DNA of 64,000 bases from Fidelibacterota bacterium (lineage in GTDB: Bacteria > Fidelibacterota > Marinisomatia > Marinisomatales > TCS55): assembly GCA_014239435.1 (NCBI GenBank), contig JAAZYX010000008.1:1-64000 (forward strand), read 5' to 3'. Below, in pieces: positions 1 to 64,000 of this stretch (positions are counted from its first letter, which is position 1; each line of letters starts with the position of its first letter). Position numbers and translations under genes: made by a program. Under the pieces are notes generated by a model. The model was not told the origin of the DNA. It made no database searches and saw only the letters and a list, made by a program, of their open reading frames with translations.

Positions 1-10
1 AGGAGGCATT

Positions 11-1201
11 ATGTCCAAGCAGAAATTTGAGAGAACAAAACCGCATGTAAACATAGGTACGATCGGTCATGTTGATCATGGTAAGACGACGTTAACGGCG
101 GCGATTACGATGACTCAGAGCGCCCGGGGTATGGCAGAGGTCATGGCTTTTGACGCAATTGATAATGCCCCTGAAGAGCGTGAGCGCGGTATTACGATTC
201 AGACGGCCCATGTAGAGTATGAGACAGAGAACCGTCATTATGCGCATGTAGACTGTCCGGGACATGCGGATTACATTAAGAATATGATTACGGGTGCAGC
301 TCAGATGGATGGTGCTATTTTAGTCGTAAGTGCTGCAGACGGTCCTATGCCTCAGACCAGAGAGCATGTTCTGTTGGCAAAGCAGGTCAATGTGCCTTCT
401 ATGGTTGTTTTTATGAATAAGACAGACCAAGTGGATGATCCTGAGCTGATTGAGTTGGTAGAGATGGAGTTAAGGGATCTTCTGAATGAGTACGAGTTCC
501 CGGGTGATGATATTCCTATTATTAAGGGAAGTGCCTTAGCCGCAATGAATGCTCCGAGCGATGAAGCAGCTACCCAATGTATTATAGAGTTAATGGAAGC
601 ATGTGACAGTTTTATTCCAGAGCCAAAGCGCGATGTAGATAAGCCATTTTTAATGCCGGTTGAGGATGTGTTTTCGATTACCGGTCGTGGAACCGTTGGT
701 ACCGGCCGTATAGAGCGCGGTGTTGTGAAGGTGAACGATGAGATAGAGATGGTTGGAATGGGAGAGCAGCGCAAGACAATAGTAACGGGAGTAGAGATGT
801 TCCGGAAGCTTCTGGACAGAGGTGAGGCAGGTGATAATGCAGGACTGCTGCTTCGCGGTGTGGATAAAGAAGACTTAAAGCGCGGGATGGTGTTGTCGGC
901 TCCGGGTTCTATCACACCTCATACAAAGTTTAAAGCAAATGTATATGTACTGAAGAAAGATGAAGGGGGCCGTCATACTCCGTTTTTCACAGGCTACCGT
1001 CCTCAGTTTTATTTTAGGACGACAGATGTGACGGGAATTGTTGAGCTTCCTGAAGGTACGGAGATGGTGATGCCGGGAGACAATGTAGAAGTAACGGGTG
1101 AGTTGATAACCCCGATTGCAATGGATAAGGAACTTCGGTTTGCGATTCGTGAAGGCGGCCACACTGTGGGTGCCGGTGTCGTTACTGAAATTTTGGAGTA
1201 A
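11..1201 (+). CDS. tuf: Elongation factor Tu
   Basis: GTPase that delivers aminoacyl-tRNA to the ribosomal A site in the cytoplasm. The 396-aa length is normal. The P-loop GHVDHGKT is at residues 19-26, DCPGH at 81-85 and the guanine-specificity motif reads NKTD (136-139) where most EF-Tu have NKCD; domains 2 and 3 follow, ending in the usual GAGVV tail. A perfect AGGAGG at bases 1-6 sets the ATG start. It lies 8 nt before rpsJ, so it heads the S10 block as in many bacteria. Odd: Glu is mostly GAG (27 GAG to 10 GAA by my count), whereas the following genes strongly prefer GAA. Identity is certain. Confidence 0.98.
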
Positions 1202-1209
1202 GCTTTAGC

Positions 1210-1518
1210 ATGGCAAAACAAACCATACGTATCAGCCTCCGGGCTTACGATCATACATTGATCGATAAATCTACTGAAAAAATTGTCAGAACGGCGAAAT
1301 CAACCGGTGCTATAATTTCCGGTCCGATTCCTCTGCCAACCAAACGTACAATTTATACAGTTTTGCGTTCTCCATTTGTTGATAAGAAATCCAGAGAACA
1401 ATTTCAAACGAAGGTGCATAAGCGCCTCATTGATATATTGAATTCCACTCCAAAAACTGTGGAATCTCTTATGAAATTAGATCTTCCAGCAGGAGTGGAC
1501 ATCGAAATTAAAGTGTAA
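1210..1518 (+). CDS. rpsJ: 30S ribosomal protein S10
   Basis: Small-subunit head protein, which also acts in antitermination as NusE. The 102-aa length is typical, with the family core [14 protein letters not shown] at the N-terminus and the loop region [20 protein letters not shown] in the middle. The ribosome binding site GGAG lies inside the last codons of tuf, suggesting coupled translation. It is the first gene of the S10 cluster, and all four of its Glu codons are GAA, unlike tuf just upstream. Confidence 0.98.
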
Positions 1519-1520
1519 TT

Positions 1521-2138
1521 ATGCGTGGACTAATTGGAAAAAAAATAGGTATGACACAGGTTTTCACCTCTTATGGTGATTCGATACCAGTGACAGTACT
1601 CGAAGTAGGGCCGTGCATAATTACTCAGGTAAAAACGATAGCTTCAGATGGGTATGAAGCGGTGCAGCTAGGTTTCGGAGAAAAGAAAGAAAAACATTCA
1701 AATAAGCCCATGAATGGTCATTATGAAAAAGCTGGAACAACTGCGAAAAAATTACTTGTTGAATTTGAGCCTATTACGGGAGTGGATTACAAAGCGGGGC
1801 AAACCTTTAAAGCAGATTTATTCAGAGAAGGTGATTTGGTAACCGTATCCGGAATTTCTAAGGGTAAAGGATTTGCCGGTGTTATGAAGCGCCATGGATT
1901 CAAGGGTGGGCCAAAGACTCATGGACAAAGAGAGCATCCAAGATCTGCGGGTTCTATTGGCCAGGCATCCTATCCATCCCGTGTATTTAAAGGAATGAAA
2001 ATGGCCGGACAAATGGGAAACAAAAAAAGTACAACTCAAAATCTTGAAGTGGTTCAAGTAGATGCTGACAAAAATCAAATTTCTGTTAAAGGTGCGGTTC
2101 CTGGTGGAAAAAACGGATTTATTACTATTTCTAAATAA
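1521..2138 (+). CDS. rplC: 50S ribosomal protein L3
   Basis: Early-assembly large-subunit protein near the peptidyl-transferase centre. The 205-aa protein begins MRGLIGKKIGMTQVF, the standard L3 start, and carries the long loop around residues 120-160 (KGKGFAGVMKRHGFKGG, HRSAGSIGQ-like segment) that reaches into the ribosome core. It starts 2 nt after rpsJ and ends 2 nt before rplD, consistent with a single transcript. Confidence 0.98.
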   Translation: MRGLIGKKIGMTQVFTSYGDSIPVTVLEVGPCIITQVKTIASDGYEAVQLGFGEKKEKHSNKPMNGHYEKAGTTAKKLLVEFEPITGVDYKAGQTFKADLFREGDLVTVSGISKGKGFAGVMKRHGFKGGPKTHGQREHPRSAGSIGQASYPSRVFKGMKMAGQMGNKKSTTQNLEVVQVDADKNQISVKGAVPGGKNGFITISK

Positions 2139-2140
2139 CA

Positions 2141-2779
2141 ATGAAACTTACTATTCTAAAACCTGACGGCAATAAATCTTCATCTTCCATTACGGTTGAT
2201 AAAGATGTATTTGGTATTGAGCCTAATGAGACCGCTGTCCACCAAGCTGTGGTAGCTGAACTCACAAATTTTAGGCAAGGCACGAGTAGCTCAAAAAACC
2301 GTGCGCGTGTGCGTGGCGGCGGACGTAAACCATTTAAGCAAAAAGGACGTGGCGGGGCACGAGCTGGTACAATTAGATCGCCTCTGTGGGTTGGAGGTGG
2401 TACAGTGTTTGGCCCGGAACCCAGATCTTATTCTCATAAGCTTCCTAAAAAATTGAGACGTTTGGCGCGCAAGTCAGTTTTATCAGATAAGGCAAAAAGC
2501 AAGAGTATTATGGTTGTAGAAGATTTCAAACTAGAATTACCTAAAACAAAGGACATGGTTAAAATATTATCTGATCTGAACATCCTCAACCGAAAAGTGT
2601 TGATTTTACCTGAAGAAGTTTCTGAAAACCTTATTTTGGCAACCAATAATATTCCGGGCGTTTATGTGGTGAAAGCTAATTATGCCAGCACCTATGATTT
2701 AATTGACAGCGAAATTTTACTCTTCACAAAATCCGGACTTAAACTTTTGAACAAATCATTTGGGAAAAAAGAGTCATGA
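2141..2779 (+). CDS. rplD: 50S ribosomal protein L4
   Basis: Large-subunit protein lining the exit tunnel; in enterobacteria L4 also represses its own operon, but nothing here shows that. The 212-aa protein has the extended basic loop (RGGGRKPFKQKGRGGARAG, about residues 58-77) and the GPEPRSYSHKLPKK segment typical of the family. Its stop overlaps the rplW start by ATGA, so the two are probably translationally coupled. Confidence 0.98.
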   Translation: MKLTILKPDGNKSSSSITVDKDVFGIEPNETAVHQAVVAELTNFRQGTSSSKNRARVRGGGRKPFKQKGRGGARAGTIRSPLWVGGGTVFGPEPRSYSHKLPKKLRRLARKSVLSDKAKSKSIMVVEDFKLELPKTKDMVKILSDLNILNRKVLILPEEVSENLILATNNIPGVYVVKANYASTYDLIDSEILLFTKSGLKLLNKSFGKKES

Positions 2780-3099
2780 AGCTCTCTCATGAAATATTGA
2801 TTCGTCCTCTGTTTACGGAAAAAATGAGCCGCTTGGAAGAAATGGAACGCAAGTATGCTTTTCAGGTTGATCCGGATGCCAACAAAATGGATGTAAAGCG
2901 GGCAGTCGAAGAACAGTTTGATGTTAAGGTGACGAAAGTTTCCACCTTGAATCGTAAGGGCAAGGAAAAGCAAATGTCCGTTCGAAGCGGCGGAAGGGTC
3001 ATCCGTACCCGCGGCCGTCGTTCCAATTGGAAACGTGCGGTTGTGACCCTTTCTGAAGGATTTACCATCGATCTTGTAAGAGGCGAGGCGGCTGAATAA
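2776..3099 (+). CDS. rplW: 50S ribosomal protein L23
   Basis: Large-subunit protein at the exit of the peptide tunnel, where trigger factor and SRP dock. At 107 aa it is slightly longer than the usual 95-100. It starts [15 protein letters not shown] and contains the basic loop [19 protein letters not shown]. It overlaps rplD (ATGA) and rplB (TAATG) at its two ends, the tightest packing possible in the S10 block. Confidence 0.97.
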
Positions 3100-3923
3100 T
3101 GGGCATTCGCATACTCAAACCAAATACGCCCGGGACCAGATTTGCTACCCGTTCGGATTTTTCGGAAATAACCGAATCAAATCCTGAGAAAAAACTTACG
3201 AAGGCACTTAGAAAGACAGGCGGACGTAATAATCACGGAAGAATTACCGCTCGCCATCGCGGCGGCGGCCACAGAAGGCGGTATCGTCTTATCGATTTCA
3301 AGCGGAACAAAGATGGTATTCCCGCAAAAGTTGCAACCATTGAATACGATCCAAATCGTTCTGCGAATATTGCACTGCTTCATTATGCTGACGGTGAAAA
3401 ACGATACATCCTTTCACCTTTTGGATTGCGCGTGGGTGACACCCTTCTTTCAGGGGAAGAAGCACCGTTGAGAATTGGGAATTGCCTATTAATGAAAGAC
3501 GTGCCAACAGGTTTATTTGTGCATAATGTAGAGTTAGAACCGGGGCGCGGCGGGCAGTTAGTTCGCAGTGCTGGTGCGGCTGCACAGGTGATGGCGCATG
3601 ATGGTGGATTTACAACCTTAAAACTTCCGTCAGGCGAAGTGAGATTGGTGCGAAACAGTTGCAAGGCAACTGTGGGTGAAGTTGGTAATAAATCTCACGA
3701 GCAGATTGTGTCGGGAAAAGCTGGTCGATCAAGATGGCTTGGGCGCCGACCTAAAGTCCGCGGAGTCGCAATGAATCCGGTAGACCATCCCATGGGCGGT
3801 GGTGAAGGAAAATCCTCTGGAGGGCGTCATCCAACAACACCATGGGGAAAGCCTACTAAAGGCTATAAAACGCGAAATAAGAAAAAGAAATCCAACGTGT
3901 ATATTGTGAATCGGAGGAAATAA
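3099..3923 (+). CDS. rplB: 50S ribosomal protein L2
   Basis: Core large-subunit protein needed for subunit joining and peptidyl transfer. The 274-aa length is normal. N-terminal [18 protein letters not shown] and C-terminal [18 protein letters not shown] are diagnostic, with the conserved His in the second motif ([10 protein letters not shown]). The start codon shares a base with the rplW stop. The C-terminus is a lysine-rich tail as usual. Confidence 0.98.
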
Positions 3924-3924
3924 A

Positions 3925-4194
3925 GTGCCACGATCTCTGAAAAAAGGTCCATTCGTGGACGAAAAACTTTTGAAAAAAATTAATGCTATTAATGATGGCG
4001 GAAAAAAACAGGTTATAAAAACCTGGTCGCGGCGATCGATGATTACGCCCGAGTTTGTCGGCCATACACTCGCCGTACATAACGGAAACAAGTTTATCCC
4101 TGTTTTCATATATGAAAATATGGTTGGACACAAATTAGGCGAATTTGCGCCGACACGGATTTTTAGGATGCATTCCGGAGATAGGAAATCCTAA
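3925..4194 (+). CDS. rpsS: 30S ribosomal protein S19
   Basis: Small-subunit head protein that binds 16S rRNA with S13. The 89-aa protein begins [15 protein letters not shown] and ends with [18 protein letters not shown], close to the family pattern GEFAPTRTFRGH. The start is GTG, supported by GGAGG at 3913-3917 inside the end of rplB. It overlaps rplV by one base (TAATG). Confidence 0.97.
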
Positions 4195-4547
4195 TGGAAG
4201 CACGCGCCATAAGCAGATATATTCACCAATCACCACGCAAAATTCGGATTGTGCTAAACGAAGTCCGTGGGCAGCGCGTGGGTGATGCATTGGATTTCCT
4301 GCATTTTTCACCTGTTAAAGCCGCGCAGATAATCGAAAAAACAGTTCGTTCCGCCGCAGCAAATCTTATCCAGAATGCCGATGAGGCTAGTATTGATCCT
4401 GATGACTTAAAAGTGTCAGAAGCTTATGTGGATGGTGGTTCTTATATGAAACGGTTTCGTCCCGCATCACGTGGAAGGGCCATGAGAATTACACGACCAA
4501 CAAGCCATTTAACCATCGTAGTTAGCGACGAGAAAGAAGAAAAATAA
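4194..4547 (+). CDS. rplV: 50S ribosomal protein L22
   Basis: Large-subunit protein whose beta-hairpin lines the exit tunnel. The 117-aa protein has ISPRKIR-like QSPRKIRIVLNEVRG near the start and the hairpin tip region KRFRPASRGRAMRITRPTSH near residue 85-105, the classic macrolide-site loop. It overlaps rpsS by one base and sits 3 nt before rpsC. Confidence 0.97.
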   Translation: MEARAISRYIHQSPRKIRIVLNEVRGQRVGDALDFLHFSPVKAAQIIEKTVRSAAANLIQNADEASIDPDDLKVSEAYVDGGSYMKRFRPASRGRAMRITRPTSHLTIVVSDEKEEK

Positions 4548-4550
4548 CAT

Positions 4551-5168
4551 ATGGGTCAAAAGACACATCCAATTGGTTTCAGACTTGCAGTAAATAAAAA
4601 CTGGCGGTCCAATTGGTTTGCCAAAAAATCGATGGCGCCGGATTTGGAAGAGGATGTCAATATCCGGAAATATTTGGATTACAGATTGCCGAACGCTGGC
4701 ATTTCCCGTGTCGAAATCAGCCGGTCATCTAAGGTGGTTACGGTTACTATTTATACAGCGCGACCGGGAATTGTAATCGGTAAAGGTGGAGAAGAAGTCA
4801 AGCGCTTGAAAGAGGAAGTAAAACAGATATCCAAAAAGCACGACGTTCAAATCAATATTTCTGAAGTAAAACGTCCTGAGCTTGATGCAGCGTTAGTGGG
4901 TGCAAATATAGCCCATCAGCTCATTAAAAAGATATCCTACCGTCGGGTTGTGAACAAAGCAATTCAATCCACAATTCGAATGGGAGCGGAAGGAATTCGT
5001 GTTAATGTAGCAGGCCGGCTTGGTGGATCTGAAATTGCTCGAAGCGAAAAATTTGCAGACGGCCGTGTTCCCCTTCATACGCTAAGATCAAACATTGATT
5101 ATGCACTTACAGAAGCAAAAACACAATATGGAGTAATAGGGATTAAAGTCTGGATTTGTAATAGGTAA
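4551..5168 (+). CDS. rpsC: 30S ribosomal protein S3
   Basis: Small-subunit protein at the mRNA entry channel. The 205-aa protein begins [12 protein letters not shown] and contains the KH-domain signature [17 protein letters not shown] at about residues 72-88; it ends [12 protein letters not shown], slightly shorter than the 210-230 aa usual in other phyla, so the C-terminal extension is minimal. The order rplV-rpsC-rplP is standard. Confidence 0.98.
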
Positions 5169-5173
5169 TAACA

Positions 5174-5587
5174 ATGCTGGAACCGAAAAAAACAAAATAT
5201 CGCCGCCACCATCGTGGGAACCGACGGGGAATGGCCATGCGAGGAAACCATGTTGCATTTGGAAGTTACGGTCTGAAAGCACTGGAAGGCGGATGGATAA
5301 CAGCCCGTCAAATCGAGTCTTCTCGTATAACAGTTGCAAGAGCCGTAAGAAAACTTGGAAAAATGTGGATCCGAATTTTCCCGGATAAGCCGATCACAAA
5401 AAAACCGGCTGAAACCCGTATGGGTAAAGGAAAAGGGTCTCCGGAGTATTGGGTTGCCGTAGTAAAGCCCGGCCGCATTTTATTTGAAGTGGAAGGTGTC
5501 TCAAAGGAAATTGCAGAAGAAGCTTTTTATGCCGCATCCAGTAAATTGCCGATCAAAACTAAAGTCGTGGAACGGCGGGCAATATGA
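5174..5587 (+). CDS. rplP: 50S ribosomal protein L16
   Basis: Large-subunit protein near the A-site tRNA. The 137-aa protein shows the family motifs [14 protein letters not shown] near the N-terminus, ARRA/TRHV-type [20 protein letters not shown], and [20 protein letters not shown] in the centre; the latter holds the conserved Arg that is hydroxylated in some bacteria. The stop overlaps the rpmC start (ATGA). Confidence 0.98.
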
Positions 5588-5811
5588 AAATCAGCGAATT
5601 GACAGGTATGAATCAGGCAGAATTGGAAAGCCGGCTAATCGATAACAAAGAAGCGCTTAGAAACCTTCGCTTCCAAAAAGCGATGCATCAATTGGAAAAC
5701 CCGCTACAATTGAGACATTTGAGACGGGAAATTGCACAGATTAATACGGTGCTAAGAGAATTAGAACTAAATATCCGTTCAAGCGGAGAGGCTAAAGATT
5801 CAAATGAGTAA
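5584..5811 (+). CDS. rpmC: 50S ribosomal protein L29
   Basis: Small helical protein at the tunnel exit. The 75-aa protein begins [18 protein letters not shown] and contains [29 protein letters not shown], the two-helix pattern of the family. It carries a 10-residue C-terminal extension beyond the usual 65 aa. It overlaps both neighbours, by 4 nt with rplP and 8 nt with rpsQ. Confidence 0.95.
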
Positions 5812-6073
5812 AGAACGCAAAAGACAAACACTTACCGGTGAAGTCATCAGTGATAAGATGGATAAAACAGTTGTGGTAAAAGTTACCAGACTTGTTCGCC
5901 ATCCGATGTATAAAAAATATGTTAAACGGTTTAATAATCATAAAGCACGCACAGGCGCAGTCACTCCTAAAATGGGAGATATTGTTATAATTTCAGCCAC
6001 GCGACCGTTAAGCAAAACAGTCCGATGGCAGGTAAGTGAAATTGTCAGAGAATCGGTATTGATTGACGGTTAA
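5804..6073 (+). CDS. rpsQ: 30S ribosomal protein S17
   Basis: OB-fold 16S rRNA-binding protein. The 89-aa length is typical. The sequence [31 protein letters not shown] followed by [18 protein letters not shown] is diagnostic. The Shine-Dalgarno-like GCGGAGAG lies in the end of rpmC. This is the last gene of the classical S10 operon; rplN follows after 2 nt, so there is no visible break between the S10 and spc blocks. Confidence 0.97.
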
Positions 6074-6075
6074 CT

Positions 6076-6444
6076 ATGGTACAGCAAGAAACACGATTAA
6101 AAGTTGCAGATAATTCAGGAGCGAAAGAAGTGCTTTGCTTCAAAGTTCTCGGTGGATCCAAGCGGCGGTATGCATCGTTGGGAGACCAGATAGTGGTAAC
6201 CGTGAAAAAGGCGATTCCTGACGGCATGGTTAAAAAAGGTGATGTAAGCCGTGCGGTGGTTGTTCGCACCCGCAAGGAAGTGCGACGCCCCGATGGCTCT
6301 TACATTCGATTCGATGATAATGCAGCAGTATTGCTGAACAGTGCAGGCGACCCGATGGGAACTCGTATTTTTGGTCCTGTAGCGCGAGAACTTCGCGACG
6401 GCGGTTTTATGCGGATCGTATCCATGGCGCCGGAGGTGATATAG
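6076..6444 (+). CDS. rplN: 50S ribosomal protein L14
   Basis: Large-subunit protein at the intersubunit bridge, first gene of the spc block. The 122-aa length is exact for the family. It starts [19 protein letters not shown] and ends [24 protein letters not shown], both typical. Spacing to both neighbours is 1-2 nt. Confidence 0.98.
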
Positions 6445-6445
6445 G

Positions 6446-6754
6446 ATGCATATTAAAACTGGAATGACGGTTAAAGTGATTCGCGGGAATCATAGGGGAC
6501 AGGAAGGCAAAGTGCTTCATGTTTTTCCAAAGCGCAAACGGGCCTTGGTTGAGGGTGTGAATTTTATTAAACGCCACAGCCGTCCAACCCAGCAAAATCC
6601 TAAAGGCGGAATTGTTGAAAAGGAAGCGCCGATTCATGTTTCAAATCTAATGGTTGTGCATGGTGGATCGCCGACACGAATCGGATATAAAAAACTTGAA
6701 GACGGATCTAAAATTAGAATTGCACAAAAAACAGGCGCAGAAATAGAATCTTAA
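6446..6754 (+). CDS. rplX: 50S ribosomal protein L24
   Basis: Assembly-initiator protein of the large subunit with a KOW domain. The 102-aa protein starts [19 protein letters not shown], the KOW motif, and has [18 protein letters not shown] in the centre. The start is set by GGAGG at 6432-6436, nine bases upstream and inside rplN. Confidence 0.97.
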
Positions 6755-6755
6755 A

Positions 6756-7394
6756 ATGGCTGAGAAAAAACAGACAAAAGCTAAGACCGCAAAAAAGGCG
6801 AATGGATATATGCCTGTTTTTAAATCGCGGTATTTTCAAGAGGTGGTGCCAAGCATGACTTCCCGATTTAATTATACCAACATCATGGAAGTGCCGAAAA
6901 TTGCCAAAATTTCGATCAATATGGGAATTGGTGACGCTAAGACCAATTCGAAGGCATTGGAAAGTGCTGAAGGTGAATTGGCGTTGATTTCAGGTCAAAA
7001 GGCTGTAATAACAAAATCCAAAAAAGACATTTCAAATTTTAAAATTCGCCGTGGTTTTCCGGTAGGATGCAGGGTAACACTTCGCGGTACAAGAATGTTT
7101 GAATTTTTCGAAAGATTGGTATCCATCGCGCTTCCCAGAACACGTGACTTTCGCGGATTGTCATTCAAATCGTTTGACGGTCAGGGGAATTATTCTTTCG
7201 GCATCAAAGAGCAAATTATTTTTACAGAAATTGATTATGACAAAATTGACAGCATCCGCGGAATGGACATTTCTATTACCACAACCGCCGACTCAGATGA
7301 TGAAGCCTATTGGCTGTTAAAAGATTTTGGTTTTCCCTTAAGAGAAAAACCAGTTAAACAAAGTCCGGAAGAATCCATTGAGGGAGAAGCCTAA
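6756..7394 (+). CDS. rplE: 50S ribosomal protein L5, extended
   Basis: Binds 5S rRNA in the central protuberance. The usual 179-aa L5 begins at about residue 24 here ([17 protein letters not shown]). It is preceded by a Lys/Ala-rich extension ([13 protein letters not shown]) and followed by an acidic tail ([12 protein letters not shown]), giving 212 aa. Core motifs [26 protein letters not shown] and [18 protein letters not shown] are intact. The stop shares a base with the rpsZ start. The extension could also be a start misread, but no later ATG has a better ribosome binding site. Confidence 0.96.
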
Positions 7395-7579
7395 TGGCAA
7401 AGAAATCACTCATTAATAAAGCAAAATTGAAACCGAAATTTTCCACTCGTGCATACAACCGATGTTTTAATTGCGGAAGGCCAGACGGCTACCTTCGCAA
7501 ATTTGGTTTATGCAGAATTTGCTTTCGCGAAATGGCGTTAAAAGGTGAAATCCCGGGCGTAACTAAGGCGAGTTGGTAA
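7394..7579 (+). CDS. rpsZ: 30S ribosomal protein S14 type Z
   Basis: Zinc-binding short form of S14 (61 aa). Four cysteines at C24, C27, C40 and C43 (CFNC and CRIC) form the zinc ribbon, and the C-terminus ends GVTKASW as in other type Z proteins. Its presence shows the organism uses the zinc-containing S14 at this locus; a zinc-free paralogue, if any, is elsewhere. It overlaps rplE by one base. Confidence 0.97.
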
Positions 7580-7591
7580 GGAGATAATTTT

Positions 7592-7990
7592 ATGTCAATG
7601 AGCGATCCAATTGCCGATATGCTGACCCGAATCCGGAATGGACTTGCCGTGGGAAAACGGTGGGTTGATATTCCTTCTTCTGCTTCCAAAAAGCGGATTG
7701 CCTATGTGCTTCGCGAAGAACGGTATATTAAAGATTTTATGTTTGTGGAAGACGGTCATAAAGAAACCGTAAGGGTTTTTCTAAAATATGACCATAAAGG
7801 TGGTCCTGTAATTGAAGGAATTGAGCGCGTCAGCAAACCCGGACTCAGGGTGTATGTTTCTTCCAGAGAAATCCCGCGGGTAAGAGACGGATTGGGCATT
7901 TCAATTTTGTCCACTTCTCAAGGTGTTGTATCAAATAAAATCGCCAAGCAGATGAATGTAGGCGGTGAAATTATATGCAATGTGTGGTAA
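7592..7990 (+). CDS. rpsH: 30S ribosomal protein S8
   Basis: 16S rRNA central-domain binder; in E. coli S8 represses the spc operon. The 132-aa protein begins SMSDPIADMLTRIRNG and ends LGISILSTSQGVVSNKIAKQMNVGGEIICNVW, both diagnostic. An AAGGAG overlapping the rpsZ stop precedes the ATG, so this gene has its own clear ribosome binding site after a 12-nt gap. Confidence 0.98.
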   Translation: MSMSDPIADMLTRIRNGLAVGKRWVDIPSSASKKRIAYVLREERYIKDFMFVEDGHKETVRVFLKYDHKGGPVIEGIERVSKPGLRVYVSSREIPRVRDGLGISILSTSQGVVSNKIAKQMNVGGEIICNVW

Positions 7991-7993
7991 ATC

Positions 7994-8536
7994 ATGAGCA
8001 GAATAGGTAAACAGCCAATTGCAATACCAGATGGTGTAAAAGTCACCCTTCAGGATGGAAGCGTTGATTTCAATGGTCCTAATGGGAACTTAAATGTGAA
8101 ATATCATTCTGATATGATTGTAAAACATGAAGATAATTTCATTGTGGTTACACGACCATCCGATGGTTTGCAGCACAGAGCATTGCACGGCACAACTCGT
8201 CAGATTATTGCAAATGGTGTTACCGGTGTTTCAAAAGGATTTTCGATTGAATTGGAAATTATTGGTGTGGGATATCAGGCAAACATGCAGGGCAAAAGAC
8301 TTGTCCTACAGCTTGGATATTCCCATGATATAATTTTTGATCCCCCGGAAGGCATCAAAATTGAAGCAAATCGTACAGAGGTCAAAGTTTTCGGTGCGAT
8401 GAAGGAACTTGTTGGAGAAGTTGCAGCAAAAATCAGATCGTTCAGAAAACCTGAACCGTATAAAGGTAAGGGAGTTCGTTACAAAGGTGAATATGTTCGA
8501 AGCAAACAGGGCAAAACAGTTGGAGGAACCGACTGA
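7994..8536 (+). CDS. rplF: 50S ribosomal protein L6
   Basis: Large-subunit protein near the sarcin-ricin loop. The 180-aa length is standard. It starts [16 protein letters not shown] and ends with the L6 signature [23 protein letters not shown]. Its stop shares one base with the rplR start (TGATG). Confidence 0.98.
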
Positions 8537-8898
8537 TGAGCCGCGATTCACGATTAAAACTTAAAAGCATTCGCAGGCGGAACCGAAGTAAGCCGATTAA
8601 TTCACTTCGCCCTCGTCTTGTGGTGCACAGAAGCCTGAATAATATTTCGGCCCAAATCATTGATGACAATAAAGGCGCTACTCTTGTAGCTGCTTCATCT
8701 CAAGATAAAGATTTACAGAAAGAAATGGCCAAAGCGGGTTCCAAATTGGATAAAAGTAAACTTGTTGGTACTGCATTGGCAAAAAAAGCATCTAAAGCCA
8801 AAATTGATAAAGTGGTTTTTGATCGAAACGGATATCCTTACCACGGCCGTGTGAAAGCTCTTGCTGATGCGGTGCGTGAAGAAGGATTGGATTTTTAA
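8536..8898 (+). CDS. rplR: 50S ribosomal protein L18
   Basis: 5S rRNA-binding protein. The 120-aa protein has basic N-terminal [29 protein letters not shown] and ends [26 protein letters not shown], all typical. Start overlaps the rplF stop. The longer in-frame reading of the next gene that begins inside rplR is not used. Confidence 0.97.
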
Positions 8899-8911
8899 GG
8901 AGAACTACTCG

Positions 8912-9418
8912 GTGGCAATGATTAACCCAGCAGAATTAGAACTAAGAGAAGAAACGGTTGTACGAGTTAACCGCGTTGCAAAAGTGACCGCACACGGAAA
9001 GCGTTTTCGATTTGCATCTATAGTTGTGGTTGGAGATGGGAAGGGACATGTCGGTATTGGTCAGGGAAAGGCCAATGAAGTTATGTCTTCTATCAGCAAG
9101 GCGAAGGAAAACGCTAAGCAAAATTTGGTGCGGATTCCGGTTATTAATGGAACAATTCCGCATAAAATAACCGCGAAATACTGCGCAAGTAAAGTGATGC
9201 TGAAACCGGCAGCGCCGGGAACCGGAATTATAGCCGGGGCGGCGGTGCGTTCCGTAATGGAACAAGTCGGTATCCACAATATTTTGACAAAACGGTACGG
9301 ATCCAGCAATTCTCTGAATGTTGTAAAGGCAACCTTAACTGCGCTTCTATCTCTTCGCGATGCTGTCACGGTGGCGAATAAGCGCGGCATGAAAATCAAA
9401 GAAGTATTCGGTTCATAA
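8912..9418 (+). CDS. rpsE: 30S ribosomal protein S5
   Basis: Small-subunit protein involved in decoding accuracy and mRNA unwinding. I place the start at GTG 8912 because AAGGAG at 8897-8902 lies nine bases upstream; ATG 8918 is the alternative, and an ATG at 8861 inside rplR is unlikely. The 168-aa product has [30 protein letters not shown] and [18 protein letters not shown], the double-stranded RNA-binding and S5 C-terminal motifs. Confidence 0.96.
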
Positions 9419-9419
9419 G

Positions 9420-9608
9420 ATGGCAAAAACTACTCAAATCAAAATTACGCAGGTTCGGAGCCGCATTGGCTTTAAGCCGAAAGCAAAGCAAACCTTGGAT
9501 GCCCTTGGGCTGCGCAAATTAAATCAGACTGTCCTACAGCAAGACACGCCGGCTATTCGCGGAATGATAAACAAGATTTCTTATTTACTAAAGGTAGAAG
9601 ACGCATGA
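9420..9608 (+). CDS. rpmD: 50S ribosomal protein L30
   Basis: Small 5S-proximal protein, absent from some phyla but present here. The 62-aa product has [21 protein letters not shown]-type family sequence ([18 protein letters not shown]) and ends with the usual [15 protein letters not shown]. It overlaps rplO by ATGA. Confidence 0.96.
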
Positions 9609-10045
9609 AACTTGGTGAATTAAAACCATCCGCCGGTGCAACGCATTCCAAAAAACGAAAAGGCCGCGGCCCTGGAAGTGGACTGGGAAAAACCGCTGGA
9701 CGCGGACATAATGGGTACCATTCACGAAGTGGGAGCAAACGGCGCCCATGGTTTGAAGGCGGACAAATGCCGCTTCAGCGTCAATTGCCTATGCGGGGAT
9801 TTTCTAATTATAAATTCCGCAACGAATTCCAGATTGTAAATGTGAGTGATTTGGAAAGATGCGGAGTAAAAGAAATTGATCCGTTTACATTGAAAGAAAA
9901 CGGATTAATTCGATCCGCCCTGAAGCCGGTAAAAGTGTTGGCGAACGGAGATATTTCAAAAGCATTAAAAGTAACCGCGACAGCCTTCAGTGAGGCGGCA
10001 TCTAAAAAAATTAAGGACGCAGGCGGGGAGGCCATTGTACTGTGA
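9605..10045 (+). CDS. rplO: 50S ribosomal protein L15
   Basis: Late-assembly large-subunit protein. The 146-aa product has the Gly/Arg-rich N-terminal extension ([20 protein letters not shown]) and the [15 protein letters not shown] motif, then the globular L18e-like domain. The stop overlaps the GTG start of secY (GTGA), so the last ribosomal gene of the spc block is coupled to the translocon gene. Confidence 0.97.
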
Positions 10046-11370
10046 TCGAAAAGATTCGCAATATTTTCACTATTCCTGAACTGCGTAATCGAATTTTGTT
10101 TACTCTCGGGATTTTGATCATTGTGCGTATAGGAGCGCATATCCCGATTCCCGGAATTAACGGTGAAGTACTTGCTTTGGCCGTTGCTGATTTTCAGAAT
10201 ACTCTTTTTGGGCTTTATGATCTTTTTGCCGGCGGTGCATTCCAGAAGGCAACTTTGTTTGCACTGGGAATCATGCCGTACATTTCAGCTTCTATTATTA
10301 TTCAGCTGATGGGAACAGTTGTACCGTATTTCCAGAGACTTCAAAAGGAAGGCGAAGCGGGTCGGAAAAAGATTACCCAAATCACGCGGTATGGAACCGT
10401 TCTTATTGCTGTTATGCAATCGTACGGTGTTGTTGCAGTTTTCTTACCATCCATGACAGCCGGTGGACAGAGTGTTGTTATAAATCCCGGATTCGGTTTC
10501 ACATTCACAGGAATTGTTAGCTTGGTGACGGGTGTTATTTTGCTGATGTGGCTGGGCGAGCGCATTACAGAGCGCGGCATTGGAAATGGAATCTCGCTCG
10601 TTATTATGATTGGAATTGTTTCCGTACTTCCGAATGTTATTTTGAGCGAAATATCACTAATCCAAGAAGAAGTCAGAGGCATTCTTGCTGAACTCATTCT
10701 TATTGGAATCATGTTTTTGATTGTCGGGTTTGTTGTACTGTTAACGCAGGGAACACGAAAAATTCCGGTACAGTATGCCAAACGTGTTGTTGGCAGAAAA
10801 GTGTACGGGGGGCAATCCACGCATATTCCTTTACGGGTAAATACTGCCGGTGTAATGCCCATTATTTTCGCACAATCCATTATGTTTATCCCTAGCACAA
10901 TTGCCACATTTTTCAGTGAAAGCCCCTTTATGCAGGGCATGATGAGATGGTTTTCATTTGATCACCCATTCTACTGGTTTGTCTTTGGAACCATGATTGT
11001 TTTCTTCACATACTTTTACACCGCCATAGCACTGGATCCCGTTCAGGTTTCCAATCAAATGAAACAGAATGGCGGATTTATTCCGGGAATTAGACCGGGA
11101 AAGAAAACAGCAGAATATATTGATAATATTTTGACGAGAGTTACCTTGCCCGGATCATTCTTTCTCGCATTTGTCGCTGTCTTTCCCTACTTATTAATGC
11201 AGACGATGGATGTTGGTTATGATTTGGCCTCATTTTTTGGGGGAACGAGTCTGCTCATTATTGTAGGTGTTGCACTTGATCTTCTGCAGCAGATTGAATC
11301 GCATTTACTGATGCGGCATTACGACGGATTCCTAACCAAGGGAAAAATACGCGGACGGAGGCGGATGTAA
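10042..11370 (+). CDS. secY: Preprotein translocase channel subunit SecY
   Basis: Forms the protein-conducting channel of the inner membrane with SecE and SecG. The 442-aa product shows about ten hydrophobic segments. Family motifs are present: GIMPYISASIIIQLM (plug and TM2 region), QRLQKEGEAGRKKITQITRY, GERITERGIGNGIS and the cytoplasmic loop FIPGIRPGKKTAEYI. The start is GTG overlapping the rplO stop. secG lies elsewhere in this window (38133). Confidence 0.97.
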   Translation: MIEKIRNIFTIPELRNRILFTLGILIIVRIGAHIPIPGINGEVLALAVADFQNTLFGLYDLFAGGAFQKATLFALGIMPYISASIIIQLMGTVVPYFQRLQKEGEAGRKKITQITRYGTVLIAVMQSYGVVAVFLPSMTAGGQSVVINPGFGFTFTGIVSLVTGVILLMWLGERITERGIGNGISLVIMIGIVSVLPNVILSEISLIQEEVRGILAELILIGIMFLIVGFVVLLTQGTRKIPVQYAKRVVGRKVYGGQSTHIPLRVNTAGVMPIIFAQSIMFIPSTIATFFSESPFMQGMMRWFSFDHPFYWFVFGTMIVFFTYFYTAIALDPVQVSNQMKQNGGFIPGIRPGKKTAEYIDNILTRVTLPGSFFLAFVAVFPYLLMQTMDVGYDLASFFGGTSLLIIVGVALDLLQQIESHLLMRHYDGFLTKGKIRGRRRM

Positions 11371-12122
11371 TGGTTCGGATTCGTTCCAAAAGAGAAATTG
11401 AATTGATGGCGGAAAGCTGCCAAATCGTTGGCGATACGCTTGACATGTTAGCGGACCATGTAAAACCCGGCATAACGGTATTAGAATTGGATTCCATGGC
11501 GGAAGATTTTATCCGTTCCAGAAACGCACGGCCGGCTTTTAAAGGGTATCTGGGATTTCCCGCTACTTTGTGCGTTTCCGTCGAGGATGAAGTGGTTCAC
11601 GGAATTCCATCCGAAAGAATTTTGGAAGACGGACATATTGTCGGAATTGATTGCGGAGCAGAAAAAAGTGGCTACTTCGGTGATGCTGCAAGAACATTCG
11701 CGGTAGGAAACATTACCGATGAGAAACAAGCCTTGATGGATGCAACACGTGATGCAATGTTCATCGGGATTGATAAGGCAAGGCCGGGAAATTTTGTATC
11801 AGATATAGGGCACGCCATTCAGACTTTTGCGGAAGCAAAAGGATATTCTGTAGTTAGGGAACTCGTTGGGCACGGCATAGGAACCGAACTCCATGAAGAA
11901 CCTCAGGTCCCCAATTACGGCATTCCGAAACAGGGTCATGAATTGAAGGAAGGCATGTGCCTCGCGATTGAGCCTATGATTAATCTTGGCGCTAAAGAAG
12001 TTTTTACAGATAAGGACGGCTGGACGATTAAAACGGTGGATGGGAAATCATCTGCTCATTTCGAAAATACCATTGCAATACTGGCGGACGGACCGCAAAT
12101 CCTTACACAGGGACAGGCGTAA
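11370..12122 (+). CDS. map: Methionine aminopeptidase, type I
   Basis: Removes the initiator Met from nascent proteins; a cytoplasmic dinuclear metal enzyme. The 250-aa product has the M24A motifs: [15 protein letters not shown] with the substrate His, [18 protein letters not shown] with two Asp ligands, [16 protein letters not shown] with the His ligand and CLAIEPMI with the Glu ligand. It lacks the N-terminal SEC-C extension of some orthologues. It directly follows secY (TAATG); adk, often between them, is missing. Confidence 0.96.
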
Positions 12123-12349
12123 TGGCTAAGGAACAGCCGATTACCATTGAAGGAATAATTAAAGAAACATTACCAAACGCTATGTTTAGAGTTGAAGTTG
12201 AAATCGGTGAAACAGCCCACGAAGTATTGGCGCATGTCAGCGGGAAAATGAGAATGCATTATATCAAGATTCTTCCCGGTGATGTTGTGACGCTGGAGAT
12301 TTCACCTTACGACTTGTCTCGCGGCCGCATTACGTATCGGAATAAATAA
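12122..12349 (+). CDS. infA: Translation initiation factor IF-1
   Basis: OB-fold factor that occupies the A site during initiation. The 75-aa product has the family pattern [35 protein letters not shown] and [13 protein letters not shown]. The start overlaps the map stop. The following gene rpmJ begins after one base, the standard infA-rpmJ-rpsM order. Confidence 0.97.
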
Positions 12350-12350
12350 T

Positions 12351-12464
12351 ATGAAAGTAAGAGCATCCGTCAAGAAGATTTGTGAAAAGTGTAAGATTAT
12401 CCGCCGCAAGGGTGTGGTGCGAGTAATCTGCGTCAATCCTAAACATAAACAAAAGCAAGGTTAG
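12351..12464 (+). CDS. rpmJ: 50S ribosomal protein L36
   Basis: 37-residue zinc-ribbon protein of the large subunit, found by reading the 12350-12470 interval directly. It starts [15 protein letters not shown] and ends in a basic tail (NPKHKQKQG). Zinc ligands C11, C14, C27 and H32 are all present, so this is the zinc-binding form. ATG follows the infA stop after one base, and an AGGAG just beyond its stop serves rpsM. Confidence 0.95.
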
Positions 12465-12473
12465 GAGAAGGCA

Positions 12474-12863
12474 GTGGCACGTATTGCTGGAATTGATATT
12501 CCCCGGAACAAGAAAGTTCCCTATTCCCTAAGTTACATTTATGGAATTGGGGAAACGACCGGGTATAAAATTTGTGAAGCCGCGAATGTGGACCCGGAAG
12601 CTCGGGTTGATGACCTCAGCGAAGATCAGGTGACCGCTCTCAGAAATGCGATTGCCGATCTTGGGATTGTCGTGGAAGGTGAGTCCCGGACGACCGTATC
12701 TATGAATATTAAGCGACTGAAAGATATTGGAAGTTATAAAGGACTTCGGCATCGCCGCGGAATGCCTGTAAATGGGCAGAGGACTAAAACCAATGCACGG
12801 ACTCGAAAGGGAAGAAAGCGGACGGTTGGACTCGGAAAAAGTACTGTCGGTAAGAAAGGATAA
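12474..12863 (+). CDS. rpsM: 30S ribosomal protein S13
   Basis: Head protein contacting tRNA and the large subunit. The 129-aa product starts [18 protein letters not shown] and has [24 protein letters not shown] near the C-terminus, both diagnostic. The start is GTG at 12474 with AGGAGAAG upstream (12464-12471). First gene of the alpha block. Confidence 0.97.
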
Positions 12864-12868
12864 AAACA

Positions 12869-13258
12869 TTGGCTGAAAAAGTAACAAAGGGTAAAAAGAA
12901 AAAAGCACAGGTAGAACCTGCTGGCGTCGCTCATATTAAGGCGACCTTTAACAATACCCACATAACACTCACAACAAAAACAGGTAACGTGATAGTCTGG
13001 AAAACAGCGGGAACTTGCGGGTTTAAAGGCTCTCGAAAAAGTACTGCGTTTGCAGCAACACAGGCAGCAGATATTGCCGCAAAAGAGGCAATGGCGCTTG
13101 GCCTTCAAAGTGTTGATGTAAAAGTGAAAGGTCCTGGGTCCGGACGGGAATCGGCAATTCGATCTCTCGCAGTTTCCGGACTTGAAATTACTTCCATTCA
13201 AGATGTGACACCGTTACCGCATAACGGCTGCAGGCCTCCTAAAAGGCGGAGGGTTTAA
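12869..13258 (+). CDS. rpsK: 30S ribosomal protein S11
   Basis: Platform protein of the small subunit. The 129-aa product has [32 protein letters not shown] and ends with [13 protein letters not shown], where the Asn is the residue that forms isoaspartate in some species. The only plausible start in this frame is TTG 12869, with AAGGA eight bases upstream. An unusual start codon for so highly expressed a gene. Confidence 0.96.
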
Positions 13259-13260
13259 GT

Positions 13261-13878
13261 ATGGCGAAATCATCTGTGCCAAGAGGAAAGCTTGTTCGGA
13301 AATTCGGTGAAAATATTTTTGGAAATCCGAAGTACGACCGCCTGTTAAATCGGAAACCTTACACGCCCGGTCAGCATGGACCGAATCGGCGAAGGCGCAT
13401 GTCAAAATATGGCGAACAGCTTAAAGAAAAGCAAAAGGTCAAATTCATGTACGGTATTCTCGAAAAACAATTTCGGAATTACTTTTCAAAGGCAGAGGGA
13501 ATGAAGGGCGAAACCGGAACCAATCTTCTTCAGCTTTTGGAATGCCGATTGGATAATGTGGTGTACCGATTGGGTTTTGCGTCTACCAGAACGCAGGCGA
13601 GGCAAATGGTAAGTCATGCACATTTTTTGGTGAATGGAAAGAAAACGAACATTTCGTCATTCCAGGTTAAGCCGGGAGATAATATTCAGGTTCGTGACCG
13701 CAGTAAAAAGATAGATATTATTCTGGATTCGCTAAAAAGAATTAAGGGAGATATCGCACTCCCATGGCTGGAACTTGACAAAGCCAAAATGAAAGGCACA
13801 TTTTTAGCGGTGCCGGAACGCGAAGACATGGAATTAACCGTTAACGAACAGTTTATTGTTGAACTGTATTCAAAATAA
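13261..13878 (+). CDS. rpsD: 30S ribosomal protein S4
   Basis: Primary 16S rRNA 5'-domain binder. The 205-aa product has an S4 RNA-binding domain at about residues 95-155 (LLECRLDNVVYRLGFASTR, ARQMVSHAHFLVNG). The N-terminal region is of the type without a four-cysteine zinc motif. GGAGGG at 13247-13252 provides the ribosome binding site. Followed by a 23-nt gap and rpoA. Confidence 0.97.
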   Translation: MAKSSVPRGKLVRKFGENIFGNPKYDRLLNRKPYTPGQHGPNRRRRMSKYGEQLKEKQKVKFMYGILEKQFRNYFSKAEGMKGETGTNLLQLLECRLDNVVYRLGFASTRTQARQMVSHAHFLVNGKKTNISSFQVKPGDNIQVRDRSKKIDIILDSLKRIKGDIALPWLELDKAKMKGTFLAVPEREDMELTVNEQFIVELYSK

Positions 13879-13901
13879 TTAACACATAAAGGAAATACAA
13901 A

Positions 13902-14873
13902 ATGGCTATTGAATTAAATCTGAAAATTGAATTTGATAAAAAGTCGCTCACCGGCACATTTGGTAAATTCAGCGTAAAACCGCTGGAAAGAGGATATGCG
14001 GTTACCATCGGGAATGCACTTCGGCGCGTTCTGATGACCTGCATTCCGGGTGCCGCTATCACGAATATCAAGATGGATGGCGTACTGCATGAATTTTCTA
14101 CCGTCAAAGGTGTGAAAGAGGATGTAATGGACATCATTCAAAATCTGAAAGGTGTGCGCTTTAAACTCACCGATAATAATCCGGATAAAGTCCGCGTGAA
14201 AATGAAAGGCAAAGGAACCTTCACCGCCGCTGATATTCAAAAAACCAGCGAACAGTTTGAAATCCTGAATCCGGACCATTATATCACCGATCTGAATTCA
14301 TCCGGTGCTATTGATATGGAAATCCGAGTAGGCATCGGTCGAGGCTATGTTTCCGCTGACGATAATTATTTACCGAACGCTCCCATTGGAATGGTTTCGA
14401 TCGATAGTATTTTCAATCCGGTACGGAATGTTACTTTTGATATCAAGCCTGTTCCCGGAGCAAAAGAACCGATTGAGATTCTTACTATGGAAGTTGAAAC
14501 GGACGGATCCATCACACCGAAGGATGCTGTAAGTTATTCCAGTTCAGTTTTGATGGAACATTTACAGGCGATTGAAGCCATTTCTAAACCGGAAGTATTA
14601 AAGGTGAGTGAAGGTGTAAACGAGGAAATGTTACTCATTCGTGATCTTTTAAAACGAACGATTGATGAAATGGAACTTTCGGTGCGTTCACACAACTGCC
14701 TGCAGGCAGCCGGCATCAAGTATATTTATGAGCTTGTTAGCAAAGAAGAGCCTGAAATGCTGAAGTATAAAAACTTCGGACGCAAATCTCTGACAGAACT
14801 CATTGAAAAGCTTGATGGAATGGGACTTTCATTTGGTATGGACGTAGATGAATATTTGAGGGAAGATGTCTAA
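13902..14873 (+). CDS. rpoA: RNA polymerase alpha subunit
   Basis: Scaffold subunit of RNA polymerase. The 323-aa product has an N-terminal dimerization domain (LERGYAVTIGNALRRVLM, about residues 29-46; GRGYVSADDN) and a C-terminal domain with two HhH-like helices that contact UP elements and activators (NCLQAAGIKYIYELVS, FGRKSLTELIEKLDGMGL). An AAAGGAAA motif precedes the ATG. It abuts rplQ with no spacer. Confidence 0.98.
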   Translation: MAIELNLKIEFDKKSLTGTFGKFSVKPLERGYAVTIGNALRRVLMTCIPGAAITNIKMDGVLHEFSTVKGVKEDVMDIIQNLKGVRFKLTDNNPDKVRVKMKGKGTFTAADIQKTSEQFEILNPDHYITDLNSSGAIDMEIRVGIGRGYVSADDNYLPNAPIGMVSIDSIFNPVRNVTFDIKPVPGAKEPIEILTMEVETDGSITPKDAVSYSSSVLMEHLQAIEAISKPEVLKVSEGVNEEMLLIRDLLKRTIDEMELSVRSHNCLQAAGIKYIYELVSKEEPEMLKYKNFGRKSLTELIEKLDGMGLSFGMDVDEYLREDV

Positions 14874-15296
14874 ATGCGGCACCTGAAAAAAGGCCGAATT
14901 TTAGGACGGAATCCGTCGCACAGGAAAGCGACTATGCGCAATATGGCCGTAAATCTGATTGAGCATCGAAAAATAAAAACGACCGATGCAAAGGCGAAAG
15001 AACTCCGCATGTTCATTGAACCGCTCATCACCAAAGCGAGGAAACCGAATTTGAATACGATTCGCCAGCTGATGAAAATTCTGCCTCGAAAAGAATCGGT
15101 GCATAAGCTGGTACATGAAATTGCACCGGAATTTGTTGATCGCCCCGGCGGATATACTCGAATCACAAAATTGGGGTTCCGAGACAATGACAGGGCACCT
15201 GTTTCTTTGATTGAGTTTGTCGGAATGAATGGAGTTGAAGCATCGGAGGAACCAGATGCAAAACCAAAGAAAAAATCCAAGGGCGATACAGACTAA
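14874..15296 (+). CDS. rplQ: 50S ribosomal protein L17
   Basis: Large-subunit protein near the tunnel exit. The 140-aa product starts MRHLKKGRILGRNPSHRKA and has GGYTRITKLGFRDNDRAP near its C-terminus, standard for the family, then a charged 25-residue tail (EEPDAKPKKKSKGDTD). The ATG follows the rpoA stop immediately. It closes the alpha block. Confidence 0.97.
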   Translation: MRHLKKGRILGRNPSHRKATMRNMAVNLIEHRKIKTTDAKAKELRMFIEPLITKARKPNLNTIRQLMKILPRKESVHKLVHEIAPEFVDRPGGYTRITKLGFRDNDRAPVSLIEFVGMNGVEASEEPDAKPKKKSKGDTD

Positions 15297-15300
15297 ATTC

Positions 15301-16476
15301 ATGAAAATTCGAAGTATTTTCGGAAGGGCGGCTTTTACAGTTGCCCTTCTTTTTTTGGCCGAAAATCTTCATGCGGAAGTATCCTTGTTCAGCCACCGCT
15401 ATTTGTGGATCGTCCGGGATGCCATGACATCGGAACAGAAAATTTCTGATGCTGTGAGTTTTGCAGACAAGAACGGATTTAATCATATACTGGTTCAGGT
15501 TCGCGGTAGAGGAGACGCCTATTATCGTTCGGATATTGTTCCAAAGAGTACCTTGATTGCAGAACCTGAGTTTGATCCGCTTGCAGATATTATACTAAAA
15601 GCAGCATTGCGCGGTATCAAAGTGCATGCATGGGTGAACACGTATTTAATTTGGTCTGACAATAAGGTGCCTCTTCAGCGAAATCATTTGCTGTTCAGGA
15701 ATTCTGATTGGCTGGATTCAAATGGTAAGGGCACCGTATCGGTTCCGGAAGATATTCGAAAATATAAACCTCAAAACGGGGACGAAGGCTTTTACCTCGC
15801 ACCGCATCACCCGGACGTCAGCGGATACCTTTTAAGCGTGCTAAGAGAATTAACGGCTAAATATGATCTGGATGGAATTCATCTCGATTATGTTAGGTAT
15901 CATAATAGTGGGTACGGAATGAACAAGGCTGCCGTTGCTGCTTATCTCAATAAAGGTGGAAATCTTCCCGGTAAACAATCTTCGGACCTTGCACCCGAAT
16001 ACGCCGAAAGGCAAGCGCATGCCGAATGGTCGGATTATCGCAGGCAGGCCATCACTCGATTTGTTCGGGATGTCAGTATTATGTTGAACGAAATTCGGCC
16101 CGGATGCCAGCTTTCTGCCGCAGTGAAACCGAATCTTTATAAAGCCCGAAATGTATTTTTACAGGAGTGGGATGTGTGGCTGGCGGCAGGATATCTTGAT
16201 TGGGCAATGCCGATGAATTACACACCAGATTTGCGAATCTATGCGGGGAATGTAGATATTATGTACGATCATCTTCCGGCCCGATACCGTGAAAAAATCA
16301 TTATGGGAATCGCGACCTATAATCAGTCACCGCTGGATGCGGCGGATAAAGTGACGTATGCCAGTATTACGCGGTTTCGGGGAATTTCACTTTTATCTTA
16401 TAATTCACTCAATGAAAATCCGCGCTACATCCAGCCGATTCGGGACAGGATTTTTCCATTCTTACCTAAAGACTGA
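15301..16476 (+). CDS. Secreted GHL10-family glycoside-hydrolase-like protein
   Basis: Predicted exported TIM-barrel protein of the glycosyl-hydrolase-like 10 (DUF187, YngK-type) family; substrate unknown. I start it at ATG 15301, giving a clean signal peptide (about residues 1-25, ending ENLHA). An in-frame ATG at 15229 inside rplQ would bury it. Family features are RYLWIVRDAMTSEQ at the mature N-terminus, GIKVHAWVNTYLIW, the catalytic-site-like DGIHLDYVRYH near residue 215, and DWAMPMNYT. It begins only 4 nt after rplQ with no terminator seen, so it is probably read through from the ribosomal operon. No good ribosome binding site is visible. Confidence 0.85.
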   Translation: MKIRSIFGRAAFTVALLFLAENLHAEVSLFSHRYLWIVRDAMTSEQKISDAVSFADKNGFNHILVQVRGRGDAYYRSDIVPKSTLIAEPEFDPLADIILKAALRGIKVHAWVNTYLIWSDNKVPLQRNHLLFRNSDWLDSNGKGTVSVPEDIRKYKPQNGDEGFYLAPHHPDVSGYLLSVLRELTAKYDLDGIHLDYVRYHNSGYGMNKAAVAAYLNKGGNLPGKQSSDLAPEYAERQAHAEWSDYRRQAITRFVRDVSIMLNEIRPGCQLSAAVKPNLYKARNVFLQEWDVWLAAGYLDWAMPMNYTPDLRIYAGNVDIMYDHLPARYREKIIMGIATYNQSPLDAADKVTYASITRFRGISLLSYNSLNENPRYIQPIRDRIFPFLPKD

Positions 16477-16516
16477 CACACGTAGTTTTCCGAATTTCGT
16501 CGGATTCAAAGTGTGT
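16476..16516. terminator. Nested hairpin between convergent genes
   Basis: ACACAC (16476-16481) pairs with GTGTGT (16511-16516), and inside it TCCGA (16489-16493) pairs with TCGGA (16500-16504). It fills the 39-nt gap between the convergent GHL10 and amidotransferase genes. There is no long T-run, so terminator activity is inferred from position. Confidence 0.45.
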
Positions 16517-17700
16517 TACTTTAAATAAAGTACTTTTTGCCGGACATTTGTACCGCCGGCGGAAATGCGAATAAAATAAGATCCCGAGGGAAGCGGTTTT
16601 CCCAATTGGTTGACAGGATTCCACTGAATAGATTTATTCCCGGAAGCAATGATTCCGTCCAATATCATTTCGCCTGAAAGGTTGTAGACTGCATAAGATC
16701 CCGACAAATCATCCGGTAATTCAACGTCCACCTTGACGGAACTGTTAAACGGATTTGGAAATGCACGGTGGACCTTAAATTTCTTTTCCTTCACAAAAAT
16801 TTCAGGTTCTTCTTTCGTGAAATCCGGAATGTGTTTTATTCCATCTGAGCTGAGAATGACCATTTCACCGTTTTCAATTCCTGTCCAGTCAAGCGCGCCG
16901 GCATCGCCAGAAGAGGGCGGACCGCTCATCACTGCATAATGCTCGGACGATTCTGAAACTTTTAATCCATTTTGCCCGCCATACACGTACAGCGACTTTC
17001 CATCAGAGAAAACAATATTTGTTTGATACAGACTTACACCTTTGTCTTGTAAAGATTTGAGCGCTGTTTTTATTCCGGATAAAACATCCTTTTTGGTATT
17101 AATCTGTTTCATGATGTGTAGCAGGATAAGCTCAGAATCCACTACGGAATTCCACCCGTCGTCGTCCCAATCACCGCTTCCGAATGTTTGCGGCGGATGC
17201 TGGTTCAGCCACGTCTTGTCCGCGCCATTTTCGGTAAGTAAATCATACAGAATTGATTTTGAAATTGTCCCATTGTGTGAAAGTGAATAGGTCCCCAGTT
17301 CAGACTGGAAAATCCACGGATGCGGATTGGGAATGCTGTTGATTCCGGATGTTGCCATTCGTAGGTGACCAATACCGATGTTGGTATTCCGATCTAAAAG
17401 TAATGCATCCACGGCGGACCAATATTGATCAGGATTTTGGGATGCCGGCGCGGGCGAACGAACCAAAATGCCGATTGGATCCGGCAAGTCTGATTTCAAT
17501 CCCAACAGCGCCCAGCCGGCGGGATGGTAAGCGGATTGTTCGAATAGCATTTGCAGTTCACCGCGGACAACGGAAATTTCACGAGAAGAAAGAGTGGAAA
17601 AATCGCCGTCGGATTTTGCAATGATTCCCCAAATCCTGCATGCGAAAAGGGAAGAGGTGAAGCTTGCAATCAGAGCACATTTTATGAAAATGGAAGCCAT
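16516..17700 (-). CDS. Secreted class II glutamine amidotransferase with C-terminal sorting domain
   Basis: Ntn-type amidohydrolase of the YafJ/EgtC group. After a signal peptide (residues 1-20, ending SSLFA) the mature protein would start with C21 (CRIWGIIA), the N-terminal nucleophile position of class II amidotransferases. Other family signatures follow: GHLRMATSG, NPHPW, SHNGTIS and DSELIL. Residues 310-394 form a separate beta domain starting FPNPFN and ending RQKVLYLK, the Por/T9SS-type or FlgD-like C-terminal domain of FCB secreted proteins. The 394-aa product would therefore act outside the cytoplasm, which is unusual for this enzyme class. SLFAC is a poor lipobox; a lipid on C21 would block catalysis. 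Substrate unknown. Confidence 0.8.
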   Translation of the reverse strand: MASIFIKCALIASFTSSLFACRIWGIIAKSDGDFSTLSSREISVVRGELQMLFEQSAYHPAGWALLGLKSDLPDPIGILVRSPAPASQNPDQYWSAVDALLLDRNTNIGIGHLRMATSGINSIPNPHPWIFQSELGTYSLSHNGTISKSILYDLLTENGADKTWLNQHPPQTFGSGDWDDDGWNSVVDSELILLHIMKQINTKKDVLSGIKTALKSLQDKGVSLYQTNIVFSDGKSLYVYGGQNGLKVSESSEHYAVMSGPPSSGDAGALDWTGIENGEMVILSSDGIKHIPDFTKEEPEIFVKEKKFKVHRAFPNPFNSSVKVDVELPDDLSGSYAVYNLSGEMILDGIIASGNKSIQWNPVNQLGKPLPSGSYFIRISAGGTNVRQKVLYLK

Positions 17701-17754
17701 GCCGAAGTTTACCGAGTTCTGAAGAATGAATCAATGTTTCTTGTCTTCATAATA

Positions 17755-18423
17755 TCATTCCCTGAAATATACGATCTGCAATTGATAAAATCCCCGATTG
17801 AGCATTTCTGCATCGAAGCCTAGCGTCAGCGGCGGCTGTAGATCTAAGCCGTTCACCGATCCGAGATAAACGAAATGAACCTTAAATGAAATCATCAGCC
17901 CGCTGCGCTGTGCTGACATAATATTCCAAGTTCCGCCAAAGAATCCGCCGAAACCGTTCTTCTTCCATACATCAGTGCCGCCTAACAATCGTGCACCGTT
18001 CGCAATTTCTGCGAAATCAACCTTATAAAATCCAAAACCCGCATCTACTGACAAAGTACGTTTTCCGCTTGGTCGCCATTTGAAGGACGGCAATAGATAA
18101 CCGCCGCCTGCGAAAAGTTCACTTTTAATTGGGAAGAGGCCGGCATCGAAGCCTATCAGCAAATCCTCACCGGTGCGCTGATTCACCAGCCAATGTAGCG
18201 CGCACGCTATCTGAAACCGCTCTGTATAGAGCTTACCGCTAACGAGCGGCTGTAAGTCCTCAACGTCCGGCCAGCTGTGAATGCCGACACTTACTTCATA
18301 ACGATAATTCCGGGCATCCGGTCCAACCGCTGCATGTGTGCCCGTACTGAATAAAACGACACCAGCAAGCAAGGCAGACATCGAAAATTTATTGGATTTT
18401 CGCAAGGCGACGAGCACCTTCAA
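17755..18423 (-). CDS. Predicted outer-membrane beta-barrel protein, unknown function
   Basis: 222-aa protein with an N-terminal signal sequence (hydrophobic ALLAGVVLFSTGTHA). Amphipathic, Gly- and aromatic-rich strands follow (YRYEVSVGIHSW, LLIGFDAGLFPI, LFAGGGYLLPSFKW, FGGFFGGTWNIM, MISFKVHFVYLG), resembling a small barrel. The first start is TTG 18423; ATG 18381 is a shorter option that keeps the hydrophobic core. I do not recognise a family. It is transcribed away from its hypothetical neighbours with a 50-nt gap. Confidence 0.55.
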   Translation of the reverse strand: MKVLVALRKSNKFSMSALLAGVVLFSTGTHAAVGPDARNYRYEVSVGIHSWPDVEDLQPLVSGKLYTERFQIACALHWLVNQRTGEDLLIGFDAGLFPIKSELFAGGGYLLPSFKWRPSGKRTLSVDAGFGFYKVDFAEIANGARLLGGTDVWKKNGFGGFFGGTWNIMSAQRSGLMISFKVHFVYLGSVNGLDLQPPLTLGFDAEMLNRGFYQLQIVYFRE

Positions 18424-18472
18424 AACAGGAGGAACCGGAAAGAGTATTTTTCTCGAATAAGCTCACCGGATG

Positions 18473-18811
18473 TCACCCGCCAATCCAGTTCCAGAATTCG
18501 TACTGAATATCATGTTTGTCCAAAAACGGCTGCAGAGCAACAGCTTCGTCGTTCGAAAATCGCGAAACAAGAGCGGCAAGAACATCATTGCCTTCATCCA
18601 ACACCGAAGCCAGTTTTGGAATATCTTTTGATTGAATTGTCAACACCCACTCATATTGGGAAAGACCCGATCCAAAGATTTGTTCGACGCCATCACCGAA
18701 ATCTTGGCCCTCGATCGTAAGCGTGCCATCAGCAGATAAGGTAGCATCCAATTGCCGCGTGCCAAGCTTGTCGCGGTCATCCCGAAGTATTACGGTTCTG
18801 TGTTGAGTCAT
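18473..18811 (-). CDS. Conserved hypothetical protein, 112 aa
   Basis: Small soluble acidic protein with no signal or membrane segment. It begins RTVILRDDRDKLGTRQLDA and continues TLTIEGQDFGDGVEQIFG and YEWVLTIQSKDIPKLASVL; the end is YEFWNWIGG. From memory it resembles a small family of unknown function common in actinobacteria that shares an L-x-IEGQD-like pattern, but I cannot confirm this. It overlaps the upstream membrane-protein gene by ATGA, so the two are co-translated. Confidence 0.55.
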   Translation of the reverse strand: MTQHRTVILRDDRDKLGTRQLDATLSADGTLTIEGQDFGDGVEQIFGSGLSQYEWVLTIQSKDIPKLASVLDEGNDVLAALVSRFSNDEAVALQPFLDKHDIQYEFWNWIGG

Positions 18812-19143
18812 ACTTTAACAACTTGGTCAATTGATTCGAACAAGTTTCCGAATGGTACAGTAATTGGCTTTAATTCTATAAGTTTCCCTAAGGATATTGT
18901 TTTTTGGTCACCGACGGCTTGATTCAAATCTTTTGTTGACAGCACATAGAAATCCCACCACTCAGCTCGGCTACTTTCATTTAATAGTGAAGAATAAATC
19001 TCTTCGGGGAGGACTGAAAATAGAATATTGCCAAAAAAATCAGTACTATAAAGCACTGGATAGGCGACAAGAGATACCAATAAAGCAATCAATGTATACT
19101 TGCCGACTCGCTGTCTTATAGCGCCTTCTCGTTCTAAGATCAT
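18808..19143 (-). CDS. Hypothetical single-pass membrane protein, 111 aa
   Basis: Has one hydrophobic segment near the N-terminus (LIALLVSLVAYPVLY, about residues 17-31) preceded by basic residues, then a soluble domain with an Asp/Glu-rich surface. I recognise no family. It is AT-rich compared with the core genes. It forms a two-gene unit with the 112-aa protein downstream, suggesting the pair works together. Confidence 0.5.
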   Translation of the reverse strand: MILEREGAIRQRVGKYTLIALLVSLVAYPVLYSTDFFGNILFSVLPEEIYSSLLNESSRAEWWDFYVLSTKDLNQAVGDQKTISLGKLIELKPITVPFGNLFESIDQVVKV

Positions 19144-19238
19144 ATGTTCCTCATCATCTGACTAATAATCCAGTGTGTATATTTTTTTTTTGAAACATAA
19201 CGGCGAAACAGTATTTTAAATTACTTTAGATTATAGAC

Positions 19239-19297
19239 AGGAGCGGCTCATTTGCTCAATCAGTCTTAGACTAAAATTGATCAAATGAGCCGCTCCT
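19239..19297. repeat. Long near-perfect palindrome in the intergenic gap
   Basis: A 16-bp perfect arm AGGAGCGGCTCATTTG (19239-19254) faces its complement at 19282-19297. The pairing extends inward over TCAAT/ATTGA after one mismatch, and the centre holds AGTC-TTA-GACT. The structure ends in ATTTTTAT on the plus side. It sits 20 nt beyond the stop of the minus-strand PEGA lipoprotein, where a terminator would be expected. It could also be a dispersed palindromic element. Confidence 0.7.
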
Positions 19298-19317
19298 ATT
19301 TTTATAAGGAACTTTTT

Positions 19318-19806
19318 TTAATAGAAAAGCAGGCTCACCTCATTTTCCTTGTCAATAACCCTTATTGGCTGATCCCAATCGGGAAGTGAAATCCTTCCAA
19401 AACTATCCCTTGGAAGATCTTCAATATTTACAGCAATAGCATCTAATTCAACGTTGTAGGATGTTGGATCATATTTAAAGACCGAACCGGTGAGTACATC
19501 AATCCCCCAACCGAGAACCCCAGCGAGATTACAAATTGCTGCGGTGTTAAAGGTTTTTTTCAATAAGAATGTTCTTATTTCGTAACCCTCAAGTTTTAAT
19601 ACGATTTCTTTATCACCAAAACCAGGGCGCTTTACCGTTATTGTTGCAGGAGTCTTGCCAACTTTTAGTCCTCCTATCATTATGTCAGCTCCATCTGGAG
19701 TGGAATTGATGGTAATATCGTCAGTAGTTCCTGTAAGTATAGTTGCGCAACCTGTTACCATAAACGCGGCAGCAATCATAAATGCAACTGTTATTTCCTT
19801 TATCAT
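19318..19806 (-). CDS. PEGA-domain lipoprotein
   Basis: Envelope lipoprotein of unknown function. I start at ATG 19806 because AAGGAG lies at 19815-19820; the longer reading adds 25 residues without a signal. The 162-aa product has a lipoprotein signal (hydrophobic AFMIAAAFMVTGC with the lipidated Cys at about residue 20), then a PEGA-type beta domain (STPDGADIMIGGLKVGKTPATI, about residues 34-55, and an aliphatic strand after GYEI). A hydrophobic AICNLAGVLGWGIDVLTG segment follows, as in bacterial homologues. Monocistronic, with the long palindrome just downstream. Confidence 0.75.
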   Translation of the reverse strand: MIKEITVAFMIAAAFMVTGCATILTGTTDDITINSTPDGADIMIGGLKVGKTPATITVKRPGFGDKEIVLKLEGYEIRTFLLKKTFNTAAICNLAGVLGWGIDVLTGSVFKYDPTSYNVELDAIAVNIEDLPRDSFGRISLPDWDQPIRVIDKENEVSLLFY

Positions 19807-20013
19807 TTGGTTATCTCCTTCGTTTATTAGTAAGGCTTTTAATTCAATATGTATATCAGCCTCGTAATTCCTACACACCAATTTTACAGCTCTAAGGTTT
19901 GAATGTCAACCAATCCTCTTACTTTCAATTTCCAGAAGTTAATTTAAAAAACTCGCTGGCTGACCGTGCATCCGTAACAGTAGCTATTTGGTTTATAAAA
20001 TCAAATCTCATAG

Positions 20014-20448
20014 TCAATAGTTTGGGTTGGTTGTAACAATTTCATACTTGATTCCCTCATCATCTTTGAAGAAGAGTGCGTAATAATGCTCAGGTGAATA
20101 CTCCGGATAATGACGCGGTTCGCTAAGTATATGCACGCCGATTGACTTCAGTTTTTCAAAAATGCTGTTCACTTCATCCCTTGAGTCAGCTCTAAAAGCT
20201 AAATGATGCAATGACCCGGGCTTCCTTCTGTTCATTGTTTCGTCCTTGAAGGCGTTGAGCGGTGAAGTAATGGCAAAACCAAAACGCGGATGCTCATACG
20301 ATACCACATGTTTTTCGTGATCTTCAATCACAGCTTTGCTGCTGTGTGCAAGGTCAAACCCTAAGATAGGAAGCAGCTTATCATAAAACGCTTTTGCTTT
20401 ATCAATATCATTTACGGTGATTTCTATATGATCAATATGCGGTTCCAT
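20014..20448 (-). CDS. VOC family (glyoxalase-like) protein
   Basis: Metal-dependent vicinal-oxygen-chelate fold protein; the specific substrate is unclear. I use ATG 20448 (protein begins MEPHIDHIEITVNDIDKAK) because AGGA lies eight bases upstream; an upstream ATG adds an unlikely basic leader. The 144-aa product has two beta-alpha-beta modules, with His near residue 4-7 (HIDHIE), HHLAFRA in the middle and a Glu in KYEIVTT as the likely metal ligands. It lies divergent from hutU with a 167-nt intergenic region. Homologues include glyoxalase and dioxygenase-like proteins. Confidence 0.8.
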   Translation of the reverse strand: MEPHIDHIEITVNDIDKAKAFYDKLLPILGFDLAHSSKAVIEDHEKHVVSYEHPRFGFAITSPLNAFKDETMNRRKPGSLHHLAFRADSRDEVNSIFEKLKSIGVHILSEPRHYPEYSPEHYYALFFKDDEGIKYEIVTTNPNY

Positions 20449-20615
20449 TGGTGTCCTGGGTGCAAATACCTTTGATATAATTTTAGCAATAACATAATGA
20501 TACACAAAGAAGTTTAGACTTCATTCTGAGCGAAAGTAAATAATACACAGCCAATTCGCCTGCTTTGTTACTCCGTTTGCGCTGAATAAATTCACGCTCA
20601 CGATTGAGCAATCAA

Positions 20616-22274
20616 ATGGCTGAAGAAATCCACGCACCCACCGGGACAGACCTCACGTGCGCCAACTGGCAAATCGAGGCGCCGTACCGTATGATTCAAA
20701 ACAATCTCGATCCTGACGTTGCGGAAAATCCGGATAATCTCGTCGTGTACGGCGGAAAAGGAAAGGCCGCACGAAATTGGGAATGTTATCATTCCATTCT
20801 CGAAACGCTGAAGCGGATGCAGCCGGATGAGACGCTTTTGGTTCAGTCCGGAAAACCGATAGGCGTTATCAAGAGTCATACAACATCCCCGAGAGTTTTG
20901 ATTGCCAATTCCAATCTTGTCCCGGAGTGGGCAAACTGGGACCACTTCAACGAGCTGGATAAAAAAGGGCTAATGATGTACGGGCAGATGACGGCCGGTT
21001 CGTGGATTTACATCGGGACACAGGGGATTTTGCAGGGCACGTACGAAACATTCGCCGCTGCCGGAAAAACGCATTACGACAGTGACCTTACCGGGAAGAT
21101 CGTTCTCACGGCTGGTCTCGGCGGCATGGGCGGCGCACAGCCATTGGCGGTAACGATGAACAACGGAGTTGCCATTTGCATTGATATTGATCCGCACAGC
21201 ATTCAGCGCCGCCTGGAAACGCGCTATTTGGATGTTTCCACAGAAGAAGTTGACGAAGCGGTTTCCATGGCCCAAAAGGCCGCGGAATCGGGTAAACCGC
21301 TCTCTATTGGGCTTTTGGGCAATGCCGCCGATCTTGTACCGAAATTCGCCAAAATGGACACGATTCCGGATATGGTTACCGATCAGACCTCCGCACACGA
21401 TGAACTGGACGGATACGTTCCGAACGGTATGACGTACGAAGAAGCGCTTGCACTTCGGAGATCTGATCCGAAAAAATATGTACAGGAAAGTTTCCGCGCA
21501 ATGGGCGAGCATTGCCGGGGCATGCTGGATCTCATGAAAAGAGGATGCATCACCTTTGATTACGGCAATAATCTCCGTGGACAGGCGAAAAAGGCCGACG
21601 TTGAGAATGCATTCGATTTTCCGGGGTTTGTTCCCGCATATGTGCGTCCGCTATTTTGTGAAGGAAAAGGACCGTTTCGCTGGGTGGCGCTCTCGGGCGA
21701 TCCGGAAGATATTTACAAAACGGACGAGCGCGTCCTGGAACTTTTCCCTGAGGATGAAACGCTGTCCCGCTGGATCGGAATGGCAAAAGAAAAAATTCAA
21801 TTCCAGGGATTACCGTCGCGGATTTGCTGGCTGGGATATACACAGAGAGCAAAATTTGGCGTGGAGCTCAATCGCATGGTTGCCAGCGGCGAACTCAAAG
21901 CGCCGATCGTTATTGGTCGTGATCATCTTGATACCGGTTCGGTCGCCTCTCCGTACCGAGAAACAGAAGCTATGAAAGACGGCTCGGACGCTGTTGCCGA
22001 TTGGCCATTGTTAAACGCACTTGCTAACACGGCCAGCGGCGCAACGTGGGTTTCTATCCATCACGGAGGCGGCGTAGGTATGGGACTCGCGATTCACGCC
22101 GGACAAGTGATTTGCGCTGACGGAACTCCGGAAATGGAAAAACGTCTCAATCGTGTGCTGACTTCCGATCCGGGAATGGGATTATTCCGTCACGCGGATG
22201 CCGGTTACGAGGATGCGATCGAAAATGCCAGAGACTGGGATGTGGATATTCCTATGCTGGATTCAACATCCTGA
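20616..22274 (+). CDS. hutU: Urocanate hydratase
   Basis: Converts urocanate to 4-imidazolone-5-propionate in histidine breakdown, using tightly bound NAD+. The 552-aa length is normal. Family motifs include [19 protein letters not shown] near the N-terminus, [15 protein letters not shown] (NAD-binding glycine run), [25 protein letters not shown] and [22 protein letters not shown] 12 nt upstream is in frame, but ATG 20616 is more likely; no clear ribosome binding site is present for either. hutI follows after 18 nt; hutH is not in this window. Confidence 0.97.
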
Positions 22275-22292
22275 TTCTAATCCAATATATCC

Positions 22293-23480
22293 ATGATTCT
22301 CTCAAATATTAGTCAAATTGCTACTTACAATCCATCGTCGGAAAAGGTAGAAATATCAGATGACTCACAACTCTGTATCCAGAATGGACTCTTCTCAGAA
22401 TCTTCTGATGGTGAAACATTCGATTGTGCAGGCGGACTTGTTACACCGGGATTTGTAGATCCACACACGCATCCGGTTTATGTTGATGCAAGAGAGGATG
22501 AAATCGCTCAGCGATTAGCCGGAACCTCTTACGAAGAAATTGCAGCAACCGGCGGCGGAATCAATGCCAGTATCCGCGCAGTCCGTGAAGCATCCGAAGA
22601 AATTCTCAAAAATAGTCTTTCAAAACGCATGGATAACTTTCTGAAATTAGGCACTACAACCGTCGAAGCAAAAAGCGGATATGGTCTAAATACAGAATCA
22701 GAACTCAAATCACTTAAAGTTATTGATGAAGTAAATAAATCCCATCCGATTGACATAGTTCCAACTTTTTTAGGCGCGCACGCCATTCCGCCGGAATTCA
22801 GGGATAATTCTGAAGGATTTGTGGATCTTATCTGCGATGAAATGATTCCGGCAGTAGCGGAACAGGGAATCGCAGAATTTTCCGACGTGTTCTGCGAAAA
22901 CGGATATTTTGATGTGAATCAATCCAGAAGAATTCTGACTGCCGCAAGAGAAAATGGAATGAATCTCAGGATGCACGCGGATGAATTTGAGGATTCCGGC
23001 GCCGCGGAACTTGCCGGAGAACTGCGCGCGGTATCAGCGGATCATCTTATGATGGTAAGCAAAAGCGGAATTAGGGCGCTGAAAGAGAATCGTGTTATCG
23101 CCACACTTTTGCCGGGAACAACACACTTTTTGGGGAAGAAAGGGTTTGCGCCGGCACGAAAACTGTTTGATGAAGGCATTACCATTGCATTGGCAACAGA
23201 CTTCAATCCCGGCAGCTGCAGAATAAATTCAATGCCGTACATCATGTCGCTTGCTGTGGAGGAAATGCAAATGACCGTTGAAGAAGCATTTGCATCGGCA
23301 ACCTATCATGCCGCAGAATCTCTCGGGATAGAAGATAAAATCGGTTCCATTGAGTTCGAAAAACAGGCCGATCTTATCGTTTGGGATGTGGAATCGCTGG
23401 ATGATATTCCAAACCGAACAAACTCGCTTCCGATTCGATCTGTAATCAAACGTGGAAAACACTTTGAGGTAAGCGGTTGA
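22293..23480 (+). CDS. hutI: Imidazolonepropionase
   Basis: Amidohydrolase that opens 4-imidazolone-5-propionate to N-formimidoyl-L-glutamate, the step after HutU. The 395-aa product has GFVDPHTHPVYVDAR with the metal-binding HTH, KSGYGLN (substrate loop), NLRMHADEFEDSG with a metal His, AVSADHLM and TDFNPGSCRINSMP with the catalytic Asp. It is in operon order with hutU; the genes for further conversion to glutamate are not visible here. gdhA further along could use the glutamate formed. Confidence 0.96.
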   Translation: MILSNISQIATYNPSSEKVEISDDSQLCIQNGLFSESSDGETFDCAGGLVTPGFVDPHTHPVYVDAREDEIAQRLAGTSYEEIAATGGGINASIRAVREASEEILKNSLSKRMDNFLKLGTTTVEAKSGYGLNTESELKSLKVIDEVNKSHPIDIVPTFLGAHAIPPEFRDNSEGFVDLICDEMIPAVAEQGIAEFSDVFCENGYFDVNQSRRILTAARENGMNLRMHADEFEDSGAAELAGELRAVSADHLMMVSKSGIRALKENRVIATLLPGTTHFLGKKGFAPARKLFDEGITIALATDFNPGSCRINSMPYIMSLAVEEMQMTVEEAFASATYHAAESLGIEDKIGSIEFEKQADLIVWDVESLDDIPNRTNSLPIRSVIKRGKHFEVSG

Positions 23481-23521
23481 ATCCTGTAAAATTCCGCCTG
23501 TCTATGACGAACCAAATTCAT

Positions 23522-23986
23522 ATGAAGACCGTGCGAAAGATTTTCCTTCTCTGCTTTGCAGTCTGTCTTATTTCCGACGGATTAAAAGCCAATTATGCCT
23601 TTTACAAAAAGGTATCGGCCACCTGTAAATATTACCGGATTGAATCCGATTCCAAAAATATGAACCTGACGTCCAACGATAAGGGCGCCCGGAACTTTAG
23701 TCTCATTCTCGATAGCAATAGGAATAATTTCGAAATGGTCATGATTATCGGATTTATATCCGCCGGTCAGGCGATAATGCATCAAAAGTCACTCGCACAG
23801 AAAAAAGAGGGATACGATCCTGTTATTCCAAAAAAAGTTTTTATCACCGTAAATGTGCCGATGGGGAAACAGCCAATGATCGTCTCTGCCGCTGCCACTG
23901 AGAATCAAATTCTCAACATGGTGGAAGGCAGGATAGATTCAGCTGAATTCATGCGGCAGATTAAAGATTCAATTCAAACACTCTAA
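23522..23986 (+). CDS. Secreted hypothetical protein, 154 aa
   Basis: Starts at ATG 23522 with a signal peptide (MKTVRKIFLLCFAVCL, then DGLKA). Earlier in-frame TTG 23477 or ATG 23504 would only add a leader. The mature part has NMNLTSNDKGARNFSLILD and a hydrophobic stretch (VMIIGFISAGQAIM), then KVFITVNVPMGKQPMIVSA. I recognise no domain. It overlaps hutI only if the TTG is used. The neighbour is a small membrane protein 11 nt downstream, so these two may be a unit. Confidence 0.6.
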   Translation: MKTVRKIFLLCFAVCLISDGLKANYAFYKKVSATCKYYRIESDSKNMNLTSNDKGARNFSLILDSNRNNFEMVMIIGFISAGQAIMHQKSLAQKKEGYDPVIPKKVFITVNVPMGKQPMIVSAAATENQILNMVEGRIDSAEFMRQIKDSIQTL

Positions 23987-23997
23987 AAGGAGGCACC

Positions 23998-24234
23998 ATG
24001 TTAGATCCGAATAGCCTTGAAGGACTTTTAATGACATATGGAAGAGCACTCGGCTGGTCCATTGTGGCCGCTGTGGGATTCGCTTTTGGCGTTGGAATCG
24101 CACTAAAGGTTTTCGACTGGCTTTCCACCGATATTGACGAATGGGAAGAAATTAAGAATGGCAATATGGGAGTGTCGCTGATCTTTATTTCCCTGATTGT
24201 AATGGTGGGCTTGCTGGTTTACAAAGTCATTTAA
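23998..24234 (+). CDS. Small DUF350-like membrane protein
   Basis: 78 aa with a strong AAGGAGG at 23987-23993. Two predicted membrane helices (GWSIVAAVGFAFGVGIALKVF and GVSLIFISLIVMVGLLVYKVI) flank an acidic loop DIDEWEEIKNGNMG. This helix-acidic-GN-helix pattern resembles one repeat of DUF350/UPF0719 proteins, which normally have two such repeats, so this may be a half-length relative. Function unknown. A strong terminator follows. Confidence 0.6.
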   Translation: MLDPNSLEGLLMTYGRALGWSIVAAVGFAFGVGIALKVFDWLSTDIDEWEEIKNGNMGVSLIFISLIVMVGLLVYKVI

Positions 24235-24256
24235 ATCTTACCAGAACGGCAACTGC

Positions 24257-24285
24257 AAAAGGGCTCCTTCGGGAGCCCTTTTTTT
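24257..24285. terminator. Bidirectional intrinsic terminator
   Basis: AAAAGGGCTCC (24257-24267), TTCG loop, GGAGCCCTTTT (24272-24282) and a further T-run to 24285. The A-run and T-run on the two flanks allow termination in both directions, serving the small membrane gene on the plus strand and the convergent DUF92 fusion, whose TAA lies at 24284-24286. Confidence 0.9.
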
Positions 24286-25765
24286 ATATCAGGATGAAAA
24301 AATAAACGATCAAAGCACCAATAATCGTATTTATAAAATTCACCATATCATTGTCCATCCAATTGAGTCCGCGTACATGCTGAGCTATGCTGCCGCAATG
24401 CTCCCGCTTTTCGGTTTCTTTTCCGCAGGATTCGCAATTAAACCGAGCCTGCATTGTTCCGCCCAAAATAGAATCAGCGAAACTTCCAATGAAACCCGCA
24501 CCGATAATAATCCAAAAATTTTCAGGATGCATGCCAAGTAATAATCCGACACTGGCAATGGAAGCGGTTCCAAGCAAAGATCCAAATGTTCCGAGGATTG
24601 TAACACCGCCGGATGTCCCTTTTTCTACCCGTTTGAAAGAGAGCAATTGCCGCGGATTTGATCGGCTGAAATATCCGATTTCAGTTGCCCACGTATCGGC
24701 CGCTGCCGCAGCTACGCTCCCGAGAAATAAGAGAAACGCGCCATCGAATGGGAAGAAAAAATTCCAGAGTAAAATAAGTGTTCCGACCCCGCCGTTTGCC
24801 AACACCTGAATGATGTCTCGGCGGGACTCTTTTGTATTTTTTTGGTTTCCGATTTTTGATATAAAGGATGAAAAAATGAAAAAAGTTAAAAGCGGAACTA
24901 CACCGTGAATTCCATTTGTGCCGAAAACCAAAACACCCATCAGAAAAGCGCCAGCCGTTCCGCTTGCCGAAAGCGTTTTTAATCGAAAGGCGTACAAAAA
25001 GATAATCCCGGAACCGATGGTCCACAGTAAAAGTATCGGCAGAGTTCCATGTGTATAGTTGATTAAATAAAGTTCATAGGTAACGGCTGTAATCAGCGGA
25101 ACGGATAGATTATCTGAACCTTTGCACGATACACTTTCTGCCAATGTTGCCGTCATTCCCACGAAGCCGGCGAGGCCGATAAGAATCGGAAGCGGAATAA
25201 AAAATGCGGCACTGAAAATCCATGCAAAAAAATCTGTTCCAATATAGATTATGAAAAAAGCTGCGAGGAACATTGCTGTAGATCCTTCAAGACTTTTCGA
25301 ATCTTTCCATAATGTGAATCGCCGCGGTTGTTCCGATTTTGATCCCGCGATTCCGGCGGTGGTATCCGCAAGCGCCATCACAAGCATGCTTAAGATTAAG
25401 GTAATCGGCTTCTCCCAGAAAAATGCTGCAAGTATCAGAAAACTGATCGGGAAATAAACGGTGCCGTAGGTTTTGCGGTCGGTGGAATGCATTCCTTTCA
25501 ACGATTCGGATTTGAGAGAAATTGCGTTAACCACCATAAAGATAGCCGCAAGCGACATCGGCTGTAGATTTGATTTAAAAATAAACGGACAAGTCGCAAC
25601 CAGTATTCCGACAAGTACATGTACAAATTTTCGGGACGATTCAGGATGTACATTCAACTTGGAAAGCATGAATTCTGCCGAGCCGACCAAGACAAGAATG
25701 CCAATAAAAAAGAATCCGAATGTCATCCATTCATTGACAAAAGGTTGAAAAATAGGAAGATTCAT
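24284..25765 (-). CDS. Phytol/dolichol-kinase-like and DUF92 (prenyl-phosphate kinase) fusion
   Basis: Integral membrane protein of 493 aa that joins two families. The N-terminal half (about residues 1-240) matches the CTP-dependent phytol/dolichol kinase type (VTE5/SEC59): HPESSRKFVHVLVG near residue 40 and LADTTAGIAGSKS then DSKSLEGSTAMFL. The C-terminal half (about 255-490) is DUF92, the VTE6/TMEM19 family of phytyl-phosphate kinases: QVLANGGVGTL, AAAAADTWATEIGYFSRS, KGTSGGVTILGTFGS and a late CESC motif. Together they could turn a prenyl alcohol such as phytol or geranylgeraniol into the diphosphate in one protein. About ten or more membrane segments are expected. The activity is inferred from family membership. 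Confidence 0.8.
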   Translation of the reverse strand: MNLPIFQPFVNEWMTFGFFFIGILVLVGSAEFMLSKLNVHPESSRKFVHVLVGILVATCPFIFKSNLQPMSLAAIFMVVNAISLKSESLKGMHSTDRKTYGTVYFPISFLILAAFFWEKPITLILSMLVMALADTTAGIAGSKSEQPRRFTLWKDSKSLEGSTAMFLAAFFIIYIGTDFFAWIFSAAFFIPLPILIGLAGFVGMTATLAESVSCKGSDNLSVPLITAVTYELYLINYTHGTLPILLLWTIGSGIIFLYAFRLKTLSASGTAGAFLMGVLVFGTNGIHGVVPLLTFFIFSSFISKIGNQKNTKESRRDIIQVLANGGVGTLILLWNFFFPFDGAFLLFLGSVAAAAADTWATEIGYFSRSNPRQLLSFKRVEKGTSGGVTILGTFGSLLGTASIASVGLLLGMHPENFWIIIGAGFIGSFADSILGGTMQARFNCESCGKETEKREHCGSIAQHVRGLNWMDNDMVNFINTIIGALIVYFFILI

Positions 25766-25816
25766 AACTGTGGAAAATAGATAGAAAGGGGGCGAAGGTT
25801 CGCCTTAAAATTGGCT

Positions 25817-26728
25817 ATGGGAACTCATGAATTTGAGCAGGATGTTCGAAACCAAGATATCCTAATTTATATCAACGGCGACCTTATTGCGCGAAAGGAT
25901 GCGAAAATATCCGTTTTTGATAGCGGATTTCTGTTAGGCGACGGCGTGTGGGAGGGCATTCGTTTTCATAACGGACATCTTGCTTTTATTGAAGAGCACA
26001 TGGACCGCATCTATTCCTGTGCTGCCGATATTGGAATTAGGATTGGTAAATCGAAGGAAGAGCTCATATTAATTCTTAAGGATACACTTAAGGCAAATGC
26101 CATGGAATCCGGTGTGCACCTACGATTGATTATTTCACGCGGGCTCAAGAAAACACCGTATCAGCACCCCAACGCGAATATAGGTGGACCGACCATTGTG
26201 GTCATTCCGGAATATAAAACGGCCGATCCGAATGTGAATACAAATGGAATTCGAATTGGCACCGTTTCCATCCAAAGAGCAACGGCCAAAACGCAGGACC
26301 CGAAGCTGAATACCTTGAGCAAACTGAATTGCATTTTGGCCTGCATCGAAGCGGATAAACTCGGATTTGACGAAGGACTCATGCTTGATATCAACGGATT
26401 TGTGTCCACCTGCAACTCAACCAATTTTTTCATCGCTCGCGGCGGTGAAGTGTGGACGTCCAAAGGGGATTATTGCCTCAATGGCGTTACGCGGGGAAAC
26501 ATCATTTCTGTGTGCAACGAAAATGATATTCCGGTATTTGAAAAAGATTTTCTGGTAGAAGATGTGCACTCGGCGGATGAGTGTTTTGTAACCGGAACCT
26601 TTGCCGGTGTTATTCCGGTAATTGAAGTGGACGGGTTAAAAATTTCTGACGGAAAGCGCGGGTCCGTAACGGAACAGCTTCAATCCCTGTACACAGAACG
26701 CATCGAAAGGTTTTATCCGAAATCATGA
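25817..26728 (+). CDS. Aminotransferase class IV (BCAT/D-amino-acid-transaminase fold)
   Basis: PLP enzyme of fold type IV; substrate not known. The 303-aa product has YINGDLIARKDAKISVFDSGFLLGDGVWEGIRFHNG at the start, with the conserved phosphate and substrate loops. The likely PLP Lys is in PKLNTLSKLNCILA, and GFVSTCNSTNFFIARGGE follows, where the Glu that normally contacts the PLP ring nitrogen appears to be Thr. LNGVTRGNIISV is the next typical stretch. ATG 25817 is chosen over TTG 25811. It overlaps the sulfotransferase gene by ATGA, so the pair is co-translated. A GGCGA-TCGCC hairpin (25791-25804) precedes the start. Confidence 0.85.
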   Translation: MGTHEFEQDVRNQDILIYINGDLIARKDAKISVFDSGFLLGDGVWEGIRFHNGHLAFIEEHMDRIYSCAADIGIRIGKSKEELILILKDTLKANAMESGVHLRLIISRGLKKTPYQHPNANIGGPTIVVIPEYKTADPNVNTNGIRIGTVSIQRATAKTQDPKLNTLSKLNCILACIEADKLGFDEGLMLDINGFVSTCNSTNFFIARGGEVWTSKGDYCLNGVTRGNIISVCNENDIPVFEKDFLVEDVHSADECFVTGTFAGVIPVIEVDGLKISDGKRGSVTEQLQSLYTERIERFYPKS

Positions 26729-27480
26729 AGGAACCTGTCAGAATTGCGATGTGGTCTGGTCCGAGAAATATCTCAACCGCTATGATGCGCTCGTTTGAAA
26801 ACCGTCCGGATACCACGGTAATAGATGAACCGTTTTACGCCTACTCTCTCGTGAAAACCGGAATCAATCATCCTGGACGAAATGACATTATTCAATCTAT
26901 GGAAACCGATTGGAGAAAGGTTGTAAACACCATCACCGGTCCGACGCCAGATGGCGCTTCCGTCTGGTATCAGAAACACATGGCGCACCACATGCACGAT
27001 GAAGTTGCTTTGGATTGGTATTCAAATCTGCGGCATTGTTTTCTCATCCGCGATCCGAGGGAAGTTATTTTATCGTATTCCCAAACATTTGAAATTTCAG
27101 ATGCTCGCCTGTTGGGATATCACAAACAGGTTGAGCTTTTTAATCGTATCGCAGACGAATCAGAAACGATCCCGCCGGTTTTGGATGCGAAGGATATATT
27201 GGAGAATCCCAAAGATGTTTTATCTGCATTGTGCGATCAATTGGGAATTCCCTTCATGAATGAAATGCTGGGATGGCCACCGGGGAAAAGAGATTCTGAT
27301 GGTGTGTGGGCAAAATATTGGTACACGGTTGTGGAAGCATCATCCGGGTTTTCGCCTTATCGGGATCGGAAAGGTATTTTATCTGATGAACAGAACGAAA
27401 TTTTTGAAGCAGTAACTCCATTGTACCATCATTTACACAGCCGCAGAATCAGAGGAGGAAAACATCATGTTTCCAGCTGA
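26725..27480 (+). CDS. Sulfotransferase-like protein
   Basis: 251-aa P-loop protein. The 5' phosphosulfate-type motif is MWSGPRNISTAMMRSF at the N-terminus and the second (3'-phosphate) motif is LIRDPREVILSYSQTFE around residue 108. It probably binds PAPS or a similar nucleotide, but the acceptor is unknown. It overlaps the aminotransferase by 4 nt and pepP by 14 nt. From memory, plant branched-chain aminotransferase-like proteins carry a sulfotransferase-like domain fused to this aminotransferase type, which makes a functional link plausible. Confidence 0.8.
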   Translation: MKEPVRIAMWSGPRNISTAMMRSFENRPDTTVIDEPFYAYSLVKTGINHPGRNDIIQSMETDWRKVVNTITGPTPDGASVWYQKHMAHHMHDEVALDWYSNLRHCFLIRDPREVILSYSQTFEISDARLLGYHKQVELFNRIADESETIPPVLDAKDILENPKDVLSALCDQLGIPFMNEMLGWPPGKRDSDGVWAKYWYTVVEASSGFSPYRDRKGILSDEQNEIFEAVTPLYHHLHSRRIRGGKHHVSS

Positions 27481-28858
27481 AACCTATATACGCCGAAGGG
27501 AAGAGCTTGCCCAAAAGGTCGAATCGGGAATTATTCTTTTGCTCGGCAACGATGTAAGCCCCATTAATTACAACACTAATATTTATCCTTTTCGGCAGGA
27601 CAGTTCATTTCTGTATTTTAGCGGCATTCGCGAGCCGGCGAACTTTTTGGTTATGGATTTGGATGAGGGAAAAACAACCCTGTACGGTTATGAGCAATCT
27701 ATGGATGACATTGTGTGGGAAGGTGAACGGGCACCGCTTGCGGTTCAGGCAGAATTGGCCGGAATTCCTTCGGTTCAGGATATTGAATTTGGTGCTGGAT
27801 TTCTGCTGACGGAATCCATGAAGGAACGCACCATTCATGTGCTTCCGGCATATCAGGAAAAACACCTGCATTTTCTTGCGAAATTCTTCGCGGCTGAAAT
27901 CAAAAATTTAGAGGCGGTATATTCTCATCGTTTGATTGAGGCTGTTGTATCGCAGAGGTCTGTTAAGGAAGTTCAGGAAGTGGATGAAATCCGAAAAGCA
28001 ATTGCCGTGTCTGATCTGATGCATCGGGAAGCAATGGCGCATTGTAAGGACGGTATCAAGGAACAGGCAGTTGTTGCACAGATGGACCGAATTTGCGGTG
28101 AAAACGGCGTCAATATGGCGTATGCGCCCATCTTTACCCAGCGAGGTGAGATTCTCCACAATAATATGCATAATGCCATTTTAAAGGATGGAAATCTTGT
28201 TTTGAATGATTCCGGTGCTGAGTCACCGTTTCATTACGGTAGTGATATTACGCGCACATTCCCCGTCAACGGATCATTTTCGGATAGACAGAAAGACATT
28301 TATTCCATCGTTCTCAAGGCACAGCAGGAAATGATAGGCGCGGTAATGCCTGGAATCCCATTTGCGGATTTGCATAACCGAGCGTCCGAAATTATCGCGG
28401 TAGGATTAACCGAATTGGGAATCATGAAAGGCGATCCGAAAGAAGCCGTTTCCAAAGGCGCGCACGCCTTATTTTTTCCGCACGGACTTGGACATTTTCT
28501 CGGATTGGATGTGCACGATATGGAAGGTTTGGGCGAAGATTTTGTCGGCTACAGCGAAGGACAGGAACGCAGCGAACAGTTCGGATTGAACCATCTTCGA
28601 CTGGCGAAAGAATTGAAAGAAGGATTTGTTCTGACCGTGGAACCGGGAATTTATTTTATTCCCAAACTGATAGACGGCTGGAAATCCACCGGTGCCTGGA
28701 AGGACTTTATCAATTTTGAAATGCTGGAAGATTATCGCGAATTTGGCGGCATCCGTCTCGAAGACAATATTCTAGTTACATCCATAGGCGCGGATAATCT
28801 CAGTGCATCCATCCCCAATATGCCGGAAGAGATTGAAGCCTTGATTGGAACCGCGTAA
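27467..28858 (+). CDS. pepP: Xaa-Pro aminopeptidase (M24B)
   Basis: Cleaves an N-terminal residue preceding proline; cytoplasmic dinuclear metal enzyme. The 463-aa product has the aminopeptidase P N-domain (residues 1-160) with YPFRQDSSFLYFSGI. The catalytic pita-bread domain follows, with ligands in LNDSGAESPFHYGSDITRTFPV (two Asp), FFPHGLGHFLGLDVHD (His), LTVEPGIYF (Glu) and GGIRLEDNILVT (Glu). GAGGAGG at 27452-27458 sets the start. It overlaps the sulfotransferase gene and is followed by a methyltransferase. Confidence 0.93.
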   Translation: MFPAETYIRRREELAQKVESGIILLLGNDVSPINYNTNIYPFRQDSSFLYFSGIREPANFLVMDLDEGKTTLYGYEQSMDDIVWEGERAPLAVQAELAGIPSVQDIEFGAGFLLTESMKERTIHVLPAYQEKHLHFLAKFFAAEIKNLEAVYSHRLIEAVVSQRSVKEVQEVDEIRKAIAVSDLMHREAMAHCKDGIKEQAVVAQMDRICGENGVNMAYAPIFTQRGEILHNNMHNAILKDGNLVLNDSGAESPFHYGSDITRTFPVNGSFSDRQKDIYSIVLKAQQEMIGAVMPGIPFADLHNRASEIIAVGLTELGIMKGDPKEAVSKGAHALFFPHGLGHFLGLDVHDMEGLGEDFVGYSEGQERSEQFGLNHLRLAKELKEGFVLTVEPGIYFIPKLIDGWKSTGAWKDFINFEMLEDYREFGGIRLEDNILVTSIGADNLSASIPNMPEEIEALIGTA

Positions 28859-28874
28859 GTTCGAGTCCTTCGAA

Positions 28875-29717
28875 ATGGCAGAAAAACAAAAAATAGATTC
28901 AAAAGAAGCCGGTCTGGAAATCGGCCTGCTCATCGGCAGATTTTTCTTCGATACCGAAGATCTGCATTACGGCCTATTTAAAGATGGTCTCGAGCCGAAA
29001 GGAATAAATTTTCGGAAATCACAGAAATATCATTCCGATTTGATCATTGAGAATATTCAGCAAGGAACACAGACTATTTTGGATGTTGGCAGCGGATCGG
29101 GTAACCTTGCGAGAAGATTGCTGGATAACGGTTTTAAAGTAGATTGTGTTTCCCCAAGCAGTTACCTCTCAGACGCAATTCACGAAAAAGTGGGAAATGA
29201 AGCGGAAATTTTCCGATGCAAGTATGAAGACCTTAATACAGACAAGACATACGATCAGATTCAGTTCAGCGAAAGTTTTCAATATGTGCCGGTTGAGCAT
29301 GCGCTGGAACAAACATTTAACATGTTAAATCCGGGCGGGCACCTTCTCATTTGTGATTTTTTCACGCTTCCCGCTGAAGGCGATGTTCCTATTGGCGGCG
29401 GACACAGATATCCGTTTTTTAAGGCAGCAATGGCTCAGACAGATTTTGAACAAATTGTAGATATTGACATTACGGAAGACACCGCTAAAACCATGACGAT
29501 TATGGAAGATTTTATAGAGAAGGTGGCCCAGCCGATTGGGCAGATTTCCGGTAACTACATGGGAAGTCATTATCCAAAGCTGATGAAGCTGTTCCGATGG
29601 AAATTCAGAGAGCGGTACGAAAAAATAAACCGCGTCTATTTTTCGGGTCATCTGAATGCAGAATCATTTATAAAATATAAAACTTACCGGCTGATGGTGT
29701 TTAAAAAGCCGAATTAA
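28875..29717 (+). CDS. SAM-dependent methyltransferase
   Basis: Class I methyltransferase of unknown substrate, 280 aa from ATG 28875; the earlier TTG 28845 overlaps pepP and is less likely. Motif I is ILDVGSGSGNLARRLLDNG at about residue 62, and the acidic end of strand 2 follows in VDCVSPSSY. Motif II-like QFSESFQYVPVEHALE and motif III-like NPGGHLLICDFF are also present. The overall look is that of small-molecule or lipid methyltransferases (UbiE/CFA-like), but specificity cannot be read. Last gene of the aminotransferase operon. Confidence 0.85.
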   Translation: MAEKQKIDSKEAGLEIGLLIGRFFFDTEDLHYGLFKDGLEPKGINFRKSQKYHSDLIIENIQQGTQTILDVGSGSGNLARRLLDNGFKVDCVSPSSYLSDAIHEKVGNEAEIFRCKYEDLNTDKTYDQIQFSESFQYVPVEHALEQTFNMLNPGGHLLICDFFTLPAEGDVPIGGGHRYPFFKAAMAQTDFEQIVDIDITEDTAKTMTIMEDFIEKVAQPIGQISGNYMGSHYPKLMKLFRWKFRERYEKINRVYFSGHLNAESFIKYKTYRLMVFKKPN

Positions 29718-29773
29718 AAGACAACCTTTTCACCGTTTTAGGGGTCGAACCTGCAATAATGAAAGGAAAACCC

Positions 29774-29890
29774 ATGAAACGGAATCAAACAACACTTCCC
29801 AGCAGAACAGCAAAATTGAACACGCACTGGAGCGCAGCATGTCTCGGATTTGTGCTGGCATTCAGCCCTTTTCTAATTTTGGTCATTTAA
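29774..29890 (+). CDS. Small membrane protein, 38 aa
   Basis: Short ORF read directly in the gap. It begins MKRNQTTLPSRTAKLNTHW and ends with a hydrophobic stretch (ACLGFVLAFSPFLILVI), consistent with one membrane helix. AAAGGA at 29762-29767 precedes the ATG with good spacing; an in-frame ATG at 29759 would add five residues. No family recognised. Existence is supported only by the ribosome binding site, positive N-terminus and helix. Confidence 0.4.
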   Translation: MKRNQTTLPSRTAKLNTHWSAACLGFVLAFSPFLILVI

Positions 29891-30192
29891 TACCGATTTT
29901 TCCCAATTTTTGACTGTTTAGATTCAAGTCTGATTTTCTCTTTAGGCTTACTTAATTTTATAAATGATCATTTTATTTTGACAGTTTTTCGGCTAAGAAT
30001 CTTTTTCGCTGAATAGAAATTCCCCATCTAACTGCCCGCATTTGCACAGATTTTAGGCATTTAATTCTGGTTGCAAAAATTCCATAATACAATTCATTAA
30101 CGTCGGTGGTAATCTAATCAGAGTGAGATTTGTCACAGGTAAGATCGAGTTGATATCTCATTGGAACAGATTTTGCTGATTTCTATTGTGAG
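29891..30192. other. 302-nt AT-rich gap without a recognisable gene
   Basis: Strongly AT-rich, with no ORF above about 30 codons that has a ribosome binding site. It holds a TTGACA (29978-29983) but no matching -10 at 16-18 nt. It may carry the promoter for the small genes that follow; I see no repeat or RNA structure. Confidence 0.4.
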
Positions 30193-30393
30193 ATGAAAAA
30201 CAAAGAAACACACGCAATGAAAAATCTATTCACAATCTGCTGGTTAATTGAATTTGGCCTCCTTGCCGTAATCATATCCGATAACAAAGCTTTGATCCAA
30301 GCGATTGATTCAACCGCCCTTCCATATGCCGTATTTTTTGGAATCATAGGTTTGGCGACCAAACACTGGGACATCATTAAGAGATTGGTCTGA
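30193..30393 (+). CDS. Small membrane protein, 66 aa
   Basis: Two hydrophobic segments (LFTICWLIEFGLLAVIIS and LPYAVFFGIIGLATKHW) separated by a polar turn NKALIQAIDSTA. A second in-frame ATG at 30217 is an alternative start. No clear ribosome binding site and no family recognised. It ends 3 nt before the next small gene, suggesting a two-gene unit. Confidence 0.5.
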   Translation: MKNKETHAMKNLFTICWLIEFGLLAVIISDNKALIQAIDSTALPYAVFFGIIGLATKHWDIIKRLV

Positions 30394-30396
30394 GAA

Positions 30397-30798
30397 ATGT
30401 CATTTATGAAAACACTCGGTTTGGCCTTTGTATTGTTTGCTACAATCCTACCGGCACAAAGCGAACTTTTTAAACCAGCATCGGAACACGCCTACAAATT
30501 ATTTCTTGAAACACCCGAAATCGTTGTTGCCATGCATGGCGAACCCATTGCGCAAAATATTTATTACAACGACGGTGCCTACAGAGAAGCGTGGACAAAA
30601 CGCAAAGCGCTTTACTATTTATCTGCCGACAGCATGCAGGTCATTTCCTATGTATTTGATTACATTGTCAGTTACGATGCACTTAGAGCCCCGCTTCAGC
30701 AAGTGATCCGCCCCGGAGATTATGTCCTGATTTCAGTAACCTATTTACCCGTTTTCCTTTTCGATCGGGTCTGGAGAGGCTTGGCGCTGAAGGAATAA
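30397..30798 (+). CDS. Secreted hypothetical protein, 133 aa
   Basis: Begins MSFMKTLGLAFVLFATILPA, a signal peptide ending near AQS, then a soluble domain with KPASEHAYKLFLETPEIVV, YREAWTKRKALYYLSADS and RPGDYVLISVTYLPVFLFD. ATG 30406 is an alternative start. I recognise no domain. It forms a pair with the 66-aa membrane protein just upstream and ends before a hairpin and tRNA-Met on the other strand. Confidence 0.5.
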   Translation: MSFMKTLGLAFVLFATILPAQSELFKPASEHAYKLFLETPEIVVAMHGEPIAQNIYYNDGAYREAWTKRKALYYLSADSMQVISYVFDYIVSYDALRAPLQQVIRPGDYVLISVTYLPVFLFDRVWRGLALKE

Positions 30799-30826
30799 TT
30801 CTTTCTAATTAATACATAAAATAATT

Positions 30827-30840
30827 CCCCACTCATGGGG
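30827..30840. terminator. Hairpin between small secreted gene and tRNA-Met
   Basis: CCCCA-CTCA-TGGGG stem-loop flanked by AATAATT upstream and AATTATTATT downstream, which can extend the stem. It lies between a plus-strand gene and the minus-strand tRNA, so it may terminate both. T-run is interrupted, so the call is tentative. Confidence 0.5.
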
Positions 30841-30867
30841 CTTGATAATTATTATTATTTTGTTTCG

Positions 30868-30941
30868 TAGCGGAGGAGGGATTTGAACCCCCGGCACGCG
30901 GATTATGATTCCGCTGCTCTAACCAACTGAGCTACTCCGCC
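30868..30941 (-). tRNA. tRNA-Met (CAT), elongator type
   Basis: Full cloverleaf on the minus strand: acceptor GGCGGAG/CTCCGCT (with G1-U72), D arm GCTC-GAGC, anticodon stem GCGGA/TCCGC around loop ATCATAA with anticodon CAT, T arm GGGGG-TTCAAAT-CCCTC, discriminator A. The CCA tail is not encoded. The overall sequence matches elongator tRNA-Met as I know it in Bacteroidetes and Chlorobi, but tRNA-Ile2 (CAT) cannot be excluded without a classifier. Confidence 0.93.
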
Positions 30942-31064
30942 ATAAATACTGGGCAGAAATTATTCGTTACCCTCGCTAAAACCAATGGAAAAGACTGCAA
31001 AAGTTTATAGGGCAAGATGTGGAATATGGTGTAATTTTCAATTCTTGATAGAAAAATTTTATAA

Positions 31065-32432
<1,368 letters not shown>

Positions 32433-32435
32433 CGT

Positions 32436-35423
32436 TTAAATCCCGGACGAATCCTGTTCGTCCATAAATTCCTGTTCATCTTCGGATGGTTTCAAAATGA
32501 TCCCGTTACCCGTTTGCCCGTCAATTTTTACCGTTACGGGCTTTTCAACTTGAATCCATTTTGTGAATTTCTTTTTTTGTCTGATAGTCTGGGATTTGAT
32601 CCACTTTAAATCGCTCACATCAGATTTCTTTTTATGATTCACCGTAAAGTAGCCTATGCGCATGCTCGTTACATTTTGGAAAAAGTGGCTTCCAAATGAT
32701 GGATCCACCGGAAATCCTTTAATTCCAAGCTCAACGATGACCTTTGCATTGGATATTTGCTGCCATTGAACCGGAATCCCCAGCCACGGATCTGCTGATC
32801 CCCAGCGGCCTGGCCCCATCAAAATGCACGGTCTCCCTTCGAGTGCGGCATTGAAGAATTCTATTTCTTTTGCCATCTTTTTAGTATGCGTAGGATCAAA
32901 TCCTTTTGGATCTACCAAAATAAAATCCTGAATTCCCTCTATCATTCCGTTTCCAAGTGCCGCTTCACTTTTGCAAATAATATCTGTTTCAGGAATTGCA
33001 TCCAACTCTCCTGTTTTATCCAGCGTCCCGATAACTAAAGGCTTAATTTGAAGAAGGCAAAATTCTGATTGCCTGTTATCATTTTCATAAAGATTAACCG
33101 CAAACTCAATTTCTACAGGGCACCCGAGAGATTTCTCGCCGATTTCCAGCAAATTATGAATGATTTCCGTAAGCGGAATTGTATTCCATTTCAGAACGGA
33201 AGGGAAGGTGATAACGCGTGTCCCTTTATACCGCAGCGAATCACGGGTAACATTATCGTCGGAGCACACCACGCTTGCCGCCCATTTGAGTTCTCCGTCA
33301 CTTTCGGCGCGTGTTAGATTATATGACTTCAGATTTCCCGCTTCCCCTTTGGATAGTAGTTTTTCATTTGGATTAAGATTCAGTGCATAAAATTGGTTTT
33401 GCGAATTATCAATAGTCGCTTTTACAGAATAGTATTGCGGAAGAATCCCAGGATATTTTGGAGAGAAGCGGAGCGCCTTTTCACCTTCTACAATCGTACG
33501 CCCCAATCCCAAAGCAAGAAAGGCGATTCCTTCTTCACGCTCCATATAAGATACCGGATAATAATTATAACTTTGTGCAGATCCGCTTAGAGTTGGATAA
33601 AAAATATCATTGTACCGTTTTCCGATTAATTCCATTAGGATTACGGCCATTCTTTCCTCAGATAAGTGATGTACGGACGATTCGATGAGCGCCTTTGGTT
33701 CCTGATGAAACATGGACGCATATACAAGCTTGACCGCATCTGAGAGCTGTTTTAATCGGATTTTTTTAGCAGCCGAATTTGGAATCATATAGGTGGCATA
33801 CATTCCCGCAAGCGGCTGATATTGGGAGTCTTCAAGCAGACTGGAAGACCGGACCGCAAGTGGGAATTTCATATTTGATAAAAATGTTTTAAGCGTATGC
33901 TTCAATTCTTTTGAAATATCGGCCTTCAGAAACATGCGGTTAATGGCTGAATTGGATTTATCAGCCATTGCTTTATCCCAAAGATGATTGTCTACCATAA
34001 ATCTTTCAAATTCATCTACGCCGATAACTGCTATTTTTGGCACACGAATATTAACATCTGGGAAGTCTTCGCGAATTCCGGATGATTCCAACAATTGATT
34101 GGCGAATGCAAGTCCGCGTGCCTTACCGCCCAACGAGCCGGTGGATATACGGAAAAAATTGGATACGGTATCTTTTGAACGCTCCGAATAGGGGACAATT
34201 TTTCCGCTTCTTCTAAGCTGAATTGAAAAATCAAGCGCTTCAATAATCACCTGACGCAATTCCTCTAACTTGCTGAAATCTTGAACAGTTATAGGTCTTA
34301 ATTTAGAAGAAGATTCAAAGGCGCCTCGCACTGCAAGCCAATTGGAAAAATGGTTGCTTGATGCATGAAATACGAGAGATTTTAATGGGATTTTTTGTAC
34401 GGCTTTCTTCAATGAAAAAAGATCGGTTGCTCGCTGGATTTCTTTTCCCTTTGTGTTTCTGAAGATAAAGTCTCCAAATCCGAAATTATTCAAAATTCCG
34501 TTTTCAAGTGCTTGAAGCAAGGTAGTGGATTCCTTGTGAATAAATAGAGCGTGAACATTATCCGCATCATGTTTATGAATTTTATTCGTAGAAAGAAGAA
34601 TGATCGGAAGCGCCGGATCTTTGGATCGGACATGGGATGTTAGTTTGAGTCCTGCGTTTGGATCGAGTTTTCCTTTGTAGGGAAACCGAACATCAGAAAT
34701 GATACCGAGCGTGTTATTTTTGTACAGAGAATAATATTCAAGAGCCTCTTCATAAGAAGATGCCAGAATAATTTTGGGTCGAGCACGGAATGCCAGAAGT
34801 TTTTCTACGTCTGCCAGACTTTGGCTCATCAACTCTCGTGCGTGTTTTAACGCAATTTTATAAACGAGCGGCAGAATAACGGAATAGTGCCTTGGGTTGT
34901 CCTCGACAATAATGATATTACGAATATCGGCAATTTTAAAATCGCGCTTAATATTTTTCTTGTCCTCGATATATTTAATAATTGCCGGGAATACATTTGC
35001 GTTTCCCGACCAGATAAAAATTTTGTCGAAATTCTCAGCAAGCCCTTTTTCGGGAAATTGAAGCAATTCAGATTCGTCAAATGCGAGCAGAATAACAGGA
35101 AGATTTTTATGCTGCTTCCGAATCTTTTTTCCAAAGGATACTGGATCAACGTCAGACAATCGCGTAAGAACAATGACAAGATCAATTTTCCTGTTGTCAA
35201 GCATCTCAAACGCACCGGCACCGGTTTGAGCATGCCAAACACGGGGAGCATAACTCAGGTTCATTCCAAGATATTCGTAGAGAATTTGCTGTGTGAGGCG
35301 CCCATCTTCTTCAAGGATAAATGAATCATACGGACTGGCGACCAAAAGGATTTCATGAATCCGCTCCAACATCAAATCCTGAAAATTGATTTGTGAACGC
35401 GAAGTTTTCGGTGAATTATCCAT
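32436..35423 (-). CDS. Double-receiver, PEP/pyruvate-binding-domain protein
   Basis: 995 aa of FCB-type domain architecture. Residues about 24-150 look like a degenerate receiver (EILLVASPYDSF; no acidic pair at the first strand). Residues about 165-305 are a fuller receiver, with NIIIVEDNPRH, the phospho-acceptor-like Asp in GIISDVRFP, ILLSTNK and a late Lys in FIHKEST. From about 430 to 830 is a PPDK_N/PEP-synthase ATP-grasp domain (STGSLGGKARGLAFANQLL, PLAVRSSSLLEDSQYQPLAGMYATY). The C-terminal region has GPGRWGSADPWLG. The swivelling His domain and TIM barrel of PEP synthase are absent, so it cannot be a complete PEP synthase. Regulatory kinase or dikinase-like role is inferred. A 71-nt divergent gap separates it from comF. 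Confidence 0.8.
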   Translation of the reverse strand: MDNSPKTSRSQINFQDLMLERIHEILLVASPYDSFILEEDGRLTQQILYEYLGMNLSYAPRVWHAQTGAGAFEMLDNRKIDLVIVLTRLSDVDPVSFGKKIRKQHKNLPVILLAFDESELLQFPEKGLAENFDKIFIWSGNANVFPAIIKYIEDKKNIKRDFKIADIRNIIIVEDNPRHYSVILPLVYKIALKHARELMSQSLADVEKLLAFRARPKIILASSYEEALEYYSLYKNNTLGIISDVRFPYKGKLDPNAGLKLTSHVRSKDPALPIILLSTNKIHKHDADNVHALFIHKESTTLLQALENGILNNFGFGDFIFRNTKGKEIQRATDLFSLKKAVQKIPLKSLVFHASSNHFSNWLAVRGAFESSSKLRPITVQDFSKLEELRQVIIEALDFSIQLRRSGKIVPYSERSKDTVSNFFRISTGSLGGKARGLAFANQLLESSGIREDFPDVNIRVPKIAVIGVDEFERFMVDNHLWDKAMADKSNSAINRMFLKADISKELKHTLKTFLSNMKFPLAVRSSSLLEDSQYQPLAGMYATYMIPNSAAKKIRLKQLSDAVKLVYASMFHQEPKALIESSVHHLSEERMAVILMELIGKRYNDIFYPTLSGSAQSYNYYPVSYMEREEGIAFLALGLGRTIVEGEKALRFSPKYPGILPQYYSVKATIDNSQNQFYALNLNPNEKLLSKGEAGNLKSYNLTRAESDGELKWAASVVCSDDNVTRDSLRYKGTRVITFPSVLKWNTIPLTEIIHNLLEIGEKSLGCPVEIEFAVNLYENDNRQSEFCLLQIKPLVIGTLDKTGELDAIPETDIICKSEAALGNGMIEGIQDFILVDPKGFDPTHTKKMAKEIEFFNAALEGRPCILMGPGRWGSADPWLGIPVQWQQISNAKVIVELGIKGFPVDPSFGSHFFQNVTSMRIGYFTVNHKKKSDVSDLKWIKSQTIRQKKKFTKWIQVEKPVTVKIDGQTGNGIILKPSEDEQEFMDEQDSSGI

Positions 35424-35494
35424 AGAAGGAAACTAAAGAAAATTAACCATACAAAACGTGGGTGCATTGAAGAGAATTATGTAGGTTTGCCGAT

Positions 35495-36178
35495 ATGATT
35501 TCAATGCCAAAATCAACCATTAATGTAATATCCGATTGGTTTTTTCCGATGATGTGTAAATCGTGCGGCGAATCTCTTGATGCTGGCGACCTTGCCTGCA
35601 CGGACTGTTTAAATAATCTGAGTCAGACTCATTATGGGAATTGGGTCGAATCTATATCCTGTTCGGATGGAATTGATGAAGTCTATTCCTGCTGGTTTTT
35701 TGATGATGAGTTGCAGCAAATCATTCATTTGCTAAAATACAGCGATTATGCCAGAATCGGCACTCAATTAGGAAAACGGATGGCAGAAACGATTTCAATT
35801 GAAAATTCAGGTTCGATTGATCTGATGATTCCTATTCCGCTTCATACAATAAAAATACGGAAGCGCGGGTACAATCAGGCGGATTTTATAGCAAAAGGAA
35901 TTTCCAAAGTGTGGAATCTCCCGGTAACTGCCGATGCAGTTCACCGGTCAAAATTCACCGAAAGCCAAACACAATTGAATAGGGATGAACGCATTCAAAA
36001 CTTGACCGGCGCCATTGAAGTTCGAAAAAATGTGACTGGGAAAACCTGCATCTTGGTCGACGATGTATTGACGACAGGTTCTACAATGTCTTCTACTGCA
36101 TTGGCACTAAAAAATAATGGAGCAAAGAAGGTTATAGCGTTCACGTGTGCCACCCCGAGACCTGTTTCAGCGTCATGA
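35495..36178 (+). CDS. comF: ComF family protein
   Basis: Phosphoribosyltransferase-fold protein linked to DNA uptake or late recombination in other bacteria. The 227-aa product has an N-terminal zinc-type pair CKSC and CTDC (about residues 21-37). LMIPIPLHTIKIRKRGYNQA follows in the middle and the PRPP loop CILVDDVLTTGSTM is near residue 190. Its stop overlaps the pgk start by ATGA. Whether it works in competence here is unknown; no comEC or pil genes are in the window. Confidence 0.9.
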   Translation: MISMPKSTINVISDWFFPMMCKSCGESLDAGDLACTDCLNNLSQTHYGNWVESISCSDGIDEVYSCWFFDDELQQIIHLLKYSDYARIGTQLGKRMAETISIENSGSIDLMIPIPLHTIKIRKRGYNQADFIAKGISKVWNLPVTADAVHRSKFTESQTQLNRDERIQNLTGAIEVRKNVTGKTCILVDDVLTTGSTMSSTALALKNNGAKKVIAFTCATPRPVSAS

Positions 36179-37362
36179 TAAAGTCTCTCAAATACTTCGA
36201 TGTAAAAAACCGAAAAGTCATGATTCGGGTTGATTTTAATGTACCTATGGATGGTGAACGTGTCATGGATGATTTTCGTCTTCGTGCTGCTGTACCAACT
36301 ATTATGGATTGCCTGCAGCAGGGAGCGTCTGTCATTCTGGTTTCTCATCTTGGGCGCCCTCAAGGTAAGCCGGATAATTCATTCTCTCTTGTACCTGTGG
36401 GTGAAACACTAGCGGATTTGCTTGAATTGCCTATCAAATTTTCAGATGATTGCGTTTCGCAAGATGCAAGAGATGTATCGCTCGGACTGAAACCCGGCGA
36501 AATTCATCTTCTTGAGAATACTCGATTTCATCCCGGCGAAGAAAATAATGATCCGAATTTTTCCGCGCTTCTTGCCAAACACGCTCAAATTTATATTAAC
36601 GATGCGTTCGGCACATCGCATCGCGCGCATGCTTCCAACACTGGTGTAGCCAAACTCACGCCCCAAAAGGGCATTGGGCATCTTATGGAAAAAGAAATTC
36701 ATTTTTTAAAAGGAATCATGTCAAAGCCGGAAAAACCTTTCACAATTATTCTAGGTGGTGCCAAACTGAAAACAAAGGTTGAATTGATTAAACGATTTCT
36801 ATTTGAGGCTGACACGCTTCTGATTGGCGGCGGAATGGTATTTACATTCTTGAAAGCTCAAGGAAAAGAAATAGGAAAATCTCTCGTGGATGACAGTATG
36901 ATACCGGTCGCAAAAGAAATAATCGGGCTTGCGCATCAGCGTAAAGTGAAACTGATGCTGCCGGTGGATATCGTGTGCGCAACCGCGGCAAAAGAAGGCG
37001 CTAAAACATCTGTTCACTCATCGAGGGAATTACCTAAGACCAAGATGGGATTGGATATCGGTCCGGGCACAATGGATCGCTTTCGGGACGAAATAGTGAA
37101 GTCAAAAACAATAATCTGGAACGGTCCAATGGGAGTTTTTGAAGTCCCGGGATTTGAGAAGGGTACCATGTCGGTTGCGGATGCGATGGCAGATGCGGCT
37201 GAAACAGGGTCTATTACAGTAGTGGGCGGAGGCGATTCCGCTTCAGCAATTAATGACTTCGGGCTCATACACAAAATGAGCCATGTATCTACCGGCGGCG
37301 GAGCGTCCTTACAGCTCTTAAGCGGGAAAACGCTTCCTGCATTGGAAGTATTGGAGGTTTAA
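36175..37362 (+). CDS. pgk: Phosphoglycerate kinase
   Basis: Glycolytic/gluconeogenic enzyme, 1,3-bisphosphoglycerate + ADP to 3-phosphoglycerate + ATP. Start ATG 36175 (MIKSLKYFDVKNRKV) overlaps the comF stop by ATGA; the longer reading inside comF is rejected. The 395-aa length is typical. Signature RVDFNVPM at about residue 21, LVSHLGRP, RFHPGEENNDP, GGAKLKTKV, GPMGVFE and GGGDSASAI are in order. Co-transcribed with tpiA two bases downstream. Confidence 0.97.
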   Translation: MIKSLKYFDVKNRKVMIRVDFNVPMDGERVMDDFRLRAAVPTIMDCLQQGASVILVSHLGRPQGKPDNSFSLVPVGETLADLLELPIKFSDDCVSQDARDVSLGLKPGEIHLLENTRFHPGEENNDPNFSALLAKHAQIYINDAFGTSHRAHASNTGVAKLTPQKGIGHLMEKEIHFLKGIMSKPEKPFTIILGGAKLKTKVELIKRFLFEADTLLIGGGMVFTFLKAQGKEIGKSLVDDSMIPVAKEIIGLAHQRKVKLMLPVDIVCATAAKEGAKTSVHSSRELPKTKMGLDIGPGTMDRFRDEIVKSKTIIWNGPMGVFEVPGFEKGTMSVADAMADAAETGSITVVGGGDSASAINDFGLIHKMSHVSTGGGASLQLLSGKTLPALEVLEV

Positions 37363-37363
37363 T

Positions 37364-38128
37364 ATGAAACCGTCCGCGTACGTAGTAGCAAATTGGAAGA
37401 TGAATAAAACGGGTGCCGAAGCACAATCTTTCGTCGAAAAATCGTCCAAATTGCTTTTGAATATGGAAAAAGCGAAGGTTATATTCTGCCCGCCTTTTAC
37501 GGCGCTATTTGACATGGGAATATCTCTCGAGGGAAAACCTTGGATTTTGGGTGCGCAAAATATGCATTGGGAAGCATCAGGAGCCTGTACAGGTGAAATT
37601 TCTTCCGATATGCTGAAAGCATGCAGAGTGGAATTTGTTATCCTAGGCCATTCAGAAAGAAGACACAATTTTGGTGAACCGAACAACTGGATCAACCAAA
37701 AAGTGCTTCGGGCAATTTCAACAGGATTGCACCCCATTTTTTGTGTAGGCGAAACTCTAGAAGAAAGACAATCCGGAAAAATGGAAGACGTGCTACATAA
37801 GCAAATTTCGGAAGGCCTCGCAGGTGTAAAAAATTCGAATGGAATGCTGATTGCCTACGAACCCGTTTGGGCGATCGGTACAGGCGAGCATGCAACAGCA
37901 GAACAAATAGAAAAGGCTCATGGAATAGTTAAAAACTATGTTTGTGAATCGTTGGGAGATATCGGGAAAGATATTCCTGTTTTATACGGCGGCTCAGTGA
38001 ATCCTGAAAATGCAGGCGAATTGATTAAGGCAAAAAGTGTTGATGGTTTTCTAGTTGGCGGCGCAAGTTTGGAATCGGAATCATTTTCGGAAATTATTAA
38101 AGAAGTAGAAACATTTATCAAGGAGTAA
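37364..38128 (+). CDS. tpiA: Triosephosphate isomerase
   Basis: Interconverts dihydroxyacetone phosphate and glyceraldehyde-3-phosphate. The 254-aa product has K12 (ANWKMNKTG), catalytic His H96 (ILGHSERR) and catalytic Glu E166 (AYEPVWAIGTG), and phosphate loop YGGSVNPEN. GGAGG in the end of pgk acts as its ribosome binding site. The pgk-tpiA-secG order is common in many bacterial groups. Confidence 0.97.
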   Translation: MKPSAYVVANWKMNKTGAEAQSFVEKSSKLLLNMEKAKVIFCPPFTALFDMGISLEGKPWILGAQNMHWEASGACTGEISSDMLKACRVEFVILGHSERRHNFGEPNNWINQKVLRAISTGLHPIFCVGETLEERQSGKMEDVLHKQISEGLAGVKNSNGMLIAYEPVWAIGTGEHATAEQIEKAHGIVKNYVCESLGDIGKDIPVLYGGSVNPENAGELIKAKSVDGFLVGGASLESESFSEIIKEVETFIKE

Positions 38129-38132
38129 AAAC

Positions 38133-38477
38133 GTGCTAGGATTTCTCATTACATTACACACAATTGTCAGCATTCTACTAGTGACGAGCATTTTAATGCA
38201 AGCCAGCCAAGGCGGCGGACTTGCAGGTTCATTTGGTGGTCAGGCATCCAACGCTATTCTTGGATCTCGAGGAACGGCATCGTTGCTGAGTAAAATCACT
38301 ACATGGCTCGCCGTCATTTTTATGGCATTGGCTATTTTAATTAGCTTGGTTGGTTCTGCCACAAGCGGATCTGCATCATCATCCATACTTCAGGAAGCAG
38401 TGGAAGAGGGCGCATTATCTCCGGGCGCTGATTTATCCCTGCCGGGAATTCAGGTTGATCCATCAATTGACCAATAA
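38133..38477 (+). CDS. secG: Preprotein translocase subunit SecG
   Basis: Accessory membrane subunit of the Sec channel. GTG 38133 with AAGGAG at 38120-38125 is the start. The 114-aa product has two helices: FLITLHTIVSILLVTSIL, then the family motif QASQGGGLAGSFGGQASNAILGSRG in the loop, and TWLAVIFMALAILISLVGS. The C-terminal 35 residues are a Ser/acidic extension beyond the usual length. Links translocation to the glycolytic genes only by position. Confidence 0.93.
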   Translation: MLGFLITLHTIVSILLVTSILMQASQGGGLAGSFGGQASNAILGSRGTASLLSKITTWLAVIFMALAILISLVGSATSGSASSSILQEAVEEGALSPGADLSLPGIQVDPSIDQ

Positions 38478-38487
38478 TACTTATTCA

Positions 38488-38571
38488 GCCGAAGTGGTGG
38501 AACTGGTAGACACGCTGTCTTGAGGGGGCAGTGGGAGAAATCTCGTGCCGGTTCGAGTCCGGCCTTCGGCA
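38488..38571 (+). tRNA. tRNA-Leu (GAG)
   Basis: Class II cloverleaf: acceptor GCCGAAG/CTTCGGC, anticodon stem CTGTC/GGCAG around loop TTGAGGG with anticodon GAG, long variable arm (TGGGAGAAATCTCG), T arm GCCGG-TTCGAGT-CCGGC, discriminator A at 38571. CCA is not encoded. It sits 10 nt after secG. Copies of its 3' end lie immediately downstream (see the repeat entry). Confidence 0.95.
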
Positions 38572-38675
38572 CAAATAATGGATTGCCGGTTCCCTGCCTG
38601 CCGGCAGGCAGGGAGTCAAGGCCTTCGGCACAAATAATGGATTGCCGGCAGGCAGGGAGTCAAGGCCTCCGGCAC
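38561..38675. repeat. Tandem partial copies of the tRNA-Leu 3' end with a CCTGCC palindrome
   Basis: A 29-nt unit starting GGCCTTCGGCACAAATAATG is exactly repeated at 38561-38589 and 38620-38648 (59-nt period). Three GAGTC-to-CGGCACA segments occur: in the tRNA (38555), at 38613 and at 38657, the last with one change. Between them lies a perfect palindrome CCTGCCTGCCGGCAGGCAGG (38593-38612), half of which recurs at 38644-38655. This looks like a palindromic mobile element or slippage at the tRNA end. Small ORFs reading through here are artefacts. Confidence 0.85.
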
Positions 38676-38700
38676 ACACTGTTTTTAAGGAGTACAAGAA

Positions 38701-40002
38701 ATGAACGGAAATAATACACTCTTTAGCTTGCTCATTTTTTCGGCTGTTTGCTTTGCGCAGGATCCGATGGCGGATGCGGCCCGAGCGGATGAAGAACTAG
38801 CAAAAGGAAACATTGATATCGCAGAATCTCTTTTTCGGGGTGCGCTTGAAATGGATCCATCTTTCTCACCAGCTTTGCTGGGATTATCGAGAGTCGCATT
38901 GAGAAAAGGGGATTTGAATGCAACTGGTACTTTTTTACGAGAAGCTATTGATATGGAACCTGAAAATCAGGAATTCAGGGATGAATATGAAAAGCTAAAA
39001 GAATTAAATACTTTAATGAACCAGGGGAACCGCTATTACAGCAACGGCGAAACTTCAGAATCTATTGAAACATTCAGGATAATACTTGAACGGTTTCCGA
39101 CTTTTTCAGAAGCCGCTTTTCGAATGGGCTTAGCGTATTCAAGGAATAGCGAGACGGGAGTAGCGGTAGAGAGTTTTAAAAATGCACTTCGCATTAATCC
39201 ATATCACGAAAACTCTCTGAAAGCGATCAAGAACGAAGCAAAAAGGGCTTTTCTATCCGGGAATGAAAATTACAAACGCGGTGATCTTGAATCTGCTCTT
39301 GAATCATACCAAAAAGCGATCGTGGTAGATAACACATTCTATCAATCTTATTACCAGCTTGGCGTGATTGAGTCGAAACTCGGAAATGATGTCGCTGCAA
39401 TCGAGAATTACCAAAGTGCGCTTGATATTCAGCCCGGGTTTTATAAAGGGTGGTATGCGATTGGGAAAGCCAAGGAACGTAGGGGTGATACCGATGGTGC
39501 TATTACGGCGTACACTACAGCGATTGAGGTGTATCCAACATATGCAAAAGCCTACGGAGCGATAGGTGATTTGCATCTTACAAATCAGAATTATGATGCG
39601 GCACTTCAGGCATTTATCCAAGGATCAGTTGTAGATGCATCCTATGCCAAATCGTTTATTGGGATGGGCAGTGTATACCTTGAGCAAGGATTATTTGAAC
39701 AGGCAATTACTCCGCTTGAAACAGCATCAGCTTTGAAGTCGAAAGATGCCATGGTGTGGTTCAGGCTTGCCTCAGCCTACAATGGAGTGGAGGACTGTGA
39801 AAACGGGAAGCGTGCCGCGAGGGAAGCATCGGAACTGAAATCAAAATTTGGCGGCGGATGGTATGAACTCGGAGTGGCAGAATGGTGCGCCGGTAAAGGC
39901 AATAAAACTGCCGCATTAAATGCGCTGGAACGCGGTAGAAATGACAGGAATTGGCGCCCGTCCTGCGAGCATCTCATTAAAGAAATCAGGACACCTAAAT
40001 AA
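38701..40002 (+). CDS. Secreted TPR-repeat protein
   Basis: 433-aa exported protein. Signal peptide (about residues 1-19, hydrophobic FSLLIFSAVCFAQ), then successive tetratricopeptide repeats, for example SIETFRIILERFPTFSEAAF, ALESYQKAIVVDNTFYQSYY, AAIENYQSALDIQPGFYKGW and AITAYTTAIEVYPTYAKAYG. Most likely a periplasmic or outer-membrane-associated scaffold; partners unknown. AAGGAG at 38687-38692 gives the start. Independent of the following HAD gene, with a 40-nt gap. Confidence 0.88.
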   Translation: MNGNNTLFSLLIFSAVCFAQDPMADAARADEELAKGNIDIAESLFRGALEMDPSFSPALLGLSRVALRKGDLNATGTFLREAIDMEPENQEFRDEYEKLKELNTLMNQGNRYYSNGETSESIETFRIILERFPTFSEAAFRMGLAYSRNSETGVAVESFKNALRINPYHENSLKAIKNEAKRAFLSGNENYKRGDLESALESYQKAIVVDNTFYQSYYQLGVIESKLGNDVAAIENYQSALDIQPGFYKGWYAIGKAKERRGDTDGAITAYTTAIEVYPTYAKAYGAIGDLHLTNQNYDAALQAFIQGSVVDASYAKSFIGMGSVYLEQGLFEQAITPLETASALKSKDAMVWFRLASAYNGVEDCENGKRAAREASELKSKFGGGWYELGVAEWCAGKGNKTAALNALERGRNDRNWRPSCEHLIKEIRTPK

Positions 40003-40042
40003 CTCATTTTGTTTCCGGTGTTTCGCGGATGAAAAATTGATC

Positions 40043-40726
40043 ATGATAAAAGCTGTTATATTTGATTTAGACAATACATTGCTGGATTTCATGAAAATGA
40101 AACGAGAAGCAGTGCGGGCCGGAATCGGTTCGATGATTGAAGCCGGACTTGAGGTTGACGAAGACAAATCCGTAGAACGGATTTTTAAATTATACGAAGA
40201 AAAAGGATGGGAGAATCAGCAGATTTTTGATCTTTTTCTGGAAGAAACTTTGGGGAATGTTGATGCAAAATATCTTGCAGCGGGTATTGTTGCATACCGG
40301 CGCGCAAGAGAAGCAAGCCTTAAAGTATATCCGAACGTGAATCAAACTTTAGTTGCGCTTGGGAAAATGGGACTGAAGTTAGCAATAGTATCAGATGCCC
40401 CTCGCCGCGAAGCCTGGATGCGCATATTCTATCTTAATCTTCACCATGTGTTTGACATTGTTCTCACTTTTGACGATACAGGAGTCCGGAAGCCGTCTCC
40501 CGAACCTTTTAAAATGGCTCTTGATAAATTATCCGTTTCTGCGGATGAAGCTATTATGATCGGCGACTGGCCGGAACGTGATGTGGAAGGTGCAAAGCAG
40601 CTGGGAATAAAAACCATTTATGCACGGTATGGAGATACGTTTGGAACAGTGGATTCCGGCGCGGATTGGGATATCAATGATGCGTCTGAAATTTTAGACA
40701 TTGTCAATGACCTCAACCAAACCTGA
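40043..40726 (+). CDS. HAD-superfamily hydrolase
   Basis: Probable phosphatase; substrate unknown. I start at ATG 40043 (MIKAVIFDLDNTLLDF), discarding a longer reading that begins within the TPR gene. The 227-aa product has motif I DLDNTLLD (nucleophile and general acid Asp), motif II-like IVSDAPRR, motif III region RKPSPEPF with a Lys and motif IV IGDWPERDVEGAKQLG. Cap domain of type C1 between motifs I and II. The stop overlaps acpS by 20 nt. Confidence 0.88.
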   Translation: MIKAVIFDLDNTLLDFMKMKREAVRAGIGSMIEAGLEVDEDKSVERIFKLYEEKGWENQQIFDLFLEETLGNVDAKYLAAGIVAYRRAREASLKVYPNVNQTLVALGKMGLKLAIVSDAPRREAWMRIFYLNLHHVFDIVLTFDDTGVRKPSPEPFKMALDKLSVSADEAIMIGDWPERDVEGAKQLGIKTIYARYGDTFGTVDSGADWDINDASEILDIVNDLNQT

Positions 40727-41078
40727 TTGGTTCATTGGGACGGACATCGTTTCCGTTCTCCGAATTTCCAATCTCTTACAAAAAGAATCTGATTCTTTCA
40801 CGTCCCGCGTATTTACTGAAACAGAAATTGCCTATTGCATTGACAGGAAAAATCCCTCAATTCACTTTGCAGGAAGGTTTGCCGCAAAAGAAGCGCTTAA
40901 AAAAGCGATTTTGTCTCAGAATCCAGATGCAATCATCCCATTAAAGTCCTTATCCATCGAAAGGTTGGAATCAGGTGAACCCACGGTGGAGTACGATGCA
41001 CCTTTAGACTGCAAAGTGAGTATTTCTCATACGGAAGAATTTGCGATTGCATTCGCATTGGTAAGGCCAAAACAATGA
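40707..41078 (+). CDS. acpS: Holo-[acyl-carrier-protein] synthase
   Basis: Transfers 4'-phosphopantetheine to ACP. ATG 40707 (123 aa) is preferred over TTG 40701. The metal-binding Asp is D13 (FIGTDIVSV) and the second signature is FAGRFAAKEALKKAI, containing the metal Glu. SISHTEEFAIAFAL is the C-terminal family motif. It overlaps the HAD gene and the nnr gene (ATGA), the widespread acpS-nnr pairing. Confidence 0.93.
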   Translation: MTSTKPDWFIGTDIVSVLRISNLLQKESDSFTSRVFTETEIAYCIDRKNPSIHFAGRFAAKEALKKAILSQNPDAIIPLKSLSIERLESGEPTVEYDAPLDCKVSISHTEEFAIAFALVRPKQ

Positions 41079-42601
41079 GATTAGTCTCGAAAAGTCAAGC
41101 CAAAGAACTCGATGCATTCGCCATGAAAAAACGCGGTATCTCCGGTGAATTACTTATGAAAAATGCCGGCAGAGCGATAGCGGGTTTGGCGTTCGAATTG
41201 ACTGCATCCGAATTAAACCCCACCATTGCGGTCATTTGCGGGAAAGGAAATAACGGAGGCGATGGGTTTTCCGCTTCATGGTTTTTGAAAAAATGGGGAA
41301 GAGATATTCATGTTTTTTCCATGGGTGAAGAATCAACCATTAAAGGTGATGCAAAACATTTTTATTCGGAATTAAAAGAGTGCGGAGCGTCTGTCAAATT
41401 CAACAAGCGTCCTCCTTCAGGATTATCATCCTTTTCTGTTATCATTGATGCGGTATTGGGTTCAGGTGTAAAAGGAAAAATCAGACCAGATATAACTCCA
41501 TGGATTCAGTGGATCAATAAGCAGGATTCCAGAATAATTTCCGCGGATATTCCTTCTGGCCTTGATGCGGATAAAGGTTCCATCAATCCATCATGCGTAC
41601 AGGCGGACAAAACAGTGACAATGGGATTACCAAAACTTGGAATGCTGATTCACAAAGGTCCAGAAATGTCAGGTGAGATAGTCACAGCCGATATTGGATT
41701 TCCAAATCTGCAGGAAAATGTTAATAGAGACCATTGGTCGCTTTTTGATGCATCCAAAATGAAGGATGTGTTTCCGCCGCTTCCCAAAAATAATACAAAA
41801 CATTCGCACGGGAATGTATTAATCATCGCCGGTTCAAAAGGAATGACAGGCGCGGCAATTCTTGCTGCTATGGCGGCATTGCGCTCTGGTGCGGGATTGG
41901 TGAAAGCTTGCGTACCTGAATCTCTAAATCCTATTTTTGAAATGAAAATGACGGAAGTCATGACGATTCCCTGTGAAGACAAAAATACCGGATTCCTTCA
42001 ATTGGAAAATTTTGATACTGTGATGGACGCTTTGAATTGGTGCGATGCTGCAGTGATGGGTCCCGGACTCGGAACCGATCGATCAACTCAGGCATTGGTA
42101 AAAGAAGTGATTCTTTCATCAAAAAAACCGTTGATAATTGACGCGGATGCCCTGAGGCCATTCTTTGGAAATATTCGATTATTTTCGAAGATCAAAGCAC
42201 CTTTTGTCATTACACCGCATTGCGGTGAATTAAGCAAAATTCTCAAATTGGACCGATTGCACCTTGAAGAAAATTTCCCAAAGTCTGCATCTAAACTATC
42301 CGAAAAATTAAGTGGAATTCTTGTCGCAAAAAATGCGCCTACTATTAGTTTCAAAAAGAAAAAAGGTGTGATAAATACTTCCGGGAATCCCGGGCTTGGC
42401 TCCGGCGGAACCGGAGATGTTTTATCAGGAATACTGGCAAGTTTGATTGCGCAAGGATCAGATCCATTTTCCGCCTCGCAATTAGGGGTTTATTTGCACG
42501 GAAAAGCTGCGGACATTTGTTCGAAGGAATTGGGTGAGCGCGGCATACGTGCATCAGATGTGTTACATGCAGTTCCAAAAGCGATTGCATTGTATGAATA
42601 G
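41075..42601 (+). CDS. nnr: Bifunctional NAD(P)H-hydrate epimerase/dehydratase
   Basis: Repairs hydrated NAD(P)H. The 508-aa product has the N-terminal epimerase domain (LLMKNAGRAIA, CGKGNNGGDGFSASWF, SADIPSGLDADKG, residues 1-225). The C-terminal ADP-dependent dehydratase domain (about 235-508) has KHSHGNVLIIAGSKGMTGAA, DADALRPF, and GNPGLGSGGTGDVLSGI. It overlaps acpS upstream and VanZ downstream. Both active sites look intact. Confidence 0.95.
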   Translation: MRLVSKSQAKELDAFAMKKRGISGELLMKNAGRAIAGLAFELTASELNPTIAVICGKGNNGGDGFSASWFLKKWGRDIHVFSMGEESTIKGDAKHFYSELKECGASVKFNKRPPSGLSSFSVIIDAVLGSGVKGKIRPDITPWIQWINKQDSRIISADIPSGLDADKGSINPSCVQADKTVTMGLPKLGMLIHKGPEMSGEIVTADIGFPNLQENVNRDHWSLFDASKMKDVFPPLPKNNTKHSHGNVLIIAGSKGMTGAAILAAMAALRSGAGLVKACVPESLNPIFEMKMTEVMTIPCEDKNTGFLQLENFDTVMDALNWCDAAVMGPGLGTDRSTQALVKEVILSSKKPLIIDADALRPFFGNIRLFSKIKAPFVITPHCGELSKILKLDRLHLEENFPKSASKLSEKLSGILVAKNAPTISFKKKKGVINTSGNPGLGSGGTGDVLSGILASLIAQGSDPFSASQLGVYLHGKAADICSKELGERGIRASDVLHAVPKAIALYE

Positions 42602-42965
42602 CCGAATTTTTAGATGGATGTTGGCAGCGTATATTCTTTTGATTTTTATACTGTCCGCCCTTCCCGGCACATCTCTTCCGAATCAGTTGTTTCCCCAATG
42701 GGATAAGGTTGTGCACTTTATTGAATATTTTGTTTTGGGTTTTCTGGTTGTTAACAGTATTGAAAACATGAATTCAAAATTCATATTCATTCTTATGTTT
42801 GTAGGGTTAGTTATTCCGGGACTAGATGAAACTTGGCAATCCTTTCAACCGGGAAGAGATTCCAGCTTATTGGATATGATGGCGGATGGATTTGGTTATA
42901 TTTGCGGATCATTATTGGCGCTGAAATGCCTGAACAATCGCAAGATCATACGTGACAATGGATAA
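42594..42965 (+). CDS. VanZ-like family membrane protein
   Basis: 123 aa from ATG 42594, overlapping the nnr stop. Four hydrophobic segments (WMLAAYILLIFILSALPG, KVVHFIEYFVLGFLVVNS, FIFILMFVGLVIPGLDE, GYICGSLLALKC). The VanZ signature LSALPG-DKVVHFIEYFVLG-DE-Q-F-GR-S-D is present. Function in most bacteria is unknown; in VanZ itself it gives low-level teicoplanin resistance, which should not be assumed here. Its position before murA suggests envelope-related work. Confidence 0.85.
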   Translation: MNSRIFRWMLAAYILLIFILSALPGTSLPNQLFPQWDKVVHFIEYFVLGFLVVNSIENMNSKFIFILMFVGLVIPGLDETWQSFQPGRDSSLLDMMADGFGYICGSLLALKCLNNRKIIRDNG

Positions 42966-44208
42966 AATAGTTATACACGGTCAAAAACCGCTTTCCGGAT
43001 CGGTTGAAATCAGCGGAGCGAAAAATGCAGTTTTGCCACTCATGGCAGCATCGTTGTTATCAGAAGGTGTTACGACACTTCACAAAGTACCCAATCTGAA
43101 AGATACGCGGACCATGATGCGCCTTTTGGAAATAACCGGCGCAGGAATTGAATTCAAGGATGGCACGTTAATTATTGACGGAAGTACTGTCAACAATCCT
43201 GTTGCGCCTTACGAACTGGTGAAAACAATGCGGGCTTCTTTTTATGTATTGGGACCGCTGCTTGCGCGATTTGGATCAACTAAAGTGTCTCTTCCAGGTG
43301 GATGTGCTTGGGGGCCGCGTCCTGTGAATTTTCATCTGACTGCCATGGAGAAATTGGGAGCCGATATTGAGTTGGATGAAGGATATATTACTGCAAAGGC
43401 AGGCAAATTGAAAGGCGCTGAAATTCATTTTAAAATTCCTTCTGTTGGTGCTACTGGCAATACTATGATGGCAGCTGTTTTGGCCGAAGGAACCACAATA
43501 ATTACCAATGCAGCAATGGAGCCGGAAATCACCCAATTAGGCGACGTCCTCAAACAAATGGGCGGAAAGATTGACGGAGTGGGAACGAGCACTCTCACAA
43601 TCCGTGGAGTACATTCTTTGAATGCACAGGAAATCACGGTTATTCCGGACAGGATTGAAGCAGGCACATTTTTAATCTGTGGAGCGGCTATTGGCGATTT
43701 TACTCTTAAAGATGTAACCCCAGAGCATTTGTCAATTGTTCTTCAAAAATTGGAAAAGGCAGGCGCAAGAATTACGATTGATGAAACATCCATTCATATT
43801 CAAAAAGCAGAAATTGTGAAATCTGTAGATGTTAAAACCGATGTGTATCCGGGATTTCCCACAGATTTACAAGCACAATGGATTGCTCTTATGGCAATTG
43901 CCGATGGATCATCGAGGGTAACAGATACAGTGTACCATGACAGGTTTTCGCATGTTCCGGAATTAAATCGGCTCGGTGCAAATATCCGCGTGGAAAACAA
44001 TTCGGCAGTTGTAAAAGGAAAGACTGAATTGACAGGTGCTAATGTGATGTCCACAGATATTCGTGCGAGCGCCTCGCTCATCATTGGAGGTCTGATTGCT
44101 GATGGGAAAACGGATGTAAGCCGAGTGTATCACATTGATCGTGGATACGAAAATATTGAACAAAAATTCAGCAGTTTAGGTGCAAAAATTTCTCGGGAAA
44201 GGGAGTAA
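42958..44208 (+). CDS. murA: UDP-N-acetylglucosamine 1-carboxyvinyltransferase
   Basis: First committed step of peptidoglycan synthesis: adds enolpyruvate from PEP to UDP-GlcNAc. Start ATG 42958 (MDKIVIHGQKPLSGSVEISG) rather than GTG 42952. The 416-aa product has K22 in GAKNAVLPL and the catalytic Cys C116 (PGGCAWGPRPVNFH), so it is a fosfomycin-sensitive type by that residue. EGTTIITNAAMEPEI and DRIEAGTFL are also typical. It overlaps the VanZ-like gene by 8 nt. Confidence 0.97.
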   Translation: MDKIVIHGQKPLSGSVEISGAKNAVLPLMAASLLSEGVTTLHKVPNLKDTRTMMRLLEITGAGIEFKDGTLIIDGSTVNNPVAPYELVKTMRASFYVLGPLLARFGSTKVSLPGGCAWGPRPVNFHLTAMEKLGADIELDEGYITAKAGKLKGAEIHFKIPSVGATGNTMMAAVLAEGTTIITNAAMEPEITQLGDVLKQMGGKIDGVGTSTLTIRGVHSLNAQEITVIPDRIEAGTFLICGAAIGDFTLKDVTPEHLSIVLQKLEKAGARITIDETSIHIQKAEIVKSVDVKTDVYPGFPTDLQAQWIALMAIADGSSRVTDTVYHDRFSHVPELNRLGANIRVENNSAVVKGKTELTGANVMSTDIRASASLIIGGLIADGKTDVSRVYHIDRGYENIEQKFSSLGAKISRERE

Positions 44209-44211
44209 GGG

Positions 44212-44280
44212 ATGTTTTTTGATTTTAAACTGAATGGTGTAGATTTTCCGGTCTTACAGGTTTATAAAGCTGAACAATGA
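44212..44280 (+). CDS. Candidate 22-aa ORF upstream of trkA
   Basis: Reads MFFDFKLNGVDFPVLQVYKA and two more residues, ending in TGA that overlaps the trkA ATG (ATGA). GGGAG at 44201-44205 and AAGG give a plausible ribosome binding site. It could be a short translated leader that couples trkA to murA or simply chance; codons are AT-rich. No function can be assigned. Confidence 0.3.
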   Translation: MFFDFKLNGVDFPVLQVYKAEQ

Positions 44281-45623
44281 AAGTAGTAATAATAGGCGGC
44301 GGCGAAGTTGGATTTCATGCTGCAAAAGCATTGTGTGATGAAAATCATGACATCACCATCGTTGATATTGACCCCGCCAAAACCAAACGAGCTTCCGATC
44401 ATATAGACGTCAACACTGTAGAAGGGAATGGCGCTAGCCCGGACACACTCCGCGAAGCCATAGTGGAAGAAGCGGACCTCGTATTAAGCCTTACGCGAAC
44501 AGATGAAGTTAATCTGATTGCTTCCCAGCAAGCCCATAAAATGGGGGCTAAAAAAATTATCGCACGTTTGCGCAATCAACAATATACAAGGCGCGATTCC
44601 ATTATCCGTCCGGAGTCGTTTGGCATCGATCTTGTGATCCATCCCGAAAAAGCCGCAAGCGATGAAATCGTCAGACTCGTGCGTCACTCATACGCGACAC
44701 AAGCTATGGAATTTGAAGGCGGACGCATGGAAATGATAGGAGTCAGACTGGATAAGGATTGCCCAATTTCCCTGAAATCAATGAAAGAAGTCTGCAAAGA
44801 ATACGATGAATTTAAATTTGGTGTCGTGGCAGTTACGCGGGATGGAAGTACTGAAGTTCCGTGGTCAGATTATACTTTTGAGGAAGGTGACACCTGCTAC
44901 TTCATTGTCAAAAAAGACTATCTTAGCCGCATCATGGAAATGGTTGGAAAAGTTGCAACAGAAGCCAAAGGTGTCATGATATTGGGAGGCAGTAAAATCG
45001 GCCGAAATTTGGCCGGAGTCCTGCAAAATGAAATGTCCGTTAGGCTCATTGATTCAAACAGGGATAAGGCTGAATGGCTTGCATCTACTCTCCCTAATAC
45101 CATGGTTTTGAATGGTGACGGAACGGATGTTGAATTTCTCAAATCTGAAAATATACAAGACTTAGACAGTTTTATTTCTGTTACCCAAAGTGAGCAAACC
45201 AACCTATTGTGCGGATTGTTGGTGCACCATCTTGGTGTTAAGCAGACTATCATTCATATCAATACAACTGAATATCTTCCTGTTGTTCAAGAAATTGGAA
45301 TCGGATGTATGGTGAGTAAAAATATTTCGACGGTCAATGCCATCATGCAAAATATCAAAAGCGGATTTTCTCATTCAGCGGTTACGTCATTTGAAGAACT
45401 GGAGGTGGATGTGTTAGAATTTAGTCCGGAGCGCGGAAGCAAAGTGATAGATGTACCGCTTTCACAGGTAAATTTTCCGAAAGATAGTATTGTCGGGGTC
45501 ATCAATCACCATGGCCACCTCAGCATTGCCAGAGGATCGTCCCAGCTTTCAGAGGAAGATATTGTACTCGTATTCGCAAAACAGAAAGCTATCCCGAAAT
45601 TAAGTAAGCTGTTCTCGGCTTAA
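44277..45623 (+). CDS. trkA: Trk potassium transporter NAD-binding subunit
   Basis: Cytoplasmic regulatory ring of the Trk/Ktr K+ channel. The 448-aa product has two RCK repeats, each with a Rossmann motif (VIIGGGEVGFHAAKAL at residues 4-19 and MILGGSKIGRNLAGVL around 236) and TrkA-C domains after each. Followed directly by trkH (TAATG overlap), so the complete K+ uptake unit is encoded. Confidence 0.95.
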   Translation: MKVVIIGGGEVGFHAAKALCDENHDITIVDIDPAKTKRASDHIDVNTVEGNGASPDTLREAIVEEADLVLSLTRTDEVNLIASQQAHKMGAKKIIARLRNQQYTRRDSIIRPESFGIDLVIHPEKAASDEIVRLVRHSYATQAMEFEGGRMEMIGVRLDKDCPISLKSMKEVCKEYDEFKFGVVAVTRDGSTEVPWSDYTFEEGDTCYFIVKKDYLSRIMEMVGKVATEAKGVMILGGSKIGRNLAGVLQNEMSVRLIDSNRDKAEWLASTLPNTMVLNGDGTDVEFLKSENIQDLDSFISVTQSEQTNLLCGLLVHHLGVKQTIIHINTTEYLPVVQEIGIGCMVSKNISTVNAIMQNIKSGFSHSAVTSFEELEVDVLEFSPERGSKVIDVPLSQVNFPKDSIVGVINHHGHLSIARGSSQLSEEDIVLVFAKQKAIPKLSKLFSA

Positions 45624-47092
45624 TGAACTATAAAACAATCCTGAATATCCTGGCTATGCTGATGGCATTGCTCGGATTTTCCATGCTTATCCCCGCCGGG
45701 ATTTCCTGGTATTACAATGAAGGTGTTGCATCGGGATTTTTATATTCTTCCGGCTTTTGCATCCTTACGGGCATTCCGTTATGGATAGTTTACCGGAACG
45801 AGCGAAAATTGACGAATAAAGACGGATTTGCCATTGTGGCGTTTTCTTGGCTTACGACAGCAGCCATTTCAGCTATTCCGTTTTACTTTACCGGCGCCAT
45901 TCCAAACATCACGGATGCATTTTTTGAATCCATGTCAGGCGTTACGACCACCGGAGCAACGATTATCGGGAATTCCGTCACGTTACCGCATTTGCCGAAT
46001 GGAATAGAAAGCCTTCCGATGAGTGTGCTGTTTTGGAGATCCTTCATCCAATGGATTGGCGGAATGGGAATCATTGTGTTTTATATCGCCATTTTGCCAT
46101 TACTCGGTGTTGGCGGCGTTCAGTTGTTTAAAGCAGAAATGCCCGGTCCAGTCGCCGATAAAATCCGTCCGCGAGTGAAAGAAACAGCACGGTTTTTATG
46201 GATGACTTACCTCGGGTTTACCTTTGCAGAAATAATACTGTTATCCATGAGCGGTATGTCATGGTTTGATTCTGTTTGCCACGCATTTACCACGATGCCG
46301 ACCGGCGGATTCTCAACCAAAAATGCAAGTATCGGCGCCTTCGCGAATCCGGTAACGCAATACATTATTATTATTTTTATGATGATTGCCGGTGTCAATT
46401 TTACGCTTCATTTCCGAGCAATTACCGGGAATGTAAAATCCTATTTCAAAGACAAAGAATTCCTTTTTTACATTGGACTGATTGGCAGCGTAACTTTCAT
46501 CATCTTTCTGAGTCTCGGCGCAGCAAGAAACGATTGGTCGCACAGTCATTTTTTAGACGCGTTATTTCAGACCGTATCTATTTTGACTACAACAGGGTTT
46601 GGTACTGCGGATTATGAATTGTGGACCTTTTTCGTTCAATTTATTTTACTCAATTTAATGTTCATTGGAGGCATGGGAGGTTCCACAGGAGGCGGAATGA
46701 AAATAGTCCGGTTTATGCTTATCCTTAAATATGCCGCCAGCGAAACCCGGCGAATGCTCCATGCAAAAGCCATCATTCCCATTCGAATCGGCGACAGATT
46801 TATTGGTGAAGACATTATTCGTAATACACTTGGCTTTTTCCTCTTTTATGTATCCATTTTTGCCATCACGTCTCTCACACTGACGGCTATGGATTTGGAT
46901 ATCATTTCCGCAGTAAGCGTTGCCGCTTCTTCGATTGGGAATATTGGTCCGGCGCTGGGCGAGTTCGGTCCGACAGATAATTATGCGTTACTCCATCCGA
47001 TTGGTAAATGGCTCTTAACATTTTGCATGCTTTTAGGAAGATTAGAGATTTTCACAATTATGGTAATTTTCAGCAGAACATTCTGGAAATAA
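45623..47092 (+). CDS. trkH: Trk potassium transporter membrane subunit
   Basis: K+ channel/transporter with four pore repeats. The 489-aa product has ten or so hydrophobic segments and the selectivity-filter loops: SGVTTTGAT, TMPTGGFSTKN, TILTTTGFGT and SSIGNIGPAL. An IGGMGGSTGGGMK stretch follows the third loop. Overlaps trkA by one base. Drives K+ uptake, perhaps with Na+ or H+ coupling. Confidence 0.95.
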   Translation: MNYKTILNILAMLMALLGFSMLIPAGISWYYNEGVASGFLYSSGFCILTGIPLWIVYRNERKLTNKDGFAIVAFSWLTTAAISAIPFYFTGAIPNITDAFFESMSGVTTTGATIIGNSVTLPHLPNGIESLPMSVLFWRSFIQWIGGMGIIVFYIAILPLLGVGGVQLFKAEMPGPVADKIRPRVKETARFLWMTYLGFTFAEIILLSMSGMSWFDSVCHAFTTMPTGGFSTKNASIGAFANPVTQYIIIIFMMIAGVNFTLHFRAITGNVKSYFKDKEFLFYIGLIGSVTFIIFLSLGAARNDWSHSHFLDALFQTVSILTTTGFGTADYELWTFFVQFILLNLMFIGGMGGSTGGGMKIVRFMLILKYAASETRRMLHAKAIIPIRIGDRFIGEDIIRNTLGFFLFYVSIFAITSLTLTAMDLDIISAVSVAASSIGNIGPALGEFGPTDNYALLHPIGKWLLTFCMLLGRLEIFTIMVIFSRTFWK

Positions 47093-47104
47093 GGAATGAG
47101 CGGA

Positions 47105-47878
47105 ATGCAAACATTATCCATTCAAAATGAAAATGGAATAGCAATAATCACCATCAACAGGCCGGACGTATTGAATGCTGTCAATGATGTGGTTGTGGCT
47201 GAGTTGGGGCAAGCGGTCCAAAATACAACGGACGATGAATCTATTGGTGTAATAATCATTACAGGCGCTGGAGAAAAGGCATTTGTTGCCGGAGCGGATA
47301 TTAAAGCCATGTCAAAAATGAACGCGGAAGACGCACTGACATTTGGACAGAATGGACAGAAAATGACAATGCTGATTGAAGATTCACCCAAGCCTGTGAT
47401 CGCAGCCATAAATGGATTCGCTCTAGGCGGCGGATGCGAAATTGCGCTTGCCTGTCATCTTCGGATAGCAAGCGAGAATGCTATTTTTTCTCAGCCGGAG
47501 GTAAAACTTGGACTCATTCCCGGATGGGGAGGAACCCAACGGCTGCCGAGAATTGTAGGAAAAGGAAAAGCCACCGAGATGATTTTAACGGGTGAAATGA
47601 TTTCTGCGGATGAAGCATACCGCATAGGACTAGCGAATGCGGTGGTTCCCCTAAATGAACTTTCTAAAACGTCTTTAAAAATGGCAGAGTCTATTCTTAA
47701 AAACGGACCGAATGCGATTGCCCAATCCCTTGCATCTATCAATGCAGGATCTGGACTTCAGATTAAACATGGCCTGGAAATGGAAGTAAAGAATTTCAGC
47801 GAATTATTTGGAACAGATGAAGCAAAAGAAGGGCTGACTGCATTTATCGAAAAACGCCCTCCAAAATTTAGATCTTAA
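47105..47878 (+). CDS. Enoyl-CoA hydratase/isomerase (crotonase family)
   Basis: Hydrates 2-enoyl-CoA or acts on a related CoA ester. ATG 47105 has AAGGA at nine bases; ATG 47096 adds three residues. The product (257 aa) has ITINRPDVLNAVND, the oxyanion-hole stretch AFVAGADIKAMSKM and INGFALGGGCEIALACHLRIA. IFSQPEVKLGLIPGWGGTQRLPR carries the catalytic Glu (PEVKLG), and the second Glu is in the GGGCEIAL strand. Resembles short-chain enoyl-CoA hydratases. First gene of the amino-acid/propionate cluster, starting 3-12 nt after trkH. Confidence 0.88.
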   Translation: MQTLSIQNENGIAIITINRPDVLNAVNDVVVAELGQAVQNTTDDESIGVIIITGAGEKAFVAGADIKAMSKMNAEDALTFGQNGQKMTMLIEDSPKPVIAAINGFALGGGCEIALACHLRIASENAIFSQPEVKLGLIPGWGGTQRLPRIVGKGKATEMILTGEMISADEAYRIGLANAVVPLNELSKTSLKMAESILKNGPNAIAQSLASINAGSGLQIKHGLEMEVKNFSELFGTDEAKEGLTAFIEKRPPKFRS

Positions 47879-47882
47879 CTAT

Positions 47883-48917
47883 ATGCCAAAATTTGCTATC
47901 CTTTCCTCGGGGGTATTCAATTACCTTCTTAATAAGACAGGCAATATGCTGTTGCGCTATCGTCCGGAAGATGTTGCCGTTGTGATCGCATCGGAACACG
48001 CCGGAAAAACGGCGCAGGAAGTTATCGGATATGGCGGAGATATTCCTGTTGTATCCTCCTTTGCAGAAGCCGCATCGTTCAATCCGGATACGCTTGTATT
48101 GGGAGGCGCACCTCAAGGTGGCCATATTTCAAAACGGGTACGGTCAGAAATAAACCAGGCCTTGGAAGGTGGATGCGAAATTGTTAGCGGCATGCATATT
48201 TTTTTGAATGATGACCCGGATTTCTCCTTATTAGCCAAACAATTTGATTGTACTCTAACCGATTTAAGACGACCGCCAACACCTGCTCATTTTCCAAAAG
48301 GGAAATGGAAAGACCGGGAAATTCCTGTATTGCTTGTGGTTGGTTCTGATTGTGACACAGGCAAAATGACAACAGCATGGGAACTCACAATTCGATTACG
48401 AGAAAAAGGGATCAATGCTGAATTCCTCGGTACGGGCCAAACGGGAATTTTACTGAGCGGAAATGGTGTTCCGATTGATGCTGTTGTGTCGGATTTCATG
48501 GCAGGTGAAATTGAGCATGCGATTGACAAAATTGGTGACTGTGATCTCGTTGTCGTTGAAGGACAAGGTTCACTGACAAATCAATTTTATGCCGGTGTTA
48601 CACTGGGACTGCTGCATGGTGCGATGCCGGATTTTCTTGTTATGACGCACGAGCCAGTTCGAGAAAATGATACAACAGATTTTCCGGCAGCAAAGCTTGA
48701 AGATTGCATGCCAACTTATCTTGATCTTATGAAACCGTTTAAAACAACACGGTTTGTCGGGATCAATTTGCTTACGGTGAACCAAAATGAACGGGATGCA
48801 GAAGAAACAATAAACAATACTGAATCAAAATTTGGCTTTCCGGTCACCGATCTCGTCCGATTTGGCGAAAAGAAGTTGATTGATTCCATAGCCGAGGATG
48901 TCCGCAATTGGAATTAA
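47883..48917 (+). CDS. DUF1611 P-loop protein, DgcN-like
   Basis: 344 aa with an N-terminal domain (about 1-140, VIASEHAGKTAQEVIGYGGDIPV) and a P-loop domain (LVVGSDCDTGKMTTAW, residues 151-166; VVVEGQGSLTN). This is the DUF1611 family. In marine bacteria DgcN, a DUF1611 member, has been reported as a D-glutamate N-acetyltransferase acting with the racemase DgcA (recalled, not checked). Here it overlaps a DgcA-like enolase-superfamily gene by 10 nt, the same pairing, so a role in D-Glu or dipeptide use is inferred. Confidence 0.75.
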   Translation: MPKFAILSSGVFNYLLNKTGNMLLRYRPEDVAVVIASEHAGKTAQEVIGYGGDIPVVSSFAEAASFNPDTLVLGGAPQGGHISKRVRSEINQALEGGCEIVSGMHIFLNDDPDFSLLAKQFDCTLTDLRRPPTPAHFPKGKWKDREIPVLLVVGSDCDTGKMTTAWELTIRLREKGINAEFLGTGQTGILLSGNGVPIDAVVSDFMAGEIEHAIDKIGDCDLVVVEGQGSLTNQFYAGVTLGLLHGAMPDFLVMTHEPVRENDTTDFPAAKLEDCMPTYLDLMKPFKTTRFVGINLLTVNQNERDAEETINNTESKFGFPVTDLVRFGEKKLIDSIAEDVRNWN

Positions 48918-49936
48918 GCTGGGAAACCTATCGCATTGAATGCACCTACCCGTTTGGTTTATCACGCGGGACGGCGGATTATTATGATATTTTGTATGTC
49001 TATTTTTTAGGTGATGGCATTATTGGAAGAGGAGAAGCCGCACCATCTAAACGCTATGATGAATCCACACCTCAAATTGTGGAAGTGCTGGAAAACGGGA
49101 TTGAGATTCCCTCTCCGGATGATATTTTAGAATCGTGGGAGACAGGGATTACTGCTCAGGCAGAAGGAATAAAAGCTTTGGAATCTGCGCTCAGCATGGC
49201 AGCATTGGATTGGTGGTGCCAGAAAGATGGTATTTCTCTTCACCGGTATTTCCATGCAGAAAAAGAAAATACACCGCTTACCTCTTTTACAGTTGCGATT
49301 GGTGAAATAGACAATATTCCACAAAAAATCAGAGAGGCTAAACCGTACAGCATTATTAAGGTGAAACTTGGGACAGATGAAGATAAAAACATCATCAATG
49401 CAGTCCGAGGTTGTACCGATAAACCGATCAGAGTTGATGCAAATGAAGGCTGGACATTGGAGCAGGGAATTGAAATGTGTCAATGGCTTTCGGAACGGAA
49501 TGTTCAGTTTGTAGAACAGCCGCTGCCGGCGGAGGCGTTGGATGAAACGTCGGTCTTACGGGATGAATCACCGCTTCCGATTTTCGCTGACGAAAATTCA
49601 CTCACGTCTGAAGACATTCCGAGGATTGCATATGCATTTGACGGCATCAATATCAAACTGATGAAATGCGGAAGTCTGTTTGAAGCCAAACGAATGATTG
49701 ATTTCGCAAGAGAACATGATTTAAAAATAATGCTGGGCTGTATGGTGGAATCATCCATAGGCGTGACGGCCGCTGCACATTTATCGCCGCTTGTTGATTT
49801 TGCCGATCTGGATGGAAATCTGCTCATTTCTAACGATCCTTACAATGGCGTTGGGGTAGAAAATGGGAAATTGATTCTTCCGGATGGAAATGGATTGGGC
49901 GTTTCCTTAAAGGGAAAAATAGAGGGACTAAAATGA
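48908..49936 (+). CDS. Dipeptide/N-acetyl-amino-acid epimerase, enolase superfamily (DgcA-like)
   Basis: 342 aa of the muconate-lactonizing subgroup, TTG start at 48908. Catalytic layout is K151-V-K153, metal ligands D177 (RVDANE), E203 (FVEQPLP) and D228 (FADEN), and the second base pair K250-x-x-K253 (INIKLMKCGS). This matches L-Ala-D/L-Glu epimerases and DgcA. It shares 10 nt with the DUF1611 gene and overlaps mce by ATGA. Probable task is racemising an N-acylated or dipeptide glutamate to the L form. Confidence 0.8.
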   Translation: MELSWETYRIECTYPFGLSRGTADYYDILYVYFLGDGIIGRGEAAPSKRYDESTPQIVEVLENGIEIPSPDDILESWETGITAQAEGIKALESALSMAALDWWCQKDGISLHRYFHAEKENTPLTSFTVAIGEIDNIPQKIREAKPYSIIKVKLGTDEDKNIINAVRGCTDKPIRVDANEGWTLEQGIEMCQWLSERNVQFVEQPLPAEALDETSVLRDESPLPIFADENSLTSEDIPRIAYAFDGINIKLMKCGSLFEAKRMIDFAREHDLKIMLGCMVESSIGVTAAAHLSPLVDFADLDGNLLISNDPYNGVGVENGKLILPDGNGLGVSLKGKIEGLK

Positions 49937-50340
49937 AAATTCTTGGAATTGAACATATCGGAATTGCTGTCGAAAGCCTTGAAACGGATGCGCCTTTTTG
50001 GAAACACGTTCTTGGCCTTGACCATTCTGGAACTGAGGCTGTCAAGGATCAGGGAGTGATCACAGATATTTATAATTCGGGACGTGGAAAAATAGAGCTT
50101 TTAGAAGCATTGGGTGAACACTCGCCTGTTGGAAAATTTTTAGAAAAACGTGGGCCGGGCGTACACCACATCTGCCTTGAAGTGGAAAATATCCATGAGG
50201 CAATAACGGAATTAAAAGAGAATGGAATTGAAATGATCGCCGATGAACCTTCCATTGGCGCCGAGGGATTTTTAGTTGTATTTCTGCATCCGAAAAGTAC
50301 CGGTGGTGTGCTTGTTGAACTTTCGCAGAAACCAAAATAA
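49933..50340 (+). CDS. mce: Methylmalonyl-CoA epimerase
   Basis: Interconverts (R)- and (S)-methylmalonyl-CoA in propionate metabolism. The 135-aa VOC-fold product starts ILGIEHIGIAVESLE with the metal His H8. GVITDIYNSGRGKIELLEALGEHSPV and GPGVHHICLEV (metal His) follow in the middle, and GGVLVELSQKPK (metal Glu) is near the end. It overlaps the racemase by ATGA. Methylmalonyl-CoA mutase is not in the window. Together with the following threonine-type dehydratase it suggests 2-oxobutyrate/propionyl-CoA processing. Confidence 0.93.
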   Translation: MKILGIEHIGIAVESLETDAPFWKHVLGLDHSGTEAVKDQGVITDIYNSGRGKIELLEALGEHSPVGKFLEKRGPGVHHICLEVENIHEAITELKENGIEMIADEPSIGAEGFLVVFLHPKSTGGVLVELSQKPK

Positions 50341-51288
50341 TTGCTTGAACTATCCGATATAATAGATGCGCATGAGCGCATAAAACCGTACATCCATCGG
50401 ACTCCGATTCTTACCTGTACAGCATTGGATGGAATGTCCGACGCAACCCTCTTTTTTAAATGCGAGAATTTTCAAAAAGCTGGAGCCTTCAAAGCCCGTG
50501 GTGCGACCAATGCTATTGTATGTTTATCGGATGAAGATGCCGAAAAAGGCGTCGCAACTACCTCATCCGGAAATCACGGAGCCGCCCTGGCGAAAGCAGC
50601 GCAAATCCGAAAAATTCCTGTAACGGTTATTATGCCTCACAATTCATCTAAAATCAAATTTGAAGCCGTCAAATCGTATGGCGCGGAAATCATCACTTGC
50701 GAACCTGACCATCAGTCCCGGGAAGCTGCCTTGGATAAACTGGTATTCGAAACAGGCGCTGCGGTTATCCATCCATACAATAATGAGAACATTATCGCCG
50801 GACAGGGCACCGCCGGGATTGAGCTGATGGAAGACCATCCAGAATTAGACGCCGTTGTTACGCCGGTAAGCGGAGGCGGACTGCTGAGTGGAACATCCAT
50901 TGCCGTAAACGGAATGAATTCAAACACGGATGTATTTGGCGCCGAGCCGGAAGGCGCGGATGATGCCTTTCAATCATTTAAAGCAGGGGAGATAATTCCG
51001 AATAAAACGGTTGAAACAATTGCAGATGGACTGAGAGCTGAGATTGGCACGATCACTTTCCCAATAATTCAGAAAAATGTGACCAACATCATTACGCTGT
51101 CCGAAACGGAAATTATAAATGCGATGCGCTTGATTTGGGAGCGGATGAAAATATTGGTGGAGCCATCCAGTTCCATTGCGCTGGCAGCAGTGTTAAAGGA
51201 AAATCAGCTGTTTCAAGGAAAAAAAGTGGGAATCATGCTTTCCGGAGGGAATGTGGATTTAAACGATCTTCCGTTTAAGGACAGTTAA
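50341..51288 (+). CDS. Serine/threonine dehydratase or serine racemase-like PLP enzyme
   Basis: Fold-type II PLP enzyme of 315 aa, TTG start right after the mce stop. PLP Lys is K51 in KAGAFKARGATN; TTSSGNHGAALA binds the substrate carboxylate, SGGGLLSG holds the PLP phosphate loop and SGGNVD is near the C-terminus. No C-terminal ACT domain, so it is a short, catabolic-type enzyme. Serine/threonine dehydratase and serine racemase share this sequence pattern; I cannot separate them by eye. Last gene of the operon. Confidence 0.85.
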   Translation: MLELSDIIDAHERIKPYIHRTPILTCTALDGMSDATLFFKCENFQKAGAFKARGATNAIVCLSDEDAEKGVATTSSGNHGAALAKAAQIRKIPVTVIMPHNSSKIKFEAVKSYGAEIITCEPDHQSREAALDKLVFETGAAVIHPYNNENIIAGQGTAGIELMEDHPELDAVVTPVSGGGLLSGTSIAVNGMNSNTDVFGAEPEGADDAFQSFKAGEIIPNKTVETIADGLRAEIGTITFPIIQKNVTNIITLSETEIINAMRLIWERMKILVEPSSSIALAAVLKENQLFQGKKVGIMLSGGNVDLNDLPFKDS

Positions 51289-51298
51289 TTTTTCCGAG

Positions 51299-51321
51299 TG
51301 TTTATTTATTTTCAATAAACA
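51299..51321. terminator. AT-rich hairpin between dehydratase and toxin genes
   Basis: TGTTTATT (51299-51306) and AATAAACA (51314-51321) form an 8-bp stem in the gap of convergent genes; the toxin stop lies inside it. There is little G+C, so termination is only possible. Confidence 0.35.
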
Positions 51322-51596
51322 TCTCGCCTGTGGGCAATTCTAACTATGAGTATTCTGAGTTCTTTTTCCTGTTTTTGAAATAGGACTCTGAAAGGTCCGA
51401 CCCGGAGGCGGGCAAGACCTTTTACATTTCCTTTTAAAGCTTTAATCTGGTTCGTTAAAACGGCCGGATTTTTTGCAAGGATTTCTAATTTGGATTTAAT
51501 TCGGCGCTGCCAAATCGGATCAATTTTGGCTAGTTCGTCTTTTGCCTTTTTTAGGAACGTAAGGGAATACACTATTCGATGCCCAGTTCCTGCCAA
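51312..51596 (-). CDS. RelE/ParE-type toxin
   Basis: 94 aa from TTG 51596, or 86 aa from GTG 51572, which overlaps the antitoxin stop and gives a more typical start (VYSLTFLKKAKDELAK). The family pattern L-x-x-A-K-D-E-L, KIDPIWQRRIKSKLEILAKNP, KALKGNVKGLARLRVGPFRVLF and IVRIAHRRDVY is clear; Arg and His residues near the C-terminus are the usual active-site candidates. Probably a translation-dependent mRNA interferase or gyrase poison; which one cannot be read. It follows the RHH antitoxin gene on the minus strand. Confidence 0.85.
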   Translation of the reverse strand: MAGTGHRIVYSLTFLKKAKDELAKIDPIWQRRIKSKLEILAKNPAVLTNQIKALKGNVKGLARLRVGPFRVLFQKQEKELRILIVRIAHRRDVY

Positions 51597-51805
51597 ACTT
51601 TTTCGGCAGGAATTAGTTCATCTTTATTTTCTTTGGCTTCCTTCAGTCGTTTTTCGGCAATCTGCAAATCGAGTTCATCAAAATACAATTCAAGTGCCTT
51701 GGCAATAATATGGCTCTTTTTGGTTTGAAGTTCTTCGGAAACCTGATTGAGTTCCTCCGAAATAAAATCGGGAAGAGTAATATTCATTCTGTATTTTTTA
51801 GACAT
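51572..51805 (-). CDS. Ribbon-helix-helix antitoxin
   Basis: 77 aa from ATG 51805 (MSKKYRMNITLPD); a TTG at 51811 is also in frame. The N-terminus MNITLPDFISEELNQVSEE is a ribbon-helix-helix DNA-binding pattern, with helix KKSHIIAKALELYFDEL next and a charged C-terminal toxin-binding tail (EAKENKDELIPAEKVWQELG). Overlaps the toxin by 3-25 nt depending on the start used. An 11-bp inverted repeat lies just upstream, a likely autoregulatory operator. Confidence 0.82.
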   Translation of the reverse strand: MSKKYRMNITLPDFISEELNQVSEELQTKKSHIIAKALELYFDELDLQIAEKRLKEAKENKDELIPAEKVWQELGIE

Positions 51806-51809
51806 GGAC

Positions 51810-51837
51810 AATTATACACAAAATTATGTGTATAATT
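51810..51837. promoter_or_regulatory. Inverted-repeat operator upstream of toxin-antitoxin genes
   Basis: AATTATACACA (51810-51820) and its complement TGTGTATAATT (51827-51837) are separated by AAATTA. The repeat begins 5 nt upstream of the antitoxin ATG on the minus strand, where an RHH antitoxin would bind to repress its own promoter. TATAAT and TATACA within it could be part of the promoter. Confidence 0.7.
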
Positions 51838-51932
51838 CAATGTATTATTATGCGTATTTAATTCGTTTATCTATCTTATTAATTATTCTCTGCCATTGAA
51901 CCATATAGATTAACCGTCGTAATTTAGTCATT

Positions 51933-53954
51933 ATGGCAGAGTTTAAGATTCATTCAGAATTCGAACCAAAAGGCGATCAGCCTCAGGCAATCGCCTCACT
52001 TGTGGACGGATTGAACCAAAATTTGGATCATCAGGTTTTATTAGGTGTGACCGGAAGCGGAAAGACCTTTACAATGGCACAGGTCATTCAGGAAGTGCAG
52101 CGCCCCACGCTGATCATATCCCATAACAAAACGCTAGCCGCCCAACTGTTCGGTGAATTCAAACAGCTTTTTCCGGAAAATGCCGTTGAATTCTTTATAT
52201 CGTATTACGACTACTATCAGCCGGAAGCTTATTTGCCTGTAACGGATACGTATATCGAAAAAGATATGTCGGTGAATGAAGAGATTGACAGGCTAAGGCT
52301 GAAAACAACCACGGCACTCATGGAACGAAAGGATGTGATTGTGGTTAGTTCTGTTTCCTGCATTTACGGTATTGGTTCCCCGGAAGAATACCGAGATCAG
52401 ATCGTAAGAATAACAAAAGGAAAATCGCTCCCGAGAAAAGACGTGTTCGCAAAACTGGTGCATATTCATTACGCTCGAAACGATACCGTTTTGGAGAGAG
52501 GAAATTTTAGAGTCCGCGGAGATGTAATTGAAATATTTCCAGCTTACGATGTTGCCTGCACGCGAATAGAAATGTTTGGGTCTGAAGTAGAATCCATTTC
52601 GCGGTTTGATCCTCTCACGGGAGAAATTTTAGGAGAAATGGATACCGCCATAATTTATCCTGCAAAACATTTTGTGACAGACCGCAAACGGATGAAAGGT
52701 ATTGTGAAAGAAATTCGCACCGAACTCGACGGCAGACTTTCCGATCTACGAAAAAATGATAAACTGCTTGAGGCTCAGCGATTGGAACAGCGCACGAATT
52801 TTGATCTCGAAATGATGATCGAACTCGGGTACTGCTCCGGCATTGAAAATTATTCACGGTTTTTTTCAGGGAGAAAATCTGGAGAGCAGCCGTACACACT
52901 TTTAGATTTTTTCCCAAAAAATTTTATGACATTTATGGATGAATCACATGTGAGCCTTTCGCAGGTGCAGGGAATGTATAACGGCGATCGCGCCAGAAAA
53001 TTGACACTCGTGGAACATGGATTTCGTCTGCCGAGCGCGATAGACAATCGTCCTTTGCAGATTGATGAATTCATGAAAATGCAGAATCAAATTACCTATG
53101 TTTCAGCCACTCCTGCCGATAGAGAACTGGAGTTGGCAAAAGGTGTTGTAGCGGAGCAATTAATTCGTCCCACGGGCTTGCTTGACCCAAAAGTGGAAAC
53201 AAGAGGAACCGAAGGGCAAATTGATGATCTCGTCGTTGAAATCCGGGAACGAAGTAAGAAGAATGAACGCTGTCTTGTGACAACTTTAACGAAGCGCATG
53301 GCAGAAGATTTAACAGAATATTTGCGCGGACTCAGCCTGCGTGTACGATATTTACACAGTGACATTCATACCCTTGAGCGGGTGAAAATATTACGAGATT
53401 TGCGGCTAGGTGAATTTGATGTTTTGGTCGGAATTAATTTATTGAGGGAAGGCTTGGATCTTCCGGAAGTGTCTCTTGTGGCTGTTTTGGACGCGGATAA
53501 GCAAGGATTCCTCAGATCAAAAAGTTCGCTGATGCAAGTTTCTGGAAGAGCAGCAAGACACGTGAATGGGAAAGTGATTTTGTATGGAGATAAAATTACT
53601 GAAGCGATGCAATACTTAATATCTGAAACAAAACGCAGACGTGAAGTGCAGCGTCAGTATAATAAAAAGCATAATGTCGTGCCAAAAACTGTGTACAAAT
53701 CTATGGATGAAATTTTACACACTACCGCCGTTGCGGACTCGATTCGGGATGACGATTCCTATAAGCCGAAGTCAAAACGAAAAGGAATGGATTTTGATGA
53801 ATTGGATAAACAGCTCGCTCTTGAGATGATGCGGAAGGAAATGTTGGAAGCCGCTGAACATCTCGAATTTGAACAGGCAGCAAAACTGCGAGATGAAATC
53901 CAAAAACTGGAAAAAGAATTGGAAGGAATTTTCGAAGGAGGAAAATCCAAATGA
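51933..53954 (+). CDS. uvrB: Excinuclease ABC subunit UvrB
   Basis: DNA-damage recognition helicase of nucleotide excision repair. The 673-aa length is normal. Walker A GVTGSGKTF (38-46), the YYDYYQPEAY beta-hairpin that clamps DNA, helicase motifs DESHVSLSQV and QVSGRAARH, and a C-terminal UVR domain (EMLEAAEHLEFEQAAKLRDEI) for UvrC/UvrA binding are all present. Overlaps galE by ATGA. Confidence 0.97.
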   Translation: MAEFKIHSEFEPKGDQPQAIASLVDGLNQNLDHQVLLGVTGSGKTFTMAQVIQEVQRPTLIISHNKTLAAQLFGEFKQLFPENAVEFFISYYDYYQPEAYLPVTDTYIEKDMSVNEEIDRLRLKTTTALMERKDVIVVSSVSCIYGIGSPEEYRDQIVRITKGKSLPRKDVFAKLVHIHYARNDTVLERGNFRVRGDVIEIFPAYDVACTRIEMFGSEVESISRFDPLTGEILGEMDTAIIYPAKHFVTDRKRMKGIVKEIRTELDGRLSDLRKNDKLLEAQRLEQRTNFDLEMMIELGYCSGIENYSRFFSGRKSGEQPYTLLDFFPKNFMTFMDESHVSLSQVQGMYNGDRARKLTLVEHGFRLPSAIDNRPLQIDEFMKMQNQITYVSATPADRELELAKGVVAEQLIRPTGLLDPKVETRGTEGQIDDLVVEIRERSKKNERCLVTTLTKRMAEDLTEYLRGLSLRVRYLHSDIHTLERVKILRDLRLGEFDVLVGINLLREGLDLPEVSLVAVLDADKQGFLRSKSSLMQVSGRAARHVNGKVILYGDKITEAMQYLISETKRRREVQRQYNKKHNVVPKTVYKSMDEILHTTAVADSIRDDDSYKPKSKRKGMDFDELDKQLALEMMRKEMLEAAEHLEFEQAAKLRDEIQKLEKELEGIFEGGKSK

Positions 53955-54925
53955 AAATTTTAGTAACGGGCGGTGCCGGCTATATCGGATCCCATGTTGT
54001 ACTGGAACTTCTGGATCAAGGATATGAAGTTGTTGTTCTGGATGATCTTTCTATGGGTGCTAAAGAAAATGTGGATGACAGGGCAGCGTTTATTCTCGGG
54101 TCTATTCTAAGCAGGGCGGACAATGAAATTGCACTTAAAGGAGTAGACGCAGTAATACATATGGCCGCCTTCAAGGCCGCCGGTGAATCGGTCGAAAATC
54201 CTGAGAAATACACCCGGAATAATGTGGACGGAACTTTGACCTTGCTCAATACTATGGTGGACTTGGGGATTCACAAATTTGTGTTTTCTTCTTCCGCGGC
54301 GGTGTACGGCGAACCTCAGTATTTGCCGATAGATGAAAAACACCCAGTTAATCCCATTAATCCGTATGGTGAAACCAAGCTGAAGATTGAATACCAACTC
54401 GAAAAGGAATTTATTTCAAAAGGAATTTGTTTTGCGACATTGCGATATTTTAATGCCGCAGGATACGATATAAATGGACGAGTTCGGATTCCTGAAAACG
54501 AGCCTAACAATCTGCTTCCTGTCGTCATGGAAGCGGCAAATGGTTCTCGGAATATGATAGAAATATTTGGAGACGATTATGAAACACGCGATGGAACGGG
54601 CGTGCGTGATTATATCCATGTTACCGATCTTGCAAAAGCACATATTCTGGCTGTGCATTATTTGAGAAGTCATCCTTCCTTCACGGTAAACCTCGGTTCT
54701 GATGTAGGATATTCTGTTACAGAGATTCTTGATACTGCAAGAAAGATTACAGAGAAGCCCATTCCCGCTAACATATCTGCGCGGCGTGCAGGAGATCCGC
54801 CAAAATTGGTGGCAAGTTCAGAAAAAGCAAAATCCCTGCTCGGATGGAAAGCTGAACATTCCGATCTTGAAACGCTGATTTCTACCATGTGGGATATTTA
54901 CCGTCCGGCGGAGGCATTGGTATGA
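53951..54925 (+). CDS. galE: UDP-glucose 4-epimerase
   Basis: Extended short-chain dehydrogenase that interconverts UDP-glucose and UDP-galactose with bound NAD+. The 324-aa product has the NAD motif TGGAGYIGSHV (residues 6-16), FSSSAAVYGEPQ with the catalytic Ser, and the Tyr-Lys pair in NPYGETKLKIEY. It ends with the usual C-terminal DP-KLVASSEKAK segment. Overlaps uvrB and the sigma54 activator. Confidence 0.92.
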   Translation: MKILVTGGAGYIGSHVVLELLDQGYEVVVLDDLSMGAKENVDDRAAFILGSILSRADNEIALKGVDAVIHMAAFKAAGESVENPEKYTRNNVDGTLTLLNTMVDLGIHKFVFSSSAAVYGEPQYLPIDEKHPVNPINPYGETKLKIEYQLEKEFISKGICFATLRYFNAAGYDINGRVRIPENEPNNLLPVVMEAANGSRNMIEIFGDDYETRDGTGVRDYIHVTDLAKAHILAVHYLRSHPSFTVNLGSDVGYSVTEILDTARKITEKPIPANISARRAGDPPKLVASSEKAKSLLGWKAEHSDLETLISTMWDIYRPAEALV

Positions 54926-56136
54926 TGGATTTTGAAAGATTGCAAAAAACATCCGGAATTATTGGCAGAAGCGATGCTGTACGCCAAGTGCTGGAAATGA
55001 TTACACAAGTTGCTCCGGTGGATATTTCTGTTTTGGTTACAGGCGAAAGTGGAACGGGAAAAGAAGTGGTTGCAAAAGCGATTCATAAATTCAGCAAGCG
55101 ATCCCAGGAAGAATTGGTTACAGTAAACTGCGGTGCCATTCCGGAAGGCATTATCGAAAGCGAATTATTCGGGCACAAAAAAGGTGCCTACACAGGCGCT
55201 GGTGATGATCGGAAAGGGTATTTTGAATCTGCACATAAAGGAACCATTTTTCTCGATGAAATAGGTGAAATGCCTTACGAAACCCAGGTAAAACTTTTGC
55301 GCGTTTTAGAAAGTGGCGAATTCATGCGAGTTGGGGATTCCAAAACGTTAAGAACCGATGTCCGAGTTATTGCCGCCACGAACAAGGATCTCGCGAAATT
55401 GGTGGAAAATGGAAAATTCAGGCAGGATCTTTATTTTCGGCTGAAAACTGTGACAGTTGAAGTGCCGACATTGCGAAATAGGCTCGAAGACCTTCATCTT
55501 TTAGTAGAGAGGTTTGCGTTGGAATTCACACGAAGCAATGATATTCCTTATCGCGGATTTGTACCCGAAGCCATCCGGATGATGAAACACCACGACTGGC
55601 CCGGAAACGTGCGTGAACTCAAGAATTTTGTTGAAAGTATTCTCGTTTTGGAAAAGGGTGAACGCATCACAGCTGAAATGGTGGAAACGCGATTGGGACA
55701 TGTCAGAACTTCACCAACCCAAAATCTTCCAATGGTGATGAACCAATCGCCAGAGCAAGCCGAACGGGAGCTGATTCTCAGACAGCTGTTACTTCTTCGC
55801 CAAGATGTAGAATGGGTAAAATCAATGCTGGCCGGCAGGAATCCGATGACCGTGAATGAAAGTGAAATTCCAGTCTATACTTCAGAGATTCAGCCGGAAG
55901 TAAGTAGAGTACCGGTAGCTCAGAATTTTGATGATTACATTCAAAGTGGGACTATTGGTGATATCAATTTGAAAGATCTCGAAAAAGAAGCGCTTGAACG
56001 AACACTTAAATATTTTAATAACAGCCGAAGGGCGGCAGCCAAATCCCTTGGAATGAGCGAAAGAACCTTATACAGAAAAATTGAAGAATATGGATTGGAA
56101 CCCAAAATCAAACGAAGGAAAAAGAACGATGATTAG
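54922..56136 (+). CDS. Sigma-54-dependent transcriptional activator without receiver
   Basis: 404 aa from ATG 54922. The AAA+ domain starts almost at once (IIGRSDAVRQVLEM), with Walker A GESGTGKE (41-48), the sigma54-contact loop GAYTGA (88-93), Walker B GTIFLDEIG and the Arg-finger region FRQDLYFRLK. A roughly 100-residue linker (about 265-360) follows, then a Fis-type HTH (RRAAAKSLGMSERTLYRKIEEYG). It lacks the N-terminal receiver or GAF, as in the sigma54 regulator/LptE pair of Bacteroidetes. Overlaps both galE (ATGA) and lptE. Target genes unknown. Confidence 0.9.
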   Translation: MMDFERLQKTSGIIGRSDAVRQVLEMITQVAPVDISVLVTGESGTGKEVVAKAIHKFSKRSQEELVTVNCGAIPEGIIESELFGHKKGAYTGAGDDRKGYFESAHKGTIFLDEIGEMPYETQVKLLRVLESGEFMRVGDSKTLRTDVRVIAATNKDLAKLVENGKFRQDLYFRLKTVTVEVPTLRNRLEDLHLLVERFALEFTRSNDIPYRGFVPEAIRMMKHHDWPGNVRELKNFVESILVLEKGERITAEMVETRLGHVRTSPTQNLPMVMNQSPEQAERELILRQLLLLRQDVEWVKSMLAGRNPMTVNESEIPVYTSEIQPEVSRVPVAQNFDDYIQSGTIGDINLKDLEKEALERTLKYFNNSRRAAAKSLGMSERTLYRKIEEYGLEPKIKRRKKNDD

Positions 56137-56686
56137 GAAATTCCACGTCATCATGATGTTAATACTATCCGGTCAGGGATGTATCTTTTATTCGATGGCA
56201 GGATCCATCCCGCCTCACATTAACAGCATCGCCATTCCGCTTGTAGATAATCAGACGGCGGAATTTGGAATGGCGGAAGCGGTTACAGATAATCTTGTAG
56301 AAAAATTTACAGAGGAAAACATCCTTCGCGTTCGGGACGAAACGGATGCAGATTCCATCCTTCGCGGAACCATTATAGACATAAAAGATGCGCCCTATAC
56401 CTACACAAAAGAAGAGGCGGTTACAGAATATCGGTTTACCGTAAGCATGAAAATTGAATGGTTCGATGTGCAGGAAGATAAGCCGCTGTTTGAAAAGAAT
56501 TTTTCCAGTTTTGGCGCGTATGGTTTAAGCGGCGACATCAGCACCGATGGTATTGACAATGATGCAGATGGGTTAACAGATGACGAAGATGATGATGAAT
56601 TCGGTGATGCGCGCGAATTCGCAACAGCAGTTGCGGTAAAAAAAATTGCAGAAGATATTTTAAATGAAATAATGACATCTTGGTAA
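56129..56686 (+). CDS. lptE: LptE-like LPS-assembly lipoprotein with Asp-rich insert
   Basis: Predicted outer-membrane partner of LptD in LPS export. Starts at ATG 56129, with a short signal ([16 protein letters not shown]) and C18 as possible lipid site in a weak lipobox. The LptE-type core is [44 protein letters not shown]. Unusual is the acidic stretch [19 protein letters not shown] (about residues 135-153), which resembles calcium-binding DxDxDG repeats and has no counterpart in LptE as I know it. It is 185 aa and lies 8 nt inside the sigma54 gene end. Confidence 0.75.
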
Positions 56687-56693
56687 AGGAATT

Positions 56694-57986
56694 ATGGAAC
56701 ATAAATACATAGCAGATATAGCAGATTATGAAGACAAAGAAATCACGTTTCACGGGTGGGTTTACTCGAAAAGGTCCAGCGGAAAAATCTGGTTTTTAAT
56801 GCTTCGTGACGGAACGGGAATGACGCAGTGCGTCGTTGTGAAAAGTGAAGTAGCGGAAGAGGTGTTTATCATTGAGCCGACACTCACGCAAGAATCATCC
56901 ATTTCTGTAACAGGAATCGTTCGAAAAGATGATCGGTCTGTTGGAGGATTTGAGCTGACGGTAAAAAATATTGAAGTACACCAGATTGCAGAAGAATATC
57001 CAATTTCGCCAAAGGAACACGGTACAGCTTTTTTGATGGATCACCGGCATCTGTGGCTTCGATCTAAAAAACAGCACGCCATTTTGGGCATTCGAAATCA
57101 GGTTATAAAAGCATGCCGTGACTTTTTTGAGGAAAACGGATTTACGCTGATTGATACACCAATCTTTACGGCAAATGCCTGCGAAGGAACATCCAATCTT
57201 TTCAATGTGGAATACTTTGACCGAACCGCTTATTTAACGCAAAGCGGACAATTGTACGGCGAAGCGGCAGCCATGGCATTTGGGAAAATCTATTGTTTCG
57301 GACCAACTTTTCGCGCGGAAAAATCCAAAACGCGTCGGCACCTTACGGAATTCTGGATGATTGAACCTGAAATGGCTTACTGTAATCTGGAAGAAAATAT
57401 GGAATGGGCAGAACGGCTGGTTACTTTTATTTTAGAAAGATGTCTTGACCGATGTAAAGATCAGTTGAAAACGCTGGAACGGGACGTAAGTAAACTGGAA
57501 GCAGTATCCCTGCCTTTTCCGAGGATTACTTACGATGAAGCGGTGGATATCCTGAAAAAGCACGATGTTGATTTTGAATATGGCAGTGACTTTGGCGGTA
57601 CGGATGAAACCATTATTTCCGAAGAGTTTAACAGCCCAGTCATGATTCACCGATGGCCGAAAGAAGCCAAGGCATTTTACATGAAGCGCGATGCAGAAAA
57701 TGACGAACTTGCGCTTGGGGTAGATATGATCGCGCCGGAAGGATACGGTGAAATTGTTGGTGGTGGCCAAAGAGAAGACGATCTGGAAACACTGCAGAGC
57801 CGAATCAAAGAACACGGCCTCCCCGAAGCAGAATTTAAATGGTACTTTGACTTGCGCCGATACGGATCGGTGCCGCATTCAGGATTTGGGCTTGGGCTAG
57901 AGCGGACTGTGGCATGGATCAGCGGTATTTCTCACATTCGCGAAACCATCCCTTTTCCGAGAACTATTTCGAGATTGGAACCGTGA
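56694..57986 (+). CDS. asnS: Asparaginyl-tRNA synthetase
   Basis: Class IIb synthetase that charges tRNA-Asn. The 430-aa product has an N-terminal OB-fold ([25 protein letters not shown]), the [23 protein letters not shown] motif 2 and motif 3 [15 protein letters not shown]. Its presence suggests direct Asn charging here, though GatCAB is not excluded. AAAGGA upstream sets the start. Confidence 0.96.
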
Positions 57987-58438
57987 AAAACCCATCAGCA
58001 AGAATTTCTGTGTTCGGCGGTCGGGATATTACAAATGATGTCTACAACCAAACCGTTGAGCTTGGAAAAAGTTTGGCGGAAGAAGGGTATCTTGTGTTCT
58101 GTGGCGGCGGCCCCGGCGTGATGGAAGCAATCGCCAAGGGCGTGGATGAAGAGGGAGGCACCTGCGTAGGAATTTTAAAAAATGGCTCGATTGATGAAGC
58201 GAATGAATTTATTTCTCTTCCGATTACGACCGGTCTCGGCATTTATCGGAATCTGATGCTGGCGTACAATTGCGACGTTGCTGTTGCCGTTTCCGGGAAG
58301 TATGGAACCCTTTCTGAAATCGCGTACGCTCTGACGCTGGAGAAACCTGTAATTGGATTTCACACGTGGGACATTCCAAAAGTTATCCATGCAGACTCGC
58401 CATCGGATGTGATTCGCAAAATAAAGGAATATATTTAG
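57983..58438 (+). CDS. LOG-like (lysine-decarboxylase-type) protein
   Basis: 151 aa from GTG 57983, overlapping the asnS stop (GTGA). Contains the cytokinin phosphoribohydrolase-type pattern [67 protein letters not shown]. The usual LOG signature PGGxGTxxE is altered to SGKYGTLSE, which places it nearer the TIGR00725-type subgroup. Possibly nucleotide-processing; function unproven. Overlaps acyP by one base. Confidence 0.85.
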
Positions 58439-58740
58439 TGGAAACAGAAAGCCCGAAACAGGACAATGCCGGAGCGAAGCTGCATGTCAGCGGAAAGGTA
58501 CAGCAAGTTGGATTCCGTTGGTTTACTTGTCGGTGGGCGAAGGAATTAGGGCTGTCAGGTTTTGCAAAAAATCTTGACGATGGAACTGTCCGGATTGAAG
58601 CAGAAGGTAAAAAGAGTAAAATTGAATCTCTGATATCTGAAGTAAAATCAGGACCGCACAGATCACATGTGGATGAAGTGCGAGTTGAGTGGATTCCGTT
58701 TGAGCACCGCTTCAGGGATTTTGAGATACAGCGAAAATGA
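58438..58740 (+). CDS. acyP: Acylphosphatase
   Basis: Hydrolyses acyl phosphates. GTG 58438 shares a base with the previous stop; the 100-aa product has the signature KLHVSGKVQQVGFRWFTCRWA with the catalytic Arg (GFRW) and Asn in GFAKNLDDGTVRIEAEG. The longer reading inside the previous gene is discarded. Overlaps nadE by ATGA. Confidence 0.92.
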   Translation: METESPKQDNAGAKLHVSGKVQQVGFRWFTCRWAKELGLSGFAKNLDDGTVRIEAEGKKSKIESLISEVKSGPHRSHVDEVRVEWIPFEHRFRDFEIQRK

Positions 58741-60341
58741 AGATAGCACTTTCCCAGATGAATCCAATTGTCGGCGATTTTGCCGGCAATAGGAAAAAAA
58801 TAAAGGATGATTATGCGACGGCAGTGTCGATGGGCGCAGATCTTGTTGTGTTCCCGGAATTGGCGATTACCGGATATCCGCCGCAGGATTTGCTGTATTG
58901 GGACTCATTTATAGCGGAGAATCTTGATACTCTGAATACAATTTCTGCGGACACAACCGTTCCAATGATTTTAGGTTTTGTAAGAAAAAAGAATAGTAAT
59001 ATTTACAACAGTGCCGCACTTTGCAGTCATGGAGAAATAGCTGCTTTCTATGATAAAATTCTGCTTCCTATGTATGATGTATTTGATGAAGCCCGCTATT
59101 TTACCGCAGGAACGAATCCGGGTATTTTTGAAATTGAAATCAATGGAATAACTTCTAAAATCGGAATTCAAATTTGCGAAGACCTTTGGGATGAAGAATA
59201 TACATGCAAAGTTTCTGATGAATTGAAAAATGCTGGCGCCGAAATGATTATCAACATTTCCGCATCTCCATACAGGGAAGGAAAACCAGCAATGCGCCGC
59301 GATCTCATTTTCAAAAAAGTAAACGAAACGGAACTGCCATTTGTATACTGCAATATGGTCGGTGCACAGGATGAACTCATCTTTGACGGATCTTCTCTGG
59401 CGATGAATGCAGTTGGTGAAATTATTGCAGGTGGAAAAGCATTTTCTGAAGACTTGATTCTGGTGGATACCGACAATTCTGATCCGATTCAAATGCAATC
59501 CATGCAGCGCGAGGAAGAAATGTATTCGGCGCTTGTCCTCGGCGTGAAAGATTATTTTTCCAAAACGAACCATTCAGAAGCGGTGATCGGCCTAAGCGGC
59601 GGTATTGATTCGTCTCTTGTAGCGTGTATCGCGGCAGATGCGCTCGGTGCTGAAAATGTACACGGAGTTGCCATGCCGTCAAAATTTTCCAGCGGTCACA
59701 GCAAAGAAGACGCCGAAGCACTTGCACATAATCTGGGGATCGATTTTCGATCACTGCCGATAAACACACTTGTGGATTCCTATGAAGATTCACTGAAACC
59801 TGTTTTCGAGGGACAGGAACCCAATGTAGCGGAAGAAAATATTCAGGCACGTGCGCGGGGAAACATCTTGATGGCCCTATCGAATAAATTCGGATGGCTG
59901 TGTCTGTCCACGGGAAATAAAACCGAACTCGCGCTCGGCTACTGTACGTTATACGGCGACATGAGCGGAGGACTTTCCGTGATTTCAGATTTATCCAAAT
60001 CCGATGTGTACGCCGTATCAAACTGGATAAATTCCAATGGTGAACACATCCCCGAAAGATCCATTTCAAAAACACCTTCTGCCGAACTTGCGCCGGGACA
60101 GGAAGATCCGTTTGATTATGAAATTGTGAGTCCGCTGGTAGATGCCATCGTGGAGGATAGACGAAGCCCGACTTCGCTGATTACGGACGGAGCTGATGCG
60201 AATTTGGTCCACAATCTTGCAAAGCGAATCCGTATGAACGAATACAAACGGAGGCAAGCAGCCACCGGATTGAGAGTTACGCGAAAAGCGTTTGGCATGG
60301 GACGGCGGATTCCAATCGTAAACCATTTTAAGGGAGACTGA
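58737..60341 (+). CDS. nadE: Glutamine-dependent NAD+ synthetase
   Basis: Last step of NAD+ synthesis, with ammonia from glutamine. The 534-aa product has an N-terminal nitrilase-type glutaminase domain with the E41-K107-C147 triad (FPELAITGYPP, YDKILLPMYD, GIQICEDLW). The C-terminal synthetase domain has the PP-loop SGGIDSS (287-293) and STGNKTELALGYCTLYGDM. It overlaps acyP by ATGA. The gene fits the NAD theme also seen in nnr. Confidence 0.96.
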   Translation: MKIALSQMNPIVGDFAGNRKKIKDDYATAVSMGADLVVFPELAITGYPPQDLLYWDSFIAENLDTLNTISADTTVPMILGFVRKKNSNIYNSAALCSHGEIAAFYDKILLPMYDVFDEARYFTAGTNPGIFEIEINGITSKIGIQICEDLWDEEYTCKVSDELKNAGAEMIINISASPYREGKPAMRRDLIFKKVNETELPFVYCNMVGAQDELIFDGSSLAMNAVGEIIAGGKAFSEDLILVDTDNSDPIQMQSMQREEEMYSALVLGVKDYFSKTNHSEAVIGLSGGIDSSLVACIAADALGAENVHGVAMPSKFSSGHSKEDAEALAHNLGIDFRSLPINTLVDSYEDSLKPVFEGQEPNVAEENIQARARGNILMALSNKFGWLCLSTGNKTELALGYCTLYGDMSGGLSVISDLSKSDVYAVSNWINSNGEHIPERSISKTPSAELAPGQEDPFDYEIVSPLVDAIVEDRRSPTSLITDGADANLVHNLAKRIRMNEYKRRQAATGLRVTRKAFGMGRRIPIVNHFKGD

Positions 60342-60342
60342 T

Positions 60343-60783
60343 GTGAAGCAACTCATTTTGTTACTTGCCATTTTTTCAATGAATGTAGGATCCATTTCAG
60401 GCCAAGGAAAAACACCGGAAAACTATTGGATGTCCCTAAGTCAAAAAGAAAAGCTGACGTTTGTGAATGGCGCCTACGCAATGGCCTCTAGGCTGAAATC
60501 ACATCATCGGGTGGAAGTCAAAAAGCAGTACACCGGCGATCCGTCTTTTTTTGAGCCGTACTATATTGAGCGCTATTACCAAATAATTGACGAACATTTG
60601 TCCACGGAAGTCGGTCGGAATTTGTCGCTGATTACCGGCTCGATGGATGCACTGTACGCCAATTCGGACAACGCAAAAATACCGTTAACAGAAGCGATCC
60701 GGATCGTGTCGCTGGCGCAAGATGGCGAACGGAAAAAAGGCGATCTGCTTTTGCTCAAGGCACAAAAGAAGTATAAACCATAA
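60343..60783 (+). CDS. Secreted hypothetical protein, 146 aa
   Basis: GTG 60343, one base after nadE, with a GGGAG just upstream. Signal peptide ([19 protein letters not shown]), then a charged soluble domain with [21 protein letters not shown] and [15 protein letters not shown]. No domain recognised. It is probably co-transcribed with nadE and lepA but its role is unknown. Confidence 0.65.
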
Positions 60784-60815
60784 TTGGATTTTACCTCGGT
60801 ATCGACTCAAATATA

Positions 60816-62618
60816 ATGTCCACATCCCACATACGAAATTTCTGCATCATTGCCCACATTGACCACGGGAAGTCCACGCTGGCTGACAGGCTGTTGGAGG
60901 CCACCCATACACTCCGTAAAAAAGATATGAAGGCGCAGGTTCTGGATTCGATGGACCTCGAGCGTGAGCGGGGCATAACGATCAAAAGTCATCCGATCCA
61001 GATGCATTACAATCACAGCGACGGCACCGAATATATTTTTAATCTTATTGATACGCCCGGTCATGTGGATTTTTCGTATGAAGTCAGTCGAAGTCTCGCC
61101 GCGTGCGAAGGCGCGTTGCTGCTTGTGGATTCCGCTCAGGGCGTGGAAGCGCAGACTGTCAGCAATGCCTATTTGGCGATTGAGCACGATTTGGTGATTA
61201 TTCCCGTCATCAATAAGATTGATCTCCCCAGCGCGAGAATTGATGAAGTAACAGGGCAGATTGTGGAACTCATCGGTTGTAAACCAGAAGAAATTATCCA
61301 AACCAGCGCAAAGGACGGTACGGGAGTTGATGCTTTATTTAGCGCCGTTGTGGATCAGATTCCGCCTCCAAAAGAAAATGAAAAGGCACCGGCACGTGCG
61401 CTCATTTTTGATTCCACGTATGACAATTATCAAGGTGCAATCGCCTATGTGCGCGTTATGGACGGCGTAATAAAATCCGGAACGCGTGCAAGATTTTTCG
61501 CGCACGACAGAGAATACGACATCAGCGAAGTTGGTCATTTCATCATGAACCGCGTTAAGGCAACTGAACTTAAATCCGGCGATGTGGGTTACGTGGTGGG
61601 GAACATTCGTGATGTGAATCATGTGCTTCCCGGGGATACACTGACGACAAAAGAAAATCCCGCATCCGAACCGCTTCCGGGATATGAAGAAATGAAGCCG
61701 ATGGTTTTTTCTGGACTATATCCGGCGGATTCAGACGATTACGAACAACTCAGACATGCGCTTGAAAAATTGAAGCTCAACGACGCATCGCTCATTTTCG
61801 AACCGGAAACAAGCGAAGCCATGGGGTTTGGATTCCGCTGCGGATTTCTCGGGCTTTTGCATATGGAAATCATTCAGGAAAGGCTAGAACGGGAATTTGA
61901 CCTGGCGCTTGTGACGACAACGCCAAATGTAAAGTATAAATTAAACTTACGCGACGGATCGGTATTGGATGTGGATACGCCGGCAAAAATGCCTCCGTCG
62001 GGTGAAATTGAAAAGATCAACGAACCGTACGTTTCTGCTGAAATTGTTACGCCAAAGGAATATATAGGCGGATTGATGAAGCTTTGCCAGTCTAAGAGAG
62101 GGATTTATAAAAATACGGATTACCTCACAGCCGATAAGGCGCAGCTGCATTATGAGCTTCCATTGGGAGAAATCATTTTCGATTTTTACGATAAGCTAAA
62201 ATCGGCATCTCGCGGGTACGCTTCTCTGGATTACACTCTGGAAGATTTTCGGCCCGGAACCCTTCAGAAATTGGATATTCTTCTCGCAGGCGATCCTGTG
62301 GATGCGTTGTCCATTATTATTCACGCAGACGAAGCATATCAGCGCGGAGTGGCTCTGTGTTCGAAATTAAAAGAACTCATTCCTCGGCAAATGTTCGAAG
62401 TTGCGATTCAGGCGTCCATCGGCACCCGCATCATTTCACGGTCAACCGTAAAAGCTCTCAAAAAAAATGTGACAGCAAAATGTTACGGCGGCGATATAAC
62501 TCGAAAGCGGAAACTCTGGGAAAAACAAAAAGCAGGGAAGAAGCGGATGAAAAAGATCGGCAAGGTGGAAATTCCTCAGGAAGCGCTACTGGCAGTTCTG
62601 CAATTGGATAAAGATTGA
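60816..62618 (+). CDS. lepA: Elongation factor 4 (LepA)
   Basis: Ribosome-bound GTPase that acts in initiation or back-translocation. The 600-aa length is normal. G1 [14 protein letters not shown] near residue 12, G3 DTPGHVDF, G4 NKIDLPSA, then domains II, III and V, ending with the LepA-specific C-terminal domain ([35 protein letters not shown]). No Shine-Dalgarno is seen. The downstream gap holds a repeat (62623-62693). Confidence 0.97.
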
Positions 62619-62622
62619 ATAG

Positions 62623-62693
62623 CCGCAGAGCATACAGAGAAAAATTGATTTATTTTTTTGGAAATACTATAAAAACACTCTGAAACTCTGTGG
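62623..62693. repeat. Intergenic inverted repeat of the CAGAG type
   Basis: CCGCAGAG-CATA-CAGAG (62623-62639) faces CTCTG-AAA-CTCTGTGG (62678-62693) across an AT-rich centre. The arms match except for a wobble pair and one length difference. It looks like the intergenic CACAGAG/CTCTGTG repeats common in many environmental bacterial genomes. The GTG start of the next gene is inside the right arm. Confidence 0.6.
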
Positions 62694-63415
62694 GTAATAA
62701 AAGAACGACATACTGGAAGGACACTGCTACGCCGTTTTATAGTTTTGTATTTACGCTTCCGCTATTCCTGATTTATGAGCTTGGTGTGTTCGCCATTACT
62801 AAAAACGATCTTATGGTGCTTCGCAACGGCGCCGATGTCCTTATGCGTCAGGTGTTGGGATCGCTCGGAATGTTCGGCATGTACGGATTCAGCGGTGCTT
62901 TTTTAATTGGATTCATGGCCGCTTTTATGCGCCAAAAAAAAGCGCTGGCATCCACTGCAGTCAGAAGTGAGTACCTGCTCAGAATGCTGGGAGAAAGTGT
63001 TTTGTGGGGATGCATTTTATTTTTGATCATGTCTTACGCACCGATTTTATTGATGTCGCCTGTGCTCGGACAATTGGTTCAGCAAGGCGTTCTTGCCATT
63101 GGAGCGGGACTCTACGAAGAATTTGTTTTCCGCGTTGTATTGATTACAGGGTTTGCCGCCGTTCTTGGTTTCATTTTTCAATGGGAACGTCCTGCTCGAC
63201 GCACAACGGCAATTGTGCTGGCCGCCGCATTATTCTCGGGGTTTCATTTTGTGGGTGAATTCGGCGACACTCCGAATATGTTTCTGTTTATGATACGGTT
63301 CATTGCGGGAATATTTTTGGGATTTTTGTATTCTTTCCGCGGATTCGGCATTGCCGCCTACACGCACACTATTTACGACCTGATTGTTCTCTTTCAGGTT
63401 TCTACGCGTTCATGA
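62690..63415 (+). CDS. CPBP-family intramembrane glutamic protease
   Basis: 241-aa membrane protein with 7-8 hydrophobic segments. The CPBP/Abi signature EExxxR appears as YEEFVFRVVL near residue 143, with the second motif FSGFHFVGEF around 187 (His). In bacteria such proteins can process membrane proteins or peptides (Rce1-like). The GTG start is inside the upstream repeat, with no ribosome binding site; a slightly later start cannot be excluded. Confidence 0.85.
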   Translation: MGNKRTTYWKDTATPFYSFVFTLPLFLIYELGVFAITKNDLMVLRNGADVLMRQVLGSLGMFGMYGFSGAFLIGFMAAFMRQKKALASTAVRSEYLLRMLGESVLWGCILFLIMSYAPILLMSPVLGQLVQQGVLAIGAGLYEEFVFRVVLITGFAAVLGFIFQWERPARRTTAIVLAAALFSGFHFVGEFGDTPNMFLFMIRFIAGIFLGFLYSFRGFGIAAYTHTIYDLIVLFQVSTRS

Positions 63416-63468
63416 AACTTTGCCGTATAGGAATCGTCTAACAGGCTAATCCCTCACCAAAGAGATCT

Positions 63469-64000
63469 GTGAAAAAACGAATTCTACTTTATCTCATTCC
63501 ATTTTTTGTGTACGGGAATGATTTTGCCCGCTTTGATGTGGCGGTATTTCCTGAATACTATTTCCCTGGGATTATGGTGGAAATTCAGGCAGAACCAGAT
63601 TCCGGTCATGCTTTCCCAGACTTTTCTCTGATGGTGCCCGAAACTGCAGATTCAGCCTTTATGGTACTAAGCTCCGGAGGCGATCCTGTTCAACTTTCTG
63701 TAACTCCGGATAAAGGCAGGAATCGCATTAACATTTCCGCTTCCACAACGCCGGTTCGCATATTTTATTTTTATCCTTTGAATAGAAATGAAACTTTTAT
63801 TTCATTTTCATACAAGTTGGAAATTAATGTTCCTGTCAACGATGCACACATTCTGATTCAGGAACCGATGGTAGCAGAACAGTTTAAGATTTCGGAATCG
63901 GGATCGGAAGTTTTTCAGGACCCGCACGGATTGACTTTTCACCGTTTCCACGTGGCGGAACTCAACTCAGGTGAGAATAAAACATTTTCCGTTTCATATC
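63469..64000 (+). CDS. Secreted protein, 3' end outside window
   Basis: Open reading frame from GTG 63469 that runs to the window end without a stop (177 residues seen). The start KKRILLYLIPFFVYGNDFA is a signal peptide. The rest is beta-rich (FPEYYFPGIMVEIQAEPDS, ISASTTPVRIFYFYPLN, FISFSYKLEINVP). I recognise no domain. Good codon continuity supports it being real. No clear ribosome binding site. Confidence 0.6.
   Translation, partial: MKKRILLYLIPFFVYGNDFARFDVAVFPEYYFPGIMVEIQAEPDSGHAFPDFSLMVPETADSAFMVLSSGGDPVQLSVTPDKGRNRINISASTTPVRIFYFYPLNRNETFISFSYKLEINVPVNDAHILIQEPMVAEQFKISESGSEVFQDPHGLTFHRFHVAELNSGENKTFSVSY

Follow-up and report, generated by a model that had tools for sequence, protein, structure and literature searches.

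A lysine-less class IV aminotransferase-fold protein and its sulfotransferase partner: a conserved gene pair in Marinimicrobia and other prokaryotes

The window analyzed here, a stretch of 64,000 nucleotides of DNA from a Fidelibacterota bacterium, carries two overlapping genes whose products are a class IV aminotransferase-fold protein without the Schiff-base lysine (AT) and a PAPS-type sulfotransferase (ST). We consider it somewhat better than an even bet (a probability of about 0.55) that AT and ST work as a conserved module of two proteins whose product is a sulfated (or sulfonated) metabolite, derived most likely from an amino-acid-like compound. The observations behind this reading are the linkage of the two genes, the folds of their products, the residue changes in AT and the motifs of ST, and it is from these that we infer the transfer of a sulfuryl group, the ligand of AT and the joint action of the two proteins.

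The gene pair and its neighbors

All features of the pair lie on the forward strand. The open frame of AT extends from a TTG codon at 25811 to the stop at 26728, and the alignment of the N-termini of its relatives (MGTHEY.. or MSTHEY..) favors the ATG at 25817 as the likelier start. The position at which the pair had been said to begin in the preliminary description of this DNA, 25791, contains no start codon and falls into a small inverted repeat upstream of AT. This repeat (GGCGAA-GG-TTCGCC, 25791-25804) has perfect 6-bp arms and is located within the 45-nt gap that separates AT from a divergent membrane-protein gene (24284-25765, reverse strand), a neighborhood that is retained in three other loci (L003, L004 and L006). 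The AT protein belongs to the class IV fold family (Pfam Aminotran_4, E 1.8e-40), its overall similarity to class IV transaminases is strong, and its nearest named relatives come from Candidatus Neomarinimicrobiota (Marinimicrobia). The ST gene (26725-27480) starts with the ATG of an ATGA overlap, read directly at 26725-26728, which it shares with the stop of AT, and its product matches Sulfotransfer_5 (PF19798, E 1.9e-56); both the overlap and the gene identities proposed earlier are thus borne out.

AT is the first gene in a run of four. An X-Pro aminopeptidase-like gene (M24 and AMP_N domains, 27467-28858, forward strand) overlaps ST by 14 nt and is in turn overlapped by 14 nt by a SAM methyltransferase-like gene (28845-29717, forward strand, start uncertain), in agreement with the operon described before. 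In L003, too, the pair is followed by an X-Pro aminopeptidase-like gene, in L126 such a gene comes after the ATP sulfurylase/APS kinase gene, and a homologue of the methyltransferase is found immediately 3' of ST in L004, L005 and L006. A wider conserved operon was considered and rejected since a third gene conserved across phyla is absent; the neighbor survey is weaker for proteobacteria because the gene caller misread GC-rich loci, leaving 28 loci without a called AT. Elsewhere in the window, two open reading frames at 20604-23480 resemble urocanate hydratase and imidazolonepropionase of histidine breakdown, as judged by reading their translations.

Co-occurrence of AT and ST

The preliminary description had named the absence of co-occurrence in other genomes as the observation that would count against the pair; what the survey revealed is strict pairing in distant genomes. 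Among 245 sampled genomes of Marinimicrobia, 78 contain AT, 74 of these 78 also contain ST, and ST was found in none of the 167 genomes without AT (p = 1.7e-58, a value that ignores relatedness and shared ancestry). ST is located directly downstream of 74 of the 81 AT matches in this phylum, mostly within 40 nt as measured between profile edges. In Bacteroidota, ST is present in 47 of 345 genomes and AT in all 47 of them. Type N-like AT (assigned by score) occurs in 13 of 194 sampled Thermoplasmatota genomes, and ST adjoins it in all four of these whose loci were fetched. The pair is also present in Alpha- and Gammaproteobacteria, among them the cultured Erythrobacter longus (L099), in marine Euryarchaeota and in a Saprospiraceae MAG.

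At the level of individual loci, ST adjoins AT in 18 of the 19 close relatives that were examined first. In the set of genome contigs, 69 of 80 AT loci hold ST, which is directly downstream (within about 200 nt) in 66 of them, further downstream in L087 and L101, and on the opposite strand in L106; the remaining 11 have no ST, and two of these 11 stop at a contig end. Chance neighborhood of the two genes is rejected by such co-occurrence and adjacency across distant genomes.

No fusion of AT to ST was seen among the prokaryotic loci surveyed, and the long open frames at some ST matches (L004/L110 and G776) are not fusions. A search for viral relatives found none; the phage matches have about 30% identity and come from records of four to 163 kb. 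One AT match in a small genome (G106:C1:141549-142388) contains 20 in-frame stop codons and is probably a decayed or mis-assembled copy.

The active site of AT

An alignment with the lysine-bearing class IV protein 5cm0, in which PKLNTLSKLN of AT pairs with PNIKSLNYLN without gaps, places Asn167 (AAT, 26309-26311) where the lysine that forms a Schiff base with PLP would stand. Among 165 distinct relatives of AT (the loci fetched first together with Bacteroidota and archaeal loci added later), 162 have lost this lysine (136 have Asn and 26 have His) and three have Lys; in an earlier set of 141 rows from fetched loci, 140 have Asn and one has His, and none has the Glu that normally contacts N1 of PLP. 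In AT, the position of this Glu is occupied by Thr200 (ACC, 26408-26410) within the motif GFVSTCNS. The replacement of the Glu had been noticed before, together with the suggestion that the reaction may differ from ordinary transamination; ordinary transamination does appear unlikely from the sequences, and the loss of the lysine, which was absent from the preliminary description, is the stronger argument. Lys171 (26321-26323) shares an alignment column with the Tyr that, in branched-chain aminotransferases, touches O3' of PLP. In this column, the 136 Asn-bearing (type N) proteins have Lys (132) or Arg (4), and the His-bearing (type H) proteins have mostly Leu.

The residues that contact the PLP phosphate, in contrast, are retained. 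Arg66 (26006-26008) and Thr227 (26489-26491) are invariant among the 165 relatives and Thr263 (26597-26599) is Thr or Ser in all of them; we presume that their roles are those of Arg59, Thr221 and Thr257 of E. coli IlvE. The loss of three ring contacts, with the phosphate contacts kept, speaks for a different way of holding PLP or PMP in AT, or else for the binding of another phosphate compound. Four further residues of the AT pocket, Trp47, His103, Arg105 and Arg110, are invariant across type N.

An alignment artefact at the lysine was ruled out by the ungapped 5cm0 stretch and by class IV paralogues encoded in the phylum and in the same genomes, for which an identical alignment procedure gave the ordinary Lys and Glu, although in several of these paralogues a MAFFT gap displaced the Lys and the column had to be judged by eye. 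The class IV PLP aminotransferases of known structure (IlvE and D-amino acid transaminase; 5cm0, 5mqz) share with AT the fold family and the PLP-phosphate contacts but, unlike AT, retain both the Schiff-base lysine and the Glu at N1, and they have no ST partner in the loci examined. The closest solved chain to AT is a Variovorax protein named 'Aminotransferase, class 4' (7z79; 280 bits, E 1.5e-82), which belongs to the same lysine-less family and has Asn at the lysine site, Ser at the Glu site and Arg where AT of the window has Lys171. A variant of this protein has also been deposited (9j32), in which Lys is found at the position of the Asn; we take the source of both to be Variovorax paradoxus.

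Two types of AT

The relatives of AT occur in two layouts. In type N, the form found in the window, the lysine site is occupied by Asn, the Glu is lost and AT precedes ST. In type H, found in Bacteroidota, the lysine site is occupied by His, the Glu is kept and ST precedes AT; judging by the alignment, the loss of the Glu is therefore not common to the whole group. Trp47, His103 and Lys113 are common to both types. In Bacteroidota, ST is downstream of 26 of 28 type N proteins and upstream of 19 of 25 type H proteins, i.e., in all 19 cases where the two genes are linked. In one further Marinimicrobia genome (G180), ST is upstream of an AT match that scores lower, and this AT may for these reasons be of type H. 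A Thermoplasmatota class IV protein (L182 of G398, 4958-5830) also has His in place of the PLP lysine; it has the canonical Tyr103 and Phe47, and there is no ST nearby.

In a phylogenetic tree, the lysine-less proteins as a whole are separated from those that bear the lysine (SH-aLRT 96), and the main type H clade (99) and the type N clade (100) are recovered, with the limits that the tree is unrooted, that the supports come from a quick search and that some outgroup branches are very long. One His-bearing sequence is found inside the type N clade: it comes from a Desulfobacula MAG (L054, 4831-5721), its two key residues are His and Ala, and it has no ST.

Proteins without ST make up 20 of the 136 distinct type N sequences. 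Those from plasmids of Rhodobacterales, Agrobacterium, Pantoea and Pseudomonas nest within type N, as does 7z79, which together with 9j32 is placed among plasmid-borne relatives that have no ST in the sampled members of the branch. This nesting suggests that ST was lost in the branch, as far as the rooting and the moderate supports allow. Among the proteobacterial plasmid loci with lysine-less AT genes and no ST (L022-L028), L026-L028 have amino-acid ABC transporter genes adjoining AT, L025 has them at a short distance, and L023, L026 and L028 have a chloride-channel gene near AT.

Aminotransferase-like proteins of Arabidopsis combine a class IV C-terminal part with an N-terminal part that is sulfotransferase-like, and they contain the motifs KIHHNN and SETNATN. 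Both motifs are carried by the type H proteins of Bacteroidota, and with ST also coming first, type H may correspond to the plant fusion, which we treat as a lead. The plant protein is a single chain with ST first and a presumably type H-like AT part, and type H has the same order but is unfused; the window pair consists of two genes, with AT first and of type N. Since type H combines the plant order and motifs with the Glu, the window pair would be a cousin rather than a direct equivalent of an unfused plant-type pair. In the literature that was searched on 7z79, PF19798 and the plant proteins, we found nothing on the AT-ST pair and no paper describing 7z79. Plant genomes have been searched with PF19798, and the fusion is not mentioned there (PMC12506393).

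ST and the supply of PAPS

ST contains both phosphate-binding elements of sulfotransferases: the 5'-phosphosulfate loop SGPRNIST (residues 11-18, 26755-26778) and the 3'-phosphate motif from Arg109 to Ser117 with the sulfotransferase R-x7-S spacing (27049-27075). Across 130 paired STs, Ser11, Pro13, Arg14 and Ser17 of the loop, Arg109 and Ser117 of the second motif, as well as Glu35 and Lys84, are invariant, and His89 is nearly so; in analogy to known sulfotransferases, Glu35 or His89 could serve as the catalytic base. In a Foldseek search with the AlphaFold2 model of ST (mean pLDDT 86.9), the top hits are PAP-bound tyrosylprotein sulfotransferases and the sulfotransferase domain of CurM (best E 3.8e-07), and the superposition on solved sulfotransferases is loose (TM 0.43-0.52, normalized to the query, at 10-15% identity). 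CurM (4gbm) and tyrosylprotein sulfotransferase (3ap3) share with ST the fold and the 5' and 3' phosphate motifs; ST differs from them in its obligate class IV partner.

Genes for the production of PAPS accompany the pair at several loci. A bifunctional ATP sulfurylase/APS kinase gene is located immediately 3' of ST in L126 and L127, and in L128 ST is followed by cysD and cysN-cysC. Genes of the inositol-monophosphatase family, which includes the PAP phosphatase CysQ, adjoin the pair in divergent orientation in L127, L128 and five related Bacteroidota loci (L178, L179, L199, L200 and L202), the assignment being at the level of the Pfam family, which does not fix their identity as CysQ. In a family of small genomes (L130-L138), APS-kinase-like genes near the pair stand among polysaccharide genes and are weaker evidence. 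An APS kinase (E 1e-38 or better) was detected in 24 of 27 distant genomes with AT, 25 of which have ST in the locus, and in one more at 4.5e-17; the window genome also contains one. In four pair-bearing Marinimicrobia genomes that are 91-96% complete (G120, G131, G157 and G158), neither a convincing APS kinase nor a homologue of the ATP sulfurylase/APS kinase was found, and the supply of PAPS is thus not explained everywhere. A sulfotransferase of the same broad family, encoded on a Dolichospermum plasmid (L029, 7989-8774), adjoins an adenylyl-sulfate kinase gene.

Possible roles of the pair

If AT and ST form a module, AT would hold a ligand with a phosphate group (a phosphorylated substrate, or PLP or PMP that is not bound as a Schiff base) and would prepare or convert the substrate by a reaction other than classical transamination. 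ST would move a sulfuryl group from PAPS onto the substrate, and the two proteins would act in succession, perhaps in a complex. Two observations count against the module: the supply of PAPS lacks an explanation in the four genomes named above, and AT persists in genomes without ST, so that it must have a role of its own.

It is unlikely, in our opinion, that AT is a non-catalytic pseudoenzyme which acts as a scaffold, substrate carrier or regulator of ST. The loss of both the lysine and the Glu would agree with such a role, as would the fact that this ST subfamily never occurs without AT in the two phyla sampled for it, Marinimicrobia and Bacteroidota. However, the AT pocket is conserved more tightly than a scaffold needs, and several proteobacteria have AT but no ST, some of them with amino-acid transporter genes beside it, which leads us to think it more probable that AT binds or converts an amino-acid-like compound than that it is a pure scaffold.

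Similarly doubtful is a ColD-like use of PLP or PMP in the absence of the Schiff-base lysine. ColD (GDP-4-keto-6-deoxymannose 3-dehydratase) is a PLP-fold enzyme of fold type I that works without the lysine, having His in its place. Type H, with His at the lysine site and the N1 Glu kept, would be closest to this arrangement and type N would be derived from it; the position of both types on one side of the tree, opposite the lysine-bearing proteins, and the retained phosphate contacts are consistent with such a scenario. Type N, on the other hand, has Asn instead of His, has lost the Glu and has Lys or Arg at the equivalent of IlvE Tyr164, so that the pyridine ring would be poorly held, and with ColD being of another fold type the comparison is one of analogy.

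In a bolder version of the module, which we regard as improbable, a reactive intermediate derived from an amino acid would be made or held by the lysine-less class IV protein and sulfurylated by ST, for example to a cysteate- or taurine-type sulfonate; this would be an unrecognized and widespread step in marine bacteria, archaea and, if the link to the plant fusion holds, plants. Finally, that AT is an ordinary transaminase which tolerates Asn, with ST as a coincidental operon partner, is hardly credible despite the strong similarity to class IV transaminases, given that nearly all relatives have lost the lysine when paralogues from the same genomes keep Lys and Glu, that the pairing is near-obligate and that a lysine-restoring mutant of the Variovorax protein has been deposited.

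Implications

The preferred reading thus remains that of a two-protein module making a sulfated or sulfonated compound. A large branch of the class IV PLP fold has lost the very residue by which PLP chemistry is defined, and its pocket is nevertheless rigidly conserved and its ST partner is almost obligate. The database labels of AT relatives as branched-chain or D-amino acid aminotransferases are probably wrong, and AT and ST together probably perform a chemical step that has so far not been described. The pair is kept in Marinimicrobia whose genomes measure only 0.7-1.0 Mb and in Poseidoniales with 1.1-1.5 Mb (the genome bin of the window is 1.7 Mb), and its retention there suggests that streamlined cells benefit from its function. 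The AT-ST pair provides a defined target in the search for a new sulfated metabolite and for understanding how a PLP fold works, or ceases to work, without its lysine.
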